Assembly (NCBI RefSeq): GCF_030816115.1 | Contig: NZ_JAUSXQ010000001.1 | Span: forward strand, 1,364,001-1,428,000 | DNA: 64,000 nt | Direction of reading: 5' to 3' | DNA from: Chryseobacterium sp. W4I1 | GTDB lineage: Bacteria > Bacteroidota > Bacteroidia > Flavobacteriales > Weeksellaceae | Shown here: in pieces, positions 1 to 64,000 of the stretch | How the letters are laid out: every line of letters begins with the position of its first letter | How positions within the stretch are numbered: position 1 is the first letter of the stretch | Position numbers and translations under genes: made by a program | Notes under the pieces: model-generated | The model's input: only the letters and a program-made list of their open reading frames with translations | Database searches by the model: none | What the model was told of the DNA's origin: nothing

Positions 1-264
1 TAAGCCAAAAAATGAAGAGTCCTAAATTGATTAGCTTATATTGAAGAATAGTATCTTTGTCTATGGACAAAGAAGAGCTAGAAAAAACACGTACTCGAAA
101 TAATAACAGCTAAACACATCCACATCGGAGATCACAACGGTAATCTATTCATCGATTTTAATGAAGTTTCCTCTGGTTGACGGCAAAATAAAAGATTGAA
201 TTCCAAATAAATCTTTTATTTAAAGAGCAATGCTCTCTGTATTTACAGAGAGCATTGAATACTT
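1..264. other. gene-poor left edge with a short coding-like fragment
   Basis: No complete gene is visible. On the plus strand a run of about 30 open codons ends in TGA near 180 and reads ..EIITAKHIHIGDHNGNLF.., which looks like the end of a lost protein, but I do not recognise it and an in-frame stop lies just upstream near 78. The right part (from about 195) is the left end of the tandem duplication, including the hairpin at 228-257. Confidence 0.3.
228..257 (-). terminator. hairpin after first 203-aa gene
   Basis: A 12-bp perfect inverted repeat (CAATGCTCTCTG / CAGAGAGCATTG) lies just past the stop codon of the minus-strand gene. The following minus-strand sequence is A/T-rich but has no clean T-run, so termination strength is uncertain. 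Confidence 0.6.
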
Positions 265-876
265 TTAGTTATATTGTGAATAGAAAAGGTGACTGATTGC
301 AGCACTTGCCGATGCTCCTGCAGCTCCTGCAGCAACCCCGATCGGGCCGCCTACAAGTCCGCCAAAAAATCCTCCGGCAAAATCCTGAACTCCAATGTAT
401 CCGACAACCTGTTCTCTTGTAGGAGGTCTTCTTGCCACGACATCATTCGTTGTATCAAGAAGATCTAAATATGCAGAACCCTCTTTAGAAGACCATAATT
501 CTACCGAACTGATTAAGATTGAAGAACAGTCTTTGTATAACTGCAATTCTTTCTCATCCAGTTTTGCTTCTGAGAATCTTTTGTTAAGGAATTCTTCGTA
601 ATTCACATTATCATTTTTTAACAGATAATCGATATCTTCTCTCAAAACGGCATGCAGATCTTCCGACATTCTGTCTTTAACTGAATCAATAACTTCAAAA
701 GGACTATTGAAATTTAAGCCCTGTGCAAAAAGTTCTACATTATCTCTTCCATAGGTGTCAATAAATCCCTGAAGAACAACCTCTTTCTTTTGCTCTGCTG
801 TCATATCCGGAGATATTGTAACATTTCCCATAATAGCTGTAATCATTTCATTGTGAAGTTGACCATAATTTTCCAT
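265..876 (-). CDS. hypothetical protein with glycine-zipper tail (copy A)
   Basis: I do not recognise this 203-residue protein. Residues 1 to about 155 are charged and look helical, without signal peptide. Residues about 160-195 form a small-residue hydrophobic stretch (GGFFGGLVGG, then alternating G/A/S) like the glycine-zipper tails of membrane-inserting peptides and some bacteriocins, ending in an aromatic/polar HLFYSQYN. A near-identical copy lies at 1206-1817; this copy has Phe where the other has Val (NKRFSE against NKRVSE). It is monocistronic, with its own promoter-like box and hairpin. A membrane-active or colicin-like role is only a guess from the tail. Confidence 0.7.
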   Translation of the reverse strand: MENYGQLHNEMITAIMGNVTISPDMTAEQKKEVVLQGFIDTYGRDNVELFAQGLNFNSPFEVIDSVKDRMSEDLHAVLREDIDYLLKNDNVNYEEFLNKRFSEAKLDEKELQLYKDCSSILISSVELWSSKEGSAYLDLLDTTNDVVARRPPTREQVVGYIGVQDFAGGFFGGLVGGPIGVAAGAAGASASAAISHLFYSQYN

Positions 877-976
877 AATTTTTTCTTTTGCTTGTTTTAA
901 TATTAATTTTTTACGATTTTGCAGTAATCAAGAGTTTTAAAAGTGCCTAGGATTCTCATCCCCTTAATTACTGAAA

Positions 977-984
977 CAAAGATA
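977..984 (-). promoter_or_regulatory. -7 box (TATCTTTG) for copy A
   Basis: The minus strand reads TATCTTTG, matching the Bacteroidota sigma -7 consensus TAnnTTTG, about 100 bases before the start codon. The same box recurs at 1916-1923 before copy B. Confidence 0.5.
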
Positions 985-1090
985 ATGGCGGGTAGCGACA
1001 GAACTCGTCGTGTTATATTTTCTTTGAAAAAAAATGAAAAAAAATATAGTTTATAAGCGCAAAAAATATCACGAATTAATTGTGTAAAAA

Positions 1091-1108
1091 AACCGTCATA
1101 AGACGGTT
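1091..1108 (-). terminator. terminator-like hairpin between the two units
   Basis: AACCGTC-ATAA-GACGGTT is followed on the minus strand by seven T residues. The equivalent hairpin upstream of copy B (about 2030-2048) carries a mismatch (GACAGTT). Confidence 0.5.
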
Positions 1109-1168
1109 AATATAATTTTTTTAAGCTCGTTTTTATAGGAAACTCCAATAAATCCTTTATTTAAAGAG

Positions 1169-1198
1169 CAATGCTCTCTGTATTTACAGAGAGCATTG
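1169..1198 (-). terminator. hairpin after second 203-aa gene
   Basis: Same 12-bp stem as at 228-257, directly downstream of the stop codon of copy B. Confidence 0.6.
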
Positions 1199-1205
1199 AA
1201 TACTT

Positions 1206-1817
1206 TTAGTTATATTGTGAATAGAAAAGGTGACTGATTGCAGCACTTGCCGATGCTCCTGCAGCTCCTGCAGCAACCCCGATCGGGCCGCCTACAAGTC
1301 CGCCAAAAAATCCTCCGGCAAAATCCTGAACTCCAATGTATCCGACAACCTGTTCTCTTGTAGGAGGTCTTCTTGCCACGACATCATTCGTTGTATCAAG
1401 AAGATCTAAATATGCAGAACCCTCTTTAGAAGACCATAATTCTACCGAACTGATTAAGATTGAAGAACAGTCTTTGTATAACTGCAATTCTTTCTCATCC
1501 AGTTTTGCTTCTGAGACTCTTTTGTTAAGGAATTCTTCATAATTCACATTATCATTTTTTAACAGATAATCGATATCTTCTCTCAAAACGGCATGCAGAT
1601 CTTCCGACATTCTGTCTTTAACTGAATCAATAACTTCGAAAGGACTATTGAAATTTAAGCCCTGTGCAAAAAGTTCTACATTATCTCTTCCATAGGTGTC
1701 AATAAATCCCTGAAGAACAACCTCTTTCTTTTGCTCTGCTGTCATATCCGGAGATATTGTAACATTTCCCATAATAGCTGTAATCATTTCATTGTGAAGT
1801 TGACCATAATTTTCCAT
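1206..1817 (-). CDS. hypothetical protein with glycine-zipper tail (copy B)
   Basis: Second copy of the 203-residue protein at 265-876, differing by one amino acid (Val for Phe in NKR(V/F)SE). Same charged N-terminal two thirds and same glycine-zipper C-terminus with GGFFGGLVGG. The start codon is supported by conservation of the upstream region with its -7 box at 1916-1923. Retention of both reading frames intact suggests the protein is expressed, or that the duplication is very young. Function unknown; no immunity-like or transporter gene sits beside it. Confidence 0.7.
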   Translation of the reverse strand: MENYGQLHNEMITAIMGNVTISPDMTAEQKKEVVLQGFIDTYGRDNVELFAQGLNFNSPFEVIDSVKDRMSEDLHAVLREDIDYLLKNDNVNYEEFLNKRVSEAKLDEKELQLYKDCSSILISSVELWSSKEGSAYLDLLDTTNDVVARRPPTREQVVGYIGVQDFAGGFFGGLVGGPIGVAAGAAGASASAAISHLFYSQYN

Positions 1818-1915
1818 AATTTTTTCTTTTGCTTGTTTTAATATTAATTTTTACGATTTGGAGTAATCAAGAGTTTTAAAAGTGCCTAGGATTCTCATCC
1901 CCTTAATTACTGAAA

Positions 1916-1923
1916 CAAAGATA
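1916..1923 (-). promoter_or_regulatory. -7 box (TATCTTTG) for copy B
   Basis: Minus-strand TATCTTTG matches TAnnTTTG and sits at the same distance from the start codon as the box at 977-984. Confidence 0.5.
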
Positions 1924-2146
1924 ATGGCGGGTAGCGACAGAACTCGTCGTGTTATATTTTCTTTGAAAAAAAACGAAAAAAATATAGTTTATAAGCGCAA
2001 AAAATATCACGAATTAATTGTGCAAAAAAACCGTCATAAGACAGTTAATAAAATTTTTTTAAAAATTTAATTAGGCTCGTTTTTATAGGGAACTCCAATA
2101 AATCTTTTATTTAAAGAGAGCATTGAGTTGAGAACTAAATTTAAAC

Positions 2147-2180
2147 AAAATCTTGTTAATCATACAATTAACAAGATTTT
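2147..2180. terminator. strong orphan terminator
   Basis: A perfect 14-bp inverted repeat (AAAATCTTGTTAAT / ATTAACAAGATTTT) with a 6-base loop, followed on the plus strand by TTGTTTTTAT. No plus-strand gene now ends here, so it may be left from a deleted gene or act on minus-strand transcripts. Confidence 0.7.
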
Positions 2181-2394
2181 TTGTTTTTATACATAACAAA
2201 AATAATTCATTTATGCGTAAAACAAAAGGGTCAAATTCAGTTACTATAAATATTCAAAATCAGAGTAACCGAATTTTTCAAAACCTGGATGGGAAGATAC
2301 ATTGTAGTTAGCTAAATAAGACTTATACAATATTTGAACATCTTATGAGCAAAAAGAGTTATAATTAAATTGATGAATTATTTAAAAGGTTACC

Positions 2395-2565
2395 GTGATA
2401 AAAGTCAGAGGATCTATTCTCTTCTATGCGAAGAAGTTTAAAACCAATAAAGAAGTTTTTATACCTGTTTAAAAAGAATTACGGTTTCCGGAAAACGAAT
2501 TGAATTAAGTACGAATCGTTTCATTATATTAAATCAATGGTCCCAGGAGGGCAATTGTTTAAATT
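2395..2565 (+). pseudogene. tyrosine integrase remnant (arm-binding N-terminus)
   Basis: Two adjoining frames translate to SILFYAKKFKTNKEVFIPV and then LKRITVSGKRIELSTNRF, ending in a NQWSQEGNCLN-type segment. Together they match the arm-type DNA-binding N-terminus of Bacteroidota phage/transposon integrases (typical wording '..yyRITVnGKRiElSt.R.i.p..W..'). A stop or frameshift near 2470 splits the frames, and the catalytic core is absent. It marks the left edge of the accessory island that ends near 6911. The open frame continuing to about 2720 (TVNDAGLHQLLYQ..) is unidentified and may be debris of a second gene. Confidence 0.65.
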
Positions 2566-2718
2566 AACTGTAAATGATGCAGGTTTACATCAACTGCTGT
2601 ATCAGGTCAAGCCGGACATTGTGCGGGTCATTGAAAGTGAAATGGAACGTATTACACGCACATCAGGATTTACAGCATTTGGTGTAACAGGGATAAAAAA
2701 TCAGGAAATAATGTCACT

Positions 2719-3630
2719 TCATACCACCATCCTTTCCCACTTTTCCTCAAATAGTTTTTTCAGGCGTTCCAACTCATTTTTGTATATGGTATTCTTTCTT
2801 GTTCCGAAGTAAAGTGTGTTTTCCCAAGGTTGGGTTCCTTGCCAGACCAATTTGATTTTTCCGGTATCCAGTGCCTCGTTACAAAGAAAGTCCGGCACAA
2901 TAGAGAATCCCTCCTTGTCGCTAAGGCAACGGATGATAGAGCTGATATTGGGTACAATGTAGTTGGGGCTGAAATCAGGATGCTCATTAAAATTCTTCGA
3001 CCAAAAGTTTTTCAGGTGTTCCATATCGCCTGCTGTACTGTACCATAATTGTTTTTTGAGAAAATCCCTTGCATCGGTAATAGCACCGTTTTCCAACAAC
3101 GCCATTAGTACTGAAGTATCTGTATTGCTTCCCGCAATCAATACTATCCTTTCTTTGGAAAAGGGTTCATAAACGAGATTTTGTTGATTGCCTTTTTGTG
3201 GTGTAACTATCATATCCAGCAAGCCGTTGTCCAAATCCACCTGCATTTGCGGATAAAGCCCGAATTTGATAATCAGATTAAAGGGCAGACTTGCCACGTG
3301 TTCTTCCAATGTGTACTGAAATGTTTCAAAGCACATTCCTACACTGATGGTTGACCTTTCCGGTTGCGAACGACGATGGAAGTGCTGTTCGGCACTTTCC
3401 ATCTTTTTGAGTGGTTCGAGGATAAAGTTGTAGAGGATTTTACCTTTTTCGGTAGGAACCATCTTACGAGGCGAACGGTCAAATAATCTATATCCCGCAT
3501 AATCTTCCAACGAATTAAGATGCAGGCTTACCCCCGGTTGTGAAATAAACAGTTCCTGTGCTGCCGCAGACAGTGTGCCAGTTTCATATATCGCTCTAAA
3601 AGTCCTAAGCCATTCTAGGTTCCACTGCAT
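2719..3630 (-). CDS. LysR-family transcriptional regulator
   Basis: The N-terminus carries the LysR winged-helix domain (WLRTFRAIYETGTLSAAAQ, then SQPGVSLHLNSLE, LFDRSPRKMVPTEKG), followed by a periplasmic-binding-like effector domain of about 210 residues. The total of about 303 residues is normal for the family. I start at the Met of MQWNLEWL; an in-frame Met at 3660 would add ten unlikely residues. It is divergent from the Tat-exported deacetylase at 3745, the usual arrangement for a LysR activator and its target. The 84-115 bp between them contains TATGATACAAA twice and related ATGATA elements, good candidates for its operator. The effector is unknown. Confidence 0.88.
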   Translation of the reverse strand: MQWNLEWLRTFRAIYETGTLSAAAQELFISQPGVSLHLNSLEDYAGYRLFDRSPRKMVPTEKGKILYNFILEPLKKMESAEQHFHRRSQPERSTISVGMCFETFQYTLEEHVASLPFNLIIKFGLYPQMQVDLDNGLLDMIVTPQKGNQQNLVYEPFSKERIVLIAGSNTDTSVLMALLENGAITDARDFLKKQLWYSTAGDMEHLKNFWSKNFNEHPDFSPNYIVPNISSIIRCLSDKEGFSIVPDFLCNEALDTGKIKLVWQGTQPWENTLYFGTRKNTIYKNELERLKKLFEEKWERMVV

Positions 3631-3635
3631 ATCTA

Positions 3636-3725
3636 TCATTTTTATGATACAAATGTACAATTTAAGTTATTTGTATGATACAAAAATATGGTAGAAGTTT
3701 GCAGTATCAAATCATTAATATGATA
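3636..3725. promoter_or_regulatory. divergent LysR/deacetylase control region with repeated TATGATACAAA
   Basis: TATGATACAAA occurs twice (around 3644 and 3676), with further partial copies (AGTATCAAATC, ATATGATA) towards the deacetylase gene. Repeated ATAC/GTAT half-sites between divergent genes fit LysR binding sites. The assignment is inferred from position and repetition. Confidence 0.4.
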
Positions 3726-3744
3726 ATAACTTAATAAACGTACA

Positions 3745-4746
3745 ATGGATAGAAGAGATTTTATTACAAAGACCTCTTTAGGGGCATCTGCACTGGCTAT
3801 TCCGGGTTGGGCTGGAGCGGTAGCGAAAACAAAGGAAGAACAAACACTCGGTTCAGCTAAAGGTTTCTGGCCAAATAATTCCCGTTTAGCTATTTCCATA
3901 TCCCTGCAATTTGAAGCCGGCGGTCAACCCATTTCAGGGGCAGGAGGATTGATACCCGAACCTATTAAAAAAGGCTATCCCGACTTGGCGACTAATTCCT
4001 ATTTCGATTATGGTGTACAGGAGGGTATTCCACGACTGCTAGATTTATTTGATAAATACGGTGTCAAGGCAACTTCATTTATGGTTGGTAAGGCGGTGGA
4101 CAACAATCCTGAATTAGCCCGTGAAATTGTAAAGCGTGGGCATGAGCCTGCGGCACATGGTAAAGAATGGGCTTGGCAGTACCATTTATCGAAAGATGAG
4201 GAAAGGGAATGGATACGGAGCGTTAAGCAATCCATCGAAAAAGCAACAGGCGTTACGCCATTGGGATATGACTGTTACTGGATGCGTGGAAGTGTACATA
4301 CATTGAGTTTACTCCAAGAATTAGGCTTTATCTACCACAACAATGATTTGAGCCGTGACGAGCCATACCTACAACAGTTGAACGGAAAGCCATTTGTAAC
4401 TATGCCTTATACCATACACATGAACGATATAGGGTCTTATGATTTTTCGGGGTTTTCGCCTGCGGACTATGAACAACAACTAAAAGATGAATTTGATCAA
4501 CTGTACGAAGAAGCGGCAACCCAAAGGCGTATGATGCTGATTAGCTTCCATGACCGTATTTCCGGTCATGCTTCACGTGTCCGTGTAATAGAGCGTTTTC
4601 TCAAATACGTGGCACAACATGATGGTGTATGGTATGCCACCAAAGGCGAGATTGCAAAACACGCTTTGGCTACTCCTGATATTACACCGCTTGTAAAGCG
4701 TGATGTTGCCGAAAAAAGTGGTCTTGCAGGTAATACAAATTTATAA
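3745..4746 (+). CDS. Tat-exported polysaccharide deacetylase family protein
   Basis: The 333-residue protein begins with a twin-arginine signal (MDRRDFITKTSLGASALAIP), so it is exported folded. The mature part fits the NodB/PuuE-type deacetylase fold: an opening LAISISLQFEAG strand, then GIPRLLDLFDKYGVKATSFM, then GHEPAAHGKEW with the histidine of the metal site, and a late MLISFHDRISGH motif. This subgroup includes allantoinase-like hydrolases, so the substrate may be a small amide rather than a glycan. The first conserved Asp pair of classical NodB enzymes is not obvious. A Dabb-domain gene follows 19 bp later, and a LysR gene is divergent upstream. Base composition looks richer in G+C than the neighbouring core genes. 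Confidence 0.8.
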   Translation: MDRRDFITKTSLGASALAIPGWAGAVAKTKEEQTLGSAKGFWPNNSRLAISISLQFEAGGQPISGAGGLIPEPIKKGYPDLATNSYFDYGVQEGIPRLLDLFDKYGVKATSFMVGKAVDNNPELAREIVKRGHEPAAHGKEWAWQYHLSKDEEREWIRSVKQSIEKATGVTPLGYDCYWMRGSVHTLSLLQELGFIYHNNDLSRDEPYLQQLNGKPFVTMPYTIHMNDIGSYDFSGFSPADYEQQLKDEFDQLYEEAATQRRMMLISFHDRISGHASRVRVIERFLKYVAQHDGVWYATKGEIAKHALATPDITPLVKRDVAEKSGLAGNTNL

Positions 4747-4765
4747 CCAAAAAAAAATCAGTAAC

Positions 4766-5158
4766 ATGAAGAATATTATCATCACATTGTTTGTCCTGTT
4801 CTTTGGGAGCATGGTTATTCCGGTAAACGGACAAAATTTGGAGAAAATAGGTGAAGAAAAAGCCGCCCATATTGTATTATTCAAATTTAAGGATAGAACG
4901 ACAACCAAGCAGATACAAAGTTTGAAAAATGAAATCCTGAAACAGAAATGCACTATTCCCGGACTATTGGAAATTTCTTTCGGCGAAGATTTCACAAGTA
5001 GGGCAAAAGGCTTTACCCATGCGGAAGTAGCGGTATTCAGGGACAGAAAATCGTTAGAAGACTTCAACACGTCTGACTATCACCAACAGTTAATCATTAC
5101 GCACATCAAACCTGTGCTGGAAGATATTTTGGTATTGGATTACCAACAAAAGAAATAA
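4766..5158 (+). CDS. secreted Dabb (stress-responsive A/B barrel) protein
   Basis: The real start is the Met of MKNIIITLFVLFFGSM, giving a signal peptide and a mature domain of about 110 residues. HIVLFKFKDRTTTKQIQSL, LEISFGEDFTSRAKGFTHA and DYHQQLIITHIKPVLEDI are the hallmarks of the dimeric alpha+beta barrel Dabb family. Longer readings overlap the end of the deacetylase gene and lose the signal peptide. Together with the upstream gene it probably forms an operon for an exported hydrolytic or detoxifying function. The substrate cannot be read from the sequence. Confidence 0.8.
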   Translation: MKNIIITLFVLFFGSMVIPVNGQNLEKIGEEKAAHIVLFKFKDRTTTKQIQSLKNEILKQKCTIPGLLEISFGEDFTSRAKGFTHAEVAVFRDRKSLEDFNTSDYHQQLIITHIKPVLEDILVLDYQQKK

Positions 5159-5164
5159 TACATT

Positions 5165-5294
5165 ATGAGTTCAAGACGAAATTTCATTAAGCAGAGTAGC
5201 TTGGTCGGATTAACAGCTACAATAGATTGCAGTAGGTGTTCAAAAAGTGGATGACAAGTATTCATTCCCTCATTTTAAGGAGAACATCCAGTAA
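5165..5294 (+). pseudogene. Tat-signal protein reduced to its two ends
   Basis: MSSRRNFIKQSSLVGLTAT is a clear twin-arginine signal beginning 6 bp after the Dabb gene. The frame then breaks within a few codons, and another frame reads GVQKVDDKYSFPHFKENIQ followed by a stop. The simplest reading is a gene with a large internal deletion that left only the signal peptide and the C-terminal tail. It would have been the third exported product of this operon. Confidence 0.6.
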
Positions 5295-5355
5295 ACAATC
5301 AGTTGCGGAAAGGTATCTTCTAAAAAAATCAAGCAGATAAGATAAAAAAATTAAA

Positions 5356-6648
5356 ATGAAAGAAATGAAACGAATTGTAATAGCCTTTATTGGCTTGGTA
5401 ACAATACTGCATGTAAGGCTTTTATATGCACAACAAGCGAAATTTAGTCATGAAAGGTTAGAAAGAATAGATGCAGTTGTTAATAAACACATAGATGCTG
5501 GTCATATCCCCGGAGCTACGGTACTCATCATCAAAAATGGAGAAATTGTTTACAATAAAGCATTTGGCTATGCCGATGTGGAAACGAAAAAAACGATGCA
5601 AACGGATAATATTTTTAGAATTGCATCCCAATCGAAAGCTATCACAAGCCTTGCTGCAATGATGTTGTGGGAAGACGGTAAATTCTTATTGGATGACCCG
5701 ATTTCAAAATACATTCCAGCATTTAAAAATCCCAAAGTATTAGTTAGCTACAATCCCAAAGACGGAAGCTATACCACGAAACCCGCTAACAGAGAAATTA
5801 CTATACGTGACCTTTTGAGGCATACATCGGGTATAGCTTATCCAGCTGTTTTCAGTGACCCGACAATGTGGAGTATTTATGAAAAGGCCGATGTTCCTTC
5901 TGGCATTGGTACTACAAAATCAACTGTCCGGCAAAAAATGGAGTTATTAGCAACACTACCTTTGCAACATAATCCGGGAGAACGATTTACTTATGGTCTA
6001 AATACGGATTTGTTAGGGTATTTGATTGAAATATGGAGTGGAGAGCCATTGGATAAGTTTATGAAGAAAAATATCCTGACACCGTTGGAAATGGATGACA
6101 CATATTTTCATATTCCCGAAAAGGAACAACACAGGTTAGTTAGTCTATACGAGACAACAATGGAAAATAAATTGATAAAAGTGAAGCATCCTATATACGA
6201 GGGTGTAAATGCCGAGTTCCCGAAACTGCAGGGAAGCTATTTGTCTGGAGGAGCCGGATTAAGTTCTACAATGGCTGACATGGCAAAATTCTATTCGCTT
6301 TATCTGAACAAGGGGATATTTAAAGGAAAAAGGCTTATCGGCAGAAAAACGGTTGAATTGATGCTTACGAATCAATTGGGTAACCAGGTTATTATTTCTC
6401 CATTGCCACCACAACCCGAAAACTTTCAGTTCACATTAGGTGGCTTTTCGGTCGTAACCGAAAAGAATAGGTATCTGTCAATTCAAAGTATTGGGTCGTT
6501 TGGTTGGGGCGGCGCGTTCAATACACATGGCTGGGCTGACCCGAAAGAGGGAATAATAGCACTCCTGTTTACGCAGGAATATTTATCTCCTTGGTATTCT
6601 ATCGGCGAAGAATTTCAGACGGCTGTTTATCAAGCTATTGCTGATTAG
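5356..6648 (+). CDS. serine beta-lactamase-like hydrolase (class C/EstB family)
   Basis: A 430-residue exported protein (hydrophobic signal ending near LLYAQQ). It has the penicillin-binding SxxK motif as S91-Q-S-K94, the second motif as YGLNTDLLG in place of YxN, and a C-terminal FGWGGAFNTHGW segment where the KTG/HxG motif is expected. This makes it an esterase/beta-lactamase family serine hydrolase. Family members include peptidases, esterases and true AmpC enzymes, so resistance cannot be claimed. An alternative start three codons in (MKRIVIAF) is equally likely. It lies inside the island bounded by integrase and transposase remnants. Confidence 0.85.
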   Translation: MKEMKRIVIAFIGLVTILHVRLLYAQQAKFSHERLERIDAVVNKHIDAGHIPGATVLIIKNGEIVYNKAFGYADVETKKTMQTDNIFRIASQSKAITSLAAMMLWEDGKFLLDDPISKYIPAFKNPKVLVSYNPKDGSYTTKPANREITIRDLLRHTSGIAYPAVFSDPTMWSIYEKADVPSGIGTTKSTVRQKMELLATLPLQHNPGERFTYGLNTDLLGYLIEIWSGEPLDKFMKKNILTPLEMDDTYFHIPEKEQHRLVSLYETTMENKLIKVKHPIYEGVNAEFPKLQGSYLSGGAGLSSTMADMAKFYSLYLNKGIFKGKRLIGRKTVELMLTNQLGNQVIISPLPPQPENFQFTLGGFSVVTEKNRYLSIQSIGSFGWGGAFNTHGWADPKEGIIALLFTQEYLSPWYSIGEEFQTAVYQAIAD

Positions 6649-6671
6649 CTAAGGGGTCATATCGAGGAGAT

Positions 6672-6911
6672 GTGCTAGCTATTAAAGGTGAGCAGGAGCA
6701 GTTTCTATCATTGAAAGAAATGAAACTACTAAACGAGCAGAAGAAGAGCGATTTTATTTTTGAAGATCTTGAATATTTATCATTGGAACCGTGGCAGATA
6801 TGGAAGTCCTCGAATAGTCAAAGAACTGAAGCAAAGGAAATGAGAGCCTTACATCGTTTTGTTACCAAACTGAGAGAACGTGACCTGAGAAGTATTGTAA
6901 ACATCTCCTGA
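6672..6911 (+). pseudogene. IS3-family transposase (orfB) remnant
   Basis: One frame reads IYHWNRGRYGSPRIVKELK, a nearly perfect match to the conserved segment of IS3-family orfB transposases. After a stop the neighbouring frame continues with MRALHRFVTKLRERDLRSI, corresponding to the next family block. The DDE catalytic core is missing. The fragment is frameshifted and truncated, and marks the right edge of the accessory island. Confidence 0.65.
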
Positions 6912-6993
6912 AGGTAGCGGAGTGAAGAATCTTGTTGTGATGTACAAGATCCCACGATTCCCCGGGATGAAAAATCGGGAAATAATAGAATAT

Positions 6994-7638
6994 TTACTGA
7001 TTATATAGCCTAAGAATCTCCACCAATTCGGGTATGGATCGTATTTTCAGCTTCTCAAACAGCCTGTTTTTATAAGTGCTGATCGTCGATGAATGGAGAT
7101 TAAGCTGATTAGAAATTTCTTTGAGGGGAAGACCTTCTGCAAGCTTATTGGCAATTTGCAATTCACGGTCTGATAGCGCTTCAAATGGTGAGTTTTTTGT
7201 CGTGCCATTTATTGATTCTAAGAACATCGCTTCTTTTACGTTGTCACTTGCATATCGGCCAGTACTAAGCATCGCCGTCAAAGCAGCTTCAATCACTGCA
7301 TTGGAGCTTTGTTTGCTTAAATAACCACCGGCACCCATCTTTAGATAGCGCATTGCATACAGCTCTTCATCCTGAGAAGAAAATATGAGAATTTTTAAGT
7401 CGGGTTGGTGCATTTTTATATAATCAATCGCTTCCTGAACAGAACCATTAGGCATATTGACGTCCATGATGGCCAGATCCAATTCTTCCTTCAAAATTAC
7501 TTTGTACAGTGATTTAAAATCCTCTACTTCAGAGATTACAGCATCAGGTCGGAGGCGTTTTATGGTTTGTATTAAACCCATCCTGACGATACCATGATCG
7601 TCTGCTACAATAATACGAACGTTTACTTTTAAACCCAT
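6994..7638 (-). CDS. LuxR/NarL-type response regulator of the pilus locus
   Basis: A 214-residue regulator with a receiver domain (IIVADDHGIVRMGL, phospho-acceptor Asp59 in AIMDVNMPNG) and a C-terminal LuxR helix-turn-helix (LSDRELQIANKLAEGLPLKEISNQL). It starts 4 bp after the stop of the kinase at 7643-8368 and is the last gene of the minus-strand run pilin-chaperone-usher-tip-kinase-kinase-regulator. It is the obvious candidate to bind the TGTAGT-N6-ACTACA palindromes before the pilin genes; that link is inference from location and from the dimeric binding habit of the family. Confidence 0.92.
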   Translation of the reverse strand: MGLKVNVRIIVADDHGIVRMGLIQTIKRLRPDAVISEVEDFKSLYKVILKEELDLAIMDVNMPNGSVQEAIDYIKMHQPDLKILIFSSQDEELYAMRYLKMGAGGYLSKQSSNAVIEAALTAMLSTGRYASDNVKEAMFLESINGTTKNSPFEALSDRELQIANKLAEGLPLKEISNQLNLHSSTISTYKNRLFEKLKIRSIPELVEILRLYNQ

Positions 7639-7642
7639 TATT

Positions 7643-8368
7643 CTATAAATTTACGTAAAGGGAAACCGTAGTGCCTTTATTTTCAGCGGAAATGATTTGG
7701 ATATTTCCATGCATCAAGGATACAAAATTTTTTACAATTTTCAAACTCAATCCAGCTCCTTTCTCACCAGCAGTACCTTGGAATACGGGGTTATCATAAG
7801 TGAAGATCGTAGATAAATATTTTTCATTCATTCCTGTTCCGAAGTCGATCACAGAAATTATCACCTGATGATCTTCTGTAACTTCCTGCAGGTGAATATC
7901 GTGCCCAGGAAAAGTGTATTTCACTGCATTATCGAGAATTTTGTCTAAAACATATTCTAGCAATAAACGATCGGTTGTCACAAATGCATTGGGATCTCCT
8001 TTAAAAGAAAATTTAATGCTTTTTTCTTTTAATTTGGCCGCATATTTTTCTTCAAAATGGTGAAAAAGATCCATCACCATGATTTTTTCAGGTTTAATCT
8101 TAAATTCCCCATATTGCGTTTTTAACCAAGAGGTGCTGTCCTGAATGGTTTGCAAATTCTTCTTGGCATCGCTTTTTACCTGAGGCAACAAATTAAAAAA
8201 ATCTTCCTCACTTATGGTCTTTTCTTCCAGTGCTTCTATAAGCCAAAGAAAATTTCCAAACATTTCCTTTGAATCATGAGACAATATCGAGATCAGTCCG
8301 TTTTTAAAACTGATTTCATTTTCCAGTCTTTCGATTTTTAATTGTAGTTCGTTGATAAGGTCACTCAT
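7643..8368 (-). CDS. soluble sensor histidine kinase
   Basis: A 241-residue protein without membrane segment. A coiled-coil start (residues 1-25) leads to the H-box ILSHDSKEMFGNFL with His31, then an N-box DKILDNAVKYT, and G-boxes DFGTGMNEKY and GEKGAGLSLKIVKNF. It has no sensor domain of its own, so it must receive its signal from a partner, most simply the hybrid kinase encoded 62 bp upstream. It is almost fused to the response regulator downstream (4-bp gap), which makes it the likely cognate kinase. Confidence 0.9.
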   Translation of the reverse strand: MSDLINELQLKIERLENEISFKNGLISILSHDSKEMFGNFLWLIEALEEKTISEEDFFNLLPQVKSDAKKNLQTIQDSTSWLKTQYGEFKIKPEKIMVMDLFHHFEEKYAAKLKEKSIKFSFKGDPNAFVTTDRLLLEYVLDKILDNAVKYTFPGHDIHLQEVTEDHQVIISVIDFGTGMNEKYLSTIFTYDNPVFQGTAGEKGAGLSLKIVKNFVSLMHGNIQIISAENKGTTVSLYVNL

Positions 8369-8430
8369 AAATTCAGTATCAAAGCTTTAAAAAATCTGCT
8401 ACAATATTTCTTTAAAGCATAGTTTATTAT

Positions 8431-10425
8431 TTATTTTCTTTCATTTTCTATACCAAACCATTTTTGAATCATATCAGACAGGGTTTGTTTTAATAAAGGT
8501 TTGGTTAAAAAATCTGACATTCCGGCTTGCAGACATTTTTCTTTCTCACCAGGCAGGCTCCCTGCCGTTAGTGCAATAATAGGTATTTCAATGTTTTTTT
8601 CCAAGGCCCTTATTTTTTTTGTTGCTTCAATACCATTGAGGTGAGGCATCTGAATATCCATTAAAATAAGATCAGGACTCTCTTTTTGATATTTTTCAAC
8701 TGCTTCAGTGCCATCTTTTGCCTCGATGATCAAAGCTTGAGGAATAATATCCTTTAAATAAGTTTTGGTAAGAAGTAAATTAATAGCATTATCCTCAGCA
8801 ATTAAAATTTTAATTTCGCGCTTACTCACTTCATTTGCTCCAGTTTTTATTTGCTCCGGGTTTTTCTTTTCAGAACTCTTTAAGGTGGATAAAACCTGGT
8901 ATAGCTGTTTCATACGAATCGGTTTTATAAGTCGATTTTCTATTTCTAATTCGTCACATGCATCCTGTAGGTTAGTGTCATCGGACGAGCTGTACAAAAC
9001 AATATACGGTGCCACGTGGTTGGCGTCGGGAATAATATTTTTCATTTTTCTAATGGTTTCAATGCCATCCATAATAGGCATATGATAATCCATAATGATC
9101 ACATCGAATTCGGACTTATCCATGATCAAAAGCAAAGCCTTCAAACCGCTATCGCATTCCATTACTTCGATGTTTTTTCTTTCCAACATCCTTTTCAGGA
9201 TTTTCCGATTGTTTTCATTATCGTCCACAATCAAAACGCTCTTAATATCAGTTAAGCTTAAATCATATTCCTCTTCCTCCGTGTCGAACTGAATATCAAA
9301 GAAAAAATCACTCCCCTTTCCCTGATCGCTTTCGACTTGTAAAACACTGCCGGCAAGTGCCAGGATTTGGTTCGAAATGGCGAGTCCCAGACCAGTACCT
9401 CCATATCTTTTAGTAATACTGCCATCTACCTGTGAAAATGCGTTGAAAATTTCCGCCTGCTTTACACTGCTAATTCCAATACCTGTATCGCGAACTCCAA
9501 ATCGGATTCGTTTTTTTCCTTCTCCTAAATCATCTAAAACTTTAACATATAAAACAATCTCGCCTTCCTCGGTAAATTTTATAGCATTGCTCAAAAGGTT
9601 GACGAAAACCTGTTTTAAGCGCATCTCATCAGTCCATATATATCTAGGTATGGTATCGTCAATATCGATGAGCATTTCTAATTGTTTTTTAGTATTACTG
9701 TACGCAACAATATTGCAGGCTTCTGAAACCAGTTCTTCGATCTCTACTTTGTCAAGGTTTAGCGTAAGTTTTTGCTTTTCTAATTTTGAGAAGTCCAAGA
9801 TATCGTTGATGATGCTGTATAAGGATACGCCGGATTGGTTGATGATTTCCAGATACTGTCTCTGCGTTTCGTCCAGATTGGTTTCCAGAAGGAGCTCTGT
9901 AAAACCGATAATCCCATTTAAAGGGGTTCTGATCTCATGACTCATATTGGCTACAAACTCTGATTTTAGGGCATAAGCTTTTTCTGCTAGTTCTTTTTCT
10001 TTACCCAAATACCATTTTGACGCTTGGTCCAAGATCTTATTGACGAACTCTTCCTCTGCTTTATCCAAGTTTTTATCTTCCCTGTCAAATAAATTTAAAT
10101 GAGCAATCAGATTGTCCTCAAGACCAGGGATGGGATAACTTCTATGAAATTTAAATTCCGTGTTCTTAAACTCATAAACCGAAGTCTGATCATCCAAAAG
10201 AAAGTGAGGATTCTGAGGATAGATCTGGTTGAGGGACGCATCACTGGAACCGAGAACATAAACTTGTCCTTCCGAGGCAATACTCATGGTACAAAGCTCT
10301 ATGTTAATCATCTTAGCAGCCGCGAACACTAAAAAATCAAAAGCATCGGTATATTTTTTTTCGAATGCATTTAATTGAGCAATATAGTGTTGATCCGGCG
10401 ATAGATTGCCATTAATGTGGTCCAT
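8431..10425 (-). CDS. hybrid histidine kinase with two receiver domains
   Basis: 664 residues: an N-terminal region of about 140 residues, possibly GAF-like; a HisKA domain with His163 in [15 protein letters not shown]; an ATPase domain ([23 protein letters not shown]); a first receiver ([15 protein letters not shown], Asp in IIMDYHMP) and a second receiver ([13 protein letters not shown], Asp in ILMDIQMP). No transmembrane segment is visible, so it senses a cytoplasmic or protein-borne signal. It starts 38 bp after the tip-protein gene and is likely co-transcribed with the pilus operon. There is no HPt domain. The gene at 22985 has the same HK-REC-REC order. Confidence 0.92.
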
Positions 10426-10463
10426 AAGGAAGAGTTTTTTTAAGAAAGTTTAAGAAAGTATGG

Positions 10464-11900
10464 TTAAATTGCCGTAAAGCTATAATAAACATTGATAGAG
10501 TAGGTGGTATTTTCCTTACCTACCAAACTTTGGGCACCCGCAGGTGGTATGGTGTATCTTATGTTCAATCCCCGGTCCAAAACTGGTGTTCCGTTAAAAA
10601 GTATTTTTTGGGGAGTTTTGGATAAGGGAGCATTTACAGAACTTCCATCCACGCCAATTTGTAATATGTTGGAATTGATGTCGGTCTGCAGGCCGCCTTT
10701 CTTGAAATAATTTTCGTCCGATTTTACATAAAGCTCAAAACTTTCATTATTGGACAGAATAATTTGATTTGGGATCATTTGTGACTGACCATTGGTGTAC
10801 TGGGCAGCTGTATTAAAATTGAAATTTACATTGCGCCCGGAACTGGGGATGGTAATCTCCGAGAGAGGAAGTACCTTTAACTGAACAGCCGTATTTTGCA
10901 AGCTGTTAATTGAATTATCTGTACTTGCGGCATTGAAGTTCAGTTCAAAAGTATAAGTTCCGGCTTCAAAAAAGTAGTTTTTAAAATCGTCCGAAGACAC
11001 GTTAAGCTCTGGGGTAAAGCTGCTTCTGTTTCCCGCTACAACACTGAGATTAGCAGCGGAAAAATTCTGAAAATTGGCAGATAAGGCTTTGGTCGTCAGG
11101 GTAGATCCATTACTGCCCAATTTCATGGCTGCTATGTTTCTGGTTCCTGGAACACCTTTAGAAGAAGTGAACTGAATATTTGTGGCAGCAGTTTTCGCCC
11201 AAAAATTAAAATCAACCGTATGGGCGATTTCCGTATTCCCCAAATCCCACACCCGCGTGCTTGTATTGCGGTAGTCATTCAAAGAAGATATTTCTATGTA
11301 TTTTGTTAAAGATGTTGTGATCCATCTGATGGATGAAGGAATGACTAAAATTGTTTTAAAATTATGGGGTGTAAAGTCATTATAATTCTGAGTGATATCC
11401 ATGGAATAATTTCCGGCCCGGAAGGCGTTGGCAGTAAATTGTGAGGCAGGAATTTTAAATGTAAAATTGATATTTCCCCGGTAGAATCCTCCCCCAAAAA
11501 TAAGGGATGCGGGCGGTTCAAACCATTTTATAGCGCTTGTGCTGAACGACTGAAATCCGGGTAAATAACCTGAAAGTCCAGTAGATGGCAGCTGCCCGCC
11601 CATACTTTCTAACTGCCACAGAAGAGTGGAACTGGGTAAAGTAAATGAGGAAGAAGAATGCGTAAAAGTTGGCCCGGACACAGAGGTAAATGTTGGAGCT
11701 GTTGGGATTAATCCCAAAAAGGCATAATCCCAGTTTGTTCTGTTGGTATTCATCATTACCCTTGTAGGTACTGAGGTAAATTCACTCCTGTTAAAAATAT
11801 TATTTTCCGGAATCGACAGGTATACATCCTGAGCTTTCGTGACTGTGGATCCGCAGAACACAATAAAAATTCCTATTAAAAAAGCCCTCATCGTTTTCAT
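10464..11900 (-). CDS. two-domain secreted protein, putative pilus tip adhesin
   Basis: 478 residues with a signal peptide ending near TVTKAQ. The mature part is Ser/Thr/Asn-rich beta-structure and seems to hold two related halves: AGNYSMDITQNY.. and AGTYTFELNFNA.. occur in similar contexts. The C-terminal stretch (NIRYTIPPAGAQSLVGKENTTYSINVYYSFTAI, given here in parts: IRYTIPPAG, TYSINVYYSFTAI) resembles the ending of the DUF4402 pilins (YTIPAAK.., TYTQTVTYTATAL). A subunit with an extra N-terminal domain and a pilin-like C-terminus, encoded next to the usher, fits a tip adhesin. This is inference; the family is not named from sequence. Confidence 0.55.
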   Translation of the reverse strand: MKTMRAFLIGIFIVFCGSTVTKAQDVYLSIPENNIFNRSEFTSVPTRVMMNTNRTNWDYAFLGLIPTAPTFTSVSGPTFTHSSSSFTLPSSTLLWQLESMGGQLPSTGLSGYLPGFQSFSTSAIKWFEPPASLIFGGGFYRGNINFTFKIPASQFTANAFRAGNYSMDITQNYNDFTPHNFKTILVIPSSIRWITTSLTKYIEISSLNDYRNTSTRVWDLGNTEIAHTVDFNFWAKTAATNIQFTSSKGVPGTRNIAAMKLGSNGSTLTTKALSANFQNFSAANLSVVAGNRSSFTPELNVSSDDFKNYFFEAGTYTFELNFNAASTDNSINSLQNTAVQLKVLPLSEITIPSSGRNVNFNFNTAAQYTNGQSQMIPNQIILSNNESFELYVKSDENYFKKGGLQTDINSNILQIGVDGSSVNAPLSKTPQKILFNGTPVLDRGLNIRYTIPPAGAQSLVGKENTTYSINVYYSFTAI

Positions 11901-11910
11901 ACTTTTAAAT

Positions 11911-14715
11911 TTAAAACTTTTTCACCTTAATGGTAGTGTCTTTCTTCTTATATTCAAAAACCACGGTTTCTGAATATCCTTCTTTTGTCACCTTAATGGT
12001 TTGGATCGGTTGTGTATAGTTGTATTTGTCATTTTCAATATAGAGGTCGTATTTTCCATCTTTCAGGAAAAACTCAAACTCATTTTTCTGGTTAACCACG
12101 GCGGTATAGATCACGCCATCTTCACTTTTTGCGTACACCACGATTCCGGTTACATCCGTTTCCAAAACATCATAGGCTTGTTTGATCTCTGTTAATTTCC
12201 CACTTACCCTGATGTTTTTTACCAAGCCTACTTTGCGGTTGATATTGTTATTTACCATAATTACAGGATCCATCATCAATCGGGCACCCGCACTTTCATT
12301 CACCTTCAGGGTGTAAGTACCTTCAGGCACATTCTGAAAAACTACTTTTCCGTTCTTATCTGTCAATGCAACAAAATTGTTCAGTTTCACTATTTCATTT
12401 GCAAGTACCGATTCACCGGCCTCCAGGAGTCCATTGAAGTTTTTATCTTCAAATAACTGGAACGTCACTTTATGGTTTCCAAGGGCCGTAGCTGCGGTAA
12501 AATATTTTTTAATCCCGACTCTGAACTGATAATAATTGCCACTGCTTGCATAAGCAGCCGTAGATTTATAACCGGAAAAATTAAAATAACCTGTGCTGGA
12601 CCAGGAAGGCGAAATCTTATATTCCAGATTACCGCTCACATTGCTATTCAAGTTTTTATAAAGTTCCGAATAGGAAGTTCCGGCTGAAAAAGATCCGGTC
12701 AGATTATTGCTCATTATCTGGAAATTATACGAGGCATATACGTTGTAGTTGGCGAAATTACGGTCTGCATTGTAATAAGAAGTTAAATCAAAGACATTAG
12801 TTGCGTTCCATTGGGCTGTTCCGTTGAGGGAGAAGGATTTATACCTGTAAGACAAAGTTGTTTTCAGACTGTTGAACCAATCGGCCCTATCGTTCGCTTT
12901 TGAATAAGAATATTCCGCCGTCCAATTCAATCCGTGAGCACCAAATGTAGTGCTTATGTTGGTCTCCAGCCGGTAAGAAAAAAGTTCCTGCGATGTATAA
13001 AAATTGGCTGTTTTTTGCCTTTCAACCTTTGGAGACACTAGAAAATTCCACTTCTTTAAAGAAAACTGGTAACCTGATCCCAGAACTTCTGTACTGTTGA
13101 AATAATAACGCAGATTAGCGTTATTCCCAGGTTGGATGGGCTCACTCTGGAAACTCAGGAACTCGGGGTCTGCCTGCGAATTCAGATATTGTATAAAAAC
13201 GCGCTGAGAACCAGAAAATTGGCGGCCAATCCGCTGATTTGAGATAAAAGATCCCCTTTTGATCCCTGCATAGCTTTTAGTGGCAAAGGAATTAACAGAC
13301 TGTATATCCCATTTTCCTATTTTTCCCTCGTAATTGGCTCCCATTATAGCGCCTTCGTTTTCATCTCTGTTCGAAAGGCCTTTTTCGTGGCTCAGACCCA
13401 CTTCCGTGCGGATGGTGTGTTTATCGTTAATTAAAAATGATGTTGTCGCGTTCGCCACCTGCGTATCTACGTTAAAGCGCGGATCATGGTCGAATATATA
13501 GGACACTTTCCCATTGAAAGATTTAGCATTCCCAAAACCATATTTTGCTCCCACCATGGTAGATCCTTCTGTTTGTTGGAAATAAGTTCCGTACAGATTA
13601 TAATTATTTTCCAGCGCAAGAATTTCAATCTGATTATTTTCACCCAATTTGGTAGAAACTTTTCCCCCTCTTCCGAAAACCGGGTAATCGTAATCGTTAC
13701 TATTAACATTTCCCACCCGTAATACAGTATTTTTTCTTTCCAGTTCCAGCCAGGTATCGTAAAGGTTATAACGGCCGTCTTCAAGATAGTAATCCGCACC
13801 TATATTGAAACGCGATTTCAAATTTTCAGTCACCCGAAACGCTGTGTTTCCCCTCAATTGAAGATAATTGAAACCTGAACTGTTTTCATTATAGCTAATT
13901 TCCGCAAAATTACTTCCGCTCACCGTTTCATTTCCACGGGCAATTTGTCTGTTGTGCGATAAAATAACCAAGTAGAGCGTGTTGCTTCCCACGATTTTAT
14001 TATCAAGCAGGTCTGTGACGATAGCATTAATATTAAATTCCGGATAAAGCGTATTCTGTTTTCTGACCGCAATTTTAATCTCAAACGTTTGTTTTTCTAA
14101 TCCTTCCAGTGATAAGGTTTGTTGTTTTGGCATCATTTCCAAGCCATCAGGAATTGATTGTAAATCAATCTTAACCGTTCGTTTACTATAGCCCTGGTTT
14201 TCTACAGTCAGCATAATTGAGGATTCGGGTAGAGCAGGGTTAATGAAATTTTCGTATGTGGCCGTATAAATTGCGATGTTTTTGTTCTCGTCTTTGTCGA
14301 CGAAGAACGAGGCGCTTTCAGTTCTGGTGACCGTTGAGGTGGTGTACGAAACCTGGAATTTGATCTCATTGGATCTCAGTTTCATAAAATCCACATTGGC
14401 AATCAGTTTCACAGGAAGATTTTTAGACTGACCCGCGGCTAAGGTAAAGTCATTTTTGGGATAGAAAAGCAATCCCGGATATTTTTCCTCAGGAATGATA
14501 TTCTGAATGGTAATCGCTTCAGAACTTTTATTCTCAATGATCAGGAAATCAGTAAAAGTAGAACCCTTCTCAACAGCTACATTCTCATTTTCAAAATGGA
14601 TTTGAATATCCTTCTTTTCCTGCGCAAAGGCCAATGAAAAGTTCAGGAGAACAAATGCAAAAGATAAGATTGTTCTTCTTAGGATTGATATCGATATTCC
14701 ATTTTGTGGTTTCAA
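11911..14715 (-). CDS. outer-membrane usher-like protein of a DUF4402 pilus
   Basis: 934 residues. After the signal peptide come two Ig-like domains (to about residue 245), then a long region of alternating beta-strands rich in Tyr/Asn/Ser (about 255-760) typical of an outer-membrane barrel. The C-terminus has an SdrD-B/carboxypeptidase-regulatory-like domain (LFEDKNFNGLLEAGESV, NVPEGTYTLKV) and a final beta domain. It sits between chaperone and tip genes with 10-bp gaps, as ushers do. It does not show the usual FimD plug or N-terminal domain motifs, so it belongs to a divergent usher type. Barrel prediction or structure comparison would settle this. Confidence 0.65.
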   Translation of the reverse strand: MKPQNGISISILRRTILSFAFVLLNFSLAFAQEKKDIQIHFENENVAVEKGSTFTDFLIIENKSSEAITIQNIIPEEKYPGLLFYPKNDFTLAAGQSKNLPVKLIANVDFMKLRSNEIKFQVSYTTSTVTRTESASFFVDKDENKNIAIYTATYENFINPALPESSIMLTVENQGYSKRTVKIDLQSIPDGLEMMPKQQTLSLEGLEKQTFEIKIAVRKQNTLYPEFNINAIVTDLLDNKIVGSNTLYLVILSHNRQIARGNETVSGSNFAEISYNENSSGFNYLQLRGNTAFRVTENLKSRFNIGADYYLEDGRYNLYDTWLELERKNTVLRVGNVNSNDYDYPVFGRGGKVSTKLGENNQIEILALENNYNLYGTYFQQTEGSTMVGAKYGFGNAKSFNGKVSYIFDHDPRFNVDTQVANATTSFLINDKHTIRTEVGLSHEKGLSNRDENEGAIMGANYEGKIGKWDIQSVNSFATKSYAGIKRGSFISNQRIGRQFSGSQRVFIQYLNSQADPEFLSFQSEPIQPGNNANLRYYFNSTEVLGSGYQFSLKKWNFLVSPKVERQKTANFYTSQELFSYRLETNISTTFGAHGLNWTAEYSYSKANDRADWFNSLKTTLSYRYKSFSLNGTAQWNATNVFDLTSYYNADRNFANYNVYASYNFQIMSNNLTGSFSAGTSYSELYKNLNSNVSGNLEYKISPSWSSTGYFNFSGYKSTAAYASSGNYYQFRVGIKKYFTAATALGNHKVTFQLFEDKNFNGLLEAGESVLANEIVKLNNFVALTDKNGKVVFQNVPEGTYTLKVNESAGARLMMDPVIMVNNNINRKVGLVKNIRVSGKLTEIKQAYDVLETDVTGIVVYAKSEDGVIYTAVVNQKNEFEFFLKDGKYDLYIENDKYNYTQPIQTIKVTKEGYSETVVFEYKKKDTTIKVKKF

Positions 14716-14725
14716 GACTTAATTT

Positions 14726-15526
14726 TTAAAATTTAAAGTTTTTTTCGCCTACGCGTAAATCATTGGATTCTGCCATTTTGATAATCGCCACGCCAAGGAA
14801 GTTCCCTGAAATGTTCTCTGGTAAAGAAAATTGAACGACCTGATTGGTATCGGGAAGCATGGAGATGGAAATTGCGGGTAATTTTATTTCCTTACCACTG
14901 TCTGTGTCAGTTAGTTCAAACTCAACGGTGGCGTCATTGATGGTGTTTCCATCATTATGGATGCTTACTGCGACTTTTCTTTTTGCTCCATTCTCATTAC
15001 TCACCTCTGAAATATTGGTAATATCCAAACTTTTTACATGGTTCCCCGGTGGAGTATAAAAGATGTGAAGTCCCACTTCAAATAAAGTGATAATACCAAT
15101 ACCATTCTGAATACGTGCCTTATCTGCCTGCTGAGGAAGTTGCGTGAAAAACAACATGCTGTTTGTAACGGCAGACTTTGATGCATTTGCCGGAATCTGC
15201 ATGGTTACTACAATCTCCTTTGTACTTTTCGCAGGAACTGTTACAGCGTTTTCTAAGGTGGATATCCAAGAGGCATTGGAAGTTTTTGAACTGCCTGCAT
15301 CAAGATAAACTTTATTTCCGTCTTCTTCTCTAACCCAATCTTTATAGTTGAGATTAAAAACATAATCCTTATCCGAGCTGTTTTGAAGCGTGACTGTCTT
15401 TGTCACTTTTTCTCCTGGATTACCGGTAAAAAACAAACGTGTAGGCGACATAGAGATACTTTGTGCTAGAATTGAAGAAGACCCTGTGAGGATAAAGAAA
15501 ATGAAAAGGTGAATAAACTTGCGCAT
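14726..15526 (-). CDS. periplasmic pilus chaperone (PapD-like)
   Basis: 266 residues with a signal peptide (MRKFIHLFIFFILTGSSS). The first Ig domain opens SISMSPTRLFFTGNPGEKVTK and contains VTLQNSSDKDYVFNLN, followed by VPAKSTKEIVVTMQIP and SMLFFTQLPQQ. These are the pattern of PapD-like chaperones, whose G1 strand completes pilin subunits. A second beta domain follows (VAVSIHNDGNTINDATVEFEL). Its place between pilin copy 1 and the usher supports this. It starts about 80 bp after pilin copy 1, with no terminator in between, so the two are probably co-transcribed. Confidence 0.8.
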   Translation of the reverse strand: MRKFIHLFIFFILTGSSSILAQSISMSPTRLFFTGNPGEKVTKTVTLQNSSDKDYVFNLNYKDWVREEDGNKVYLDAGSSKTSNASWISTLENAVTVPAKSTKEIVVTMQIPANASKSAVTNSMLFFTQLPQQADKARIQNGIGIITLFEVGLHIFYTPPGNHVKSLDITNISEVSNENGAKRKVAVSIHNDGNTINDATVEFELTDTDSGKEIKLPAISISMLPDTNQVVQFSLPENISGNFLGVAIIKMAESNDLRVGEKNFKF

Positions 15527-15607
15527 GGTGTAAATTGTTTAAAATAAAAGATTCCCAAAACTACTGAAAACGTAACAAAACGAACCTTTACAAACTAAAA
15601 AATTTTA

Positions 15608-16153
15608 TTATAAAGCAGTCGCGGTATAAGTTACTGTTTGCGTATAAGTTCCGGCTGGTTTACCTAAGATATCAGAAGAAGATGATTTTGCCGCTGGAAT
15701 GGTGTAGTCCAGATTCAGTGTCAATGCACTTCCAAGCGGAGCGTTTGATACTAAAGTTTGATCCGTTGCAGATAAAACAACAGCGCTTTTTGTTCCGCCC
15801 ATGGTTCCGGCAGCTGTAGCTGCTTTGATGGTCAACACATTTACAGGGATTAAGTTGGTTCCGTTCATGAAATTAGCGCCTCCTGCTTTTACTTTAACAT
15901 TAAAGTTCTTTGTTGAAGTAACTTTTAAAGAGTTGGCTTTGGTAACCGTTTGATCAGAGTTATAATCTGCTGCAGTAGCATAGTTAAAGTCAACCGTATT
16001 ACCAATTGCAGTACTTCCTGCGTCGATAGAGATTACGTCGTTCAGGGTAATGTTTACGGTGGTGGTTGCCGTAGTATTTTGAGCCTGAACATTGTTAGTT
16101 CCTAATATGATTGCTCCAAAAGTTAAGGCTGCGATTACGATTTGTTTTTTCAT
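15608..16153 (-). CDS. DUF4402 pilin, copy 1 (operon-linked)
   Basis: 181 residues: signal peptide (MKKQIVIAALTFGAIILG, cleavage after VQAQ) and an all-beta domain of about 155 residues (VNITLNDVISIDAG, TVDFNYATAADYNS, ending TYTQTVTYTATAL) of the DUF4402 type. I start at MKKQIV because that start is shared by all copies. The mature product is identical to copies 2-5. Unlike the other copies it has no terminator after its stop, so transcription can run on into chaperone and usher. It is the major-subunit gene of the operon. Confidence 0.88.
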   Translation of the reverse strand: MKKQIVIAALTFGAIILGTNNVQAQNTTATTTVNITLNDVISIDAGSTAIGNTVDFNYATAADYNSDQTVTKANSLKVTSTKNFNVKVKAGGANFMNGTNLIPVNVLTIKAATAAGTMGGTKSAVVLSATDQTLVSNAPLGSALTLNLDYTIPAAKSSSSDILGKPAGTYTQTVTYTATAL

Positions 16154-16207
16154 GACAGTAATATTTAATTTTTTATTTTTATTTAAATTGTTCTCTTTTG
16201 TATACTG

Positions 16208-16276
16208 CAAATTTACAGCGGTGACAAAAGTTTCTTTGTAGTGGAAAATGGAAGTTCATGTAGTAAAATCACTACA
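16208..16276 (-). promoter_or_regulatory. pilin copy 1 promoter with palindromic operator
   Basis: Minus-strand -7 box TAAATTTG (16208-16215). There is no TTTG at -33; instead an ACTACA half-site (16237-16242) lies 21 bp upstream of the box, and 22 bp further out (about two helical turns) is the palindrome TGTAGT-N6-ACTACA (16259-16276). The layout is shared by copies 2-5 and fits activation by a dimeric regulator. Confidence 0.65.
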
Positions 16277-16305
16277 GGATTATTCATTTGGTTTAAATAG
16301 AAAAA

Positions 16306-16333
16306 GCCCTCAATACTTAGAAGTGTTGAGGGC
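16306..16333 (-). terminator. terminator of pilin copy 2
   Basis: GCCCTCAA.ACTT / AAGT.TTGAGGGC stem followed on the minus strand by TTTTT, immediately after the copy 2 stop region. It isolates copy 2 from copy 1. Confidence 0.85.
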
Positions 16334-16357
16334 CTACATATAATTGATGTGTTTTTT

Positions 16358-16903
16358 TTATAAAGCTGTTGCAGTATAAGTTACTGTTTGCGTATAAGTT
16401 CCTGCCGGTTTTCCTAAGATATCAGAAGAAGATGACTTTGCCGCTGGAATGGTATAGTCCAGATTCAGTGTCAATGCACTTCCAAGCGGAGCGTTTGATA
16501 CTAAAGTTTGATCCGTTGCAGATAAAACAACAGCGCTTTTTGTTCCGCCCATTGTTCCGGCAGCTGTAGCTGCTTTGATGGTCAACACATTTACAGGGAT
16601 TAAGTTGGTTCCGTTCATGAAATTAGCGCCTCCTGCTTTCACTTTAACATTAAAGTTCTTCGTTGAAGTAACTTTTAAAGAGTTGGCTTTAGTAACCGTT
16701 TGATCAGAGTTATAATCTGCTGCAGTAGCATAGTTAAAGTCAACCGTATTACCAATTGCAGTACTTCCCGCGTCGATAGAGATTACATCGTTCAGGGTAA
16801 TGTTTACGGTTGTGGTTGCCGTAGTATTTTGAGCCTGAACATTGTTAGTTCCTAATATGATTGCTCCAAAAGTTAAGGCTGCGATTACGATTTGTTTTTT
16901 CAT
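16358..16903 (-). CDS. DUF4402 pilin, copy 2
   Basis: 181 residues, protein identical to copy 1 including the signal peptide; only silent differences are visible. The longer reading from 17008 adds 35 residues of non-conserved promoter sequence, so I use the shared MKKQIV start. It is monocistronic: own promoter/operator block at 16957-17025 and own terminator at 16306-16333. It repeats with a period of about 750 bp relative to copy 1. Confidence 0.88.
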   Translation of the reverse strand: MKKQIVIAALTFGAIILGTNNVQAQNTTATTTVNITLNDVISIDAGSTAIGNTVDFNYATAADYNSDQTVTKANSLKVTSTKNFNVKVKAGGANFMNGTNLIPVNVLTIKAATAAGTMGGTKSAVVLSATDQTLVSNAPLGSALTLNLDYTIPAAKSSSSDILGKPAGTYTQTVTYTATAL

Positions 16904-16956
16904 GACAGTAATATTTAATTTTTTATTTTTATTTAATTGTTCTCTTTTGTATACTG

Positions 16957-17025
16957 CAAATTTACAGCGGTGGTAAAAGTTTCTTTGTAGTGGAAAATGG
17001 AAGTACATGTAGTAAAATCACTACA
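16957..17025 (-). promoter_or_regulatory. pilin copy 2 promoter with palindromic operator
   Basis: -7 box TAAATTTG (16957-16964), ACTACA half-site (16986-16991) and palindrome TGTAGT-N6-ACTACA (17008-17025), in the same spacing as copy 1. Confidence 0.65.
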
Positions 17026-17054
17026 GGATTATTCATTTGGCCTAAATAGAAAAA

Positions 17055-17082
17055 GCCCTCAATACTTAGAAGTGTTGAGGGC
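17055..17082 (-). terminator. terminator of pilin copy 3
   Basis: Same GCCCTCAA..TTGAGGGC stem with T-run on the minus strand. Confidence 0.85.
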
Positions 17083-17105
17083 TTACATATAATTGATGTG
17101 TTTTT

Positions 17106-17651
17106 TTATAAAGCTGTCGCGGTATAAGTTACTGTTTGCGTATAAGTTCCTGCCGGTTTACCTAAAATATCAGAAGAAGATGATTTTGCCGCTGGAATGG
17201 TGTAGTCCAGATTCAGTGTCAATGCACTTCCAAGCGGAGCGTTTGATACTAAAGTTTGATCCGTTGCAGATAAAACAACAGCGCTTTTTGTTCCGCCCAT
17301 GGTTCCGGCAGCTGTAGCTGCTTTGATGGTCAACACATTTACAGGGATTAAGTTGGTTCCGTTCATGAAATTAGCGCCTCCTGCTTTTACTTTAACATTA
17401 AAGTTCTTCGTTGAAGTAACTTTTAAAGAGTTGGCCTTAGTAACCGTTTGATCAGAGTTATAATCTGCTGCAGTAGCATAGTTAAAGTCAACCGTATTAC
17501 CAATTGCAGTACTTCCCGCATCAATAGAGATCACATCGTTCAGGGTAATGTTTACGGTTGTGGTTGCCGTAGTATTTTGAGCCTGAACATTGCTAGTTCC
17601 TAATATGATTGCTCCAAAAGTTAAGGCTGCGATTACGATTTGTTTTTTCAT
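17106..17651 (-). CDS. DUF4402 pilin, copy 3
   Basis: 181 residues. Its only visible protein difference from copies 1, 2, 4 and 5 is Ser for Asn in the signal peptide (GTSNVQAQ), so the mature subunit is the same. Period 748 bp from copy 2, with its own promoter/operator (17704-17772) and terminator (17055-17082). It is the last intact copy before the insertion that splits the array. Confidence 0.88.
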   Translation of the reverse strand: MKKQIVIAALTFGAIILGTSNVQAQNTTATTTVNITLNDVISIDAGSTAIGNTVDFNYATAADYNSDQTVTKANSLKVTSTKNFNVKVKAGGANFMNGTNLIPVNVLTIKAATAAGTMGGTKSAVVLSATDQTLVSNAPLGSALTLNLDYTIPAAKSSSSDILGKPAGTYTQTVTYTATAL

Positions 17652-17703
17652 GACAGTAATATTTAATTTTTATTTTTATTTAATTGTTCTCTTTTGTATA
17701 CTG

Positions 17704-17772
17704 CAAATTTACAGCGGTGGTAAAAGTTTCTTTGTAGTGGAAAATGGAAGTTCATGTAGTAAAATCACTACA
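17704..17772 (-). promoter_or_regulatory. pilin copy 3 promoter with palindromic operator
   Basis: -7 box TAAATTTG (17704-17711), half-site ACTACA (17733-17738), palindrome TGTAGT-N6-ACTACA (17755-17772). Confidence 0.65.
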
Positions 17773-17802
17773 GGATTATTCATTTGATTTAAATAGAAAA
17801 GC

Positions 17803-17826
17803 CCTCAACACTTCTAAGTGTTGAGG
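17803..17826 (-). terminator. terminator left behind by a truncated pilin copy
   Basis: Perfect 11-bp stem CCTCAACACTT / AAGTGTTGAGG, then T-rich minus-strand sequence. It lies just downstream of the pilin stump at 17853. Confidence 0.75.
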
Positions 17827-17852
17827 ACGTATATAAATTGCTGTTATTTCTA

Positions 17853-17915
17853 TTATAAAGCTGTCGTAATATAAATTACCGTTTGTGTATAATTTTTCTT
17901 TAGGTTTTCACAAAA
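17853..17915 (-). pseudogene. C-terminal stump of a further pilin copy
   Basis: The minus strand translates to ..LKKNYTQTVIYITTAL followed by a stop, clearly the end of a DUF4402 pilin (TYTQTVTYTATAL in the others) and equally close to copy 6. Similarity stops near 17915. The rest of this copy is gone, replaced by the segment carrying the GLPGLI and SUKH-like genes. Confidence 0.75.
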
Positions 17916-17959
17916 AATATTTATAGGTTGGTAAATTTGTTATCATCGTTTTTTGAGAC

Positions 17960-18058
17960 TTATTTTTTGATATTATCTAAAATATTTTTTAGGTTTGCTT
18001 TCATGACATTAATTAAACCATTGACAGTTTCAAAATGGCGATACCATTCCGGCAGAAG
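17960..18058 (-). pseudogene. orphan C-terminal fragment in frame after the GLPGLI gene
   Basis: Directly after the GLPGLI stop codon the same frame stays open for 32 codons (..LLPEWYRHFETVNGLI.., ..NLKNILDNIKK) and then stops. It reads like real protein with no start of its own. Either it is debris of a different gene, or the GLPGLI protein once had a longer tail. Confidence 0.35.
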
Positions 18059-18061
18059 TTT

Positions 18062-18862
18062 TTATTTATAATTGATTTTGTAATTCAACTCTAAAGGATT
18101 ATTTTCTTCAAGAATAGATTTTTGCGCTTCTCTGATCATTTCATTCATATCTTTTTCATTTCCCTGTGGATCTGTAAATGTAACTTTTTTGCCGGTTTTG
18201 GTATTCCAAGGGTCATTATAATATGATTTTCCTAGCTGATCATATTTTGTCCAGTCGATTGTAATGGTTTTTGTCCTTACATCAAACCAATTGCTGCCTT
18301 TTTTTACCTGTATTAAATTGAATGAGTAATCATGTTCTGTATCTTCAATGGAAATGATTAAACCGGGTAATCCATTGAAAATATAGGGGCCATCATTAAA
18401 AGGCAATTCTGTCGTAAACCAAGCAATCCAGTTTCTACCTCCATAACTAACTTCTGCTTTTTGCGATTTATATTTTGCAATTGTTTTTTGTTCCGGTAAG
18501 ATTTTCCAATTCAATTGTTCATCAATCGGGAGAAGATAATTTGCTCTTAAATAAGTAATAATTTTTCCTATTTTTTTATTAGTGATATCTTTTTTAATAT
18601 AAAATTGATTTTCAACCCCCATTCTATAGCCTCCATTTTTATTAATGAGCTTCAGGGAATCAGCATCTTTGGACATGGAGTCTCTAAAAATAGAAGTATT
18701 ATTCTCAAAATCCAAAATCATATTTTCAGTATTAATATCTTCAGGTTTTTCTTTACTTGTTCTATATTTAGCTTCATAAATAAAACTAAACTTCTGTGAA
18801 AAAAAAGATGTTGGCAATAGTGAAAAAAATAAAAAAAAATTCAATTTGTGTATTATTTTCAT
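18062..18862 (-). CDS. GLPGLI family secreted protein
   Basis: About 266 residues, signal peptide MKIIHKLNFFLFFSLLPTS. Contains the family signature (GPYIFNGLPGLIISIED) and the preceding WIAWFTTELPFNDGP block, plus SFIYEAKYRTSKEKPED near the start. I start at 18862; an in-frame Met at 18913 would add 17 residues before the signal. The family is common in Flavobacteriia and of unknown function. The gene is part of a segment placed inside the pilin array and has no visible role in pilus assembly. Confidence 0.85.
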   Translation of the reverse strand: MKIIHKLNFFLFFSLLPTSFFSQKFSFIYEAKYRTSKEKPEDINTENMILDFENNTSIFRDSMSKDADSLKLINKNGGYRMGVENQFYIKKDITNKKIGKIITYLRANYLLPIDEQLNWKILPEQKTIAKYKSQKAEVSYGGRNWIAWFTTELPFNDGPYIFNGLPGLIISIEDTEHDYSFNLIQVKKGSNWFDVRTKTITIDWTKYDQLGKSYYNDPWNTKTGKKVTFTDPQGNEKDMNEMIREAQKSILEENNPLELNYKINYK

Positions 18863-19156
18863 AAAATCTATGTTAAATTTTGGTTGTCTTGGAATGATCG
18901 GAAGATTTTTCAAAATAACTCTTCTTTTGTAAATTTTCCATCGTTCATATCGTTTTGTGAGATATATTTTTTGTCTATTATATGTTTTTCAGCTACAAGA
19001 AGTTGACTCTATTCACGATTTATTTATTAGATAAATGTAGCGATTAGGGCATCACATTTCTAATCACTACATATAAGTAAGCCATTTATTCTATCGTCCA
19101 GGTTACAATAATATAAAATAAGGTTTCTCGTTCTCATATAAAATTTACTTTGATCG

Positions 19157-19879
19157 TTATTTATTAACTTCAGGTTTAATATTTTCTAACCATTGTTGAG
19201 CAAGTGTTTCTACATAGTCAACAAATGTCGTTACATTATTAATGGTATAAAATGTATATTCTGATTGATCTTTTAAAACTTCAACATTTTCAAAACTGTG
19301 GTCAGGAGCAAAAAGTAAAACCTGCTTTGTATTTGGGTCATAAAAAGTCTCATTCCCATTCGCTTCACCTGCAAAACAAACTATATCTTTTGTGTCAACT
19401 TGTTTTATATGCTCATCTGTACAAATCTGATCATAATAGTCAATCCAATCACCCAATCCTTTTGTTAGTAAAGATTTGATAAAAATAAAATTCTGATTAT
19501 CGGTCAGTATTTCAGTTTCTGTACTAAATCGATGATATGTTTCTTTTATTCCACCCATCTCATCCAAGAGTAGCTGATGTTCAGGTAACACTTTAATTTC
19601 TGTCTGAATTTGTTCAGATTTACATAACCAACCACATTTAAGGCCATTCTTGTCATCCCAAGTATATAGACAATAGTTTGAATTTTTGTTTTTAGATGAA
19701 GTTATTGTAACACCCAAAATCGAAGTCGATTGCAGCAATAGTCTGTATACAGTTGGGAATGTCTCAATAAATTTTAGACTAAAATTTTTATTATTGATAT
19801 GTTCAATTTCGACGTTATCATTTTTTACGACAAACCAGCTTACCTCTTGTTTAAAATTTTCAAAATCCTTTATATCCAT
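19157..19879 (-). CDS. SUKH/SMI1-like protein, possible immunity protein
   Basis: 240 residues, acidic, without signal peptide. The C-terminal half (IVCFAGEANGNETFYDP..TKQVLLFAPDH.., ending in TFVDYVETLAQQWL) has the pattern of SUKH/SMI1-KNR4 proteins, where a strand with 'G....G....yd' precedes a terminal helix 'sf.eyle....' Many members are immunity proteins of polymorphic toxins. The region just upstream (19902-20170) holds a broken reading frame that could have been a partner, but it is not recognisable as a toxin. The assignment is by pattern only. Confidence 0.45.
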   Translation of the reverse strand: MDIKDFENFKQEVSWFVVKNDNVEIEHINNKNFSLKFIETFPTVYRLLLQSTSILGVTITSSKNKNSNYCLYTWDDKNGLKCGWLCKSEQIQTEIKVLPEHQLLLDEMGGIKETYHRFSTETEILTDNQNFIFIKSLLTKGLGDWIDYYDQICTDEHIKQVDTKDIVCFAGEANGNETFYDPNTKQVLLFAPDHSFENVEVLKDQSEYTFYTINNVTTFVDYVETLAQQWLENIKPEVNK

Positions 19880-19901
19880 CTATTTAATTTATAAGTTTGG
19901 T

Positions 19902-20170
19902 TTAAATATCTGCAAATTTTTGAAATAATTCAAGCATTTCGTTCGGATCTACTCCATCACTCAATAAACTTGTTGAATCATTTTTTGATCTTTTTCTCAA
20001 AGGATCTTGATGAATTTCCCCGAGAGCGGTTTTCATGTAGGTAATATATTCATCTGTATTTTCATTTTGGTTTTTCTTGATTTATTCTGAAAACCCGACA
20101 ATCGCCTTAGCAATTACAGTCTTATAGGCATAATCCTCTATAATAGTTTTTTGCTTGTTGTACTATATAA
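19902..20170 (-). pseudogene. unrecognised gene, C-terminal part with a premature stop
   Basis: The minus strand reads ..KTIIEDYAYKTVIAKAIVG.. then FSE-stop, and in the same frame continues KKNQNENTDEYITYMKTALG.., HQDPLRKRSKNDSTSL, ending ..NEMLELFQKFADI 22 bp before the SUKH-like gene. One in-frame stop interrupts it and the 5' end is missing. The even codon quality on both sides of the stop suggests a recently broken gene. Family unknown. Confidence 0.5.
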
Positions 20171-20352
20171 TCATTTTTTGAGATTTGATAACTTAAAAAA
20201 AGATATAAAACGGCTTAATAAATTTACTGAATTTTTGGTGTGATGTATTAATTAAATTTAAATATCCAAAAAACATAGATTCTACCTTACAGCTGATACT
20301 TATTTCTGGATTTTGAATTTTCTCTATACCGGTATCAATACATACAAAATCA

Positions 20353-20374
20353 AAGGCCTCCTTTAGGAAGCCTT
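20353..20374 (-). terminator. terminator of pilin copy 4
   Basis: AAGGCTTCC-TAAA-GGAGGCCTT on the minus strand (one G-T pair), then a T-rich stretch. It differs from the terminators of the other copies, showing that the sequence downstream of copy 4 was replaced. Confidence 0.65.
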
Positions 20375-20416
20375 CGAAACACCAAATCACAAAATATTAA
20401 TATGAAAAAAATTTAC

Positions 20417-20962
20417 TTATAAAGCTGTTGCAGTATAAGTTACTGTTTGCGTATAAGTTCCTGCCGGTTTCCCTAAAATATCAGAAGAAGATGATTTTGC
20501 CGCTGGAATGGTATAGTCCAGATTCAGTGTCAATGCACTTCCAAGCGGAGCGTTTGATACTAAAGTTTGATCCGTTGCAGATAAAACAACAGCGCTTTTT
20601 GTTCCGCCCATTGTTCCGGCAGCTGTAGCTGCTTTGATGGTCAACACATTTACAGGGATTAAGTTGGTTCCGTTCATGAAATTAGCGCCTCCTGCTTTTA
20701 CTTTAACATTAAAGTTCTTCGTTGAAGTAACTTTTAAAGAGTTGGCTTTAGTAACCGTTTGATCAGAGTTATAGTCTGCTGCAGTAGCATAGTTAAAGTC
20801 AACCGTATTACCAATTGCAGTACTTCCCGCATCGATAGAGATTACATCGTTCAGGGTAATGTTTACGGTTGTGGTTGCCGTAGTATTTTGAGCCTGAACA
20901 TTGTTAGTTCCTAATATGATTGCTCCAAAAGTTAAGGCTGCGATTACGATTTGTTTTTTCAT
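20417..20962 (-). CDS. DUF4402 pilin, copy 4
   Basis: 181 residues, protein identical to copies 1, 2 and 5. First intact copy on the far side of the GLPGLI/SUKH insertion; its upstream block matches the others, but its downstream sequence does not. Own promoter/operator at 21015-21083. Confidence 0.88.
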   Translation of the reverse strand: MKKQIVIAALTFGAIILGTNNVQAQNTTATTTVNITLNDVISIDAGSTAIGNTVDFNYATAADYNSDQTVTKANSLKVTSTKNFNVKVKAGGANFMNGTNLIPVNVLTIKAATAAGTMGGTKSAVVLSATDQTLVSNAPLGSALTLNLDYTIPAAKSSSSDILGKPAGTYTQTVTYTATAL

Positions 20963-21014
20963 GACAGTAATATTTAATTTTTATTTTTATTTAATTGTTC
21001 TCTTTTGTATACTG

Positions 21015-21083
21015 CAAATTTACAGCGGTGGTAAAAGTTTCTTTGTAGTGGAAAATGGAAGTGTATGTAGTAAAATCACTACA
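21015..21083 (-). promoter_or_regulatory. pilin copy 4 promoter with palindromic operator
   Basis: -7 box TAAATTTG (21015-21022), half-site ACTACA (21044-21049), palindrome TGTAGT-N6-ACTACA (21066-21083). The bases just inside the interval between the sites differ slightly from the other copies, while the sites themselves are unchanged. Confidence 0.65.
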
Positions 21084-21111
21084 GGATTATTCATTTGGCT
21101 TAAATAGAAAA

Positions 21112-21139
21112 GCCCTCAATACTTAGAAGTGTTGAGGGC
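21112..21139 (-). terminator. terminator of pilin copy 5
   Basis: GCCCTCAATACTT / AAGTGTTGAGGGC stem followed by TTTTC on the minus strand. Confidence 0.85.
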
Positions 21140-21163
21140 CTACATATAATAGATGTGTTTTTT

Positions 21164-21709
21164 TTATAAAGCTGTTGCAGTATAAGTTACTGTTTGCGTA
21201 TAAGTTCCTGCCGGTTTACCTAAAATATCAGAAGAAGATGATTTTGCCGCTGGAATGGTGTAGTCCAGATTCAGTGTCAATGCACTTCCAAGCGGAGCGT
21301 TTGATACTAAAGTTTGATCCGTTGCAGATAAAACAACAGCGCTTTTTGTTCCGCCCATTGTTCCGGCAGCTGTAGCTGCTTTGATGGTCAACACATTTAC
21401 AGGGATTAAGTTGGTTCCGTTCATGAAATTAGCGCCTCCTGCTTTTACTTTAACATTAAAGTTCTTCGTTGAAGTAACTTTTAAAGAGTTGGCCTTAGTA
21501 ACCGTTTGATCAGAGTTATAATCTGCTGCAGTAGCATAGTTAAAGTCAACCGTATTACCAATTGCAGTACTTCCCGCATCGATAGAGATTACATCGTTCA
21601 GGGTAATGTTTACGGTTGTGGTTGCCGTAGTATTTTGAGCCTGAACATTGTTAGTTCCTAATATGATTGCTCCAAAAGTTAAGGCTGCGATTACGATTTG
21701 TTTTTTCAT
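21164..21709 (-). CDS. DUF4402 pilin, copy 5
   Basis: 181 residues, protein identical to copies 1, 2 and 4. Period 747 bp from copy 4. Own promoter/operator (21762-21830) and terminator (21112-21139). The upstream neighbour is the diverged copy 6. Confidence 0.88.
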   Translation of the reverse strand: MKKQIVIAALTFGAIILGTNNVQAQNTTATTTVNITLNDVISIDAGSTAIGNTVDFNYATAADYNSDQTVTKANSLKVTSTKNFNVKVKAGGANFMNGTNLIPVNVLTIKAATAAGTMGGTKSAVVLSATDQTLVSNAPLGSALTLNLDYTIPAAKSSSSDILGKPAGTYTQTVTYTATAL

Positions 21710-21761
21710 GACAGTAATATTTAATTTTTATTTTTATTTAATTGTTCTCTTTTGTATACTG

Positions 21762-21830
21762 CAAATTTACAGCGGTGGTAAAAATTTCTTTGTAGTGGAA
21801 AATGGAAGTTCATGTAGTAAAATCACTACA
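21762..21830 (-). promoter_or_regulatory. pilin copy 5 promoter with palindromic operator
   Basis: -7 box TAAATTTG (21762-21769), half-site ACTACA (21791-21796), palindrome TGTAGT-N6-ACTACA (21813-21830). Confidence 0.65.
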
Positions 21831-21859
21831 GGATTATTCATTTGGCCTAAATAGAAAAA

Positions 21860-21888
21860 GCCCTCAACACTTTCTAAGTGTTGAGGGC
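21860..21888 (-). terminator. terminator of pilin copy 6
   Basis: GCCCTCAACACTT..AAGTGTTGAGGGC stem with TTTTT on the minus strand. Confidence 0.85.
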
Positions 21889-21911
21889 CTACATATAATT
21901 GATGTGTTTAC

Positions 21912-22454
21912 TTACAGTGCAGTGGCAGTATAAGTTATTTTTTGCGTATAAGTTCCCTTAGGTTTTCCCAGAAGTACCTTTGATGCTTTTTCTGCCGAAA
22001 TAGAATAGGCAATATTTAAAGATTGTTTTGCCCCTGGACTTGCGTTACTTACCAGAACTTGATCGGTTGTAGATAAAGTGACCTCATTCAGGGTTCCCAT
22101 TAAACTTCCGCCCGCTAATGCTTTTACCTGTAATATATCTACTGGAAGTACATTTGCGCCACTTACAAAGTTTGCGCCTTCAGATTTTACTTTTACATCA
22201 AAATTTTTGGAGGAAATGATGACTAAACTGTTGGGAACCGTCACATTTTTTGATGAATTATAATCTTTTGTGCTTCCATAATTAAAATCTACAGTGCCTT
22301 CTGAAGCAACAGTGCCTACGTCCATTGCAATAACGTCTGCTAAAATAATATTTACTGATGTACTAACCTGATCAGAATTTTGTGCCAGAGCGTGGTTGGT
22401 TCCTAAGGCAATTGCTCCCAGGAACAGAGCAGCGATAACGATTTGTTTTTTCAT
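21912..22454 (-). CDS. DUF4402 pilin, diverged copy 6
   Basis: 180 residues. Signal peptide MKKQIVIAALFLGAIALG is close to the other copies, but the mature part differs widely (VNIILADVIAMDVG, VDFNYGSTKDYNSSKN, ending TYTQKITYTATAL) while keeping the same spacing and fold pattern. The upstream sequence lacks the TGTAGT-N6-ACTACA operator, so it is controlled differently. It may be a minor or alternative subunit, or the ancestral form from which the array grew. Confidence 0.85.
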   Translation of the reverse strand: MKKQIVIAALFLGAIALGTNHALAQNSDQVSTSVNIILADVIAMDVGTVASEGTVDFNYGSTKDYNSSKNVTVPNSLVIISSKNFDVKVKSEGANFVSGANVLPVDILQVKALAGGSLMGTLNEVTLSTTDQVLVSNASPGAKQSLNIAYSISAEKASKVLLGKPKGTYTQKITYTATAL

Positions 22455-22984
22455 GATAGAATAAATTTAAGGGAACTGTAATAAATGCTGTCATTCAAAA
22501 TTAATTATACTAACAAATATCATTAAAATCTACTCTAATCTAATAACATTATCTGACATGAGCAAGCCTTTTATTGTTATTTATTTAATTAATTGTCAGT
22601 ATAACGGTTTCAATAATAATGGATTGGCCATTATCAAGTGATTTTTTGATTTACAAAATGCTTCACTATAGTTTAGATGAGATAATGGTAAAAGCTCCTG
22701 AATTAAATCAACTGGAATAAGAAAAGAGGTGAAATTAGTTTAACTTTTGTGTTTTTGATTCCGGATTTTTGAAAGGAACTGAGTAGTAATGGTCAATGGT
22801 GAAGATGAGATGAAGAAAAACAATCAGGATAGCATACAAAATGATCTTCATAAATTTAGCAACTCTATCTTTAAAAAACTTAAATTCTATTCACTTTCCA
22901 ATATCTGCTGACAAATTTCTAAATTAATTTGTCATTTTTATAAAATGACCTACTTTTAGTATTTTATTACAAAAATACTGTTCA
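22455..22984. other. divergent intergenic region before the second hybrid kinase
   Basis: No gene seen in 530 AT-rich bases. A perfect 8-bp inverted repeat, GTCATTTT-TAT-AAAATGAC (22931-22949), lies 35 bp before the kinase start and could be an operator or a transcript hairpin. Confidence 0.4.
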
Positions 22985-25948
22985 ATGCCGAAAAAAATCA
23001 TAAGAAATCTTCAGATAGGGGTAATAATTTCTTTGATACTTCTGATTGCTAGTTCCATAGCATCTTATATAAGTATACATAAGCAGATGGAGAATAGGGA
23101 AGACTTCTTAAAAAGTAAGGAATCTATAAGCTTAGTAAAAGATGTCTTAAATACTATTTTAGATGCTGAGACGGGCAATCGGGGATATCAGCTTACCGGC
23201 CGGGAAAATTTTCTTGAACCTTTCAATAAAAGCAGGAATGAATATCCGCTGCATGTTTCTAAGAAAGATAGACTTAATCTTAGAGATAAAGATCAGATTC
23301 ATATCCTAAATGAACTGCTGCATACTTCAGAAATGATGATGAAAGGATATGTCTTGCTTATTGAGAATCGTAAAAAGGGCATATTAATGAGTCCCGAGGA
23401 ACTTGTACAAAACAAGGAAACTATGGACAGATGCCGCATGCTCGTTCAGAAATTTGTAAAACACGAGGAAGTTCAACTTGCCATAAAAAATGAAGATCTG
23501 AACAAGTCTTCCAGGTGGACTGTTTTATTCATCATCTTTTCTGCCCTTGCAGCCATTGGTGTAACCATTTTTGTTTATATACAACTAAAATCTGACCTTA
23601 TCCGGCGTGGCAAGTTAGAAAAAGATCTGTTTTACACTAAGGAAATGCTTGAGGAAACAAGCTCAGTAGCCCAGGTGGGAGGTTGGGAAGTCAATATGAA
23701 GACCGGAAAGTTCTTCTGGTCTCAAAGTACAAGAGAAATTCACAAAATAAAAAATAATCTCGAGCCTACTTTTGAAAATGCCCTTGGATTTTACAAAGGA
23801 AAAAGCGGGGAGAGGATTAAATATCTTTTTAACAGGGCAATACAACAAGGAATTGCTTTTGATGAGGAGCTTCAGCTTTTGCGTGATGATGGCGTTACGA
23901 TCTGGGTAAGAGTAAAGGGTATTCCCGAATTTGAAGGTAAAATCTGCAAAAGGGTTTTCGGAATCATTCAGGATATTGATGCCTTCAAAAAAATGTTTCT
24001 GGAGGTTACCCGGAAGGAGGCTATAATGCAGTCTTTTGCCACTGATGTTCCTGTTCCTCTGGCCATGTTTGATAAAGACCTTAACTATGTTGCTGTAAGC
24101 AGCAGATGGAGAGAGGAATTTAGTATGAATAATGTAGATCTTATCGGTAATAATCTTTTCACTATATCACCTAATATTCCTGAAGAAAGAAAAGAGATCT
24201 ATGAGAATGCGCTGTTGGGAAAAACGTACATCAACGGTGATTTTAAGCTAAAGGTGGAAGGAAAAGAAGAAATTCAGCATTATGACCTTAAAGTCGGACC
24301 TTGGTATCTTACAAAAGATGAAGTAGGAGGTGTCATTATTTCCGTACAGAATATTACAAATGCTGTAAAGATAAATGAAGAATTGAAAAATGCCAAGGAA
24401 ACTGCAGATATAGCCAGCAAAGCAAAATCCGAATTTCTGGCCAATATGAGTCATGAGATCAGGACTCCTTTAAACGGAGTTATTGGTTTTTCAGATCTTC
24501 TCCTCAGGACACCACTGAATGAAACACAGATGCAATATCTGAATTACATCAATGAATCAGGGGAAAACCTGCTTAGCATTATCAATGATATATTGGATTT
24601 CTCCAAAATAGAATCCGGAAAAATGGAGCTTTTGATTGAGAAAAGTGATGTTTATGATATGCTGAGCCAGGTCATAAATGTTATTATTTATCAATCCCAG
24701 AAAAAAAATATCGAACTTCTTCTCAATATTGAGCCGGGTCTTCCAAAAATACTTTTTATTGATGAAGCAAGGTTAAAACAGATCTTGATCAATCTTCTGG
24801 GAAATGCTGTGAAATTCACAGAAAAGGGAGAGATCGAGCTAAAAGTAGAGAAATTGCGTATGGATGATACTACTATTGCTTTGCGCTTCTCGGTAAGAGA
24901 TACGGGGATCGGAATCCCTGTTGAGAAACAGAAATACATTTTTAATGCCTTTACCCAGGAAAACAGTTCCATCAGTAAACGATATGGTGGCACAGGGCTA
25001 GGGCTTACTATCTCGAACAATATCCTGGGATATATGGGAAGCCATTTGTCGCTGAGTAGCGCAAAGGAAAAAGGTTCTGTATTTTTCTTTGACATTGAGA
25101 TTCCTTACGAGATCCCTCAATTGAGAGAGGAGGATGAAATAACTATTAAAACGGCCTTAGTGGTGGATGATAATGAAACCAATAGGATCATTCTTGAGCA
25201 CATGCTTACCTATAAAAATATCAAATCCACCTTGGCTTCTAATGGGATGGAAGCCCTGGAAATCCTGTTGAAAGGTGAGCGGTTCGATGTGATCCTGATG
25301 GATTATCATATGCCTATTATGTCCGGATTGGAAACCATCGATAAAATAAAAGGGCTGTTCAATCAGCGAAAAGAGATTTCTCCATTTATAATACTTTCTT
25401 CTTCTTCTGAAGAACTGGGCATACTTAATTCAATTAGGAAAAAAGAAAATGTACATTTACTGTTGAAGCCTATCAAATCACATGATTTATACAAAACCCT
25501 AAAAAAGGCAGACCAAAGTAATGCAGTAGAAATTAGTAAGGATCGGTCTGAGAAATCTTCGCATTTATTTGCCTCAGAATTAGAAGTCCTTTTGGTTGAT
25601 GATAATCTTGTGAATATGGTCCTGAATAATAGAATAATGAAGTCTCTGGCTCCCAATATACATCTGACGGAAGCAGTCAATGGGCTGCAGGCTTTGGAAG
25701 AATGTAGGAAAAAGCAGTTTTCCCTTATCATGATGGATGTACAGATGCCGGTAATGAGCGGTATTGAGGCAACACGAAATATTAGAATGCTGTCGGGATA
25801 TGAACATATACCTATTATAGGCGTTACAGCTGGAAATGTGCTGGGTGAAAAAGAAAAGTGCCTTGAAGCCGGAATGAATGACTTTCTTCCCAAACCTATA
25901 CGGCAGGCAGAGCTTCTTGAAGTACTCAAAAAATATATTGTCACCTGA
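22985..25948 (+). CDS. membrane hybrid histidine kinase, CHASE3-PAS-PAS-HK-REC-REC
   Basis: 987 residues. Transmembrane helix at about 9-30, CHASE3-like periplasmic domain 35-170 (DAETGNRGYQLTGRENFLEP is the typical core), second helix 179-201, PAS domain about 215-335 and a second 350-460, then HisKA with His490 in [15 protein letters not shown], ATPase (NLLGNAVKFT, DTGIGI, GGTGLGL) and two receivers (Asp in ILMDYHMP and IMMDVQMP). It shares its kinase/receiver order and wording with the hybrid kinase at 8431 and flanks the pilin array on the other side, divergently. It has no adjacent regulator gene. Confidence 0.93.
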   Translation: MPKKIIRNLQIGVIISLILLIASSIASYISIHKQMENREDFLKSKESISLVKDVLNTILDAETGNRGYQLTGRENFLEPFNKSRNEYPLHVSKKDRLNLRDKDQIHILNELLHTSEMMMKGYVLLIENRKKGILMSPEELVQNKETMDRCRMLVQKFVKHEEVQLAIKNEDLNKSSRWTVLFIIFSALAAIGVTIFVYIQLKSDLIRRGKLEKDLFYTKEMLEETSSVAQVGGWEVNMKTGKFFWSQSTREIHKIKNNLEPTFENALGFYKGKSGERIKYLFNRAIQQGIAFDEELQLLRDDGVTIWVRVKGIPEFEGKICKRVFGIIQDIDAFKKMFLEVTRKEAIMQSFATDVPVPLAMFDKDLNYVAVSSRWREEFSMNNVDLIGNNLFTISPNIPEERKEIYENALLGKTYINGDFKLKVEGKEEIQHYDLKVGPWYLTKDEVGGVIISVQNITNAVKINEELKNAKETADIASKAKSEFLANMSHEIRTPLNGVIGFSDLLLRTPLNETQMQYLNYINESGENLLSIINDILDFSKIESGKMELLIEKSDVYDMLSQVINVIIYQSQKKNIELLLNIEPGLPKILFIDEARLKQILINLLGNAVKFTEKGEIELKVEKLRMDDTTIALRFSVRDTGIGIPVEKQKYIFNAFTQENSSISKRYGGTGLGLTISNNILGYMGSHLSLSSAKEKGSVFFFDIEIPYEIPQLREEDEITIKTALVVDDNETNRIILEHMLTYKNIKSTLASNGMEALEILLKGERFDVILMDYHMPIMSGLETIDKIKGLFNQRKEISPFIILSSSSEELGILNSIRKKENVHLLLKPIKSHDLYKTLKKADQSNAVEISKDRSEKSSHLFASELEVLLVDDNLVNMVLNNRIMKSLAPNIHLTEAVNGLQALEECRKKQFSLIMMDVQMPVMSGIEATRNIRMLSGYEHIPIIGVTAGNVLGEKEKCLEAGMNDFLPKPIRQAELLEVLKKYIVT

Positions 25949-26060
25949 TATTAAGTTTATGTTCTAAATACGATTCACTCTTTCTGAGTATACTGAATGT
26001 ATATTTAAAAAACAGGGAAATTCTAAATTTTAAGCTTTATTTCTTTTTATAATTTATGCC

Positions 26061-26636
26061 ATGGATTTTTTTAATCATATTAAAACAGTAATCAGTATTA
26101 TATTAAGCTTGGGGTTAGGCAGTTTACTCAATGGTACTGTGAAATTTATCCAACATCCCGGAAGAACAAAACCTTATTGGGTTCATTTATTATGGGTACT
26201 GTATTTATTTCTATTGATGATTCACTTTTGGTGGTGGGAATACGGTCTCAGAGATGTAAGAATATGGACGTTTACTGAGTATATATTCATCATCATGTAT
26301 ATTATCCTCTACTTTACGCTATGTCAGCTTCTATATCCATCAGATGTTAAAGATTACGATGATAACTATAAGAATTACTTTTTTTCAAGAAAGAAATGGT
26401 TTTTTCTGTTGCTCATTGTGATTTATTTCATTGATATTTTTGACACTTTAATTAAAGGACCTGTTTATCTGGAAAAGCTAATGCCATTATACGCAATAAG
26501 AATGGTAAGCCATATTTCATTATGTGCCCTATTTGCATTTCTAAAAACCCGCCGATCAGTTTGGTATGGAGGGATGGTAATGTTTTTTATCTTGTTTGAA
26601 TTGTATTTTATCTTTGACAAATTTTATAATGATTAA
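26061..26636 (+). CDS. hypothetical integral membrane protein
   Basis: 191 residues with about five hydrophobic helices (IISIILSLGLGSLLNG; HLLWVLYLFLLMIHFWWW; IFIIMYIILYFTLCQLL; WFFLLLIVIYFIDIF; MVMFFILFELYFIF), separated by short charged loops. No family recognised. It lies 112 bp after the hybrid kinase on the same strand, so co-transcription is possible but not clear. Confidence 0.65.
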   Translation: MDFFNHIKTVISIILSLGLGSLLNGTVKFIQHPGRTKPYWVHLLWVLYLFLLMIHFWWWEYGLRDVRIWTFTEYIFIIMYIILYFTLCQLLYPSDVKDYDDNYKNYFFSRKKWFFLLLIVIYFIDIFDTLIKGPVYLEKLMPLYAIRMVSHISLCALFAFLKTRRSVWYGGMVMFFILFELYFIFDKFYND

Positions 26637-27017
26637 CTTCTCTGGGTAGGCTTTATGCTTCATTTAAATCTATTAATTCTCCCAAGCAAAATTCCCAAAA
26701 AAAGCAAAAACGTCAGCTTCATCATTCAATGAACAGAAATTGGAAACTTCGATAGAAGTATATATTCCAAAAAATCCGGATGCATTTTTAAATTGATAAT
26801 TACTAAAATCGTAATTCCCATAGTATCAGATACTATATTTTGTAGAACGGCTAAATGGTCATTAAAAACATCAATAAATAATCATTGAAAAGCATCAGCT
26901 TATTATGTTGATTTGCTGTAATAAATTACGAAAAGATCACATATTGCTCCCTAAGAAGTCCTGCAATTCCAGGCAAACAATACTACATTTGGTGATATAA
27001 TCTAAAATATAAGTTTT
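26637..27017. other. intergenic region with a short palindrome
   Basis: No gene seen. TAGTATC-A-GATACTA (26821-26835) is a perfect palindrome that could be a regulator site for the lipoprotein cluster downstream. Confidence 0.35.
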
Positions 27018-27347
27018 ATGAAAAATTCATTAAAGGTATTGTTCCTGGCAATGTTACTCATTCTTTTGAATTCATGTGGTGCTATTGCAACCTATGATGC
27101 TCCTCTTGAACCCGGACAAACCGTTTTTCAAACACAAAATGAAAAGCCCAGACCAACAGAAGCGAGATCTGAAAACAACAATGCCATTCCTGAGCCGGGA
27201 CAGATGGAAATGAAATCCAATACCGAAAATAATAATGACAATATTCCGGAACCTGGACAGACAGAGATGAAATCTAATGATGAAACCAATAGTAATGATG
27301 TTCCGGAGCCTGGGCAAACAGAAATGAAAGGCGAAGAAGAGCAATAG
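27018..27347 (+). CDS. small lipoprotein with PEPGQ repeats
   Basis: 109 residues. Lipoprotein signal with lipobox Cys (LILLNSCGAI). The mature part is hydrophilic and low-complexity, with four EPGQ elements, three of them in a repeat of about 20-22 residues (IPEPGQMEMKS, IPEPGQTEMKS, VPEPGQTEMKG) separated by Asn/Glu-rich linkers. It is probably an unstructured, surface- or periplasm-facing tether. First gene of a four-gene cluster of envelope proteins (to 29233). Confidence 0.75.
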   Translation: MKNSLKVLFLAMLLILLNSCGAIATYDAPLEPGQTVFQTQNEKPRPTEARSENNNAIPEPGQMEMKSNTENNNDNIPEPGQTEMKSNDETNSNDVPEPGQTEMKGEEEQ

Positions 27348-27383
27348 TTTCATCAATTGCATTTTAACCTATAAGAAATAATT

Positions 27384-28115
27384 ATGATAAGCAAAGTTTT
27401 TATAATAACAGCAGCATTATTATCAAGTGTTTTTACGCCCAAGGTCACAGCGCAGACTGGAAATCTGTTTTCAGGAAAATTTTCAAGTGAAGGTGATGTT
27501 ACCGCATCAGGAATTATGACTATGGAAATCTCGCAAACAGGTGCTAAAATAGAAGGAGTATCCAATTACCAAAGTACTGTGGATGATTCCGATAGCGGAA
27601 TGCTCTCAGTGAATGGGTACGTTAAAGATAATGTTGGCTATATCCGGTTCAGGGATCAGAGGGGAAATGGGGTAGCAGATGGTAAGGTGAGTCTAAAAGA
27701 TGCAAAAACACTATACTTTAAGCAGACTACAACTTCCTCAATACTTCCTTCTGCAGCTTATCTTTACGGGAAAGGAAAAGATTCCAATACAGCCAGTGTA
27801 TCAAAAAAAAGCTATACAGGATCCTATTCCAATGAAGGAGATATAACGGCAAAGGGAATTATTTCATTTGATATGTCCCAGTCCGGAAATAAGATAGAAG
27901 GCACAGCAAATTACAAGTCTAACAATGATCAGCTGGATACAGGTATTTTATCTGTCAATGGCTATGTAAAGGGTGATACTGCTTATATAAGGTTCAGGGA
28001 TCAGAAAGGACAGACCGTAGCCGATGGAATTTTATACCCGAGTGGATCTAATACCGCTTTCAAGCAAACAACATCTTCAAATATTCTTCCTTATGAAGCT
28101 ATATTGTACAGATAA
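27384..28115 (+). CDS. secreted protein with two copies of a beta domain
   Basis: 243 residues. Signal peptide ending near TPKVTAQ. The mature protein is an internal duplication of about 105 residues: each half carries (F/Y)S.EGD.TA.GI, KIEG..NY.S, LSVNGYVK, YIRFRDQ.G and FKQTT.S.ILP, then a Tyr-ending strand. No named family recognised. The duplication suggests two similar small beta-barrels or lipocalin-like sheets. It follows the PEPGQ lipoprotein by 36 bp. Confidence 0.75.
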   Translation: MISKVFIITAALLSSVFTPKVTAQTGNLFSGKFSSEGDVTASGIMTMEISQTGAKIEGVSNYQSTVDDSDSGMLSVNGYVKDNVGYIRFRDQRGNGVADGKVSLKDAKTLYFKQTTTSSILPSAAYLYGKGKDSNTASVSKKSYTGSYSNEGDITAKGIISFDMSQSGNKIEGTANYKSNNDQLDTGILSVNGYVKGDTAYIRFRDQKGQTVADGILYPSGSNTAFKQTTSSNILPYEAILYR

Positions 28116-28151
28116 TTCATAAAAATAAATAAACATAAAAAATAAAATAAA

Positions 28152-28580
28152 ATGGAGAAGTACAAAAAATTTACATTTTTAAAGCAGTACAAAAATACAC
28201 TACTGATAGCCGGCTTAATATTAGTGGTTAGTTGTGCTCCAACCGTGAATTACATTGGGAAAAATTATAACCCTACTGAAAATATTGATGTATTTTTAGA
28301 CACGAATGATGTAAAGAAAAACTATGAGGTTATAGGAAAAGTGGATGGTATTTCGGGGATACTGGGTTCAAGCTATCAGGATATCCAGGATAAAATTGTT
28401 CAGAAAGCTAAAGAAAAAGGAGCCGATGCTGTTATTCTTTACAATATGGAACAAAGAATCATTGGTTCAACATCATCATCTAATACTGAACACAGACAGT
28501 GGATGAAAAATACCACCACATCATCAAGTAATGTAACAGAGGATGTTTTGCATGCTGATTTCATCAAATATATTCCGTAA
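28152..28580 (+). CDS. small lipoprotein, hypothetical
   Basis: 142 residues. N-terminal hydrophobic stretch with lipobox VVSCAP, preceded by a rather long charged start. The core (VIGKVDGISGILGSSYQDIQ, ..KEKGADAVILYNMEQ) resembles small envelope stress lipoproteins in which 'A...GADAVI' precedes the last strand. Ser/Thr-rich linker near residues 110-130. Function unknown. Third gene of the cluster. Confidence 0.7.
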   Translation: MEKYKKFTFLKQYKNTLLIAGLILVVSCAPTVNYIGKNYNPTENIDVFLDTNDVKKNYEVIGKVDGISGILGSSYQDIQDKIVQKAKEKGADAVILYNMEQRIIGSTSSSNTEHRQWMKNTTTSSSNVTEDVLHADFIKYIP

Positions 28581-28618
28581 TTCCGTTATTCATGGTTAAA
28601 TTATAATTGAAATTAAAA

Positions 28619-29233
28619 ATGAAATCAAAATTCTTACTAATCAGTTTATTTGCCATAATTATAGCAACAGGCTGCAAGGAAAAAGTAACAAAAGAAGTTC
28701 CCAAAACACAAGTTACAGATAAGCAAGATCATCCACAGGAACCCAATAAAACGGCGACTTCTTCGTCAAAAGAGGGTAGTCTTAAAATTGTAGGCGACCG
28801 CGTGATCATTCCCAATTTCAAGATAGAAGTTAACCTTTCTGATAAGGCTGTAAAGTCATTGCAAAAAAATAAAGAATCAATAATAGCTTCCTTATTTTTC
28901 TATGGCGATGCTTCCGATGAGAACTCCTTGCCGGAGGATATTAAAAAAGAATTAGGTCCTAATGGGCTAAAGCTTCTCGTCTATGATATGGAAAAGATAG
29001 ATATCAATCAATCAAATGAATTTGAGATTACCAATCTAAGCTTTCCTAAAAAATTATACGATGCCTTGTCAAGCAAAGAAATCTATCTTAACATCAATGT
29101 ATTCAGTGGGAGAAGGACATTTAAAGATAATATTCTAGACATGGAGTTTTATGATTCCAAGCTCAATGAGATTATTTCTCACAGTAGCTTTATCAATTTA
29201 AACGGCCGGCTTTTGACAGAGGATAAGAATTAA
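28619..29233 (+). CDS. lipoprotein, hypothetical
   Basis: 204 residues starting MKSKFLLISLFAIIIATGC with lipobox Cys. A Lys/Glu/Thr/Ser linker (about 20-55) leads to a beta-rich domain (RVIIPNFKIEVNLSDKA, ..ETLV-like strands, SFPKKLYDALSSKEIYLNI). I use the ATG; an upstream TTG at 28607 would add four residues. Fourth gene of the cluster; a terminator follows at 29253. Confidence 0.72.
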   Translation: MKSKFLLISLFAIIIATGCKEKVTKEVPKTQVTDKQDHPQEPNKTATSSSKEGSLKIVGDRVIIPNFKIEVNLSDKAVKSLQKNKESIIASLFFYGDASDENSLPEDIKKELGPNGLKLLVYDMEKIDINQSNEFEITNLSFPKKLYDALSSKEIYLNINVFSGRRTFKDNILDMEFYDSKLNEIISHSSFINLNGRLLTEDKN

Positions 29234-29252
29234 AAAAACTTGTTATTTTTAA

Positions 29253-29288
29253 GCTCTTCCTTTTGGTTTTAACCGTCAAAGGAGGAGC
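29253..29288 (+). terminator. terminator after the lipoprotein cluster
   Basis: GCTCTTCCTTT / AAAGGAGGAGC stem (one G-T pair) followed by GTCTTTTAT. Confidence 0.7.
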
Positions 29289-29341
29289 GTCTTTTATAGG
29301 CCTGATTGAATCAAACAAATTGATATTATTGCAGTTTAAAA

Positions 29342-30934
29342 TCAGGAATGCTTTATGACATTATCTTTTCTCAGGTTATTAATAAAATAAGAAGGTGTAA
29401 CCCCCGTTTCTTTCTTAAAGGTAACAGCAAACACTTCCCGTGAGGAAAATCCACAAACTTCCGCTAAATAACTTATCTTATATTCTCTGTAAATAGGATC
29501 TGCACAGAGTTTATTAATGATATAGCTTATCCTTAATTCATTAATGTAATTGTTGTAGTTCTTCTCTTTATATTGCTTTATTATTTCTGAAAGATACCTG
29601 GTATTGGTATTCAGATCATTGGCCAGAGAGGTAAGGCTAAGGTCTTTTTTAAGGAATTTTTGAGACTTTTCAAATTTTTCTAATTTTAGCAGCAGCGTCT
29701 TGATGGTCTCATCAGTAATGTTAATGCTTCGGTCTATAGCAATATTCGAATTTGAAGCAGTCGTATTTGATGCTTTTAGATTGGTGATGATTGATTCATA
29801 TTTACTGTGCAGTTCTTGCTGTTTTCTCTTCCAGAAAAACCATCCGGCAACCGAAAGCATAATAATAAGAGCGGATATTGTTATTAATATTTTCTGAATG
29901 TTGTTGTTATGAATTTCACTTTGCGCCTCCACAATTTGTTTTACCGGAGTATTTATAGTTTTCTTCTCAGCATTGACCAGACTATCATTCAGCTTTGTAT
30001 AGAGGTTCATGTATTTTTTTGAAATTTCCTTTTCACCCAGCTCTACACAAGATTTAAAGTACACTTCATAAATGTCTCTGCGGATATATGGGCTACTGGC
30101 CTGTTTTTCTAATTTCTCTGCCTTTTCAGCGTAACTTTTAGACTCATTGTATCTTTTCTGATCATAATAAAGCCATGCAAATTCATTTAAGGTGGCAATT
30201 TCAAGGTTTTTGTTTGATTTATACGTTTTATTTTGACATAGTTCCAATGCCTTTGAAAAAAAAGATTCAGCATCTTTTGCTTTCTGCATTGCAACACTTG
30301 TCTTCCCTAAATTGATATACGCCAAAATAAGAGAATGATTCTTTTTATTACTAAAATCCTTGCGGTCATTTACTTTCTTAATGGTTTCAAGACTTTTTCT
30401 CTGATAATGAACTACAGAATCTACGGGTGCATTAATATGAGCCGAATAACTGGCCAAGCCAATATATATAAGGGATTCCTGATAATATTTATAGTTATCA
30501 GACTTTATTTTCGGAACAATATTTAAAGCTTTTTGAAATTCTTTAAGACTCTCATCATTAAAACCAAGTTCTGTATAGGAACAGGCTCTAAGCCTGTATG
30601 TATTTGATAATATTTCATTATCGTTAAGCTCAATTGCCAGTATCTCTGTGGCTTTACTCAGCTCTACAACTTTTTTAAAATTTCCTAAATCATAGTATTT
30701 AGCCATCAGAAGATTACCACTTTCCAGCATTCCTTTTTTGTATCCTTCGTTTTTAGAAATACGATAGATTTCTTCCGAAAGCTGCAGGGATTTAGCCGGT
30801 TGATCTGAAGATATCTCTTTTGCCGTTTTTATCTCATTATCAATTTTCGAATGACTGATTAACTGGCCATGTATTGTACCGAAAAAAGCACAAAGGATAA
30901 TGAAAATAAAATTCTTCATAAAGTTCATATACAT
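29342..30934 (-). CDS. TPR-containing membrane AraC-family regulator
   Basis: 530 residues: signal or anchor (FIFIILCAFFG), then about 300 residues of tetratricopeptide repeats (for example GFNDESLKEFQKALNIVP and AKDAESFFSKALELC) facing the periplasm, one transmembrane helix (ILITISALIIMLSVAGWFFW, about 345-365), a coiled linker, and a C-terminal AraC helix-turn-helix (TSLANDLNTNTRYLSEIIKQ, ISYLAEVCGFSSREVFAVTFK). This one-component design is common in Flavobacteriia. Signals would be sensed outside and passed to the DNA-binding domain. Starts at 30919 or 30934 are both possible. Targets unknown. Confidence 0.88.
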   Translation of the reverse strand: MYMNFMKNFIFIILCAFFGTIHGQLISHSKIDNEIKTAKEISSDQPAKSLQLSEEIYRISKNEGYKKGMLESGNLLMAKYYDLGNFKKVVELSKATEILAIELNDNEILSNTYRLRACSYTELGFNDESLKEFQKALNIVPKIKSDNYKYYQESLIYIGLASYSAHINAPVDSVVHYQRKSLETIKKVNDRKDFSNKKNHSLILAYINLGKTSVAMQKAKDAESFFSKALELCQNKTYKSNKNLEIATLNEFAWLYYDQKRYNESKSYAEKAEKLEKQASSPYIRRDIYEVYFKSCVELGEKEISKKYMNLYTKLNDSLVNAEKKTINTPVKQIVEAQSEIHNNNIQKILITISALIIMLSVAGWFFWKRKQQELHSKYESIITNLKASNTTASNSNIAIDRSINITDETIKTLLLKLEKFEKSQKFLKKDLSLTSLANDLNTNTRYLSEIIKQYKEKNYNNYINELRISYIINKLCADPIYREYKISYLAEVCGFSSREVFAVTFKKETGVTPSYFINNLRKDNVIKHS

Positions 30935-31151
30935 TAAAAAAGTAAATGCTAATTTATGACTAATAAATCATAAGCTATTAGAATTAATCATATTTAATCT
31001 AAAGAAAAATGCAGCATTCCGCTATTGCGAAAAATGATGTTCCGGTGAACAGGTTTTATTTCCAGAGGCAGATGAAATTCCCGATGAGGAAGTTTAAAAC
31101 TTTCCCAAAATGCAGTGCTATATGCTCGGTTGTCATTTCTCCCTCGAAAAA

Positions 31152-31180
31152 AAGCCTTAAAATCAAAGATTCTAAGGCTT
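31152..31180. terminator. bidirectional terminator beside the peptide genes
   Basis: AAGCCTTA / TAAGGCTT stem with T-runs on both strands. On the minus strand it closes the peptide gene ending at 31207. Confidence 0.75.
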
Positions 31181-31206
31181 TTTTAGTTACCTGGAATAGA
31201 TAACAT

Positions 31207-31353
31207 TTAACTCAGTATATCACATGGTGCTACACAGATTACCCACGGACATCTTTTGATTCCCGGGGGAGGGCAGCATGCTTGGGAGCAAGTCAATGCC
31301 CCACCATTAATATTCTTCAACTGATCTCTTGAAATTTTCTTGAAATTTTTCAT
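31207..31353 (-). CDS. double-glycine-leader Cys-rich peptide 1
   Basis: 48 residues. Leader MKNFKKISRDQLKNINGG matches the ComC/bacteriocin-type double-glycine leader, cleaved after GG by a C39 peptidase transporter. The predicted 30-residue mature peptide starts ALTCSQACCPPPGIKRC and contains six cysteines (CSQACC, RCPWVIC, PC) and a Pro cluster. Peptides of this kind are frequent in Chryseobacterium and are annotated only as 'bacteriocin-like'. Start codon and leader agree with peptide 2 at 31381. No maturation enzyme or C39 transporter is present in this window. Confidence 0.85.
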   Translation of the reverse strand: MKNFKKISRDQLKNINGGALTCSQACCPPPGIKRCPWVICVAPCDILS

Positions 31354-31380
31354 AATAAAGTAATTAGGTTAAAATTAAAA

Positions 31381-31524
31381 TTAAGGTTGGTTTCCGCCAC
31401 CGCAGCCATCGTATGGCATACACTGCCATTTTCCGTTGATTAAGCAGATTTGACCACCTGGGCAATTAATTCCACCTTTAATTGCTTTCATTTCTTGTCT
31501 TTTGATTTTTTTTAAATTTTTCAT
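31381..31524 (-). CDS. double-glycine-leader Cys-rich peptide 2
   Basis: 47 residues. Leader MKNLKKIKRQEMKAIKGG, then INCPGGQICLINGKWQCMPY and a Gly-rich end CGGGNQP, with four cysteines in C-X5-C-X7-C-X5-C spacing (CPGGQIC, QCMPYDGC). It lies 27 bp upstream of peptide 1 on the same strand, so both are probably made from one transcript ending at 31152-31180. The mature cores are unrelated in sequence while the leaders are alike, typical for families of exported peptides sharing one transporter. Activity unknown. Confidence 0.85.
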   Translation of the reverse strand: MKNLKKIKRQEMKAIKGGINCPGGQICLINGKWQCMPYDGCGGGNQP

Positions 31525-31799
31525 AAGAATAGATTTAGTTGTATTCGAAATTAATGATTTTTCAGCAATATAGATAAGTTATTCTGAAAATATTTCATCT
31601 TCGATGCACCTACTTTAGTCCTTTTTGGCTTCATATTTTATAAAAAAAGGTAATAAAAAATGATAAAAATGCCTGTTTAAAAGGGATTCAAAAAGAAAGA
31701 TTTCATCCAGATAAAATCTTGTCTTGTGGCAAGTTCGTTTTGATAATTACTTGGTAATTTCGGTTAAAAGTTTTGATTAACCCAAATCCAAATAATATC

Positions 31800-32672
31800 A
31801 TGAAAAATTTATTCGAATCAGATTATCTTAAGTTATTACTGATGATTGTAATTATGACATTCGCAGCATCACCATTGTACGGACAAAAAGTAAAGCCTTC
31901 TGATAGTGGCTATATTCCTGTAAATGGCATCAAAGTGTATTACGAAGTCTATGGCGAAGGCAGTCCAATTGTTTTATTGCATGGAGCTTTTATGACAATT
32001 GATACAAATTGGGGGCAACTGATTCCTGAGCTATCAAAGAACAGGAAAGTAATAGCCATTGAGTTACAAGGACATGGACATACTCAATTTTCAGAACGGA
32101 AATTAGCACATGCCACTTTAGCAGGTGATGTAGCCGGGGTAATGGACCATCTGAAAATTGATAAGGCAGATGTAGTTGGATATAGTTTTGGCGGAGCTGT
32201 GGCCTATCAGTTTGCTATACAGAGTCCAAAAAGACTGAATAAACTGGTGATCATTTCTGCAACTTATAAAACCAGTGGATGGTTACCTGAAGTAAATAAT
32301 ACATTTAAAAAACTGAAACCAGAGCTTTTTACGAACAGTCCCATGAAAACCGCCTATGATGCAGTGGCTCCTGATAAAACAAAATGGACAAAATTTTTGG
32401 AACAGATGATTGCGGCCGCCGGACAGCCGTTCGACCTGGGAGATTCCAATATTTCTAAAATTTCTGCACCTGTTTTAATTATAGCCGGTGACAATGACGG
32501 ACTGGACAAAATTGAACTGTCAAAAACGTATCAATTATTGGGAGGCGGGACTTCTGCTGATTTGGGAGGCATGCCAAAATCCCAGCTGGCTATTGTTCCG
32601 GGACAGGGGCATGTTAGCCTGATGATGCAGACAGCAACGATTCTCGGGTATCTGAACGGGTTTTTAAAATAA
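31800..32672 (+). CDS. exported alpha/beta hydrolase
   Basis: 290 residues from the ATG at 31800 (a TTG at 31773 would extend it by nine unconvincing residues). Signal peptide (LLLMIVIMTFAASPLYGQ). Classic alpha/beta-hydrolase fold: oxyanion block IVLLHGAFM, nucleophile elbow GYSFGG, acid in IIAGDNDGLD and catalytic His in PGQGHVSLM. Substrate open; family members are esterases, haloperoxidases or C-C hydrolases. It starts a run of small metabolic genes on the plus strand. Confidence 0.87.
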   Translation: MKNLFESDYLKLLLMIVIMTFAASPLYGQKVKPSDSGYIPVNGIKVYYEVYGEGSPIVLLHGAFMTIDTNWGQLIPELSKNRKVIAIELQGHGHTQFSERKLAHATLAGDVAGVMDHLKIDKADVVGYSFGGAVAYQFAIQSPKRLNKLVIISATYKTSGWLPEVNNTFKKLKPELFTNSPMKTAYDAVAPDKTKWTKFLEQMIAAAGQPFDLGDSNISKISAPVLIIAGDNDGLDKIELSKTYQLLGGGTSADLGGMPKSQLAIVPGQGHVSLMMQTATILGYLNGFLK

Positions 32673-32713
32673 ATTAGTGTACATCGTAAAATTTTAACTA
32701 TAAAGCGAATAAA

Positions 32714-33307
32714 ATGAGAAAAATAACTGTTTTATCAATGATTACAATGGATGGTGTTATGCAGGCACCTGGCGGTCGTGAAGAAGATACATCCGGAAAT
32801 TTTAAATATGGAGGCTGGACTGTATCTTACAGTGATGAACTTTTCGGGCAAATCATGCAGGAAGAGATGAAACCAGCTGATTATCTTTTGGGCAGAAAAA
32901 CATTTGATATTTTTTCCTCCTATTGGCCTCAGCATGCTGAATTTTGGCCGGGTATCAATGATGGTAATAAATATGTTCTGTCTCAGACCATGGAAAGTAC
33001 AGATTGGGAAAATACGGTTTTCCTCAAAAATTTAGATGACATCCAAAAACTGAAGCAGTCGGAAGGAGCTGATATTCAGGTTTGGGGCAGCAGTGAGCTT
33101 ATTCATCTGTTATTGAAACATGATCTTGTAGATGAACTCCGGCTTAAAATTTACCCGTTGATCCTTGGTGAAGGAAAAAAGCTGTTTGATCATCATGCAG
33201 TGCCGGCAGCTTTTACCTTATTGGAGAGTCAGGTGACATCAAAAGGAGTTATTATAGCTCGTTATCAACGTGCTGGTGAAATTGTGACCGGTGAAATTGA
33301 AATTTAG
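32714..33307 (+). CDS. DHFR-like (RibD C-terminal domain) reductase
   Basis: 197 residues with the features of the RibD C-terminal/DHFR-like fold: KITVLSMITMDGVMQAPGG at the start, LLGRKTFDIFSSYWP, IQVWGSSELIHLLLKHDLVDEL and KIYPLILGEGKKLF. These proteins bind NADPH and reduce pteridine- or pyrimidine-like substrates, but most stand-alone members are uncharacterised. It lies 41 bp after the hydrolase, possibly the same transcript. Confidence 0.88.
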   Translation: MRKITVLSMITMDGVMQAPGGREEDTSGNFKYGGWTVSYSDELFGQIMQEEMKPADYLLGRKTFDIFSSYWPQHAEFWPGINDGNKYVLSQTMESTDWENTVFLKNLDDIQKLKQSEGADIQVWGSSELIHLLLKHDLVDELRLKIYPLILGEGKKLFDHHAVPAAFTLLESQVTSKGVIIARYQRAGEIVTGEIEI

Positions 33308-33366
33308 TCAGGTGTTTTTTAACTCATCGATTCAGTTATTTTATAATAATGTTCAAAACATACAGT

Positions 33367-33741
33367 ATGGATACAAAATTTGAAGCAGGAATCAATATTG
33401 CTATAAAAATTCCGAAAAGCAAATACGAAAAAACGGTTGCCTTTTACAGGGATATTTTAAAATTGGAGGTTGAAGAAAAAGCTATTACCAATCCGACAGT
33501 TTCCAGGACACACGAAGTAAAATTCGGGAACAATATTGTATGGTTGGATTGTGTAGATAACTACACCCATTCAGAAACATGGTTACAGCTTACGGTTCCT
33601 AACGTAGAGGAGGCCACACAATATCTGCAATCAAGTGGTGTGGAAACCTGTGATGAAATTGAGGAGCTTCCTGAAAATATGCATTGGATTATGGATCCAG
33701 CAGGTACGGTATTCAACTTACAGCAATCCAATAGCGAATAA
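33367..33741 (+). CDS. VOC (glyoxalase/bleomycin-resistance) family protein
   Basis: 124 residues from MDTKFEAG; a start at 33349 would add six residues. The VOC fold is visible as two beta-alpha-beta-beta-beta halves: INIAIKIPKSKYEKTVAFYRD with ILKLEVEEK, then WLQLTVPNVEEATQYLQ and MHWIMDPAGTVFNLQQS. Metal-binding positions are not obvious. Enzymatic or binding role unknown. Confidence 0.82.
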   Translation: MDTKFEAGINIAIKIPKSKYEKTVAFYRDILKLEVEEKAITNPTVSRTHEVKFGNNIVWLDCVDNYTHSETWLQLTVPNVEEATQYLQSSGVETCDEIEELPENMHWIMDPAGTVFNLQQSNSE

Positions 33742-33916
33742 CTTTGGAGAAAGAGTAATAGGCAGGGAAATTACAAATCTTAAAAAACTAAATAGTTTTG
33801 TCTACCTGTTACTTTTGGGGAAATCAATGAATGACGGCTTAATTATTACCCTGAATTTATATTATATTCGTATTTATACTACTGTCTGTCATTATGATTT
33901 ATTTGAATTCCGGAAT

Positions 33917-34348
33917 ATGGACAAAATAAAAAAGAAAATTATGTGGCAATATTACATAATCTTTGGTACAGGACTGGTTCTGCTGCTTTTAGCAGTTCTT
34001 AGTTTTAGAAATACAGTTTCTTTCCTGAAAAGAGCTGAGAAGGCGACGGGTACGGTAATCTCCTTAAGAGCTATTCAGTCAGAAGAAGGGGAAGTATATT
34101 CGCCGGTTTTCAGTTACCGGACAAAGGATAGTGAGATATGCACCTATGAACTGCCGGAAGGAACGGATCCTCCAAGCTGGAAGATAGGAGAAACAGAAAC
34201 CATTATCTATGACCCGGTCCATCCTTCAGAGGCCAGGCTGTATACCTATTTCCGCATCTTTATATGGACTTTGGTGTTGACATCGTTATCACTGCCTTTG
34301 CTGGTTATAGGAGGAGGGTATTTTATTGCTGAAAGAATGCTAAAATAA
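33917..34348 (+). CDS. DUF3592-type membrane protein
   Basis: 143 residues from MDKIKKKIMWQYY. Two transmembrane helices (YYIIFGTGLVLLLLAVLSF and FIWTLVLTSLSLPLLVIGGG) flank an external domain with ATGTVISLRA.., YSPVFSYRTKDSE, ..GETETIIYDPVHPSEARL. That is the DUF3592 pattern, in which the domain follows helix 1 and ends in 'v.Y.P..P..a'. The open frame extends back into the VOC gene to 33635, but the upstream part is not conserved protein. Function unknown. Confidence 0.8.
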   Translation: MDKIKKKIMWQYYIIFGTGLVLLLLAVLSFRNTVSFLKRAEKATGTVISLRAIQSEEGEVYSPVFSYRTKDSEICTYELPEGTDPPSWKIGETETIIYDPVHPSEARLYTYFRIFIWTLVLTSLSLPLLVIGGGYFIAERMLK

Positions 34349-34435
34349 TGAGGTTGAAAGTAAAAACAGCAGACCTGGCTTTGATAGATTTCAAAAATTG
34401 ATAGCTAATCTGCCAACTTCTAACTGAATATAAAA

Positions 34436-34457
34436 AAGCTGGCTAAAAAACCAGCTT
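34436..34457 (-). terminator. terminator of surface protein gene 34566
   Basis: AAGCTGG / CCAGCTT stem followed on the minus strand by a run of T residues. Confidence 0.7.
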
Positions 34458-34565
34458 ACTATAAAAAACAGTTACCCTCTCTTTGTTTGGGAACAAATTG
34501 CTTTCTTTCTCATCATGCATGCATTAATGATAGAGGAGGGAAACTGATTTATATTTCTGTATAAT

Positions 34566-35495
34566 TTAGTTGGCCATTTTATAACCATAAAAAGAGCTTA
34601 CTACAACCTGGTAAGTAGTTCCGCTGGTCACGGCTGCTGCTGAAGCCATACTTACGGTTTCTCCGGCATTTAAATAAGTGATGCACGAAACATTTGTTCC
34701 TACCAATATGCCGGGACTGGGCTGATAAGATTGTACAAGTATATTATTAGGAGTGGTGCTGAAGTTTTTTACAAGATATAGTACAGCCCAGGAAAAATTG
34801 GGAGCTCCCGCAATGGCACCGTTATCAAATTGGGTAGAGCCGTAAAACATATAATATCCGCTGGTAGACGCGGTAAATCTTCCATTGGCTGTATTCATTA
34901 CATTTCCTGTATTGATGACCGTTCCTTGAGGATAATTAATTTCACCGTTAATATAAGGTCCGCTCACTGTAGCCGGGAGAGACTGTCTGGTTGTGGTGCT
35001 TATGGTGGAAAAAGCATACGTGGATGCTGCTGCGGGCAGACTGTTGGAGCTTGAAAGTAAAATAAGTTCCCATGTGGTATTGGTCACTGTTCCCTTGCTT
35101 ATAAAAAATGCGTAGTAACCCGGAGGTACACTGACAGAAGATACTCCTGCACCGCTTTGATTGTCAATCAGCTCTGTACCGCTGGCGGCAATAGACAATG
35201 TTGCAGTACCGGTATTTTTGAAATGATAGGTTCTTCCTATAAAATTGCCGGCTCCGGTTATAGCAGCAGGAAGACTTAAAGTACCGTTGGTGTTGCCGGT
35301 GTAGGCTATATAGTAATCATTGGCATCAACAGGACCACCTGTAGATGTGGCTTTGTAGGTTGCCGCAAATGAACCGTTAACGGTTAGCTTACTGCCCGGA
35401 TTGCTGGTATCAATACCTATGTTACCGGTTTGAGAATACATCAGACTACAGTTTAAAGCTGCCAGCAACGGCAGTAAAAACAATTTTTTTATCAT
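34566..35495 (-). CDS. secreted 'NIGIDT' surface protein
   Basis: 309 residues, signal peptide MIKKLFLLPLLAALNCSLMYSQ. It begins with TGNIGIDTSNPGSKLTVNGS, the motif that opens many Flavobacteriia surface/tail-fibre-like proteins. A beta-rich domain follows (YYIAYTGNTNGTLSLPAAITG, FIGRTYHFKNTGTATLSI) and a C-terminal jelly-roll-like part (GYYMFYGSTQF.., AGETVSMASAAAVTSG), reminiscent of C1q/TNF-like heads. The C-terminus is not a clear T9SS sorting domain. Paralogue of the next gene upstream (35615). Confidence 0.72.
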   Translation of the reverse strand: MIKKLFLLPLLAALNCSLMYSQTGNIGIDTSNPGSKLTVNGSFAATYKATSTGGPVDANDYYIAYTGNTNGTLSLPAAITGAGNFIGRTYHFKNTGTATLSIAASGTELIDNQSGAGVSSVSVPPGYYAFFISKGTVTNTTWELILLSSSNSLPAAASTYAFSTISTTTRQSLPATVSGPYINGEINYPQGTVINTGNVMNTANGRFTASTSGYYMFYGSTQFDNGAIAGAPNFSWAVLYLVKNFSTTPNNILVQSYQPSPGILVGTNVSCITYLNAGETVSMASAAAVTSGTTYQVVVSSFYGYKMAN

Positions 35496-35614
35496 ATTTA
35501 TAAGATTAAATAGCAGGTAAATAAATTTATTGGTTTAAACTGCTGCAGGAGTGAGGGGATTTGCAGCAGTTCAATTTTTCAGCTTTATGTATTTAGAATC
35601 ATGGTTAAAGTTTT

Positions 35615-36730
35615 TTAATTTTGAAATTTCACAAAATCAAGATAGAAAGTTGGATTTCCGGCATTAAAAGTGATTGGAACTACTCCATTGGTTTTAACAG
35701 CTAAAACCGTATAAGTTCCCGGAGTGGAAAAATATAATACTCTGTTCTGATCTCTTGGGGCCATATAAATAGGCGTATTGGAGGTACAGTAGCTTTTCCA
35801 CACATCTCCGATTCCGTTGATGTAGAAAGTGTAGTCATTACAGTCGGAATTTATGGCAATTCCGCTGCGGAAAAAATACCATCCTTTGGCTGGAATTTGT
35901 ACCGAAATCCCTGTTGCTAGATTTCCTCCACCTGTAGTTCCGGTAAAAGGATTCACCAGTGTTCCCGAATAGGAAGTCCAGTTGTTGGCAAATGCTGTGG
36001 TAACGGTAGATGACCATGTAGCTAAACCATTAGCATCACTGGTCAGTACATAGCCAAGCTGCTGAGTTCCGTCTTTGATCTGTAATGCGCCATTGGTAGT
36101 CCCATTGTCTATAACAATTTTAGAATTGGCAGCTCCTGCAGGAACAGTAGTGGTTCCGATCAATACTTTTCCGGCTCCATTGATGCTTAAATTATTTCCG
36201 GCAGTAGCAATATTGGTTGCCTGGGAAAGTGTGCCTCCTAATTTAACATCAGTGCCTGTGATTGAAAGACCATTGCTTGCTGTAATTGAAGAAGAGCCCA
36301 TTGAGACTTCCCACGTAGAACTGGCGCCTGTAAGTCCTGTATTGATCACCTGTGCACTTTGATTTGGAGGAACCGTAATACTTGTATTTCCATTAATCGT
36401 TTCGGGAGCTGCGGAATTTACCGTGACTGTAAAATTTGTATTATTCTTGATTGTATACATTCGTCCCTTAAAATTTCCACTTCCACTAATGGCTGCAGGA
36501 AGATTGAATACCGCATTGGCGGGACCGTTGTAAGAAACATGAAAATCTGATGAATTTAAATTGTAAGATGTTGTACTTACAGCGGTATAATGGGCTGCCA
36601 AAGATCCATTAATATCTATTGTAGATCCTGGATTCGGAGTGTTTATTCCCACATTTCCCACTTGTGAAAATACAAGGGAAGAGGTGAGCAGCCCTAGTAT
36701 TTGTCCTAATTTTGTAATTTTTTTAAGCAT
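35615..36730 (-). CDS. secreted 'NVGINT' surface protein, paralogue
   Basis: 371 residues with signal peptide. Same opening (VGNVGINTPNPGSTIDINGS) and same second block (NLPAAISGSGNFKGRMYTIKN) as 34566. Then a linker with ANSKIVIDNGTTNGALQIKD and GYVLTSDANGLATW, which recur in phage-tail-fibre-like proteins of this phylum, and a different beta-sandwich end (GWYFFRSGIAINSDCNDYTF). Two genes of one family with different C-terminal heads suggest different binding targets. Ligand unknown. A kinase/regulator pair follows on the same strand upstream. Confidence 0.72.
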   Translation of the reverse strand: MLKKITKLGQILGLLTSSLVFSQVGNVGINTPNPGSTIDINGSLAAHYTAVSTTSYNLNSSDFHVSYNGPANAVFNLPAAISGSGNFKGRMYTIKNNTNFTVTVNSAAPETINGNTSITVPPNQSAQVINTGLTGASSTWEVSMGSSSITASNGLSITGTDVKLGGTLSQATNIATAGNNLSINGAGKVLIGTTTVPAGAANSKIVIDNGTTNGALQIKDGTQQLGYVLTSDANGLATWSSTVTTAFANNWTSYSGTLVNPFTGTTGGGNLATGISVQIPAKGWYFFRSGIAINSDCNDYTFYINGIGDVWKSYCTSNTPIYMAPRDQNRVLYFSTPGTYTVLAVKTNGVVPITFNAGNPTFYLDFVKFQN

Positions 36731-36992
36731 TTATTCTGATTTTAATATTTTACTTTAATTATGTATAGCATAATATTTTCACAATATGCTATACGATTTA
36801 TTAATTTTGGATTAAATAAAATTTAAAATATTGTTAATTTATTTATACTTTGGTTACGTATTTAGTATATGATTATTAATAATGTAAAAATATAGAAATA
36901 CTACTACAGAAACCAGAATGTTACGTAGAATAAAATAAAGGATGATGTAGAAAATTTTCTACATAGAGTAGTTGGACAAACTTGGCTGAAGA

Positions 36993-37607
36993 TCAGGCAA
37001 TATAGGTTTGATAGAGCTTAATTAGGTCTGCTAAATTTTTGGTTTTAAGTTTGTTATGTATTCTTTTCTTATAAGTGCTTATTGTAGGCATCTGGATACC
37101 CATTTTGTTTGAGATTTCTAAATTGCCATTACCCTGCACCATTAAAATAAAGATTTCATATTCCCGCACAGATAAATTCTTGATAGAATCAGCGGGAGAC
37201 TGCTGTAGCAATTGCTGTACGATAGAGGTCGGGTAATAAAAGCCATCGGAAAATATTCTACTCACAGCATCTGAGATCTCCTCAGATTTACTGAGTTTAC
37301 TGATGTATCCATCGGCGCCTTCTCTTATATATTGTACCGCTATTTCTTCTTCATAGGCTGAAAATATCAGTATTTTTATGGCAGAGTCCAGGGCTTTAAT
37401 TTCGGAGATCATTTTTTTATTTTTGCTTTCCGGCATATTGATATCCAAAATGACAAGGTCATATGGGCGGGTGGAAATTTTTTCCAGGGTTTCGGGGTAA
37501 TCTTTAGCTAGGTCTATTGTGATATTTGGAACCCTTGACTCTAAAATCATACTTGTTCCTACCAGTACAATATCGTGATCATCAGCAATGAGAATATTCT
37601 TAACCAT
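36993..37607 (-). CDS. LuxR-type response regulator, partner of the propeller kinase
   Basis: 204 residues: receiver (NILIADDHDIVLVGT, Asp55 in VILDINMPES) and LuxR helix-turn-helix (LSVREYEIFILMVQGNGNLEISNKM). It overlaps the end of the kinase gene by 8 bp, so the two are translationally coupled. Close relative of the regulator at 54251 and similar to those at 6994 and 50201. Confidence 0.93.
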   Translation of the reverse strand: MVKNILIADDHDIVLVGTSMILESRVPNITIDLAKDYPETLEKISTRPYDLVILDINMPESKNKKMISEIKALDSAIKILIFSAYEEEIAVQYIREGADGYISKLSKSEEISDAVSRIFSDGFYYPTSIVQQLLQQSPADSIKNLSVREYEIFILMVQGNGNLEISNKMGIQMPTISTYKKRIHNKLKTKNLADLIKLYQTYIA

Positions 37608-40600
37608 TTTTTTTGTTTATTAAAATCAGTTTAAAGGAAGTGCCTTTTAATTTGTTCTTTTCGAAGATAATTTTACCTTCTATCATTTGCAGCAGTTGCA
37701 ATACGAGATGAAGTCCCATTCCATATTTTTGCAGTAATAGCTTTTCATTTTCAATGTTATCCTGAAGTTTTGTGTAATATTCTATTTTCTTTTCATCCAT
37801 TCCGATACCAGTATCTGTTAGTGATAAGATAATGGTCTCTCCTTCTATATTGCTATCCACAGTTATAGAGCCATTCTTTGTGAATTTTACAGAGTTATCC
37901 AACAGGTTGTGGAAAATTGCGGACAATATATTTTTGCTGATCCATACCCACAGTGTCGGGTCAACATTGTTTATAATAATGGTATTATTGGTTTCTGCAA
38001 TAGCATGAAAAAGCACTTTTTTTTCTTCTATTAGCGTATGTAAAGAATACAGCTCCGTTTTATCAGACCGGTGGTGGGAATAAATATCCGCATATTCCTT
38101 TAAGGTAATGGTAAAGTTGTACAGTTGATCTGAGGATTTATAAATAGAACTGAGAACCTTTTCATGATATCCTTCGCTGGAGCTGTTTTTGTTCAAAGCC
38201 TCTTTAGCTGTGAGCGCAATAAATTTTATAGGCGTTGTAATATCATGGCTGACGGTTCCAATAAGCTTTTTTTGTTGTTCGACTTCTTTGTGCAGCTGTA
38301 TTTTTGTTTCTTCAAGCTTTTCTACCGTTTCAGAAAGACTCCTTGTGCGGGAATTGATAATTTCTTCCAGCTCATGATTTTTCTTTTTCAGAAAGCTTAT
38401 TCTCCATCTTACCAAAAAATACAGAAAGAGTAGAATGCCGGAAGCAATAAGTATTTTGAACCATAAGGTCTGATAAAAATAAGGAGGAATAATAATATTT
38501 ATTTTTTTATAAATGTATTTTCCTGTATCGGAAACTAATACTCTCACAACAAAACAATGATTTCCATATGTAAGATTCGAAATGGAAAATTTTCCGTCTT
38601 TTCCTATCGATTCCCATTTAACATTGGTTGTTCCACTCAGTTTGGCTTCTATAACAAGATTATCAGGATTAGAATAATAAGGAGTATCAATAAATATATC
38701 TATACGGTTGGATTCCGGCTTTATATTTAATATCTGATTGAAAAGCCGCTCCTTACCATCAAGCAAGGCTCTTTCTATATGTATGTTTTCAGGATAATAG
38801 CTCTTTATTTCTGTAGGATTGAAGAAAACCAAACCATCAAGAGAAGGAAATACGAACTCCCCATTTCCTAATTTATTTCCGCACACATTACTACCGCCAT
38901 TAAATTCATTGGTCTTAAACCCTGAAACTTTTGAAAATCTGTAATAATTAACCCTCGTTTTTTTATCCTTTACATAACGGAGCAGCTGGCTTTCCCGCAC
39001 CTTGAAAAGCCCGTTATTGGTAGAGATCCAGAAAAATCCCTTCTGATCTTCCAGGATAGTATGAGAAGAGGAGAGATTATTGTCCGCATCATAAGGCATC
39101 TTGATAAGACGGTTGTTTTTCAGCAGATAAAATCCCTTTCCTGAAGTGGTAATCCAGAAATTACCATCCTTGGATTGTATGATGTTGCGGATAGATAATT
39201 CGGTATTCGGATGTAAGTTGATGATTTTATTCGTCTTTAATGAGATTTTGTATAAACCTTTCGTTGTGCCGGCCAGCAGATAATCTTTGTCAAATTTCAT
39301 GAATTTCGTAGGTTCGTCATTAAAGAAAAACCTTTTTTTTACAGTCTTGAACGAAAGGTCATTGTAAACTATAAGAACTCCGCTGTATCCAACGGTTCCG
39401 TCCGTTTTTCCAAGAGCTTCAAAAGCATAGTATCTTTTTGCATCGAAAAAGAAGTCTATTAAAATAGTACTCCGTTTGGAAATAATTTTTGCATAAGCTT
39501 TCTTTTTCTGATACAGCAGCAGGTCACTTGCTTTGCGGGCAATAATGTTGTCTTCCTGATCATATGCCAAAAAGAATGGAATAATGCTTTTGAAATGCTT
39601 ATCTTCTACAAGCCCGTCCCGGTTGTATACCTCTCCGTAATTATTGATTACCGATGAGCTGCCATATGGTAAAGTCGCATAAAAGACAGATTCAGGCTTA
39701 GAAGGAGGTCTCTGGACAGTAGTAAAATCTGTAAAGCTGACGATCTGCAGGCCATAAGTACTGCTTCCCAGATAAAGTCTTTTATACGTTTTGTCATAAT
39801 ATACACTGATAATATTTTCAGTAATATCATCAAGCTGTACGAGTTTTGATATTTTAAACCGGTTATCTTCATAGTTGCACCGGTAAATGCTGTTGCCGTT
39901 GAATATAAAAACCTGATTATTGGCCCTGCTCCAGTAGATTTTACTTTTAGCATCGGTCAATAGCGGCTCATTATAAGAGCTGACTATTTTTCCCCTTTCA
40001 ATTTTCTGAACTTTTTTTGATTGATTATCAATAAAGAATACGGACTTATCGATCACAAATATTCTGGCAATATTTTTATATTTCGCTTTTATATTCAGAT
40101 TTTCTTCTGCTTTAGAAAGATTATTAACGTACTTAATGGAGTTTTCCCTTATAAAATAAATACCTTCCTGGCATGGAAAATAAAGGCTCATACCGGGCGA
40201 TGTGGTATAGATATAATTGGAAGAGTATAAAAAGTAATTGACGTTGTCCCTGAATATATAATCGATATTCCTTTTTGAAGTTTTTGTGACTTTTGGTGAT
40301 CTTTTGTTGATCAGTAAAGTTTTTCCCGAATCTCCAGTGGTAAAAATACTGTCCTTTTCAGGGTAACCGTAGAAAAATGTAAACCTTTGATTGTTTAGCG
40401 GAAGGTTCTTATAAACTACAAACTTCATCCCATCATATCGTACAATTCCGTTTTCAGTGGTCAGCCAGATAAAACCATATCGATCTTTTATAATATCCTT
40501 TACACTGTTCTGCGGCAGGCCGTTATCTGTATTATATAACTGAATATTATATTGTTGGCCATAAATAACAGAAAAGATAAAGAAAAGAACAACGGAAGTA

Positions 40601-40611
40601 TATTTTTGCAC
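37600..40611 (-). CDS. two-component-propeller sensor histidine kinase
   Basis: 1003 residues: signal peptide; about 650 residues of beta-propeller repeats (reg_prop-like: YNTDNGLPQNSVKDIIKDR.. at the start, GNFWITTSGKGFYLLKN, GFFWISTNNGLFKV); a Y_Y_Y-like Ig domain (about 680-755, LTYGNHCFVVRV); a transmembrane helix (ILIASGILLFLYFLV); a coiled coil; HisKA with His789 in TVSHDITTPIKF; and an ATPase domain (NLLDNSVKFT, DTGIGMDE, KYGMGLHLV). Such kinases (hybrid forms in Bacteroides) sense polysaccharide breakdown products; here no glycan gene cluster is adjacent. The two surface-protein genes downstream are possible targets. Confidence 0.92.
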   Translation of the reverse strand: MQKYTSVVLFFIFSVIYGQQYNIQLYNTDNGLPQNSVKDIIKDRYGFIWLTTENGIVRYDGMKFVVYKNLPLNNQRFTFFYGYPEKDSIFTTGDSGKTLLINKRSPKVTKTSKRNIDYIFRDNVNYFLYSSNYIYTTSPGMSLYFPCQEGIYFIRENSIKYVNNLSKAEENLNIKAKYKNIARIFVIDKSVFFIDNQSKKVQKIERGKIVSSYNEPLLTDAKSKIYWSRANNQVFIFNGNSIYRCNYEDNRFKISKLVQLDDITENIISVYYDKTYKRLYLGSSTYGLQIVSFTDFTTVQRPPSKPESVFYATLPYGSSSVINNYGEVYNRDGLVEDKHFKSIIPFFLAYDQEDNIIARKASDLLLYQKKKAYAKIISKRSTILIDFFFDAKRYYAFEALGKTDGTVGYSGVLIVYNDLSFKTVKKRFFFNDEPTKFMKFDKDYLLAGTTKGLYKISLKTNKIINLHPNTELSIRNIIQSKDGNFWITTSGKGFYLLKNNRLIKMPYDADNNLSSSHTILEDQKGFFWISTNNGLFKVRESQLLRYVKDKKTRVNYYRFSKVSGFKTNEFNGGSNVCGNKLGNGEFVFPSLDGLVFFNPTEIKSYYPENIHIERALLDGKERLFNQILNIKPESNRIDIFIDTPYYSNPDNLVIEAKLSGTTNVKWESIGKDGKFSISNLTYGNHCFVVRVLVSDTGKYIYKKINIIIPPYFYQTLWFKILIASGILLFLYFLVRWRISFLKKKNHELEEIINSRTRSLSETVEKLEETKIQLHKEVEQQKKLIGTVSHDITTPIKFIALTAKEALNKNSSSEGYHEKVLSSIYKSSDQLYNFTITLKEYADIYSHHRSDKTELYSLHTLIEEKKVLFHAIAETNNTIIINNVDPTLWVWISKNILSAIFHNLLDNSVKFTKNGSITVDSNIEGETIILSLTDTGIGMDEKKIEYYTKLQDNIENEKLLLQKYGMGLHLVLQLLQMIEGKIIFEKNKLKGTSFKLILINKKNG

Positions 40612-40931
40612 AAACTTTTTTATTTAATCTTTTGCAAAGTTAGTATCCAATATACAATAGCAATAATAATAAATAACTTTTTTTTCATATTTGATAAAAC
40701 TAAAAAGCAAAATTATTAAAGAAAATGAAACATGTAGAAAAATAACATCATAACGGTCTCTGAATGAGCTGATAGCTATTCACCAGCATACTTTGTAGGC
40801 AAATTAGGGATCTGAAAATAAACTGTAAACAACTTCATAGATTTACGAAACATTACACCAAATTTCTAAAAAAGCATAGGATCAGATAAAAATCTAAAAT
40901 TAGAATTTTTTATTGTAGTCAGATTATCAGT
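40612..40931. other. intergenic region with promoter of the propeller kinase
   Basis: No gene seen. Minus-strand TAACTTTG (40635-40642) fits the TAnnTTTG -7 box 24 bp before the kinase start. The rest is AT-rich and featureless to me. Confidence 0.4.
40635..40642 (-). promoter_or_regulatory. -7 box (TAACTTTG) of the propeller kinase
   Basis: Perfect TAnnTTTG match 24 bp upstream of the start codon at 40611. The -33 element is weak (TTG at a plausible distance). Confidence 0.45.
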
Positions 40932-41564
40932 CTATTGTGTACGAACCAATCCATATTCCATTGCTAATTTTATAGCAGTACTTAAGTTTGAAGTTTTGAA
41001 TTTTACGATGAGGTTCTTGCGGTGACTTTCTACAGTATGCGGGCTTATGCATAATTTATCTGCAATCTGAATGGTAGTCAGGCCTAAAGATGCTTCCATT
41101 AAAATTTCCTTTTCCCTGCGGGTAAGTTTGGGTACTGCATTTAATCCCGATTTTGTTTTCATCTCTACAATTCTTTTGGTTTGATTGCATAAGAATTTCT
41201 CACCTGTAAGTATAGTCTGTATCCCTGAAATTATTTCCGAGACCAATGCATTCTTCTGTATATATCCCATTGCACCTTCCTCTAAGGTACTGTTGATAAC
41301 TGCAAATTCATTGTGTACACTCAAAATCATGATCTGAGTAGCCGGATATTTTTTTAATATAGGTTTGATCAGATCTATGCTGTTGCCATCGGAAAGGTTG
41401 ATGTCCAGTAGTAAAACATCTAAAATCTGGTTTTCTAATCCTGTAAAAAGCTCACTAGAGGAAGAGTAGCAACCCACTACCGCAAAATTCTCTTGTTGCG
41501 AAAGAATGTTTTTTAAGCCTTCCAGCAATAATGGGTGATCATCGGTTATCGCTATTTTAATCAT
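40932..41564 (-). CDS. LuxR/NarL-type response regulator
   Basis: 210 residues from MIKIAITDDHPLLLEGL; the upstream in-frame Met at 41594 would overlap the kinase gene by 23 bp. Asp54 in LLLDINLSDGNS is the phosphorylation site. C-terminal LuxR domain (LTRREKEILMEASLGLTTIQIADKL, ISPHTVESHRKNL). It follows the TPR kinase by 7 bp. Target genes unknown. Confidence 0.92.
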   Translation of the reverse strand: MIKIAITDDHPLLLEGLKNILSQQENFAVVGCYSSSSELFTGLENQILDVLLLDINLSDGNSIDLIKPILKKYPATQIMILSVHNEFAVINSTLEEGAMGYIQKNALVSEIISGIQTILTGEKFLCNQTKRIVEMKTKSGLNAVPKLTRREKEILMEASLGLTTIQIADKLCISPHTVESHRKNLIVKFKTSNLSTAIKLAMEYGLVRTQ

Positions 41565-41571
41565 AAACTGT

Positions 41572-43812
41572 TTATTTTGGAAATTTGATTTCAATACTGG
41601 TTCCTATATTGATCTGGGATTCTATTTGCATGGTGCCTCTCAGAAACTCAATACGGGAACGGATATTGTGGAAGCCTGCAGAGTTTGATTGATTCAGTTT
41701 GTCGATATCAAATCCTTTTCCGTCGTCTTCCACGATAAGGACATATTCCAGTTCATTTTCAATGACCTGAATAATAATCTGTTCTGCATCAGCATGTTTT
41801 AAAGCATTGTTTACCAATTCCTGGATAATCCTGTATACAATCAACTGGCTGTCTAAGGATAATTGATTTGAATAATGTAAAAACTGAACATCAATATCCA
41901 TATTTGGAGTCGTCATCCGGGAAACATAATCCATTAATGTTTCCTGAAGGCCATATTTCAATAGCAAATCGGGCATTAGATTATGGGCAACACGACGGAG
42001 TTCGTCAACCGCTATATCGATCTGTGCCATTGATCTTTCTATGTGTGGCTGATGGTGATCATTAGATTTATCTTTTAATAAAAATAAATTCATCTTCGTT
42101 CCGGAGAGTAAACTTCCAAGACCATCGTGAAGATCCCTGGCCATTCTTCCACGTTCTTGCTCCTGACCTTCCAGCATCACCGTGAGGTTGGATATTTTTG
42201 AATCCTGTTTTACCTTTTCCATTTCAAGCAGATGTAATTTCTCTTTTTGCTTCATGCCTTTTGCTCTCTGAAAATAGGCATACAATAATAAAATAAGCAG
42301 TAAAGAAACAGAAGCTGTCAAACCGATATAGAACCTGTTAATTTTCTCTTTATATCCCACCTGTGTTTTGTAAAGATCCACTTCCTGTTTTCTGTTATAG
42401 GATTCCAGCTGTGATAAACGAAGTTCCTGGGCCTTTTTGCTGTTTTCTATTTCGGTAAATTCCAGTTTCCTGAATTGATTCTCTTTCGTCAATTCCAGAT
42501 TCTCCAATTTCTGGGCCTGCTGTAAACTGTGCCAGCTCATTTCCTTAAGTTGCTGTTCCTGCTTTTCAGACGCTAACTGTAAACGGAGCAACTGCTGCTT
42601 TTGTTTCTCCCTTTCATATTGAATCTCCAGTTTTTTACCTAATGCAGCATTTTTCTGATCATAAATTTGTTTAAAGGTTTCCAAATAAGCTTTTTGGTAA
42701 AAAATAGCTTCTTTAAAATTATTTTCACTCTGAAATAGCTGTGAGAGATTTTCAAAAATAGACAGCTTGATATTCGGATCAGAGATTTTGTCATATTCTG
42801 ATTCTGCAAGTGCCGTCATGAGATAATTTTTTGCTTCTTCCTTATTGTTATTCTGTAAAGCTATTTCTGCCAAAATACCATTGGCTGAGGCTACATGGTC
42901 GTGATTTCCTGTAGCGGTCCCTTGGGTTTTAGCCAAATTAGCGTAATACAGCACCTTGTCTTTGTAGGATTTAGGGAAATAATTTAGATATAAATTAGCC
43001 AGATTGATCGCTACAAAAGAAAGATTGGAAGGGAAGGGCATATGTGCCTTATTCGCCTTGTAAGTCTCTACCGCTTTGATATAATAAGCTTCTGCCTGCT
43101 GGATAAAAGCTTTATTGGCGGGAGAGGATTCATAGCGCTTTTCATACATATAGCCCATCGCCATATAAGCATCAAACAAATTCATGGGATCATTCTGCTG
43201 AATGGCCATTTCTAATGATAGCTTACTGTATTTTTCCTGCAGTTCGTATTCATTCCAATCGGCGTAGATACTATTTAACTCCCTATATACTGAGGCTTTT
43301 CTATTATTTAAACTTTCAGAATAGGGGGCTTTTTCATAAAATGATAAAGCTTTTAAAAAATAGCGAACCGCTTCAGCTTCTTTGTTATTACGGGCACGGA
43401 TCCAGCCAAGGCCATAGGCCACATAACCATTTGTTTCCTGGTCATAGGTTTTGGTTTCATAGAACTCGGCAGACCTGGAAGCGTTTTCATAGGCTTTTAC
43501 ATCATCCAGTATTCTATAGTTAATGGCAGCGATGATGTATAAATAGGCAGCATATTTTCCGTCAGCTATTTTTTTGGCATAAGCAATATTTTCATTTAAA
43601 ATTACAAAAGCTTTATCCTCCTGTTTATTAAAAAAAAGAGCCTGTGCATATTTTCCGGTCATCATCAGGCGTTGAGTACTGCCCGGTTTATATTTTTTAT
43701 ATTGCTGTTCCAGATTACTGTGCAGTTCCTGAGCTGATATAAGCTCACCTGTTAAGACAAGACATAAAAAAGGAACGGAGATGAGGAAAAAACGAAAATT
43801 TCTTATCAGCAT
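41572..43812 (-). CDS. TPR sensor histidine kinase (HisKA_3 type)
   Basis: 746 residues: signal peptide (PFLCLVLTGELISA), TPR sensor region to about 390 (GWIRARNNKEAEAVRYFLKA and similar), a long Gln/Glu/Lys coiled coil (about 395-490), a transmembrane helix (ASVSLLLILLLYAYF), a second coil, then HisKA_3 with His562 in MARDLHDGLGSLLSG and an ATPase domain (ELVNNALKHA, DDGKGFD, FHNIRSRIEFL). Classic NarX/DegS-like kinase; partner is the regulator at 40932. Confidence 0.93.
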   Translation of the reverse strand: MLIRNFRFFLISVPFLCLVLTGELISAQELHSNLEQQYKKYKPGSTQRLMMTGKYAQALFFNKQEDKAFVILNENIAYAKKIADGKYAAYLYIIAAINYRILDDVKAYENASRSAEFYETKTYDQETNGYVAYGLGWIRARNNKEAEAVRYFLKALSFYEKAPYSESLNNRKASVYRELNSIYADWNEYELQEKYSKLSLEMAIQQNDPMNLFDAYMAMGYMYEKRYESSPANKAFIQQAEAYYIKAVETYKANKAHMPFPSNLSFVAINLANLYLNYFPKSYKDKVLYYANLAKTQGTATGNHDHVASANGILAEIALQNNNKEEAKNYLMTALAESEYDKISDPNIKLSIFENLSQLFQSENNFKEAIFYQKAYLETFKQIYDQKNAALGKKLEIQYEREKQKQQLLRLQLASEKQEQQLKEMSWHSLQQAQKLENLELTKENQFRKLEFTEIENSKKAQELRLSQLESYNRKQEVDLYKTQVGYKEKINRFYIGLTASVSLLLILLLYAYFQRAKGMKQKEKLHLLEMEKVKQDSKISNLTVMLEGQEQERGRMARDLHDGLGSLLSGTKMNLFLLKDKSNDHHQPHIERSMAQIDIAVDELRRVAHNLMPDLLLKYGLQETLMDYVSRMTTPNMDIDVQFLHYSNQLSLDSQLIVYRIIQELVNNALKHADAEQIIIQVIENELEYVLIVEDDGKGFDIDKLNQSNSAGFHNIRSRIEFLRGTMQIESQINIGTSIEIKFPK

Positions 43813-43833
43813 TTTTTAAGGTTGTAATCGCGG

Positions 43834-43841
43834 CAAAGGTA
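43834..43841 (-). promoter_or_regulatory. -7 box (TACCTTTG) of the TPR kinase
   Basis: Minus-strand TACCTTTG matches TAnnTTTG, 22 bp before the start codon at 43812. Confidence 0.45.
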
Positions 43842-43964
43842 TTACTTTGCTACTTTTCATTGCTTATGATTTCATATTCTATTTTAAAAAGTCTCGGATT
43901 TTAGCCATCGAGATGAATCGGGTTTTATTTAGGTTCAAAAATCGTTATTCTTATTAAATATTTC

Positions 43965-44031
43965 AATCCCTGCTTTCAGCTAATTTGTATTCTTTTCTTC
44001 AATTATAAAAAATTAGCTGAAAGCAGGGATT
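43965..44031. repeat. 22-bp inverted repeat
   Basis: Arms AATCCCTGCTTTCAGCTAAT.. (43965-43986) and its complement (44010-44031) with a 23-base spacer. The right arm is repeated in direct orientation at 45675-45696, so the two lipoprotein genes 44190-45663 are flanked by direct repeats. Confidence 0.8.
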
Positions 44032-44189
44032 TTATGTGAGAACGGGTTTCTGTAAATTTGCTTACTCTATTTCTGAAAGGCACAAATGATGAAGAAATAT
44101 ATACAGATATAAAAATGATTATAATTACATCAACTGGATTTTTTAATCACAAGATTTGTTTATTTTAAGCAGATCAAAAAAGTAAATTA

Positions 44190-44996
44190 ATGAAGAAGCC
44201 AATTATTCTTTTATTATCCCTTATCGCCTTATTTTCCTGTAAAGATAAAACAGATCCAGGCATGCGTAAGGTAAGCCATGATAAAAAAGAAAAACAACTG
44301 CATAATAAAAATACAGAACAGAAACCTGTGGCAGTTGAAAAAATAGATGATACTTTTGAAATTCTTATTCCTAGACAATACAGGGACTTTGGAAATGAAA
44401 ATGATGTAGATAAGCTGAAAGAAAATTGGTTGGATTTATATCTAAAAGATGGAAAATATTACCTAGGCAAAGCTGATTACACTATTGCCAAAGGTTTTTC
44501 TGAATGTTCCGGAGATTCTACGAAAATTATTAATTCTAAAAATAATTCCATTTTATTCATGAACAGTCCTCAATTGGCCATTGGTGAAATAAAGACTGTT
44601 AACATCAAAAAGAATAAAATATGGCCAAAAGAAAAATTGAAATTTCATTTTGAAAATAAAGAATATACACTGCGTGCAGAAGGGAAAGTACTTTCATCCG
44701 AAAAAGTGCACACCGATAATGGAGAGGAAATATACCAGAATGTGAAAAATTACAAACTGTATATATCAACACTTAATTCTCCTGAACAGCTATTTTTAGA
44801 GGAAGAATCATTTAATGATACTTTTGTCGAACTCCTTTTTATAGGAGATATTGATAAGGATGGAAAACCAGATTTTATTTTTGGAGCAAACAGAGATTAT
44901 GAGGAGGAGCGGGTGATTTTGTATCTTTCTTCTAAAGCAGCAAAAGGGAAACTGATTAAAAAAGTATCAGAAGTTTCAATTCAGTTTGATTGTTAA
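44190..44996 (+). CDS. lipoprotein, hypothetical
   Basis: 268 residues. Lipoprotein signal MKKPIILLLSLIALFSCKDK. A Lys/Glu-rich linker to about residue 50 leads to a domain of mixed strands; near the C-terminus VELLFIGDIDKDGKPDFIFG has the look of an FG-GAP/calcium-loop element (DIDKDGKPD). No family named. It forms a pair with the next lipoprotein, the two flanked by 22-bp direct repeats. Confidence 0.72.
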   Translation: MKKPIILLLSLIALFSCKDKTDPGMRKVSHDKKEKQLHNKNTEQKPVAVEKIDDTFEILIPRQYRDFGNENDVDKLKENWLDLYLKDGKYYLGKADYTIAKGFSECSGDSTKIINSKNNSILFMNSPQLAIGEIKTVNIKKNKIWPKEKLKFHFENKEYTLRAEGKVLSSEKVHTDNGEEIYQNVKNYKLYISTLNSPEQLFLEEESFNDTFVELLFIGDIDKDGKPDFIFGANRDYEEERVILYLSSKAAKGKLIKKVSEVSIQFDC

Positions 44997-45036
44997 AATG
45001 ATCACCAATACCATTTACTTTACCACAAGAGAAACA

Positions 45037-45663
45037 ATGAGGAAAACAATTTTTATTTTTTTGTCATTAGGGACCATAATTTCCTGCAAGGAAAAAATAC
45101 AAAATTCTGAAAACAAAGAAAATCAACAAGCTAATAAATCTCAGCCTATTCGTAATGATTCAATTAATGTTAAATTGAAATCCAGCGATGAATTTTCTTT
45201 TATGAAAGTGCAGATGGAAAAACTCCCGGTATTGGAAGCAACCAATTTTGATACTTATGACGAATCATACAGGAAAAAACATCCTTCAGCAAGGGTTTAT
45301 ACCCAATTATCTAATGAACAGGCAGAAAAGCTAGGTCTGCAGGAGTGGTTGAAATCCAGCCAAAATATTTCTGTAAATTACCAGCTGTCATATCCCGGCA
45401 ACTTCAAAACCTTCGTATTTACTTATCAGGAGGGAGAAATGGAACTTAAAACCGTGATAGTAACATTCGATAATAACTATAAAAAAATTGATGAGCTGCT
45501 GGTTGCTTACGATGAAATTGCAGAATCATCAAGGCGGACGGAAAGTAAGCTTTCCAACCATAAAATCCAGGTGCAGGAATATGACGAATCAAGTGGACAA
45601 TTAGAAACCACAAGCACTTCATACATCATCAACAAAAGCGGAAAATTTGTTATCCAAAAGTAA
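45037..45663 (+). CDS. lipoprotein, hypothetical
   Basis: 208 residues from MRKTIFIFLSLGTIISCKEK with lipobox Cys; the upstream reading from 44986 lacks a signal and overlaps the previous gene. The mature part has a Asn/Lys-rich linker and a domain containing YTQLSNEQAEKLGLQEWL and NFKTFVFTYQEGEMELKTVI. No homologue recognised by eye. Probably co-transcribed with 44190. Confidence 0.7.
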   Translation: MRKTIFIFLSLGTIISCKEKIQNSENKENQQANKSQPIRNDSINVKLKSSDEFSFMKVQMEKLPVLEATNFDTYDESYRKKHPSARVYTQLSNEQAEKLGLQEWLKSSQNISVNYQLSYPGNFKTFVFTYQEGEMELKTVIVTFDNNYKKIDELLVAYDEIAESSRRTESKLSNHKIQVQEYDESSGQLETTSTSYIINKSGKFVIQK

Positions 45664-45926
45664 GCTAAAAACAAAAATTAGCTGAAAGCAGGGATTTTTT
45701 GCCACAGTGATTTTCCAGATCTTTGCCACAGTTATTTACTGACAGAAAAACACAAGTGATGAAATTTTCATATCTGTTGGGAAAATATATAAAATGATGA
45801 TAGAATAAACTGAACCCTTAATGGCGGTAATACTTTGATTATCAGTCGGTTGTTGTAATAAATCACACTTAAATAGCAAATGTAAGCTGTTCTTCAGGCT
45901 TTTGCATTGATCTAAAATTTAAAAAC
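45664..45926. repeat. intergenic dispersed repeats
   Basis: Direct copy of the 22-bp element (45675-45696), then two GCCACAG elements (45701 and 45725) and CACAAGTGATGAAA (from 45751). Similar strings before 44190 and around 51076 point to short dispersed repeats typical of intergenic DNA in this group. No gene seen. Confidence 0.5.
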
Positions 45927-47462
45927 ATGAAAAGAATATTGATGTCAGCGGTTTTTGCCCTGATCATAAACACCTACGCTAGTGCTCAGGAAAAAATCTA
46001 TTTTGACGAAAATTGGGAGAAAACAACTCAGGACAAAATGGAATTTTATCGTGAAACGGAAAACAAAGGCAAACTTACTTTAATCAGGGATTTCTATAAA
46101 AATGGAAAAATTCAGATGGAAGGTCTTGTGTCTGATGCTACGCCCGGCAGCGAAATCTATGAAGGAAAAATTATCTGGTATACCCCGGAAGGTAAAGTCT
46201 TAAGATCAGGAACCTTTTCCGGTGGAAATCCGATAGGACCGGCTCAGACATTTGATGAGAAAGAAAGAATTGTAGAAGATCTGATATACAAAGCAGACGG
46301 TACTTTTACGGGTAAAATGTTTAGCTATAAAGATCCGGAACTTTTGTCCTTTTACAACAGTGTTACAATGTATGAACGTCCTGATAATTTAAAAATGACA
46401 GTTTATGATGAGGATATCAAAGGTATCCGTTCTGAAATAACAATGGACTCTCAAGGAAAAAGTGAAACTAAATATTACGGCGACAAAGGAAAATATATCG
46501 GTGCAAATACTCCGGGCGGTTCCGACGAAAATGTGATGGTAGAATATTACTATAATCCCATGAAAGTTTCCAAAATAGAGAAGCAGAAAAAGAACGGAAC
46601 GATAGTCGAAAGTGTGATCTACGCCAAAAACGGTAAAATCCTGCAGGAAGAAAAGAAAAATAGAAAAGACGGTTATAAAAAAACGTATGATGAAACAGGC
46701 AGGCAAATAGGTAACCTTACCTACATTTATGATAAGGAAATTGATGCCCTTCAACCGCATGACGGTGAAGATTATGAGTTCAATTATGATTTTTCAGGCT
46801 TCACTTCTATTAATGTTTATAAAAAAGGAGCTGTGGTTTTGAAGAAGTATTTTGATGAAGATGGAAAGCTGTCTTCCGAACAAGTATTAAAAGATGAGAT
46901 GACACAGGAGATTACGTATTATCATCCGGACGGAAAACTGAAAGGCACTGTAACTTATAAAGATGATATGCCTTACAATGGTACGCTGTATGAGGGAATT
47001 ATCGAACAGAATTATAAAGACGGAATTTTAGTGCAGGCCAAGTCTTTCGGGGAAAATGGAAAGTTAAAGACAGAAACAAAGATCAATGCAGATCATACTG
47101 TTTATAACGCAACTATTTATGATGAAAATGGAGCTGTTGCATACACCTACAATCAACCGTTTGAACAGTTGAACGGTTTCACTGCCCAGATTGTACAGTA
47201 TGCGAAAGGAAAACCGACCAATAAAGCAGTTGTAAAAGACGGTGTATTGCAAAGCGGAAAAATAAAATATAAATCCGAATTAGGTTTTAAAGAATTAGAG
47301 CGCAGCGGAAAGTGGATCCTTATAAAAATTTATAGCCGTGAAGGAAAACTGATTCAGGATTCTAAAGTAATTGCAGAAATGGAAGAGCAGGATCTTTACT
47401 CATCTTTAAACACATCCATCACAGAAGCTGATCTGCAGTACGAATTTTATGAGTCTTTATAG
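45927..47462 (+). CDS. secreted YwqK/MORN-like repeat protein
   Basis: 511 residues with signal peptide (VFALIINTYASAQ). The body consists of repeats of the type 'Y..dGK...e..y.dG...G....Y...G' (for example RDFYKNGKIQMEGLV, IWYTPEGKVLRSGTF, EITYYHPDGKLKGTVTYKD, ARSFGENGKLKTET-like). These resemble the MORN-variant repeats of proteins annotated as 'toxin-antitoxin system YwqK family antitoxin'. The antitoxin label is not supported here: the protein is secreted and has no toxin neighbour. It probably forms a long beta-hairpin solenoid. Confidence 0.8.
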   Translation: MKRILMSAVFALIINTYASAQEKIYFDENWEKTTQDKMEFYRETENKGKLTLIRDFYKNGKIQMEGLVSDATPGSEIYEGKIIWYTPEGKVLRSGTFSGGNPIGPAQTFDEKERIVEDLIYKADGTFTGKMFSYKDPELLSFYNSVTMYERPDNLKMTVYDEDIKGIRSEITMDSQGKSETKYYGDKGKYIGANTPGGSDENVMVEYYYNPMKVSKIEKQKKNGTIVESVIYAKNGKILQEEKKNRKDGYKKTYDETGRQIGNLTYIYDKEIDALQPHDGEDYEFNYDFSGFTSINVYKKGAVVLKKYFDEDGKLSSEQVLKDEMTQEITYYHPDGKLKGTVTYKDDMPYNGTLYEGIIEQNYKDGILVQAKSFGENGKLKTETKINADHTVYNATIYDENGAVAYTYNQPFEQLNGFTAQIVQYAKGKPTNKAVVKDGVLQSGKIKYKSELGFKELERSGKWILIKIYSREGKLIQDSKVIAEMEEQDLYSSLNTSITEADLQYEFYESL

Positions 47463-47515
47463 ATTGTTTTATTTCGAATCATTACTGAAAATAATGACAA
47501 GGTCTGAACAATATT

Positions 47516-48015
47516 ATGATGAATAATAAATTTTTAATCCTATCCATATTTGCATCTCTGACAATTTTAAGTTGTCAGAATAAAAAAAAGAACAGCCAAA
47601 AAACGAAATAACCAAAGGAAAACCTAATCATAAAAAAGCCATACAACCACAGGAAGTTAATTTATCACATTTAAATAAAGACGCCAAAGACACTATCATT
47701 TTATCTCAAAAACATCATCCAAATTCAATTTCCTGTGATTTGGATGGAGACCCTTTAGCCGATATCGTTAAAATCGTTCAAAACACGGAAATCATAAATT
47801 TGGTTTGGAAATAATTTACGGAAAGCACCCAAAGGCGAAGTTTACTTTAATAATGTAAATGAGGATGGGGAAATTATTGGAGAAGAGCAAGTACAGGAAG
47901 CCGACAAATCAAACTTTCCAATAACGGAATTTTTATTCATCAGGACGAAGCTTGTGGCGGAGGCCTAATCTATTTGAAAAATGGAAATTTGAATGGATAC
48001 AACAAGAATAGGTAA
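47516..48015 (+). pseudogene. lipoprotein gene broken by several frameshifts
   Basis: MMNNKFLILSIFASLTILSC is a lipoprotein signal. The frame stops soon after; neighbouring frames continue with HPNSISCDLDGDPLADIVKI, EVYFNNVNEDGEIIGEEQVQ and QDEACGGGLIYLKNGNLNGY up to a stop at 48013. At least three frame changes are needed. The DLDGDPLADIVK element recalls DIDKDGKPDFIF in the lipoprotein at 44190, so it may be a decayed relative. Confidence 0.6.
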
Positions 48016-48083
48016 ATAAGTCATATCAATTACTGGAACAGATTTTAATTTATAAAATATTTGGAATCTGCCTCCTTCATTTC

Positions 48084-48111
48084 AACCGCAAAGTGCTCTC
48101 GCTTTGCGGTT
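48084..48111 (+). terminator. terminator downstream of the broken lipoprotein gene
   Basis: AACCGCAAAG / CTTTGCGGTT stem followed by TTTC. Confidence 0.8.
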
Positions 48112-48409
48112 TTTCAGTTAATAATTATAATAATAAAAAAATACACTGAGTAAAAAGCCTTCGTTCTAGCCATAAAAAGTCGAAAAGGTTTAGGCTAAAA
48201 ATATTTTTTTTTGAGTTATGGAAAAATTAAAATATGATGATTATCATTGTGTTTTTTATTTTTTAAAGAGCGCACTTTCATATTTTTTCACCGCTGATCT
48301 TAAAATAGAATGAGAGTCATTAAAATTCTCAACATTTTATATTATAGCTAAAATTATGTTTCTCTGGATTTTATAAGCTATTACTGTTATAACAAGGCAA
48401 AAATTACTT

Positions 48410-48417
48410 TAACTTTG
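48410..48417 (+). promoter_or_regulatory. -7 box (TAACTTTG) of kinase 48483
   Basis: TAnnTTTG match about 65 bp before the kinase start. Confidence 0.45.
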
Positions 48418-48482
48418 CTAACTGAAAACTAATAACCAACCGACTTAAATAATCAGAAATTAATTTAGCTGATAAAACAGAT

Positions 48483-50201
48483 ATGAAAAGTAAATTCTTA
48501 AATTTTAAATTGAGGAAGATTGTTCATTACTCAATGATCATATGTATTTTGTTGATACAGATCATTATAGCTGTATTTTTTTATAATGAATTTGTTAATG
48601 AGAAGAAACTAAAGTTTATTAAGGATCAATTGGAGCAGAGTAAGGCATTGGGCAAGCTGGCCGACAACTCTAGAAAAGATTTTATGGATGCGCAAAATTA
48701 TCTTCAGAAATATATGATCAGTCAGGATGACAAAGATCTGAAGTTGTATTTTCAATCCCTTAGAAAGCTTAATAGTAATTTTGATAAGATAAACGAATAT
48801 GGAGACAGAAATCCTGCACTGAAAAACAGTTTAGCAGAGCAGAAAAAAGATACCCTGAAAATCACAAAATTAAAAACCGTAATAGATTCTGTATACCAGT
48901 CCTCTCTGAACCCGCCGGTAAAAATCCAGGATCAGCATTATGAGCTGGAGAAATATGAAAATAAAGACAACTTTGAAGACCTGAATATACAGACCCGTAC
49001 TTATTCTGATACCATTAAAAAGAAAGGCTTGATGGGACGTTTAAGAGATGCCATATCGGGTAAGGAGAATGTACGGAAGGAAAGTACAGTTATTACTTTA
49101 TCCAATAAGAAACCTGCTAATATCTCTAAAGTAAAATCCAGGATGGACAGTCTGGTAAAATCGATAGACAAACATTATATCACTGAAGTTAAGAAGATCC
49201 AACTATCCACCGCCAGGAACCAAAAGCAAAGTGTGAACTTTTATAGTAATTTCAGTAAATTATTGGTGTATAGTAACGGTTTGATTAATATGTATGAAAA
49301 TGCTATTAAAGATTTTAAATCAGAATTAGAAAAAGAATATACCAAGCAGAATTCATATAACAGCAGAATCAGAACATATCTGGTACTGGGATTAATGACC
49401 CTGATGTTCATTGTATCCGTCCTTATCATGTATTTTACAAGAATTGCCTTCATATATGAGCAGAAGCTCAAAGCTGCAAACAAACAAAATAAAAAGAACC
49501 TTAATTTCAAAAACAGAATTCTTGGGATGCTGAGCCACGACATTAGATCACCATTAAAGATTATTAACATTTTTATCGACAAGATCAACAGGTCTACACA
49601 AGATGAAACCGTAAAAGGTTATTTAAAGTCCATTAAATTTACCAACAGTACTTTACTGCTGCAATCCAACCAGATCCTAGAATATACAAAAGATCAGGAA
49701 GCTGAAAAAAAGCTGATAAAATCTGTTTTTAACCTTAAAGATGAGCTTAATTCTATTGCAACCGCTATTACACCATATATAGAAACCAGAAATAATAAAT
49801 TCGTGGTAACCGACAGAATACCTGCCGGAACCATTGTAAATTCAGATAATATAAAAATCAATCAGCTGTTTATGAATATTTTGGGTAATGCCAACAAATT
49901 CACAGAAAACGGACTGATTAATCTTACGATGTCTACTGAAGCGATTGGTGAAAATAAAATTTCACTTACCACAACAGTAGAAGATACCGGAGTTGGAATT
50001 TCCGAGTCTGACTTAGGTAAGATATTTGAGCCTTATTATCAGGGAGTGATATCTGATGAGGTAGATAATCTTGGCGCAGGATTGGGGCTAAGTTTATGTA
50101 AAGAAATTGTAGAGCTCTTTAATGGAAAAATAGAGGTTTCAAGCACACAGTATAAAGGAACAAAAATAACTTTCATGATCAATTTAAATATCAATGCATA
50201 A
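48483..50201 (+). CDS. membrane sensor histidine kinase
   Basis: 572 residues. Helix 1 (about 15-35, MIICILLIQIIIAVFF), a helical periplasmic domain of about 260 residues, helix 2 (TYLVLGLMTLMFIVSVLIMY), coiled linker, HisKA with His352 in LGMLSHDIRSPLKI, ATPase with NILGNANKFT, DTGVGISE and GAGLGLSLCKEI. The long, Lys-rich extracellular region has no recognised fold. Its stop overlaps the start of the response regulator by one base (TAATG). Confidence 0.92.
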   Translation: MKSKFLNFKLRKIVHYSMIICILLIQIIIAVFFYNEFVNEKKLKFIKDQLEQSKALGKLADNSRKDFMDAQNYLQKYMISQDDKDLKLYFQSLRKLNSNFDKINEYGDRNPALKNSLAEQKKDTLKITKLKTVIDSVYQSSLNPPVKIQDQHYELEKYENKDNFEDLNIQTRTYSDTIKKKGLMGRLRDAISGKENVRKESTVITLSNKKPANISKVKSRMDSLVKSIDKHYITEVKKIQLSTARNQKQSVNFYSNFSKLLVYSNGLINMYENAIKDFKSELEKEYTKQNSYNSRIRTYLVLGLMTLMFIVSVLIMYFTRIAFIYEQKLKAANKQNKKNLNFKNRILGMLSHDIRSPLKIINIFIDKINRSTQDETVKGYLKSIKFTNSTLLLQSNQILEYTKDQEAEKKLIKSVFNLKDELNSIATAITPYIETRNNKFVVTDRIPAGTIVNSDNIKINQLFMNILGNANKFTENGLINLTMSTEAIGENKISLTTTVEDTGVGISESDLGKIFEPYYQGVISDEVDNLGAGLGLSLCKEIVELFNGKIEVSSTQYKGTKITFMINLNINA

Positions 50202-50854
50202 TGGAAACAAAGGTTGAAAATAAGGAAATCGTATTCCTTTTAGCAGATGACCATAGCATCGTAAGACAGGGGATTGAGATCATCATCAGTGATATTGTAC
50301 CTAATTCTAAGGTGTTTCAGACTTCTTCCTTACAGCAGATCGAGGAACTGGTAAAATTAAATCATATACAGATAGCGATCATTGATGCCCATTTTCCGGA
50401 TGGAAACAGTCTTCACTTTTTACCACTCATAAAAGCCGCTAATCCGGATATTAAAATTTTAATTTTTTCTGGTCTTGAAGAAGATCTGTATGTCCTTAAA
50501 TTTATTAAAGCCGGTGCCAACGGGTACCTGAGCAAATTAAGTGAAGAGGAAGAAATAAAACAAGCGCTCTTAAGTTTCATAGAAAAAGGCGAATATTTTT
50601 CTGAACTTTCAAGGAATTTAATGGTTCAGTTTGTTAACAATCCGGATCTGATCAATCCTCTGACCCGTTTGACTAAACGAGAATTCCAGATTGCAGAAAT
50701 GTATGCAGAAGGATATGGAAACCTCGAAATTGCCAATCACCTGGATATAAAACAAAATACCGTAAGCACTATCAAGAAAAACATATTTGAAAAGTTGCAG
50801 ATTGAAAATCTTGTTGAACTAATCGATCTCATCAAAACCCATCATAAAATATAG
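50201..50854 (+). CDS. LuxR-type response regulator
   Basis: 217 residues: receiver (VFLLADDHSIVRQGI, Asp62 in AIIDAHFPDGNS) and LuxR helix-turn-helix (LTKREFQIAEMYAEGYGNLEIANHL). Translationally coupled to the kinase through a TAATG overlap. Similar to the regulators at 36993 and 54251. Confidence 0.93.
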   Translation: METKVENKEIVFLLADDHSIVRQGIEIIISDIVPNSKVFQTSSLQQIEELVKLNHIQIAIIDAHFPDGNSLHFLPLIKAANPDIKILIFSGLEEDLYVLKFIKAGANGYLSKLSEEEEIKQALLSFIEKGEYFSELSRNLMVQFVNNPDLINPLTRLTKREFQIAEMYAEGYGNLEIANHLDIKQNTVSTIKKNIFEKLQIENLVELIDLIKTHHKI

Positions 50855-51468
50855 AATTTTTTAAAGTCTGTGCTTTTATTTTAAAGCAGGTTGGAGGAAA
50901 AAATCTACACTCTTATCGATATATATCTATGCCATTTGTGAATCATTTCATTGGGAATGTTGTTACTTTGTATCAGTAAAAAGAACACAAATTAAAAAAG
51001 CATGTCAATTAAGATTATTTTTTAATTCATATGTATATAAATAGTTATAATTGTTAAAATTATAATTGTAGAAAACACAAATGATGAAAAATTATACCGA
51101 GTGTATGAATGACCTTTAGCCGACTTTTTGAAAGCCTTAAAAAAACACAAATTAATATAAAAAAGTAGGACCATTCAGGTTATTTGATACAAAAAAAGAG
51201 AAGGCAAAAGCCTTCTTTTTTTATTTTTAAAGCTATTGCTGTTCTTCTTATATTCTGTCCGTTTCCATAAGTTGTTAATCATGGCCATAATCGAATTGCC
51301 TGTCTGTCAGTTTAATAATTTCTTCTCTATATTTTCTAAGCTTTTCCCATTTAATTTATTCTATAAATAATGATCGGAAATGAGTGAGAATTTTAATTTA
51401 AAGGTTTTACAGTCACAATTTTTTTCTGTCTGGTACAGGGTTTCCGAAATAAATACTAATTTCGCATC
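50855..51468. other. 614-bp gene-poor region with dispersed repeats
   Basis: No complete gene seen. ACACAAATT / CACAAATGATGAA strings occur three times (about 50988, 51076, 51147). A strong terminator lies at 51198-51220. On the minus strand 51278-51355 reads WEKLRKYREEIIKLTDRQFD.. before a stop, possibly the end of a lost gene. Confidence 0.4.
51198..51220 (+). terminator. strong terminator
   Basis: AGAAGGC-AAAA-GCCTTCT followed by a long T-run on the plus strand; probably the end of the kinase-regulator transcript or of an untranslated RNA. Confidence 0.85.
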
Positions 51469-51984
51469 ATGAGAATACTTCTTTATGCATTGATATGCTT
51501 CCCCCTTTCATTTTTCTCACAAAAGAAGGTAAAAGTAGTTGGGATTTCAGATGGAGACACCATCACGGTTTTATTAGACGGTAATATCCAGCAGAAACTC
51601 CGGCTTGCAGAAGTGGACTGTCCAGAAAACCGTCAGCCATTTGGAAAGAATGCCAAAAAGTTTACATCAGATAAAGTTTTTGGTAAGCAGATTACGTTTA
51701 CGGAAACTAATAAAGACCGCTACGGACGCTCGGTAGCAAAAGTCTATTATGATAAAGGAAAATATCTTTCGGCAGAAATTATAAAGGCAGGCTATGGCTG
51801 GTGGTATTATTCCTATTCTAAGGATATCTCTCTTGGGAAAATGCAGGATACGGCGAAAATCCAGAAGCTGGGCTTATGGCAGGACAAAAAAGCGGTTTCG
51901 CCATGGGATTTTCGTAAGGAGCAGCGGGAAAATGCTAAAAAGAAACGCCTTGAAAAGCAGTTGCAGCAACAAATGGCCATTTAA
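51469..51984 (+). CDS. secreted thermonuclease-like (SNase) nuclease
   Basis: 171 residues, signal peptide (LLYALICFPLSFFSQ). Staphylococcal-nuclease fold: VVGISDGDTITVLLDG, LRLAEVDCPENRQPFG (catalytic Arg/Asp region RLAEVDCPE), TETNKDRYGRSVAKVY and IIKAGYGWWYYSYSK. The catalytic pair expected in 'R..evD.PE' and 'D.YGR' is present. Acts on extracellular or periplasmic DNA/RNA. A shared terminator at 52021-52047 separates it from the convergent gene. Confidence 0.9.
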   Translation: MRILLYALICFPLSFFSQKKVKVVGISDGDTITVLLDGNIQQKLRLAEVDCPENRQPFGKNAKKFTSDKVFGKQITFTETNKDRYGRSVAKVYYDKGKYLSAEIIKAGYGWWYYSYSKDISLGKMQDTAKIQKLGLWQDKKAVSPWDFRKEQRENAKKKRLEKQLQQQMAI

Positions 51985-52020
51985 TATCATTCATTTTAAG
52001 AGGAAATGTAATACAAAACA

Positions 52021-52047
52021 AAACCGCTGAACAAAAGTCAGCGGTTT
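52021..52047. terminator. bidirectional terminator between convergent genes
   Basis: AAACCGCTGA / TCAGCGGTTT 10-bp stem with 7-base loop between the nuclease gene and the minus-strand gene at 52070. Confidence 0.85.
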
Positions 52048-52069
52048 CTTATAATAAAAGTAATAATAA

Positions 52070-52486
52070 TTAGGATTCCGTCTTTACCAATTCGTAATTA
52101 GACGTTGCAGGCTCTTTTCCAAACAGACACGAGAATATATTTTGAAACTCATGTATGTATTTGCATCGTATCGAGTTTCCATAAATTTTAAGGCCCTCGA
52201 GGATCTTTTTCGAGCTCAGATCGAAGTCATACTTGATGAACGTTTCCGGTCTTTCATAACGGATTCTCTGCTCTGAACTGTAAGTGCGTAAAAATCCAAA
52301 TTTCTCAAGCCATTCTTCTGTTATCTGGATAGGTTTGATAGAGTCTGCGGGCACTGAAATACTTTGGGTATCATTTTCAATTTTCACCAAATACTCATGG
52401 TTGTCCCCCTGAAAAATTTCAGTGATTGTGTAAATCTTTTTTTTGTACTCAACTAAGTTTTTAATTTTAAGATCTGCTGCGTTCAT
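52070..52486 (-). CDS. hypothetical protein, phage-associated type
   Basis: 138 residues. KIKNLVEYKKKIYTITEI, EEWLEKFGF and KYIHEFQNIFSCLFGKE match the plan of a small protein very frequent in Bacteroidota prophages and genomes ('lrIGNlv...', '..WL.kFGF', 'yVHqLQNl.faLtg.el'). Here Gly of the first motif is Lys and the second part is irregular. No phage genes are nearby, so it is either domesticated or a remnant. Function unknown. Confidence 0.7.
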   Translation of the reverse strand: MNAADLKIKNLVEYKKKIYTITEIFQGDNHEYLVKIENDTQSISVPADSIKPIQITEEWLEKFGFLRTYSSEQRIRYERPETFIKYDFDLSSKKILEGLKIYGNSIRCKYIHEFQNIFSCLFGKEPATSNYELVKTES

Positions 52487-52709
52487 AATATTTTGAATTT
52501 AGAAAGGTGAATGGTACTGTAACTGTTGCAAATATTATGCCCGGCATTGTAGAATATAAACTGCAGTTTTGAATTTTTTATTAATATTTTAACATAATTA
52601 TATAATTATCTGTTAAAATGCTGTGTAATTGACTTCAAATGGCCTAAATCTGAAATATAATGTGGTATGTGTGTGGTATGTAATGCTTGTTAAATTAAGT
52701 TATTATTTT

Positions 52710-53891
52710 TTAATCTCTGTTTTTAGCAGCAAGTGCAAAGGATATTCCTATGGCAAATAGAAGGAAGAGTATAAAAATAGTCCAAGAAAAGGCATGAAGC
52801 AGATATCCTGTACCACTTCCCAGAATGCTGGATCCGAAATAGTAAAAAAGCCAGTAGATAGACGTAGCTGAAGATTTTCCCTGTTTGGCATGTATAGCTG
52901 TCATCTGGCTGGCCATCGTATGGGCTGCAAAGAAAGAAAGGGTAAAAATACCAAGACCAAAAATAACAATATAAATATTCTCCGACAGCAGCAGTATCGC
53001 TCCTGATAACATAAAAAGAACGGAACCTTTGAGGATCATATTACTACTGAATCTTTTGGACAACCTGCTTGTGATCATCGTACCGAATACTCCAAAGATG
53101 TACATTAAAAATATAAAAGCGATCACAAAATGACTCAATGAAAAAGGCTGAGCTTCCAGCCTGAAGGTGAGATAATTGTATACACTTACAAAACTCCCCA
53201 TCAAAAGTGCAGCAATAAAGTACAAACGCAGCATATAAGGATCTGTAAAGAAGCTTCGCATCTGTTTTAGTTTCAGGGAATAATCTGTTTTCTGAGGGTG
53301 GAAAAATTTAGATCTGGGAAATAGTTTCCAGAAAATAAGACCTAAAATAAGACTTTCTATCCCGATGATGAGAACAGCATTCCGCCATCCGAATTCTCCC
53401 GCTAAAATTGTGGCCAGTATTCTTCCACTCATCCCGCCAATCGTATTTCCGCTGAGATACATGCTGATTGCAAGTCCAACCACAGATAAATGTACTTCTT
53501 CTGTAAGATAAGCAAGCGCAACAGCGGAAACCCCCGATACTACAAAACCTTTCAGTATTCCTGTAGCAATCAGCATACTTAAACTTGGAATCCACGCAGA
53601 AATGATGGTAAGTATGGCTGAAGATACCAGAGAAAATGTCATCAGGCTTTTTCTTGAATAACTGTCTGCTTTAAAGGCAAAAAAGAGTAGTCCTGCAGCC
53701 ATCCCTATAGTGGTGGAGGATACCAGAAGCGAGCTGTCACCTGCAGTCGTCCTGAAATATTCTGCAACCGTAGGAAGCATCGGCTGAAAAAGATAAAGCT
53801 GTGCAAATACAGAAAGTCCTGAAAAAAAAATACAAAGTTTGATATACCGGAAACGTAGGCTTCCTTTTTCTGCTTTTTCGGATAGATCCAT
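52710..53891 (-). CDS. MFS transporter
   Basis: 393 residues with about twelve hydrophobic helices. AVLS-type MFS signature between helices 2 and 3 (ADSYSRKSLMTFSLV), SGVSAVALAYLTEEV in helix 4-5, and MSGRILATILAGEFGWRNAV, where the WR motif follows helix 5. The short central loop and length fit the DHA1/YnfM-like drug or sugar efflux group. Substrate open. Monocistronic, no regulator adjacent. Confidence 0.9.
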   Translation of the reverse strand: MDLSEKAEKGSLRFRYIKLCIFFSGLSVFAQLYLFQPMLPTVAEYFRTTAGDSSLLVSSTTIGMAAGLLFFAFKADSYSRKSLMTFSLVSSAILTIISAWIPSLSMLIATGILKGFVVSGVSAVALAYLTEEVHLSVVGLAISMYLSGNTIGGMSGRILATILAGEFGWRNAVLIIGIESLILGLIFWKLFPRSKFFHPQKTDYSLKLKQMRSFFTDPYMLRLYFIAALLMGSFVSVYNYLTFRLEAQPFSLSHFVIAFIFLMYIFGVFGTMITSRLSKRFSSNMILKGSVLFMLSGAILLLSENIYIVIFGLGIFTLSFFAAHTMASQMTAIHAKQGKSSATSIYWLFYYFGSSILGSGTGYLLHAFSWTIFILFLLFAIGISFALAAKNRD

Positions 53892-54250
53892 GATTTTAGG
53901 CTTAAAAAATGCCGTGTCTTATAGAATTTAAAGTCCAGTAAAGATCATCATATTTTTTCACTCCTGAAAATGCTTTAGTCAATAAGATGTATTGGCAAAA
54001 CCAATCAGTGGTGCATTCTGCTGATGTAATTCTTTAGAGGATAATCATAAAACACAGGATGAATAATTAAAAATGAAGAAAGAAGATTATCTCTTTGAAG
54101 CCTTACTTTTTCCATTACTTTTATAATTGTATCTAAAAATTAAGGTAGTAATTTCTAAGGGAACTTTCTGAGCTAATGATAATAACGGAACCGGATGTTT
54201 GTTTCGACATGCCAGTTCCAATTTTAAAACATTTATTGGTGTTGGTTCGC
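53892..54250. other. intergenic region, nothing recognised
   Basis: About 360 AT-rich bases between the MFS gene start and the end of the response regulator at 54251. No gene, repeat or clear hairpin seen. Confidence 0.4.
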
Positions 54251-54862
54251 TTAGTGAATCATCTCATGAACCCTGATAAGCTCTGCAATATTGGAGATAT
54301 TAAGTTTTTTGAAAACCCTTTTTTTATAAGTACTTACGGTGGACATCTGAATATCCAGTTGGTTAGCAATTTCAAGATTCCCGTTTCCGTTGGCTAATAA
54401 TTTAAATATCTCATATTCTCTTGATGAGAGCTTTTCTGCCGGATTGCTTTTTTTATTCTGAATAATAAGCCCGATGAGTTCATTAGGATAATAATATCCC
54501 TTTTCCATAACCGACCTTACTGCCTCATGGATCTCCTCCTCACTGCTCTGCTTGTTGAGATAGCCTTCTGCACCTTCTCTGATATACTGTATCGCAACAT
54601 CTCGTTCATAATCTGAAAATATAAGAATTTTCAAATTTTCATGTATATTTTTAAGTTCAGAAATCATTTTTTTATACTGTGTTCCCGGCATATCAATATC
54701 CAGAAGCAGGAGATCATAATGGTGATCGGTAAGGTGATTTTTCACCTGCTCATAGTTTTCTGCAAAATCTATTCTGATTTTTGGATAAGCGGACTCTAAT
54801 ACTAAAGCAGTTCCTGCTCTTACAACATAGTGGCCATCAGCGATTAATATTCTTTCATTCAT
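54251..54862 (-). CDS. orphan LuxR-type response regulator
   Basis: 203 residues, close to the regulator at 36993 (same helix-turn-helix wording, LSSREYEIFKLLANGNGNLEIANQL; Asp55 in LLLDIDMPGT present). The second residue of the acidic pocket is changed: ILIADGHYVV in place of ADDH, so Gly10 stands where Asp binds Mg2+. This may reduce or abolish phosphorylation. No kinase gene is adjacent; the gene before it encodes a small exported protein. Possibly phosphorylation-independent or controlled by a distant kinase. Confidence 0.88.
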   Translation of the reverse strand: MNERILIADGHYVVRAGTALVLESAYPKIRIDFAENYEQVKNHLTDHHYDLLLLDIDMPGTQYKKMISELKNIHENLKILIFSDYERDVAIQYIREGAEGYLNKQSSEEEIHEAVRSVMEKGYYYPNELIGLIIQNKKSNPAEKLSSREYEIFKLLANGNGNLEIANQLDIQMSTVSTYKKRVFKKLNISNIAELIRVHEMIH

Positions 54863-54937
54863 ATAAATTGGGCTTTAATAAGAGTTTTTTCAATAGTTCC
54901 TTCAGGATCGGGGGATGTGAAACTCCTAACAAATAAA

Positions 54938-55339
54938 TCATAAATATCCTCTAAGCTTCCTTTTAAAATGAGGACTTTCAAGTTCAGAATTATTTAATAG
55001 ATTGGTATTTTCATTGGTTGTTTCACAGATATTTCCGTTTCTGGTAGGGCGGTTATTATAATGAGTTTTATTTTTAATGGTGTTAAATGTTGTTTTGATA
55101 GCCAATGTCCTTACACACAAAGTAACCTCACAATAGAATTTGTTTTCTGAAAGGTTAAAAACCGGATATTTTTCCTTTACAATTTTTAAGACGGTCTGGA
55201 TTATGTCATCAGTGTCCCTGACAATAGACGTTGCATGCCAATGCAGGGATCTGTTGTCTGTAAAAGAATACGCAGAAGTGTGACGCTGTTCGTAAATGTT
55301 CGGAAACAAAATTACCAAAAACAAAGTCCAGGCTTTCAT
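54938..55339 (-). CDS. small exported protein, hypothetical
   Basis: 133 residues from MKAWTLFLVILFPN, a short signal peptide. The mature region (DTDDIIQTVLKIVKEKYPVF, ENKFYCEVTLCVRTLAIKTT) gives a strand/helix pattern with two Cys; the end is Asn/Arg-rich and looks disordered. No family recognised. It lies 75 bp before the orphan regulator and may be co-transcribed. Confidence 0.5.
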   Translation of the reverse strand: MKAWTLFLVILFPNIYEQRHTSAYSFTDNRSLHWHATSIVRDTDDIIQTVLKIVKEKYPVFNLSENKFYCEVTLCVRTLAIKTTFNTIKNKTHYNNRPTRNGNICETTNENTNLLNNSELESPHFKRKLRGYL

Positions 55340-55345
55340 ATACAT

Positions 55346-55695
55346 ATAAATGATCTATGCTCCTGTTTGATTAGGACAGGAATTTATTAATAATAGTCAT
55401 TCTACAAGCCGAAGTTTTTTTAAGGATGAGAGTTACTGAATATAATTTTTTTTATTAAATATTTTGAGGTTGTGTTTTATTGATGGTTTCGTTTTGGCTG
55501 TAAAATTAGCAATTTTATGTGCAACAATTATAAAAATGAGCTATAATTTTAGCAAAATTTTGTCTGCTTAACAAACACTATCAATGTAAGTTTCAATATT
55601 ATAATTCTGTATATTGTGATATACGTAAGCTTTACTTCATTTAAGTTTGATGATTTATCTTTTACAGGAAAATAATCATTATTTAAACAAAAAAA
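55346..55695. other. AT-rich intergenic region, nothing recognised
   Basis: Very AT-rich; the 66-codon open frame at 55549-55749 overlaps a terminator and has no protein-like features. Confidence 0.4.
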
Positions 55696-55711
55696 CCTCC
55701 CAAAAGGGAGG
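55696..55711 (-). terminator. terminator of DUF1349-like gene
   Basis: CCTCCC-AAAA-GGGAGG; on the minus strand it is followed by seven T residues. Confidence 0.85.
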
Positions 55712-55752
55712 CGAATAAAAATTGACTGTATATTGAATAAAAAATTCAACCG

Positions 55753-56400
55753 TTATTGATTGTTTTCAAGCCATTTCAGCCTTCTTTGGTCAGGAAGATG
55801 CTTTACTTTGAAGTCATTAAAAACGGCTGTAAAACCATTTCCGTCCGGACATGCTGCCATTAAGCCCACCATTACCGGAGTGTTGTCCTGAAGATAAGCA
55901 TTGCGCATCATGATATAATTTTTATCATCAAAAGAATAAAAGACTTCAACTGCATCCAGTCTTCTTACTGCCTTTATCCATACTGCGGACGGTATTTTAT
56001 CAAGAGTAATAACACTCCAGTCACTTGTTCCATGGGTAACCACCGTGCTAAGGTTATATTTTCCGTCTACGAATTCAATACCGGCCTTTATATAATTTTC
56101 CTTATCCGTTCTTAGCATAAGTCCCATCTGGTCAAATCTTGCTTTATAATTTCCGGTGATTTTTACTTTGGCCTCGAATTCCCCTCCATAGGTCGTATAA
56201 TAAAAAGGAGCATCATCTACCGTAAATCCGTAATGGGAAATTCTCCAGTAATCACTTTGTGGTGTAACAGTCATGGATAGGCTGTTATTCTTCACCTCCC
56301 ATTTTTCAGGTTCATTGAACCAAGTCATCTTTTCCAATGTCTGTGCGCAGGTTTTCTGAATCATAAAAATAGAACAGAAGCTTAAAATCAATCTTTTCAT
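55753..56400 (-). CDS. secreted DUF1349 (concanavalin-like) protein
   Basis: 215 residues from MKRLILSFCSIFMIQKTCAQ, a signal peptide. The mature domain covers the DUF1349 pattern: MTWFNEPEKWEVKNNSLSM, DAPFYYTTYGGEFEAKVKI, FDQMGLMLRTDKENYIKAGI, ..STVVTHGTSDWSV, and VGLMAACPDGNGFTAVFNDF. The fold is a concanavalin-like jelly roll that probably binds carbohydrate. Longer frames read into the promoter of the divergent gene at 56483. The two genes share an 82-bp control region. Confidence 0.87.
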   Translation of the reverse strand: MKRLILSFCSIFMIQKTCAQTLEKMTWFNEPEKWEVKNNSLSMTVTPQSDYWRISHYGFTVDDAPFYYTTYGGEFEAKVKITGNYKARFDQMGLMLRTDKENYIKAGIEFVDGKYNLSTVVTHGTSDWSVITLDKIPSAVWIKAVRRLDAVEVFYSFDDKNYIMMRNAYLQDNTPVMVGLMAACPDGNGFTAVFNDFKVKHLPDQRRLKWLENNQ

Positions 56401-56482
56401 TCTCTTTAGCTGGGCGTAAATTATTATTTTAGCAAAACTAAAATATAACCCGTATTCTGCCAATACTGATAAATAACCATTT

Positions 56483-57226
56483 ATGGAGATCATAAACAAA
56501 CTAAACAGCCGGCTTCTGGATAAAACATCAAAAAAATGCCTTTTGGATATAGAAATATATAAGCAAAGAGCGTTGATGTATGCACAGATGGAAGGCGCAG
56601 TGTCAGTATTAAGTGATATGCAGGCAGACAAAAGTTATGTGTACAAATCAGGGACTGCAATTGAGCTTGGTTTAAGTATGGAAAAAAATCCTGCAGAAAT
56701 TAATTCTATTTGGGAAGAGGAGATTATTAAAAAAATACATCCGGACGACAGACTTAAAAAATACATTCATGAACTGAGATTTTACGAACTGATGGACTCA
56801 CTGAATGCAGAGAGTAGGGCAGACTACACTGTCCTTTCAAAGATCAGGATGAAAGATAAAAATAATGAGTACAGGCTGGTAAAGCACCGCATGTTTTATA
56901 TTTATTCTCCCGACAACGGAAAACTGAGATTTGCATTGTGCCTGTATCAAATGACACTCGATCAGAGCCGGCAGCCAGTTTCAGACTTTATGATTATTAA
57001 CGCCGTTAAAGGAGAAATTATCGTGAAGGATAAATTGGATTATCAGAATATTCTTTCAGGAAGGGAACTTGAGGTTTTAAAATATATTGGAGAAGGCTAC
57101 GCAAGTAAGGAAATAGCAGAATTTCTATCAATAAGTATCAATACAGTAAGCAGGCATCGCCAGAATATTCTTGAAAAACTGAAAGTGAAAAACTCTGTCC
57201 AGGCATTTAAAGACAGTTTTCATTAA
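56483..57226 (+). CDS. LuxR-family regulator with PAS-like sensor domain
   Basis: 247 residues. The N-terminal 165 residues (MQADKSYVYKSGTAIELGLS, EIIKKIHPDDRLKKYIHELR, KHRMFYIYSPDNGKLRFALC) follow the plan of a PAS fold with the 'HPdD' and '.R..p...G.' elements. The C-terminal LuxR helix-turn-helix (LSGRELEVLKYIGEGYASKEIAEFL, ISINTVSRHRQNIL) is complete. It has no receiver domain, so it probably responds to a bound ligand. Likely regulator of the divergent DUF1349 gene. Confidence 0.85.
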   Translation: MEIINKLNSRLLDKTSKKCLLDIEIYKQRALMYAQMEGAVSVLSDMQADKSYVYKSGTAIELGLSMEKNPAEINSIWEEEIIKKIHPDDRLKKYIHELRFYELMDSLNAESRADYTVLSKIRMKDKNNEYRLVKHRMFYIYSPDNGKLRFALCLYQMTLDQSRQPVSDFMIINAVKGEIIVKDKLDYQNILSGRELEVLKYIGEGYASKEIAEFLSISINTVSRHRQNILEKLKVKNSVQAFKDSFH

Positions 57227-57304
57227 TAGTCAACATCCGCTAAGTTCACCATATTTTTTTTATTCTTATATTTAATTTTATACATTAAAATTTTACTGTA
57301 ATAA

Positions 57305-57673
57305 ATGATGAAAAGAAGTGAAGAAATTACCAGCCAGTATTTTGCTTTTCTGGAAAAACACATTCAGGATGTAATTTCCGGAGCCGTTCCTGAATTTATG
57401 GAACTGAATGAAATTGCTGTACAGCTTGCAGTTTCTCACAAGCATCTTACAGATACAGTGAAAAAAGAAAAAGAGCAGCATCCATGTTATTTCTATGATC
57501 AGAAAATTATCAATGAAGCCAAGACTATGATTATTGGCTCGGACCGCTCCATCGCAGAAATTGCAAGAATCTTTACCTATGATCCATCAAACTTTTCCAA
57601 GTTCTTTAAGAAAATGACAGGTATCACACCAGGCGAATTTAGAAAACTCGGTACTGACGGACAAAATAACTGA
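57305..57673 (+). CDS. short AraC-family DNA-binding protein
   Basis: 122 residues, essentially only the two helix-turn-helix motifs of an AraC regulator: ELNEIAVQLAVSHKHLTDTV and RSIAEIARIFTYDPSNFSKF, followed by FKKMTGITPGEFRKL. No ligand domain, as in SoxS/MarA-like small members. It lies 78 bp after the LuxR regulator on the same strand. The Met at 57308 is an equally good start. Confidence 0.88.
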   Translation: MMKRSEEITSQYFAFLEKHIQDVISGAVPEFMELNEIAVQLAVSHKHLTDTVKKEKEQHPCYFYDQKIINEAKTMIIGSDRSIAEIARIFTYDPSNFSKFFKKMTGITPGEFRKLGTDGQNN

Positions 57674-58065
57674 AATTGATAATATGAAAAAATGATGTAT
57701 AGCATTTATCTTATTCTCAGTTTTCAGAGTATTCAAAGATCCTGAACTGACCTTTAAAAAAATAATAATTTAGAAATGAGACAATTGTAAATGCATTTGT
57801 CTTTTTTTTGTGATTTATTTATTGATAGTGATTTATTGTTGTCTTTTTTTGTTAATTTTAAATTTAATAAAAAAAATTAACTGACCATTAAAACGTGCAA
57901 TAGATGTATTGATAAGAGAGATAATTTAATTGTTAGATTATAGAATTAAAGTCATATATGGTATATAATATTTAATAAACTATATAGATTTTTAAGCTTT
58001 AAATAATTATATATTTGTTTCTTCAAACAACTAAAATAAAACAACTAACACAAACAACATTAAGG
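57674..58065. other. AT-rich intergenic region with promoter
   Basis: No gene seen. TATATTTG (58010-58017) is a -7 box about 48 bp before the start of the next gene. Confidence 0.4.
58010..58017 (+). promoter_or_regulatory. -7 box (TATATTTG) of the alpha-oxoamine synthase
   Basis: Perfect TAnnTTTG. It overlaps a TTG at 58015 that would otherwise be read as an upstream start, supporting the ATG at 58066. Confidence 0.5.
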
Positions 58066-59322
58066 ATGAGTATTGATTTTACAACAGCAACTTTTAAAGA
58101 TTTTGAGAACATTGCAGATTATGATATTGCTCAAAGAGCGGATTATTTTTATGAATTTCTAGACCATATGAAGTCCAGAGGCCACATGAATTACAGACTT
58201 AAAAATACCTCAGGTAGCAATGCCACATTACATATAGATATTGCAAACCAGAATAAAAACTATGTAAGTTTTGTCTCAAGTGATTATTTAGGATTTACCC
58301 AGCACCCAAAAGTAAAAGAGGCAGCTATTGAAGGAATTGAAAAATACGGAACAGGAACAGGAGCGTCACCCCTTATCGGAGGATATTTTGATTATCATAA
58401 TGCTATAGAAAAAAAGATCGCTGATTTTTTTGGAAGAGATGAAGAGGAAGTCATATTGTTTACTACAGGATATGCAGCTAATAGTGCTACTTTACAGATC
58501 TTAATGCAGAAGGAAGATATTGCTATTTTAGACATGGGAGTACATGCCAGTGTACATGAAGGATGTGCTTTTACAAATAAAAAAACATTTCCGCACAATA
58601 ATTTGGAAGCTTTGGAACATGTTTTGAAGGTATGTGAGAATACGTACCGTACAAAGCTTGTTATCCTAGATGGAGTTTATTCTCAGGAAGGTGACACCTC
58701 ACGAGCTAAAGAAATATATGATCTTGTAAAAAAATATAATGCCTATCTTATGGTAGATGACGCGCATGGTGTCGGAGTGATGGGAGCAACCGGAAGAGGA
58801 GCTCTTGAGGATGATGGTTTATTAGATAAGGTAGATTTTATAACAGGAACATGCAGCAAAACCTTTGGCAACTTGGGAGGTTATGTTATCGCTAATAAAA
58901 AAATAACATCATTCCTTAAATTCCAGTCAAGACAGCATATTTTCTCAGTAACAGCACCTCCTTCTTCCTTCGGAATTTTAAAAGCAATTGATTTGATTGA
59001 TGAAGAGCCTTTCTGGAAAGATAAGCTATGGGATAATATTAATTATTTTAAAAAGGGACTTAATGATTTAGGTTTAGATACCGGCATTACCTGTTCAGCT
59101 ATTATTCCAGTGAAAATAGGAGATCAGAATAAAATGTGGGATATTGGCAGAATATTGCTTGAGGAAGGGGTCTATACAAACCCTATTATGTATCCTGCAG
59201 TAGCCAGAAAAGATGCACGTATCAGAATGACTGTAACAGCTCGACACGAAAAAGAACATTTAGACAAAACACTGAATGTTTTTGATGATATTAATAAAAA
59301 ATTGCATATTGCAAAAAAATAA
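58066..59322 (+). CDS. alpha-oxoamine synthase (PLP; SPT/CFAT/CqsA-like)
   Basis: 418 residues. Fold type I aminotransferase with the alpha-oxoamine synthase hallmarks: VSFVSSDYLGFTQHP, ..KYGTGTGASPLIGGYFDYH, DGVYSQEGD, VDDAHGVGVMG and the PLP lysine in GTCSKTFGNLGGYV. Members condense an amino acid with an acyl-CoA: serine palmitoyltransferase, cysteate acyltransferase for capnine/sulfobacin lipids, or CAI-1-type autoinducer synthase. The usual SPT string 'GSRFLNG' is ASPLIGG here, so a substrate other than serine is plausible. A TetR gene follows at 6 bp. Catalytic class is sure; substrate is not. Confidence 0.85.
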   Translation: MSIDFTTATFKDFENIADYDIAQRADYFYEFLDHMKSRGHMNYRLKNTSGSNATLHIDIANQNKNYVSFVSSDYLGFTQHPKVKEAAIEGIEKYGTGTGASPLIGGYFDYHNAIEKKIADFFGRDEEEVILFTTGYAANSATLQILMQKEDIAILDMGVHASVHEGCAFTNKKTFPHNNLEALEHVLKVCENTYRTKLVILDGVYSQEGDTSRAKEIYDLVKKYNAYLMVDDAHGVGVMGATGRGALEDDGLLDKVDFITGTCSKTFGNLGGYVIANKKITSFLKFQSRQHIFSVTAPPSSFGILKAIDLIDEEPFWKDKLWDNINYFKKGLNDLGLDTGITCSAIIPVKIGDQNKMWDIGRILLEEGVYTNPIMYPAVARKDARIRMTVTARHEKEHLDKTLNVFDDINKKLHIAKK

Positions 59323-59328
59323 TAAATT

Positions 59329-59967
59329 ATGCCCAGAAAAGTAGTGCAAGGCCCCATTAGGGACAAAGAAAAAACAAAACAAAAACTGCTTGCAGCAGTT
59401 GGAAAAATTTTGAGAGTAAAAGGATATTCAGGTTTGAAAGTCAGTAAGATTGCGGCAGTAGCCGGGTTTGACAAGAAGCTTATCTATGAATACTTTGGAA
59501 GTACAGATAAACTTATTGACGAATATATAAAATCTCAGGACTACTGGAGCAAATTCAGCCCGGATATTGAAGAAGAAGTACAGGTTGGAAAAGGTAAAGA
59601 AGCCTTAACGCAAGGTATTCTTATGCAGTTTGAAAGTCTGAAGAAAAATAAAGAACTACAAAAAATTATCCTTTGGGAACTTTCTGAAAGCAAACCAATA
59701 CTTAAAAATATACTGAAGCAAAGAGAAGATGTTGCGGCTAACTTATTTGAAAATGTAACGGATCCCTATTTCGGAGAAAACGCTACTAATGTAAGAGCAA
59801 TGTTGGCCCTAATAGCAGCAGGAGTTTACTACCTGAACTTATTCCCTGCATACAATGGAACAGAATTCTGTGGTATTGATATGAGAACAGATGAAGGAAG
59901 AAGTGAGATTCAAAAAGTAATTGTTGAAATTATAGACCATTACTACAAAACAAAAAAGGCAGAATAA
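59329..59967 (+). CDS. TetR-family regulator
   Basis: 212 residues. N-terminal helix-turn-helix GYSGLKVSKIAAVAGFDKKL with IYEYFGSTDKLIDEYIK is the TetR signature, followed by an all-helical ligand domain. It begins 6 bp after the alpha-oxoamine synthase gene, so the two form an operon. It is a likely controller of that gene or of the wider lipid/signal pathway, perhaps responding to an acyl-CoA. Confidence 0.9.
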   Translation: MPRKVVQGPIRDKEKTKQKLLAAVGKILRVKGYSGLKVSKIAAVAGFDKKLIYEYFGSTDKLIDEYIKSQDYWSKFSPDIEEEVQVGKGKEALTQGILMQFESLKKNKELQKIILWELSESKPILKNILKQREDVAANLFENVTDPYFGENATNVRAMLALIAAGVYYLNLFPAYNGTEFCGIDMRTDEGRSEIQKVIVEIIDHYYKTKKAE

Positions 59968-60052
59968 TGATTAAAAGTTTTCCAATTTTACCGAAAATCA
60001 GTTTTTGTTGATATTTGAAAACTTTTAATTTTCAGATTAAAACTATATTTCT

Positions 60053-60060
60053 TATTTTTG
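60053..60060 (+). promoter_or_regulatory. -7 box (TATTTTTG) very close to dnaX start
   Basis: TAnnTTTG ends four bases before the dnaX ATG, implying a leaderless or nearly leaderless transcript if used. Confidence 0.35.
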
Positions 60061-60064
60061 ACCA

Positions 60065-61150
60065 ATGGAAAATTTTATCGTATCTGCAAGAAAATATCGT
60101 CCCCAGCAGTTTGACACTGTTGTAGGGCAGTCTCATATTACAGATACGCTAGAACACGCTATTGGTGAAAATCAGCTGGCTCAGGCCTTACTTTTCTGTG
60201 GTCCAAGAGGTGTGGGTAAAACTACATGTGCCAGAATTCTGGCCAGAAAGATCAATGAAAAAGACGGCTCTGTTTCAGAAGACGGCTTCGCCTACAACAT
60301 CTATGAACTGGATGCGGCGTCCAACAATTCCGTGGATGATATCAGAGAACTGATAGATCAGGTCCGCTTTGCGCCTCAGGTAGGTAAATATAAAGTATAT
60401 ATTATCGATGAGGTGCACATGCTGTCTTCTGCAGCTTTCAATGCTTTTCTGAAAACACTTGAAGAGCCGCCGGCACATGCCATCTTTATTTTGGCAACTA
60501 CAGAGAAGCACAAAATAATTCCCACTATATTATCACGGTGTCAGATTTATGACTTCAAGAGAATCGTCATTGAAGATATTCAAGGACATTTAAGAAACAT
60601 CGCTCAGAAAGAAAATATCCAGTATGAAGACGATGCTTTATATCTGATCGCTCAGAAAGCAGATGGAGCCTTAAGAGATGCACTTTCTATTTTCGACAGG
60701 CTTTCCACCTTTTCCCAGAAAAACATCACCCTGGCCAAGGCTGCCGAAGTGCTCAATATTCTGGACTACGACCAATATCTCAATATTGTGGATCTGGCCA
60801 AAGAAAACAAAATTCCCGAAGTACTTTTTGCTTTTAATGATATTGTAAAAAAGGGATTTGACCCCCATATTTTTATTGCAGGATTAGGAAACCATTTCAG
60901 AGATCTCATGATGGCCCAGAATGCAAGGACTGTAGAGCTTATTGAAGTCGGGGAGAGGACCAAGGTGAAATTTGTAGAGCAAAGCCAGAAATGGAATGCC
61001 CAGCAGCTCATCGATGGTATCGAGATCTGCAACCATGCGGATATCAATTATAAGAATTCCAAAAATCCAAGACTTACAGTAGAAATTGCATTGATGCAGC
61101 TGTCTTCCCTGACAGCTAATTTAGGCGATACTAAAAAAAAAAGTTCTTAA
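60065..61150 (+). CDS. dnaX: DNA polymerase III gamma subunit (0-frame product of dnaX)
   Basis: 361 residues: clamp-loader AAA+ ATPase. Walker A GPRGVGKTTCAR, Walker B VYIIDEVHMLS, sensor 1 region LATTEKHKIIPTILSRCQ, and the gamma domain III to about 350. The four-Cys zinc module usual between Walker A and B is absent, as in other Flavobacteriia. The frame stops at 61148 (TAA, then TAG) directly after a run of ten A residues (61133-61142). A -1 slip on this run joins the frame to a further 206 codons (61141-61761) that encode the tau tail. Confidence 0.95.
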   Translation: MENFIVSARKYRPQQFDTVVGQSHITDTLEHAIGENQLAQALLFCGPRGVGKTTCARILARKINEKDGSVSEDGFAYNIYELDAASNNSVDDIRELIDQVRFAPQVGKYKVYIIDEVHMLSSAAFNAFLKTLEEPPAHAIFILATTEKHKIIPTILSRCQIYDFKRIVIEDIQGHLRNIAQKENIQYEDDALYLIAQKADGALRDALSIFDRLSTFSQKNITLAKAAEVLNILDYDQYLNIVDLAKENKIPEVLFAFNDIVKKGFDPHIFIAGLGNHFRDLMMAQNARTVELIEVGERTKVKFVEQSQKWNAQQLIDGIEICNHADINYKNSKNPRLTVEIALMQLSSLTANLGDTKKKSS

Positions 61151-61177
61151 TACTAGCCCCGTTTCTCAGTGAGAAAC
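61133..61177 (+). promoter_or_regulatory. dnaX -1 frameshift signal (A10 run plus hairpin)
   Basis: In the 0 frame the site reads ACT AAA AAA AAA AGT TCT TAA. Slipping one base back on the A10 run gives ..AAA AAG TTC TTA ATA and an open frame to 61761. A hairpin GTTTCTC-AGT-GAGAAAC (61161-61177) follows 18 bases after the run. Both ribosomal -1 slippage (as in E. coli) and transcriptional slippage on the A-run (as in Thermus) are possible. Confidence 0.7.
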
Positions 61178-61761
61178 AGGAAATAAAGATCCCCGAAAAA
61201 GCTCCGGAGAAAAAAGAACCCATAGCAGAAAAACCTGCTCATCAGCCTGAACCCAATCAGGAAATAACTGTAAAGACTACCAAGCCATTATCAAGACAGG
61301 GAATATCTTCCGGTTTCAGCATCAATTCTTTCCTGAATAAAGAAGAGAAAGTAGTAAAAGAAGAAACCGTAGCCGTAAAAACAGAAAACCTTCCTCAAAA
61401 CCATTTTACAGATACAGATCTGCAAATGGAATGGAATCTTATGCTCAAACAGCTTCAGAAAAGAAACAGCTTCATCTTTAATGCTGTAAAAACTTTTAAG
61501 CTGATAAAGGCTGAAGAAAATACCATTAAAGTTTTGTACCCTTCAGATTCTGCCAAGGTAGAATTTGATAAGATTGCTGGCGAATTCTTCAACCATTTCA
61601 AAACAAAGGTTCACAACCACAGCATTATTGTAGATTACCAGCGTGACTTTGATAACCTTAAGATTGAAGTGGTCACCAAGAAAAAAATCTTTGAAAAATT
61701 TATCGAGAAAAATCCTTTATTAAAAGATCTTGATGATCTGATGAAATTTGATCTCACTTAA
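61141..61761 (+). CDS. dnaX: tau-specific C-terminal part of dnaX (-1 frame)
   Basis: 206 codons with no stop in the -1 frame. A Pro/Glu/Lys-rich linker (EKAPEKKEPIAEKP..) leads to a folded domain (MEWNLMLKQLQKRNSFIFNA, KVLYPSDSAKVEFDKIAG, VDYQRDFDNLKIEV, ending MKFDLT) like the C-terminal part of Bacteroidota DnaX proteins. It has no start codon near its beginning (first ATG at 61426), which argues that it is made by frameshift as part of a tau protein of about 565 residues, not as a separate gene. A sequencing error in the A-run is the alternative. Confidence 0.75.
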   Translation, partial: KFLILAPFLSEKQEIKIPEKAPEKKEPIAEKPAHQPEPNQEITVKTTKPLSRQGISSGFSINSFLNKEEKVVKEETVAVKTENLPQNHFTDTDLQMEWNLMLKQLQKRNSFIFNAVKTFKLIKAEENTIKVLYPSDSAKVEFDKIAGEFFNHFKTKVHNHSIIVDYQRDFDNLKIEVVTKKKIFEKFIEKNPLLKDLDDLMKFDLT

Positions 61762-61785
61762 GTTTTTGTATTTATCGCAATTTTT

Positions 61786-61816
61786 TTTTGTCAGACTAAG
61801 TTTTTTTATATCTTTG
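61786..61816 (+). promoter_or_regulatory. promoter of the aromatic leader/DAHP synthase transcript
   Basis: TTTG near 61788 and TATCTTTG at 61809-61816 with about 18 bases between them give a consensus TTTG-N18-TAnnTTTG promoter. The transcript would start near 61822, about 370 bases before the enzyme gene, leaving room for an attenuator. Confidence 0.65.
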
Positions 61817-61897
61817 TCAAAGAATTTTGTTAAAAATAAGTTTTTGACAAAAACAAATCAGATTTAGAAGCTAAACAAACAGAAGTTTCAGAACTCA

Positions 61898-62026
61898 GTG
61901 GAAAAATTATCACTCCCATATCTGTCTCATTTTGCACCCGCTAATTACTTTAGCGGTTATTTTAGTTTTTCTGCTTTCTATTATAGAAATTTCAGAACGT
62001 ATTATCGATTTTATTGGTACTGCTAA
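61898..62026 (+). CDS. aromatic-amino-acid leader peptide (attenuator)
   Basis: 42 codons from GTG to TAA with 7 Phe, 9 Tyr and 1 Trp (17 of 42), including HFAPANYFSGYFSFSAFYY and ..TYYRFYWYC at the end. Such a run is not expected by chance and is the hallmark of a leader peptide whose translation reports charging of tRNA-Phe and tRNA-Tyr. It lies between a consensus promoter and the DAHP synthase/chorismate mutase gene (62193), the entry step to these amino acids. No in-frame ATG is present; GTG is the only good start after the upstream TAG. Stalling at the C-terminal aromatic cluster would change folding of 62049-62148. Confidence 0.75.
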   Translation: MEKLSLPYLSHFAPANYFSGYFSFSAFYYRNFRTYYRFYWYC

Positions 62027-62048
62027 CTGAATTTCTTTCCAAAAAATA

Positions 62049-62148
62049 CAGGAGAATTAAAGTCCTTTTATTTTCCTGATTCCTTTAAACCATTTTGAAC
62101 GGCATTTTTTGAAAAGATTTATAAAGTAAATTTTATAATGAAAGGACT
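62049..62148 (+). promoter_or_regulatory. alternative RNA hairpins after the leader peptide
   Basis: Hairpin 1: CAGGAGAATTAAA pairs with TTTTATTTTCCTG around a GTCC loop (62049-62078; one mismatch, one G-T pair). Competing pairing: AGTCCTTT (62061-62068) with AAAGGACT (62141-62148). The two cannot form together, as expected for an attenuator. Hairpin 1 lacks a clean T-run, so which form stops transcription is not settled by eye. Confidence 0.5.
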
Positions 62149-62192
62149 ATTGCTGTTAATTCAAAAAAATATAAAACAATAAATTTAAAAAT

Positions 62193-63275
62193 ATGAATTT
62201 AAAAGATGTAAAAAACGAGTGGATCAATGAGCTTTCACAGCCATTAATGATCGCAGGACCATGCAGTGCCGAAAGTGAAGCTCAGATGCTTGAAACTGCC
62301 AGAAGAATAAGAGAAACCAATGCTCAGGTGCCAATTTTCCGTGCAGGAATCTGGAAACCACGTACAAAGCCGAATGGTTTTGAAGGAGTAGGAGTAATCG
62401 GTCTGAACTGGCTGAAAAAAGTAAAAGAAGAATACGGATTCAAAACTGCTACAGAAGTTGCCAACGCTCACCATGTATTTGCTGCTTTGGAAGCGGATGT
62501 AGATGTTCTTTGGATTGGCGCTCGTTCTACAGTAAACCCGTTTACCGTGCAGGAGATCGCAATGGCTTTAAGAGGAACTGACAAACCAGTATTCGTTAAA
62601 AACCCTGTCAATCCGGATCTTGCTTTATGGATTGGCGCTTTAGAAAGACTTTTAGGTCAGGATATCAAAAATTTAGGTGTGATCCACAGAGGATTTTCAA
62701 CTTACCAGAAAACAAAATATAGAAACAATCCAAACTGGCAGATTGCCCTTGATTTCAAAAGCCAGTTCCCCAATATTCCAATGCTGATAGACCCTTCCCA
62801 CATCTGTGGAAACAGAACCGGTCTTGCAGATATTACACAGGAGGCACTGAATGTAGGATACCAGGGTGCGATCATTGAAAGCCACTGCAACCCTGATGAA
62901 GCTTGGAGCGACGCAGCACAGCAGATAACTCCTGAAGTACTTGCAGAGCTGATCGGGAACTTAAAAGTAAGAAACTCAGGTTTGGCAGGATTCGATAATG
63001 AAATGGGAAGACACAGAACCCTGATTTCTGATTTGGACTTCCAGCTGATCGAACTTCTTTCCCAAAGAATGAAGATCTCTGAAAAGATAGGGAAGCTTAA
63101 AAAAGAGAATGATATTGCTATTTTCCAGCCTGAAAGATGGAAAGTAATCACAGAATACGCCAATCAGAAAGCGAAAGAGACTGGGATGTCTCAGGAATTT
63201 ATTGAGAAAGTTTTCAAAGCGATACATGAAGAATCTATTGAAGTACAGAACAGTATTATGATCGATAGAGCATAA
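62193..63275 (+). CDS. bifunctional DAHP synthase / chorismate mutase
   Basis: 360 residues. Residues 1 to about 265: class I DAHP synthase (LMIAGPCSAESEAQMLETA, FRAGIWKPRTKPNGFEGVG, WIGARSTVNPF, VFVKNPVNPD, MLIDPSHICGNR, GAIIESHCNPDEAWSD), which joins PEP and erythrose 4-phosphate. Residues about 275-355: AroQ-type chorismate mutase (LDFQLIELLSQRMKISEKIGK, ..FQPERWKVI, ..EESIEVQNSIM). The fusion couples entry to the shikimate pathway with the branch to prephenate, so Phe/Tyr feedback makes sense. Expression is probably controlled by the leader peptide at 61898. Confidence 0.95.
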   Translation: MNLKDVKNEWINELSQPLMIAGPCSAESEAQMLETARRIRETNAQVPIFRAGIWKPRTKPNGFEGVGVIGLNWLKKVKEEYGFKTATEVANAHHVFAALEADVDVLWIGARSTVNPFTVQEIAMALRGTDKPVFVKNPVNPDLALWIGALERLLGQDIKNLGVIHRGFSTYQKTKYRNNPNWQIALDFKSQFPNIPMLIDPSHICGNRTGLADITQEALNVGYQGAIIESHCNPDEAWSDAAQQITPEVLAELIGNLKVRNSGLAGFDNEMGRHRTLISDLDFQLIELLSQRMKISEKIGKLKKENDIAIFQPERWKVITEYANQKAKETGMSQEFIEKVFKAIHEESIEVQNSIMIDRA

Positions 63276-63374
63276 GCGATAATTAATAAGTAATAGGCTT
63301 AGGAAATAGGGAAGAGTTTACTCAGATACCCAAATCCTAAGCCCTAATTGCTTATATTTGTAGCCAATTATCAT

Positions 63375-64000
63375 ATGAAAGGAAAAATCATTAAATCTAC
63401 AGGCAGCTGGTACCAGGTCATGGAATTCGGAACAGATAAAATTTTCGAAGCAAGGATTCGTGGTAAATTCAAACTTATTAAAACAAGGCTTACCAATCCA
63501 CTCGCTGTAGGAGATTTTGTAGAATTTCAGCTGGAACAGGATGATATTGCGTGGATCACCCAAATAGAGCCCCGTACCAATTATCTCATCAGAAAATCTG
63601 TCAACCTTTCAAAAGAAGCCCATATTATTGCTTCCAACATAGATCTTGCCTGCTTTATGTTCACCTTAAAGCATCCTGAAACCTCATTGGGCTTTCTGGA
63701 CAGATTTCTGGCTTGCTGTGAAGCTTATAATATTACCCCCCTGATTCTGTTCAATAAAATTGATGTTCTGAATGAAGACGAAATTGAGTTGGTTAAGGAT
63801 ATAGAATTCCTTTATCAGGAAATAGGATACGATACTTTGGAGATCTCGTCTTATTCCAAACTGAATTTTGAGGAGCTAAGAGATCTTCTTAAAAATAAAA
63901 CCTCAGTATTTTTCGGACATTCAGGGTGTGGAAAATCTACATTGGTAAACGCGCTGCAGCCCGGATTAAATTTAAAAACTTCTGAGATTTCAGATTCTCA
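63375..64000 (+). CDS. rsgA: ribosome small-subunit GTPase RsgA (partial, cut by window end)
   Basis: About 208 codons are inside the window. N-terminal OB-fold (GKIIKSTGSWYQVMEFG, IRGKFKLIKTRLTNPLAVGD), then the circularly permuted GTPase: G4 NKID (LILFNKIDVLNEDE), and G1 P-loop FFGHSGCGKSTLVNAL near the right edge. The zinc-binding C-terminus lies beyond the window. Acts in late 30S maturation. Confidence 0.95.
   Translation, partial: MKGKIIKSTGSWYQVMEFGTDKIFEARIRGKFKLIKTRLTNPLAVGDFVEFQLEQDDIAWITQIEPRTNYLIRKSVNLSKEAHIIASNIDLACFMFTLKHPETSLGFLDRFLACCEAYNITPLILFNKIDVLNEDEIELVKDIEFLYQEIGYDTLEISSYSKLNFEELRDLLKNKTSVFFGHSGCGKSTLVNALQPGLNLKTSEISDS

Follow-up and report, generated by a model that had tools for sequence, protein, structure and literature searches.

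A conserved aromatic leader gene with predicted ribosome-selectable RNA pairings ahead of the DAHP synthase/chorismate mutase gene in Chryseobacterium

The locus described here lies in a window of 64,000 nucleotides from the genome of Chryseobacterium sp. W4I1, whose positions are used throughout. A spacer of 431 bp separates the upstream stop codon (61761) from the start of the regulated gene (62193), with dnaX (60065-61150) as the upstream neighbor and rsgA as the downstream neighbor. A preliminary description of this DNA had named the gene behind the leader DAHP synthase/chorismate mutase, and the Pfam matches confirmed this; NCBIfam models matched the product below their cut-offs. Among the best 80 of 426 loci, the closest protein matches to this locus were from Chryseobacterium (98-99%). 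The gene, the promoter, and the 5' half of the leader comprise the following features.

62193-63275, plus strand: regulated gene, DAHP synthase with a C-terminal chorismate mutase (PF00793 and PF01817 above the Pfam cut-offs).
61788-61816, plus strand: promoter, TTG (61788-61790), 18 nt, and TATCTTTG (61809-61816); recognized from the sequence, box kept in relatives.
61823-61851, plus strand: P0, hairpin where the RNA presumably begins (z -7.3 in the blind arm-swap scan).
61863-61891, plus strand: P0b, hairpin directly before the leader start codon (blind scan, z -6.6).
61898-62026, plus strand: leader gene MEKLSLPYLSHFAPANYFSGYFSFSAFYYRNFRTYYRFYWYC, GTG start, TAA stop; frame intact in relatives, with codon-level selection.
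62000-62023, plus strand: control codons 35 to 42, YYRFYWYC (nonsynonymous fraction 0.43, expected 0.87).

Upstream of the spacer, a run of ten A's (61133-61142) stands where the dnaX frame ends, and the upstream product seems to go on in another frame, past that end, to 61761; its second part (61426-61761) had no Pfam match. In 80 relatives, the longest A-run near the dnaX end was of 10 in 58, 11 in 21, and 9 in 1, its position being unchecked in two short loci (L016 and L037). By analogy, the run looks like a site of programmed slippage in dnaX.

For comparison, we assembled leaders from the window, from 80 Chryseobacterium loci (the best 80 of 426), from two loci of other genera (L135 and L137), and from 39 of 40 stretches of genera g1, g24, and g47, leaving out L169, which is cut by a contig end. 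Removal of 4 identical sequences from these 122 leaders left 118 distinct ones. The consensus promoter claimed earlier is present as a Bacteroidota-type promoter: a TAnnTTTG box lies 300 to 420 bp before the gene in all 122 leaders and has undergone 1.0 change per site on the tree. TAnnTTTG is given as the sigma-A consensus of flavobacteria in excerpts of PMC9723704. Between 62049 and 62190, where a promoter would have spoken against the attenuation design first put forward, the window has no TAnnTTTG, and a scan of the plus strand from 61000 to 62700 found no sigma-70-like site, although that scan does not cover promoters of Bacteroidota.

The 42-codon GTG frame with 17 Phe, Tyr, or Trp codons was found as described, and only 1 of 1000 dinucleotide shuffles of 61823-62192 contained a frame as rich in aromatic codons (17 or more). 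The frame is intact in all 118 distinct leaders, with a length of 41 to 52 codons. At the aligned start, ATG stands in 65 leaders, GTG in 47, and TTG in 6, and the tree requires nine changes at the first base of this codon and none at the second and third. Furthermore, codons 35 to 42 have undergone 53 synonymous and 40 nonsynonymous changes, a nonsynonymous fraction far below the value expected if every single-base change were equally likely. By the same measure, codons 1 to 13 drift (0.85 versus 0.78 expected), and the fractions were 0.68 versus 0.80 for codons 14 to 20, 0.73 versus 0.79 for codons 21 to 29, and 0.61 versus 0.82 for codons 30 to 34. Thus, the aromatic codons are kept in relatives, as had been anticipated, and in codons 35 to 42 they are selected at the amino acid level. 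Phe, Tyr, and Trp all occur among the last 15 residues in 113 of the 118 leaders, which fits a step common to the synthesis of all three amino acids. It is true that A+T-rich codons favor Phe and Tyr, so that an aromatic-rich frame could in principle arise by chance in an A+T-rich spacer without any regulatory leader; however, the shuffles, the retention in every leader, and the codon-level selection leave this explanation virtually no probability, and we regard it as refuted by conservation. Judged from these sequence comparisons, 61898-62026 is a genuine leader gene, and the sensor half of the leader is well supported.

No second copy of the leader was detected in the same genome, where the next match had an E value of 1.24. 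One leader (L189, genome G216) is an outlier, with 10 aromatic residues and YYRFYWYC lost but the frame kept; its R1:R2 pairing (see below) is rewritten and still pairs at -7.6 kcal/mol, and both alternative pairings are retained. It is perhaps a decaying or retuned copy.

From the leader frame onward, single folds and the alignment gave the following layout of RNA elements.

61938-61956, plus strand: P1, hairpin CCGCTAA/TTAGCGG inside the frame at codons 14 to 20 (swap z -8.8; mean -10.0 kcal/mol, n = 118).
61985-61995, plus strand: R1, AGAAATTTCAG, codons 30 to 33, pairing with 62027-62036 (R1:R2 swap z -4.8).
62027-62047, plus strand: R2, CTGAATTTCTTTCCAAAAAAT, beginning one base past the stop codon and pairing with R1 or R4 (3.1 changes per site).
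62049-62078, plus strand: Pb, hairpin of variable sequence inside a three-way junction, the terminator of the preliminary description (swap z -9.6).
62082-62102, plus strand: Pc, weak second junction hairpin, followed by CATTTTTTG (swap z -3.9).
62104-62120, plus strand: R4, ATTTTTTGAAAAGATTT, pairing with R2 and closing the three-way junction (3.2 changes per site; swap z only -1.9).
62119-62138, plus strand: Pd, A+T-only hairpin TTATAAAG/TTTTATAA behind the junction (swap z -3.2).
62141-62152, plus strand: partner segment of 62057-62068 in the window and in a small number of relatives (pairing energies in representatives).

R2 has two alternative partners, R1 within the frame and R4 some 80 nt downstream, and R2:R4 encloses Pb and Pc. 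When compared with shuffled sequences (five per sequence, only base counts kept), the energies of P1, Pb, Pd, R1:R2, and R2:R4 were each below the shuffled median in 118 of 118 leaders, and that of Pc in 88. They were below the 5th percentile in 116 leaders for P1, 84 for Pb, 89 for Pd, 104 for R1:R2, 117 for R2:R4, and 1 for Pc. Swapping arms among 43 representatives, from which kinship is not fully removed, weakened P1, Pb, R1:R2, Pc, and Pd; the swap z of R2:R4 was matched by 66 of 2000 permutations, and four other arm combinations, two of them chosen as controls, gave values from -0.7 to +1.0. Pairings of R2 with the 5' arm of Pb (z +1.0) and of R1 with R4 (z -0.2) were rejected. In a blind scan of 2485 segment pairs from 28 representatives, with windows up to 62191 and L189 left out, P1, P0, P0b, and Pb came out on top, 13 pairs lay below z -4 and 2 above +4, and R1:R2 reached -3.7; R2:R4 and Pd were absent from the 60 best pairs shown.

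The slowest-changing parts of the leader were R2, R4, the promoter box, the start codon, and R1, and among the fast-changing ones were P0 (15.5 changes per site), Pb (13.2), and 62140-62160 (14.0). The stem of P1 is kept while its letters change, from CCGCTAA/TTAGCGG in the window to TCTGTC/GACAGA in L135, and in L066 and L078 the peptide is altered at R1, yet ten unbroken R1:R2 pairs persist. RNAalifold predicted no pair on an alignment of 47 of the 118 leaders (L189 left out), and no covariation exceeded the null in a tree-based test of the MAFFT alignment. We consider the RNA structure model well supported but not proven.

Several other features of this RNA were noted. The 5' arm of P0b (61863-61876) also covaries with the T-rich stretch after P1 (61963-61976; z -4.5), a pairing that possibly limits leader translation. 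A CTATTG-like motif (62147-62152) after Pd is common to many of the leaders shown in the alignment, and no partner or function was found for it. Pd is doubtful as a DNA operator, because its spacer, as read from the alignment, varies by a few bases among species, and the ATG at 62138-62140 is doubtful as a second leader start, being missing in the sequences of genus g24 shown. A described Rfam family, such as a T-box or a riboswitch, was ruled out as the identity of the element, since no match reached the gathering score in the 64-kb window.

The earlier model had placed an intrinsic terminator at 62049-62078 and an antiterminator at 62061-62068/62141-62148, as in textbook attenuation. Both pairings can form in the window: 62049-62078 folds as a hairpin, 62057-62068 pairs with 62141-62152 at -14.1 kcal/mol, and the latter pairing has a swap z of -2.7. 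In the window, 62057-62068 falls in the loop of Pb, and Pb and the second pairing thus share hardly any base. Mutually exclusive pairings do exist, but as R1:R2 versus R2:R4, which that model missed, and not as the pair it named. Moreover, at least 6 T's in the 8 nt after the Pb stem were found in only 6 of the 118 leaders, and the second pairing reached -8.0 kcal/mol or better in only 7 of the 43 representatives (the window, L013, L016, L030, L036, L047, and L066), the other 36 having -6.4 kcal/mol or weaker. We therefore reject these two elements as the general mechanism. Besides, the trp and his leaders of the same genome (see below) have quite different, strong terminators, and textbook attenuation in this form is very improbable.

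We further predicted how a ribosome on the leader would affect the two pairings of R2. A ribosome has a footprint of about 31 nt, and about 31 nt were masked accordingly; for codons 29 and 36, all RNA 5' of the ribosome was masked too. Over the 118 leaders, the mean pairing of R2 with lower R4 rose from 0.22 without a ribosome to 0.47, 0.48, and 0.49 with codons 29, 36, and 38 in the A site, and was 0.38 at codon 40 and 0.02 at the stop codon. The corresponding means for R2:R1 were 0.52 without a ribosome, 0.00, 0.00, and 0.03 at codons 29, 36, and 38, 0.25 at codon 40, and 0.00 at the stop codon. R2:R4 exceeded 0.5 in 15 leaders without a ribosome, in 64 to 72 at codons 29 to 38, in 44 at codon 40, and in none at the stop codon. 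When the RNA extended only to 62090, R2:R1 exceeded 0.5 in 114 leaders. The window itself shifted more weakly, the lower R2:R4 helix reaching 0.28 at codon 29, 0.31 at codon 36, and 0.07 at codon 38 and R2:R1 remaining at 0.63 at codon 40, which may be due to its extra pairing of 62057-62068 with 62141-62152. In these predictions, then, ribosome position would choose between mutually exclusive pairings. Eight aromatic codons precede codon 28, and a stall there would leave R1 free.

Taken together, the aromatic leader probably acts by ribosome-controlled attenuation, in which the first step shared by all three pathways responds to the supply of charged Phe-, Tyr-, and Trp-tRNA. Transcription would start near 61823, and P1, a probable pause hairpin with a T-rich coding stretch directly 3' of it, would hold RNA polymerase until the leader ribosome catches up. 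With ample aromatic amino acids, the predicted pairings suggest that the ribosome reaches the stop codon and covers R2; after it leaves, R2 would pair with R1 and leave R4 free, presumably giving low expression. In a shortage, the ribosome would halt on an aromatic codon at about codons 28 to 38, cover R1, and leave R2 free, so that R2:R4 could close the three-way junction with Pb and Pc, with high expression as the likely outcome. In E. coli pheL, trpL, and hisL, hungry codons likewise pick between mutually exclusive pairings, and segments 3 and 4 form a terminator with a U-tract. Thus, the leader appears to work like ribosome-mediated attenuation with a new architecture: of the design first proposed, the translated aromatic leader and the predicted ribosome-selectable pairings stand, and the terminator and antiterminator as named do not.

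An intrinsic terminator, consisting of a stable stem and a T-tract, was sought from the frame to the gene by a strict scan of the 118 leaders, and none was found after the frame at a conserved place. Hits under the strict criteria lay only at P1 inside the frame (68 leaders) and near 62020 (5 leaders). P1 is doubtful as a starvation-sensing terminator, because an early-stalled ribosome would let P1 form and so lower expression in shortage. Since a terminator was sought and not found, we do not class the leader as a transcription attenuator of the trp/his type, and its output is not a textbook intrinsic terminator. The candidates for the output are Rho, a branched terminator, decay, and translation.

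The trp and his leaders of the same genome are the closest known systems for comparison, and their presence indicates that the organism uses leader peptides.

L231, 2094-2171, minus strand: trp leader upstream of trpE, from the genome of the window.
L232, 1156-1206, plus strand: his leader upstream of hisG, from the genome of the window.

The trp leader, MFNMSNNNWWWLSNSSSGLEVLSCC, lies behind TAnnTTTG and is followed by a strong terminator with eight T's; the his leader, MKPNFLTLHHYYHHLC, is followed by a strong hairpin and a T-tract. By the rule of three Trp in seven residues, trp leaders were found before 17 of 18 trpE loci of Flavobacteriales (of 26 matches, 8 weaker ones were set aside; the locus L235 is short), all 17 with terminators, and the 18th locus had only two Trp and a terminator too. 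Leaders with clustered His and strong terminators preceded all 19 hisG loci, which were all of the matches and included four from other families. The aromatic leader resembles these leaders in its TAnnTTTG promoter, its short frame, its clustered control codons (WWW in trp and HHYYHH in his, the latter also near the stop codon), and an untranslated stretch before the gene. In contrast, the trp and his leaders are shorter, and 52 to 75 nt after the stop codon they have a T-tract behind a strong hairpin (-10 to -18 kcal/mol), whereas the aromatic leader shows no such terminator by the same scan and has P1 in the frame and a three-way junction. It is thus built differently.

A second kind of terminator can nevertheless be envisaged, in which A6 (62041-62046), Pb, Pc, and U6 (62105-62110) together form a branched, noncanonical intrinsic terminator that releases the polymerase unless a stalled ribosome interferes. 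The T-tract after Pc is present in 111 of the 118 leaders and is little changed, although a mere helix could covary, and its distance from the stop codon is about 80 nt, as against the 52 to 75 nt of the trp and his leaders. On the other hand, Pc alone has a mean stem energy of -0.9 kcal/mol, far weaker than the trp and his terminators, four leaders (L186, L187, L188, and L191) are without the T-tract, and R4 would be made after the decision point, so that R2:R4 could not antiterminate directly. Release at a branched terminator is therefore unlikely.

Alternatively, the stalled ribosome and the R2:R4 junction might alter the translation or stability of the full-length mRNA rather than its termination. 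The structured 5' end (P0) would be in keeping with such control, as would the outcome of the strict scan after the frame. However, about 54 nt separate Pd from the A-rich region ahead of the gene's ATG, for which the blind scan up to 62191 showed no strong covarying partner, and this makes translational or decay control rather unlikely.

Conservation of the nonaromatic residues Arg37 (114 of 118 leaders) and Cys/Ser42 (103 of 118) raises yet another explanation, an arrest peptide like TnaC, whose chain ending in RFYWYC would arrest at the stop codon on a free aromatic amino acid or a pathway metabolite and mask R2. The position of R2, whose first base follows the stop codon so closely, accords with this idea, as does the predicted loss of R2:R4 with a ribosome at the stop codon. 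Yet a weak pairing signal (61998-62011/62013-62026; z -3.2 in the blind scan) means that RNA could explain Arg37, the his leader likewise ends in control codons and C-stop, and F and Y are interchanged at several positions of the peptide. An arrest peptide is accordingly quite unlikely here.

For ribosome-controlled attenuation, we tentatively favor an output, held with rather less than even confidence, in which transcription would terminate prematurely in the untranslated stretch past the stop codon and the folded junction would prevent this. Such termination might be Rho-dependent or might be aided by a pause at Pc and its T-tract. In tnaC and similar leaders with a Rho-dependent output, what becomes of the untranslated stretch depends on a ribosome close to the stop codon, without an intrinsic terminator. 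The aromatic leader likewise shows no intrinsic terminator after its frame by the strict scan. For a Rho-dependent leader, a C-rich, G-poor stretch with little structure would be expected; after the stop codon here, C averages 15.9% and G 11.4%, and C exceeds G in 117 of the 118 leaders.

As for distribution, we built a covariance model spanning R2 to Pd on a structure drawn by hand from the window; it matched 26 of 120 genomes of the family, once each and in 3 of 33 genera, although stricter filters may lose weak matches. A search by aromatic content and by eye found the motif in none of 28 loci from other genera of the family and in none of 20 loci from g41, g26, and g22. One locus (L141) has an aromatic-rich frame end without the motif. 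At several motif-free loci, a frame that by eye resembles the dnaX end stops 11 to 83 bp before the gene. Five genomes from other families carry the DAHP synthase gene and pheA on one contig, 2 to 4 kb apart. Among 11 of 24 pheA loci, Phe/Tyr-rich leaders, for example MATNRFYFSNNFYFFFSRS, precede pheA in 4 of 5 genomes of other Flavobacteriales families (L289, L291, L292, and L295). These share aromatic codons with the aromatic leader and differ from it in the gene they precede and in a strong terminator between leader and pheA at 3 of the 4 loci. None of the six Chryseobacterium pheA loci in this set has a clear leader with a terminator; one of them (L293) has an aromatic-rich frame without a terminator. 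We infer that control may have been rebuilt beside dnaX in one lineage.

The view that this design is little documented in Bacteroidota is partly right. According to excerpts of PMC9723704, there are strong indications in Flavobacterium psychrophilum that leader peptides attenuate amino acid operons, and the 5' elements of pheA and hisG are conserved in flavobacteria, that of pheA in Flavobacterium psychrophilum among them; the trp, his, and pheA leaders found here add to this record. For Bacteroides thetaiotaomicron, excerpts of PMC7366714 mention small frames within long 5' UTRs. Among the matches listed in our literature searches, no paper dealt with this leader or with any DAHP synthase leader in Bacteroidota. 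The chance is nearly even that we are dealing with a sensor of three amino acids and a three-way-junction switch on DAHP synthase, working without an intrinsic terminator and stemming from one lineage that has the gene behind dnaX, in organisms whose trp and his leaders have textbook terminators.

The leader offers a compact and strongly conserved test case for gene control by ribosome stalling in Bacteroidota, for which the textbook trp and his attenuators of the same cell provide natural controls. Should the output prove to be something other than intrinsic termination, the entry of the shikimate pathway would be governed by a leader-peptide switch acting through another effector, namely Rho, decay, or translation. 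Such a switch would respond to all three aromatic amino acids at the first step that they share, instead of to a single one at a branch.
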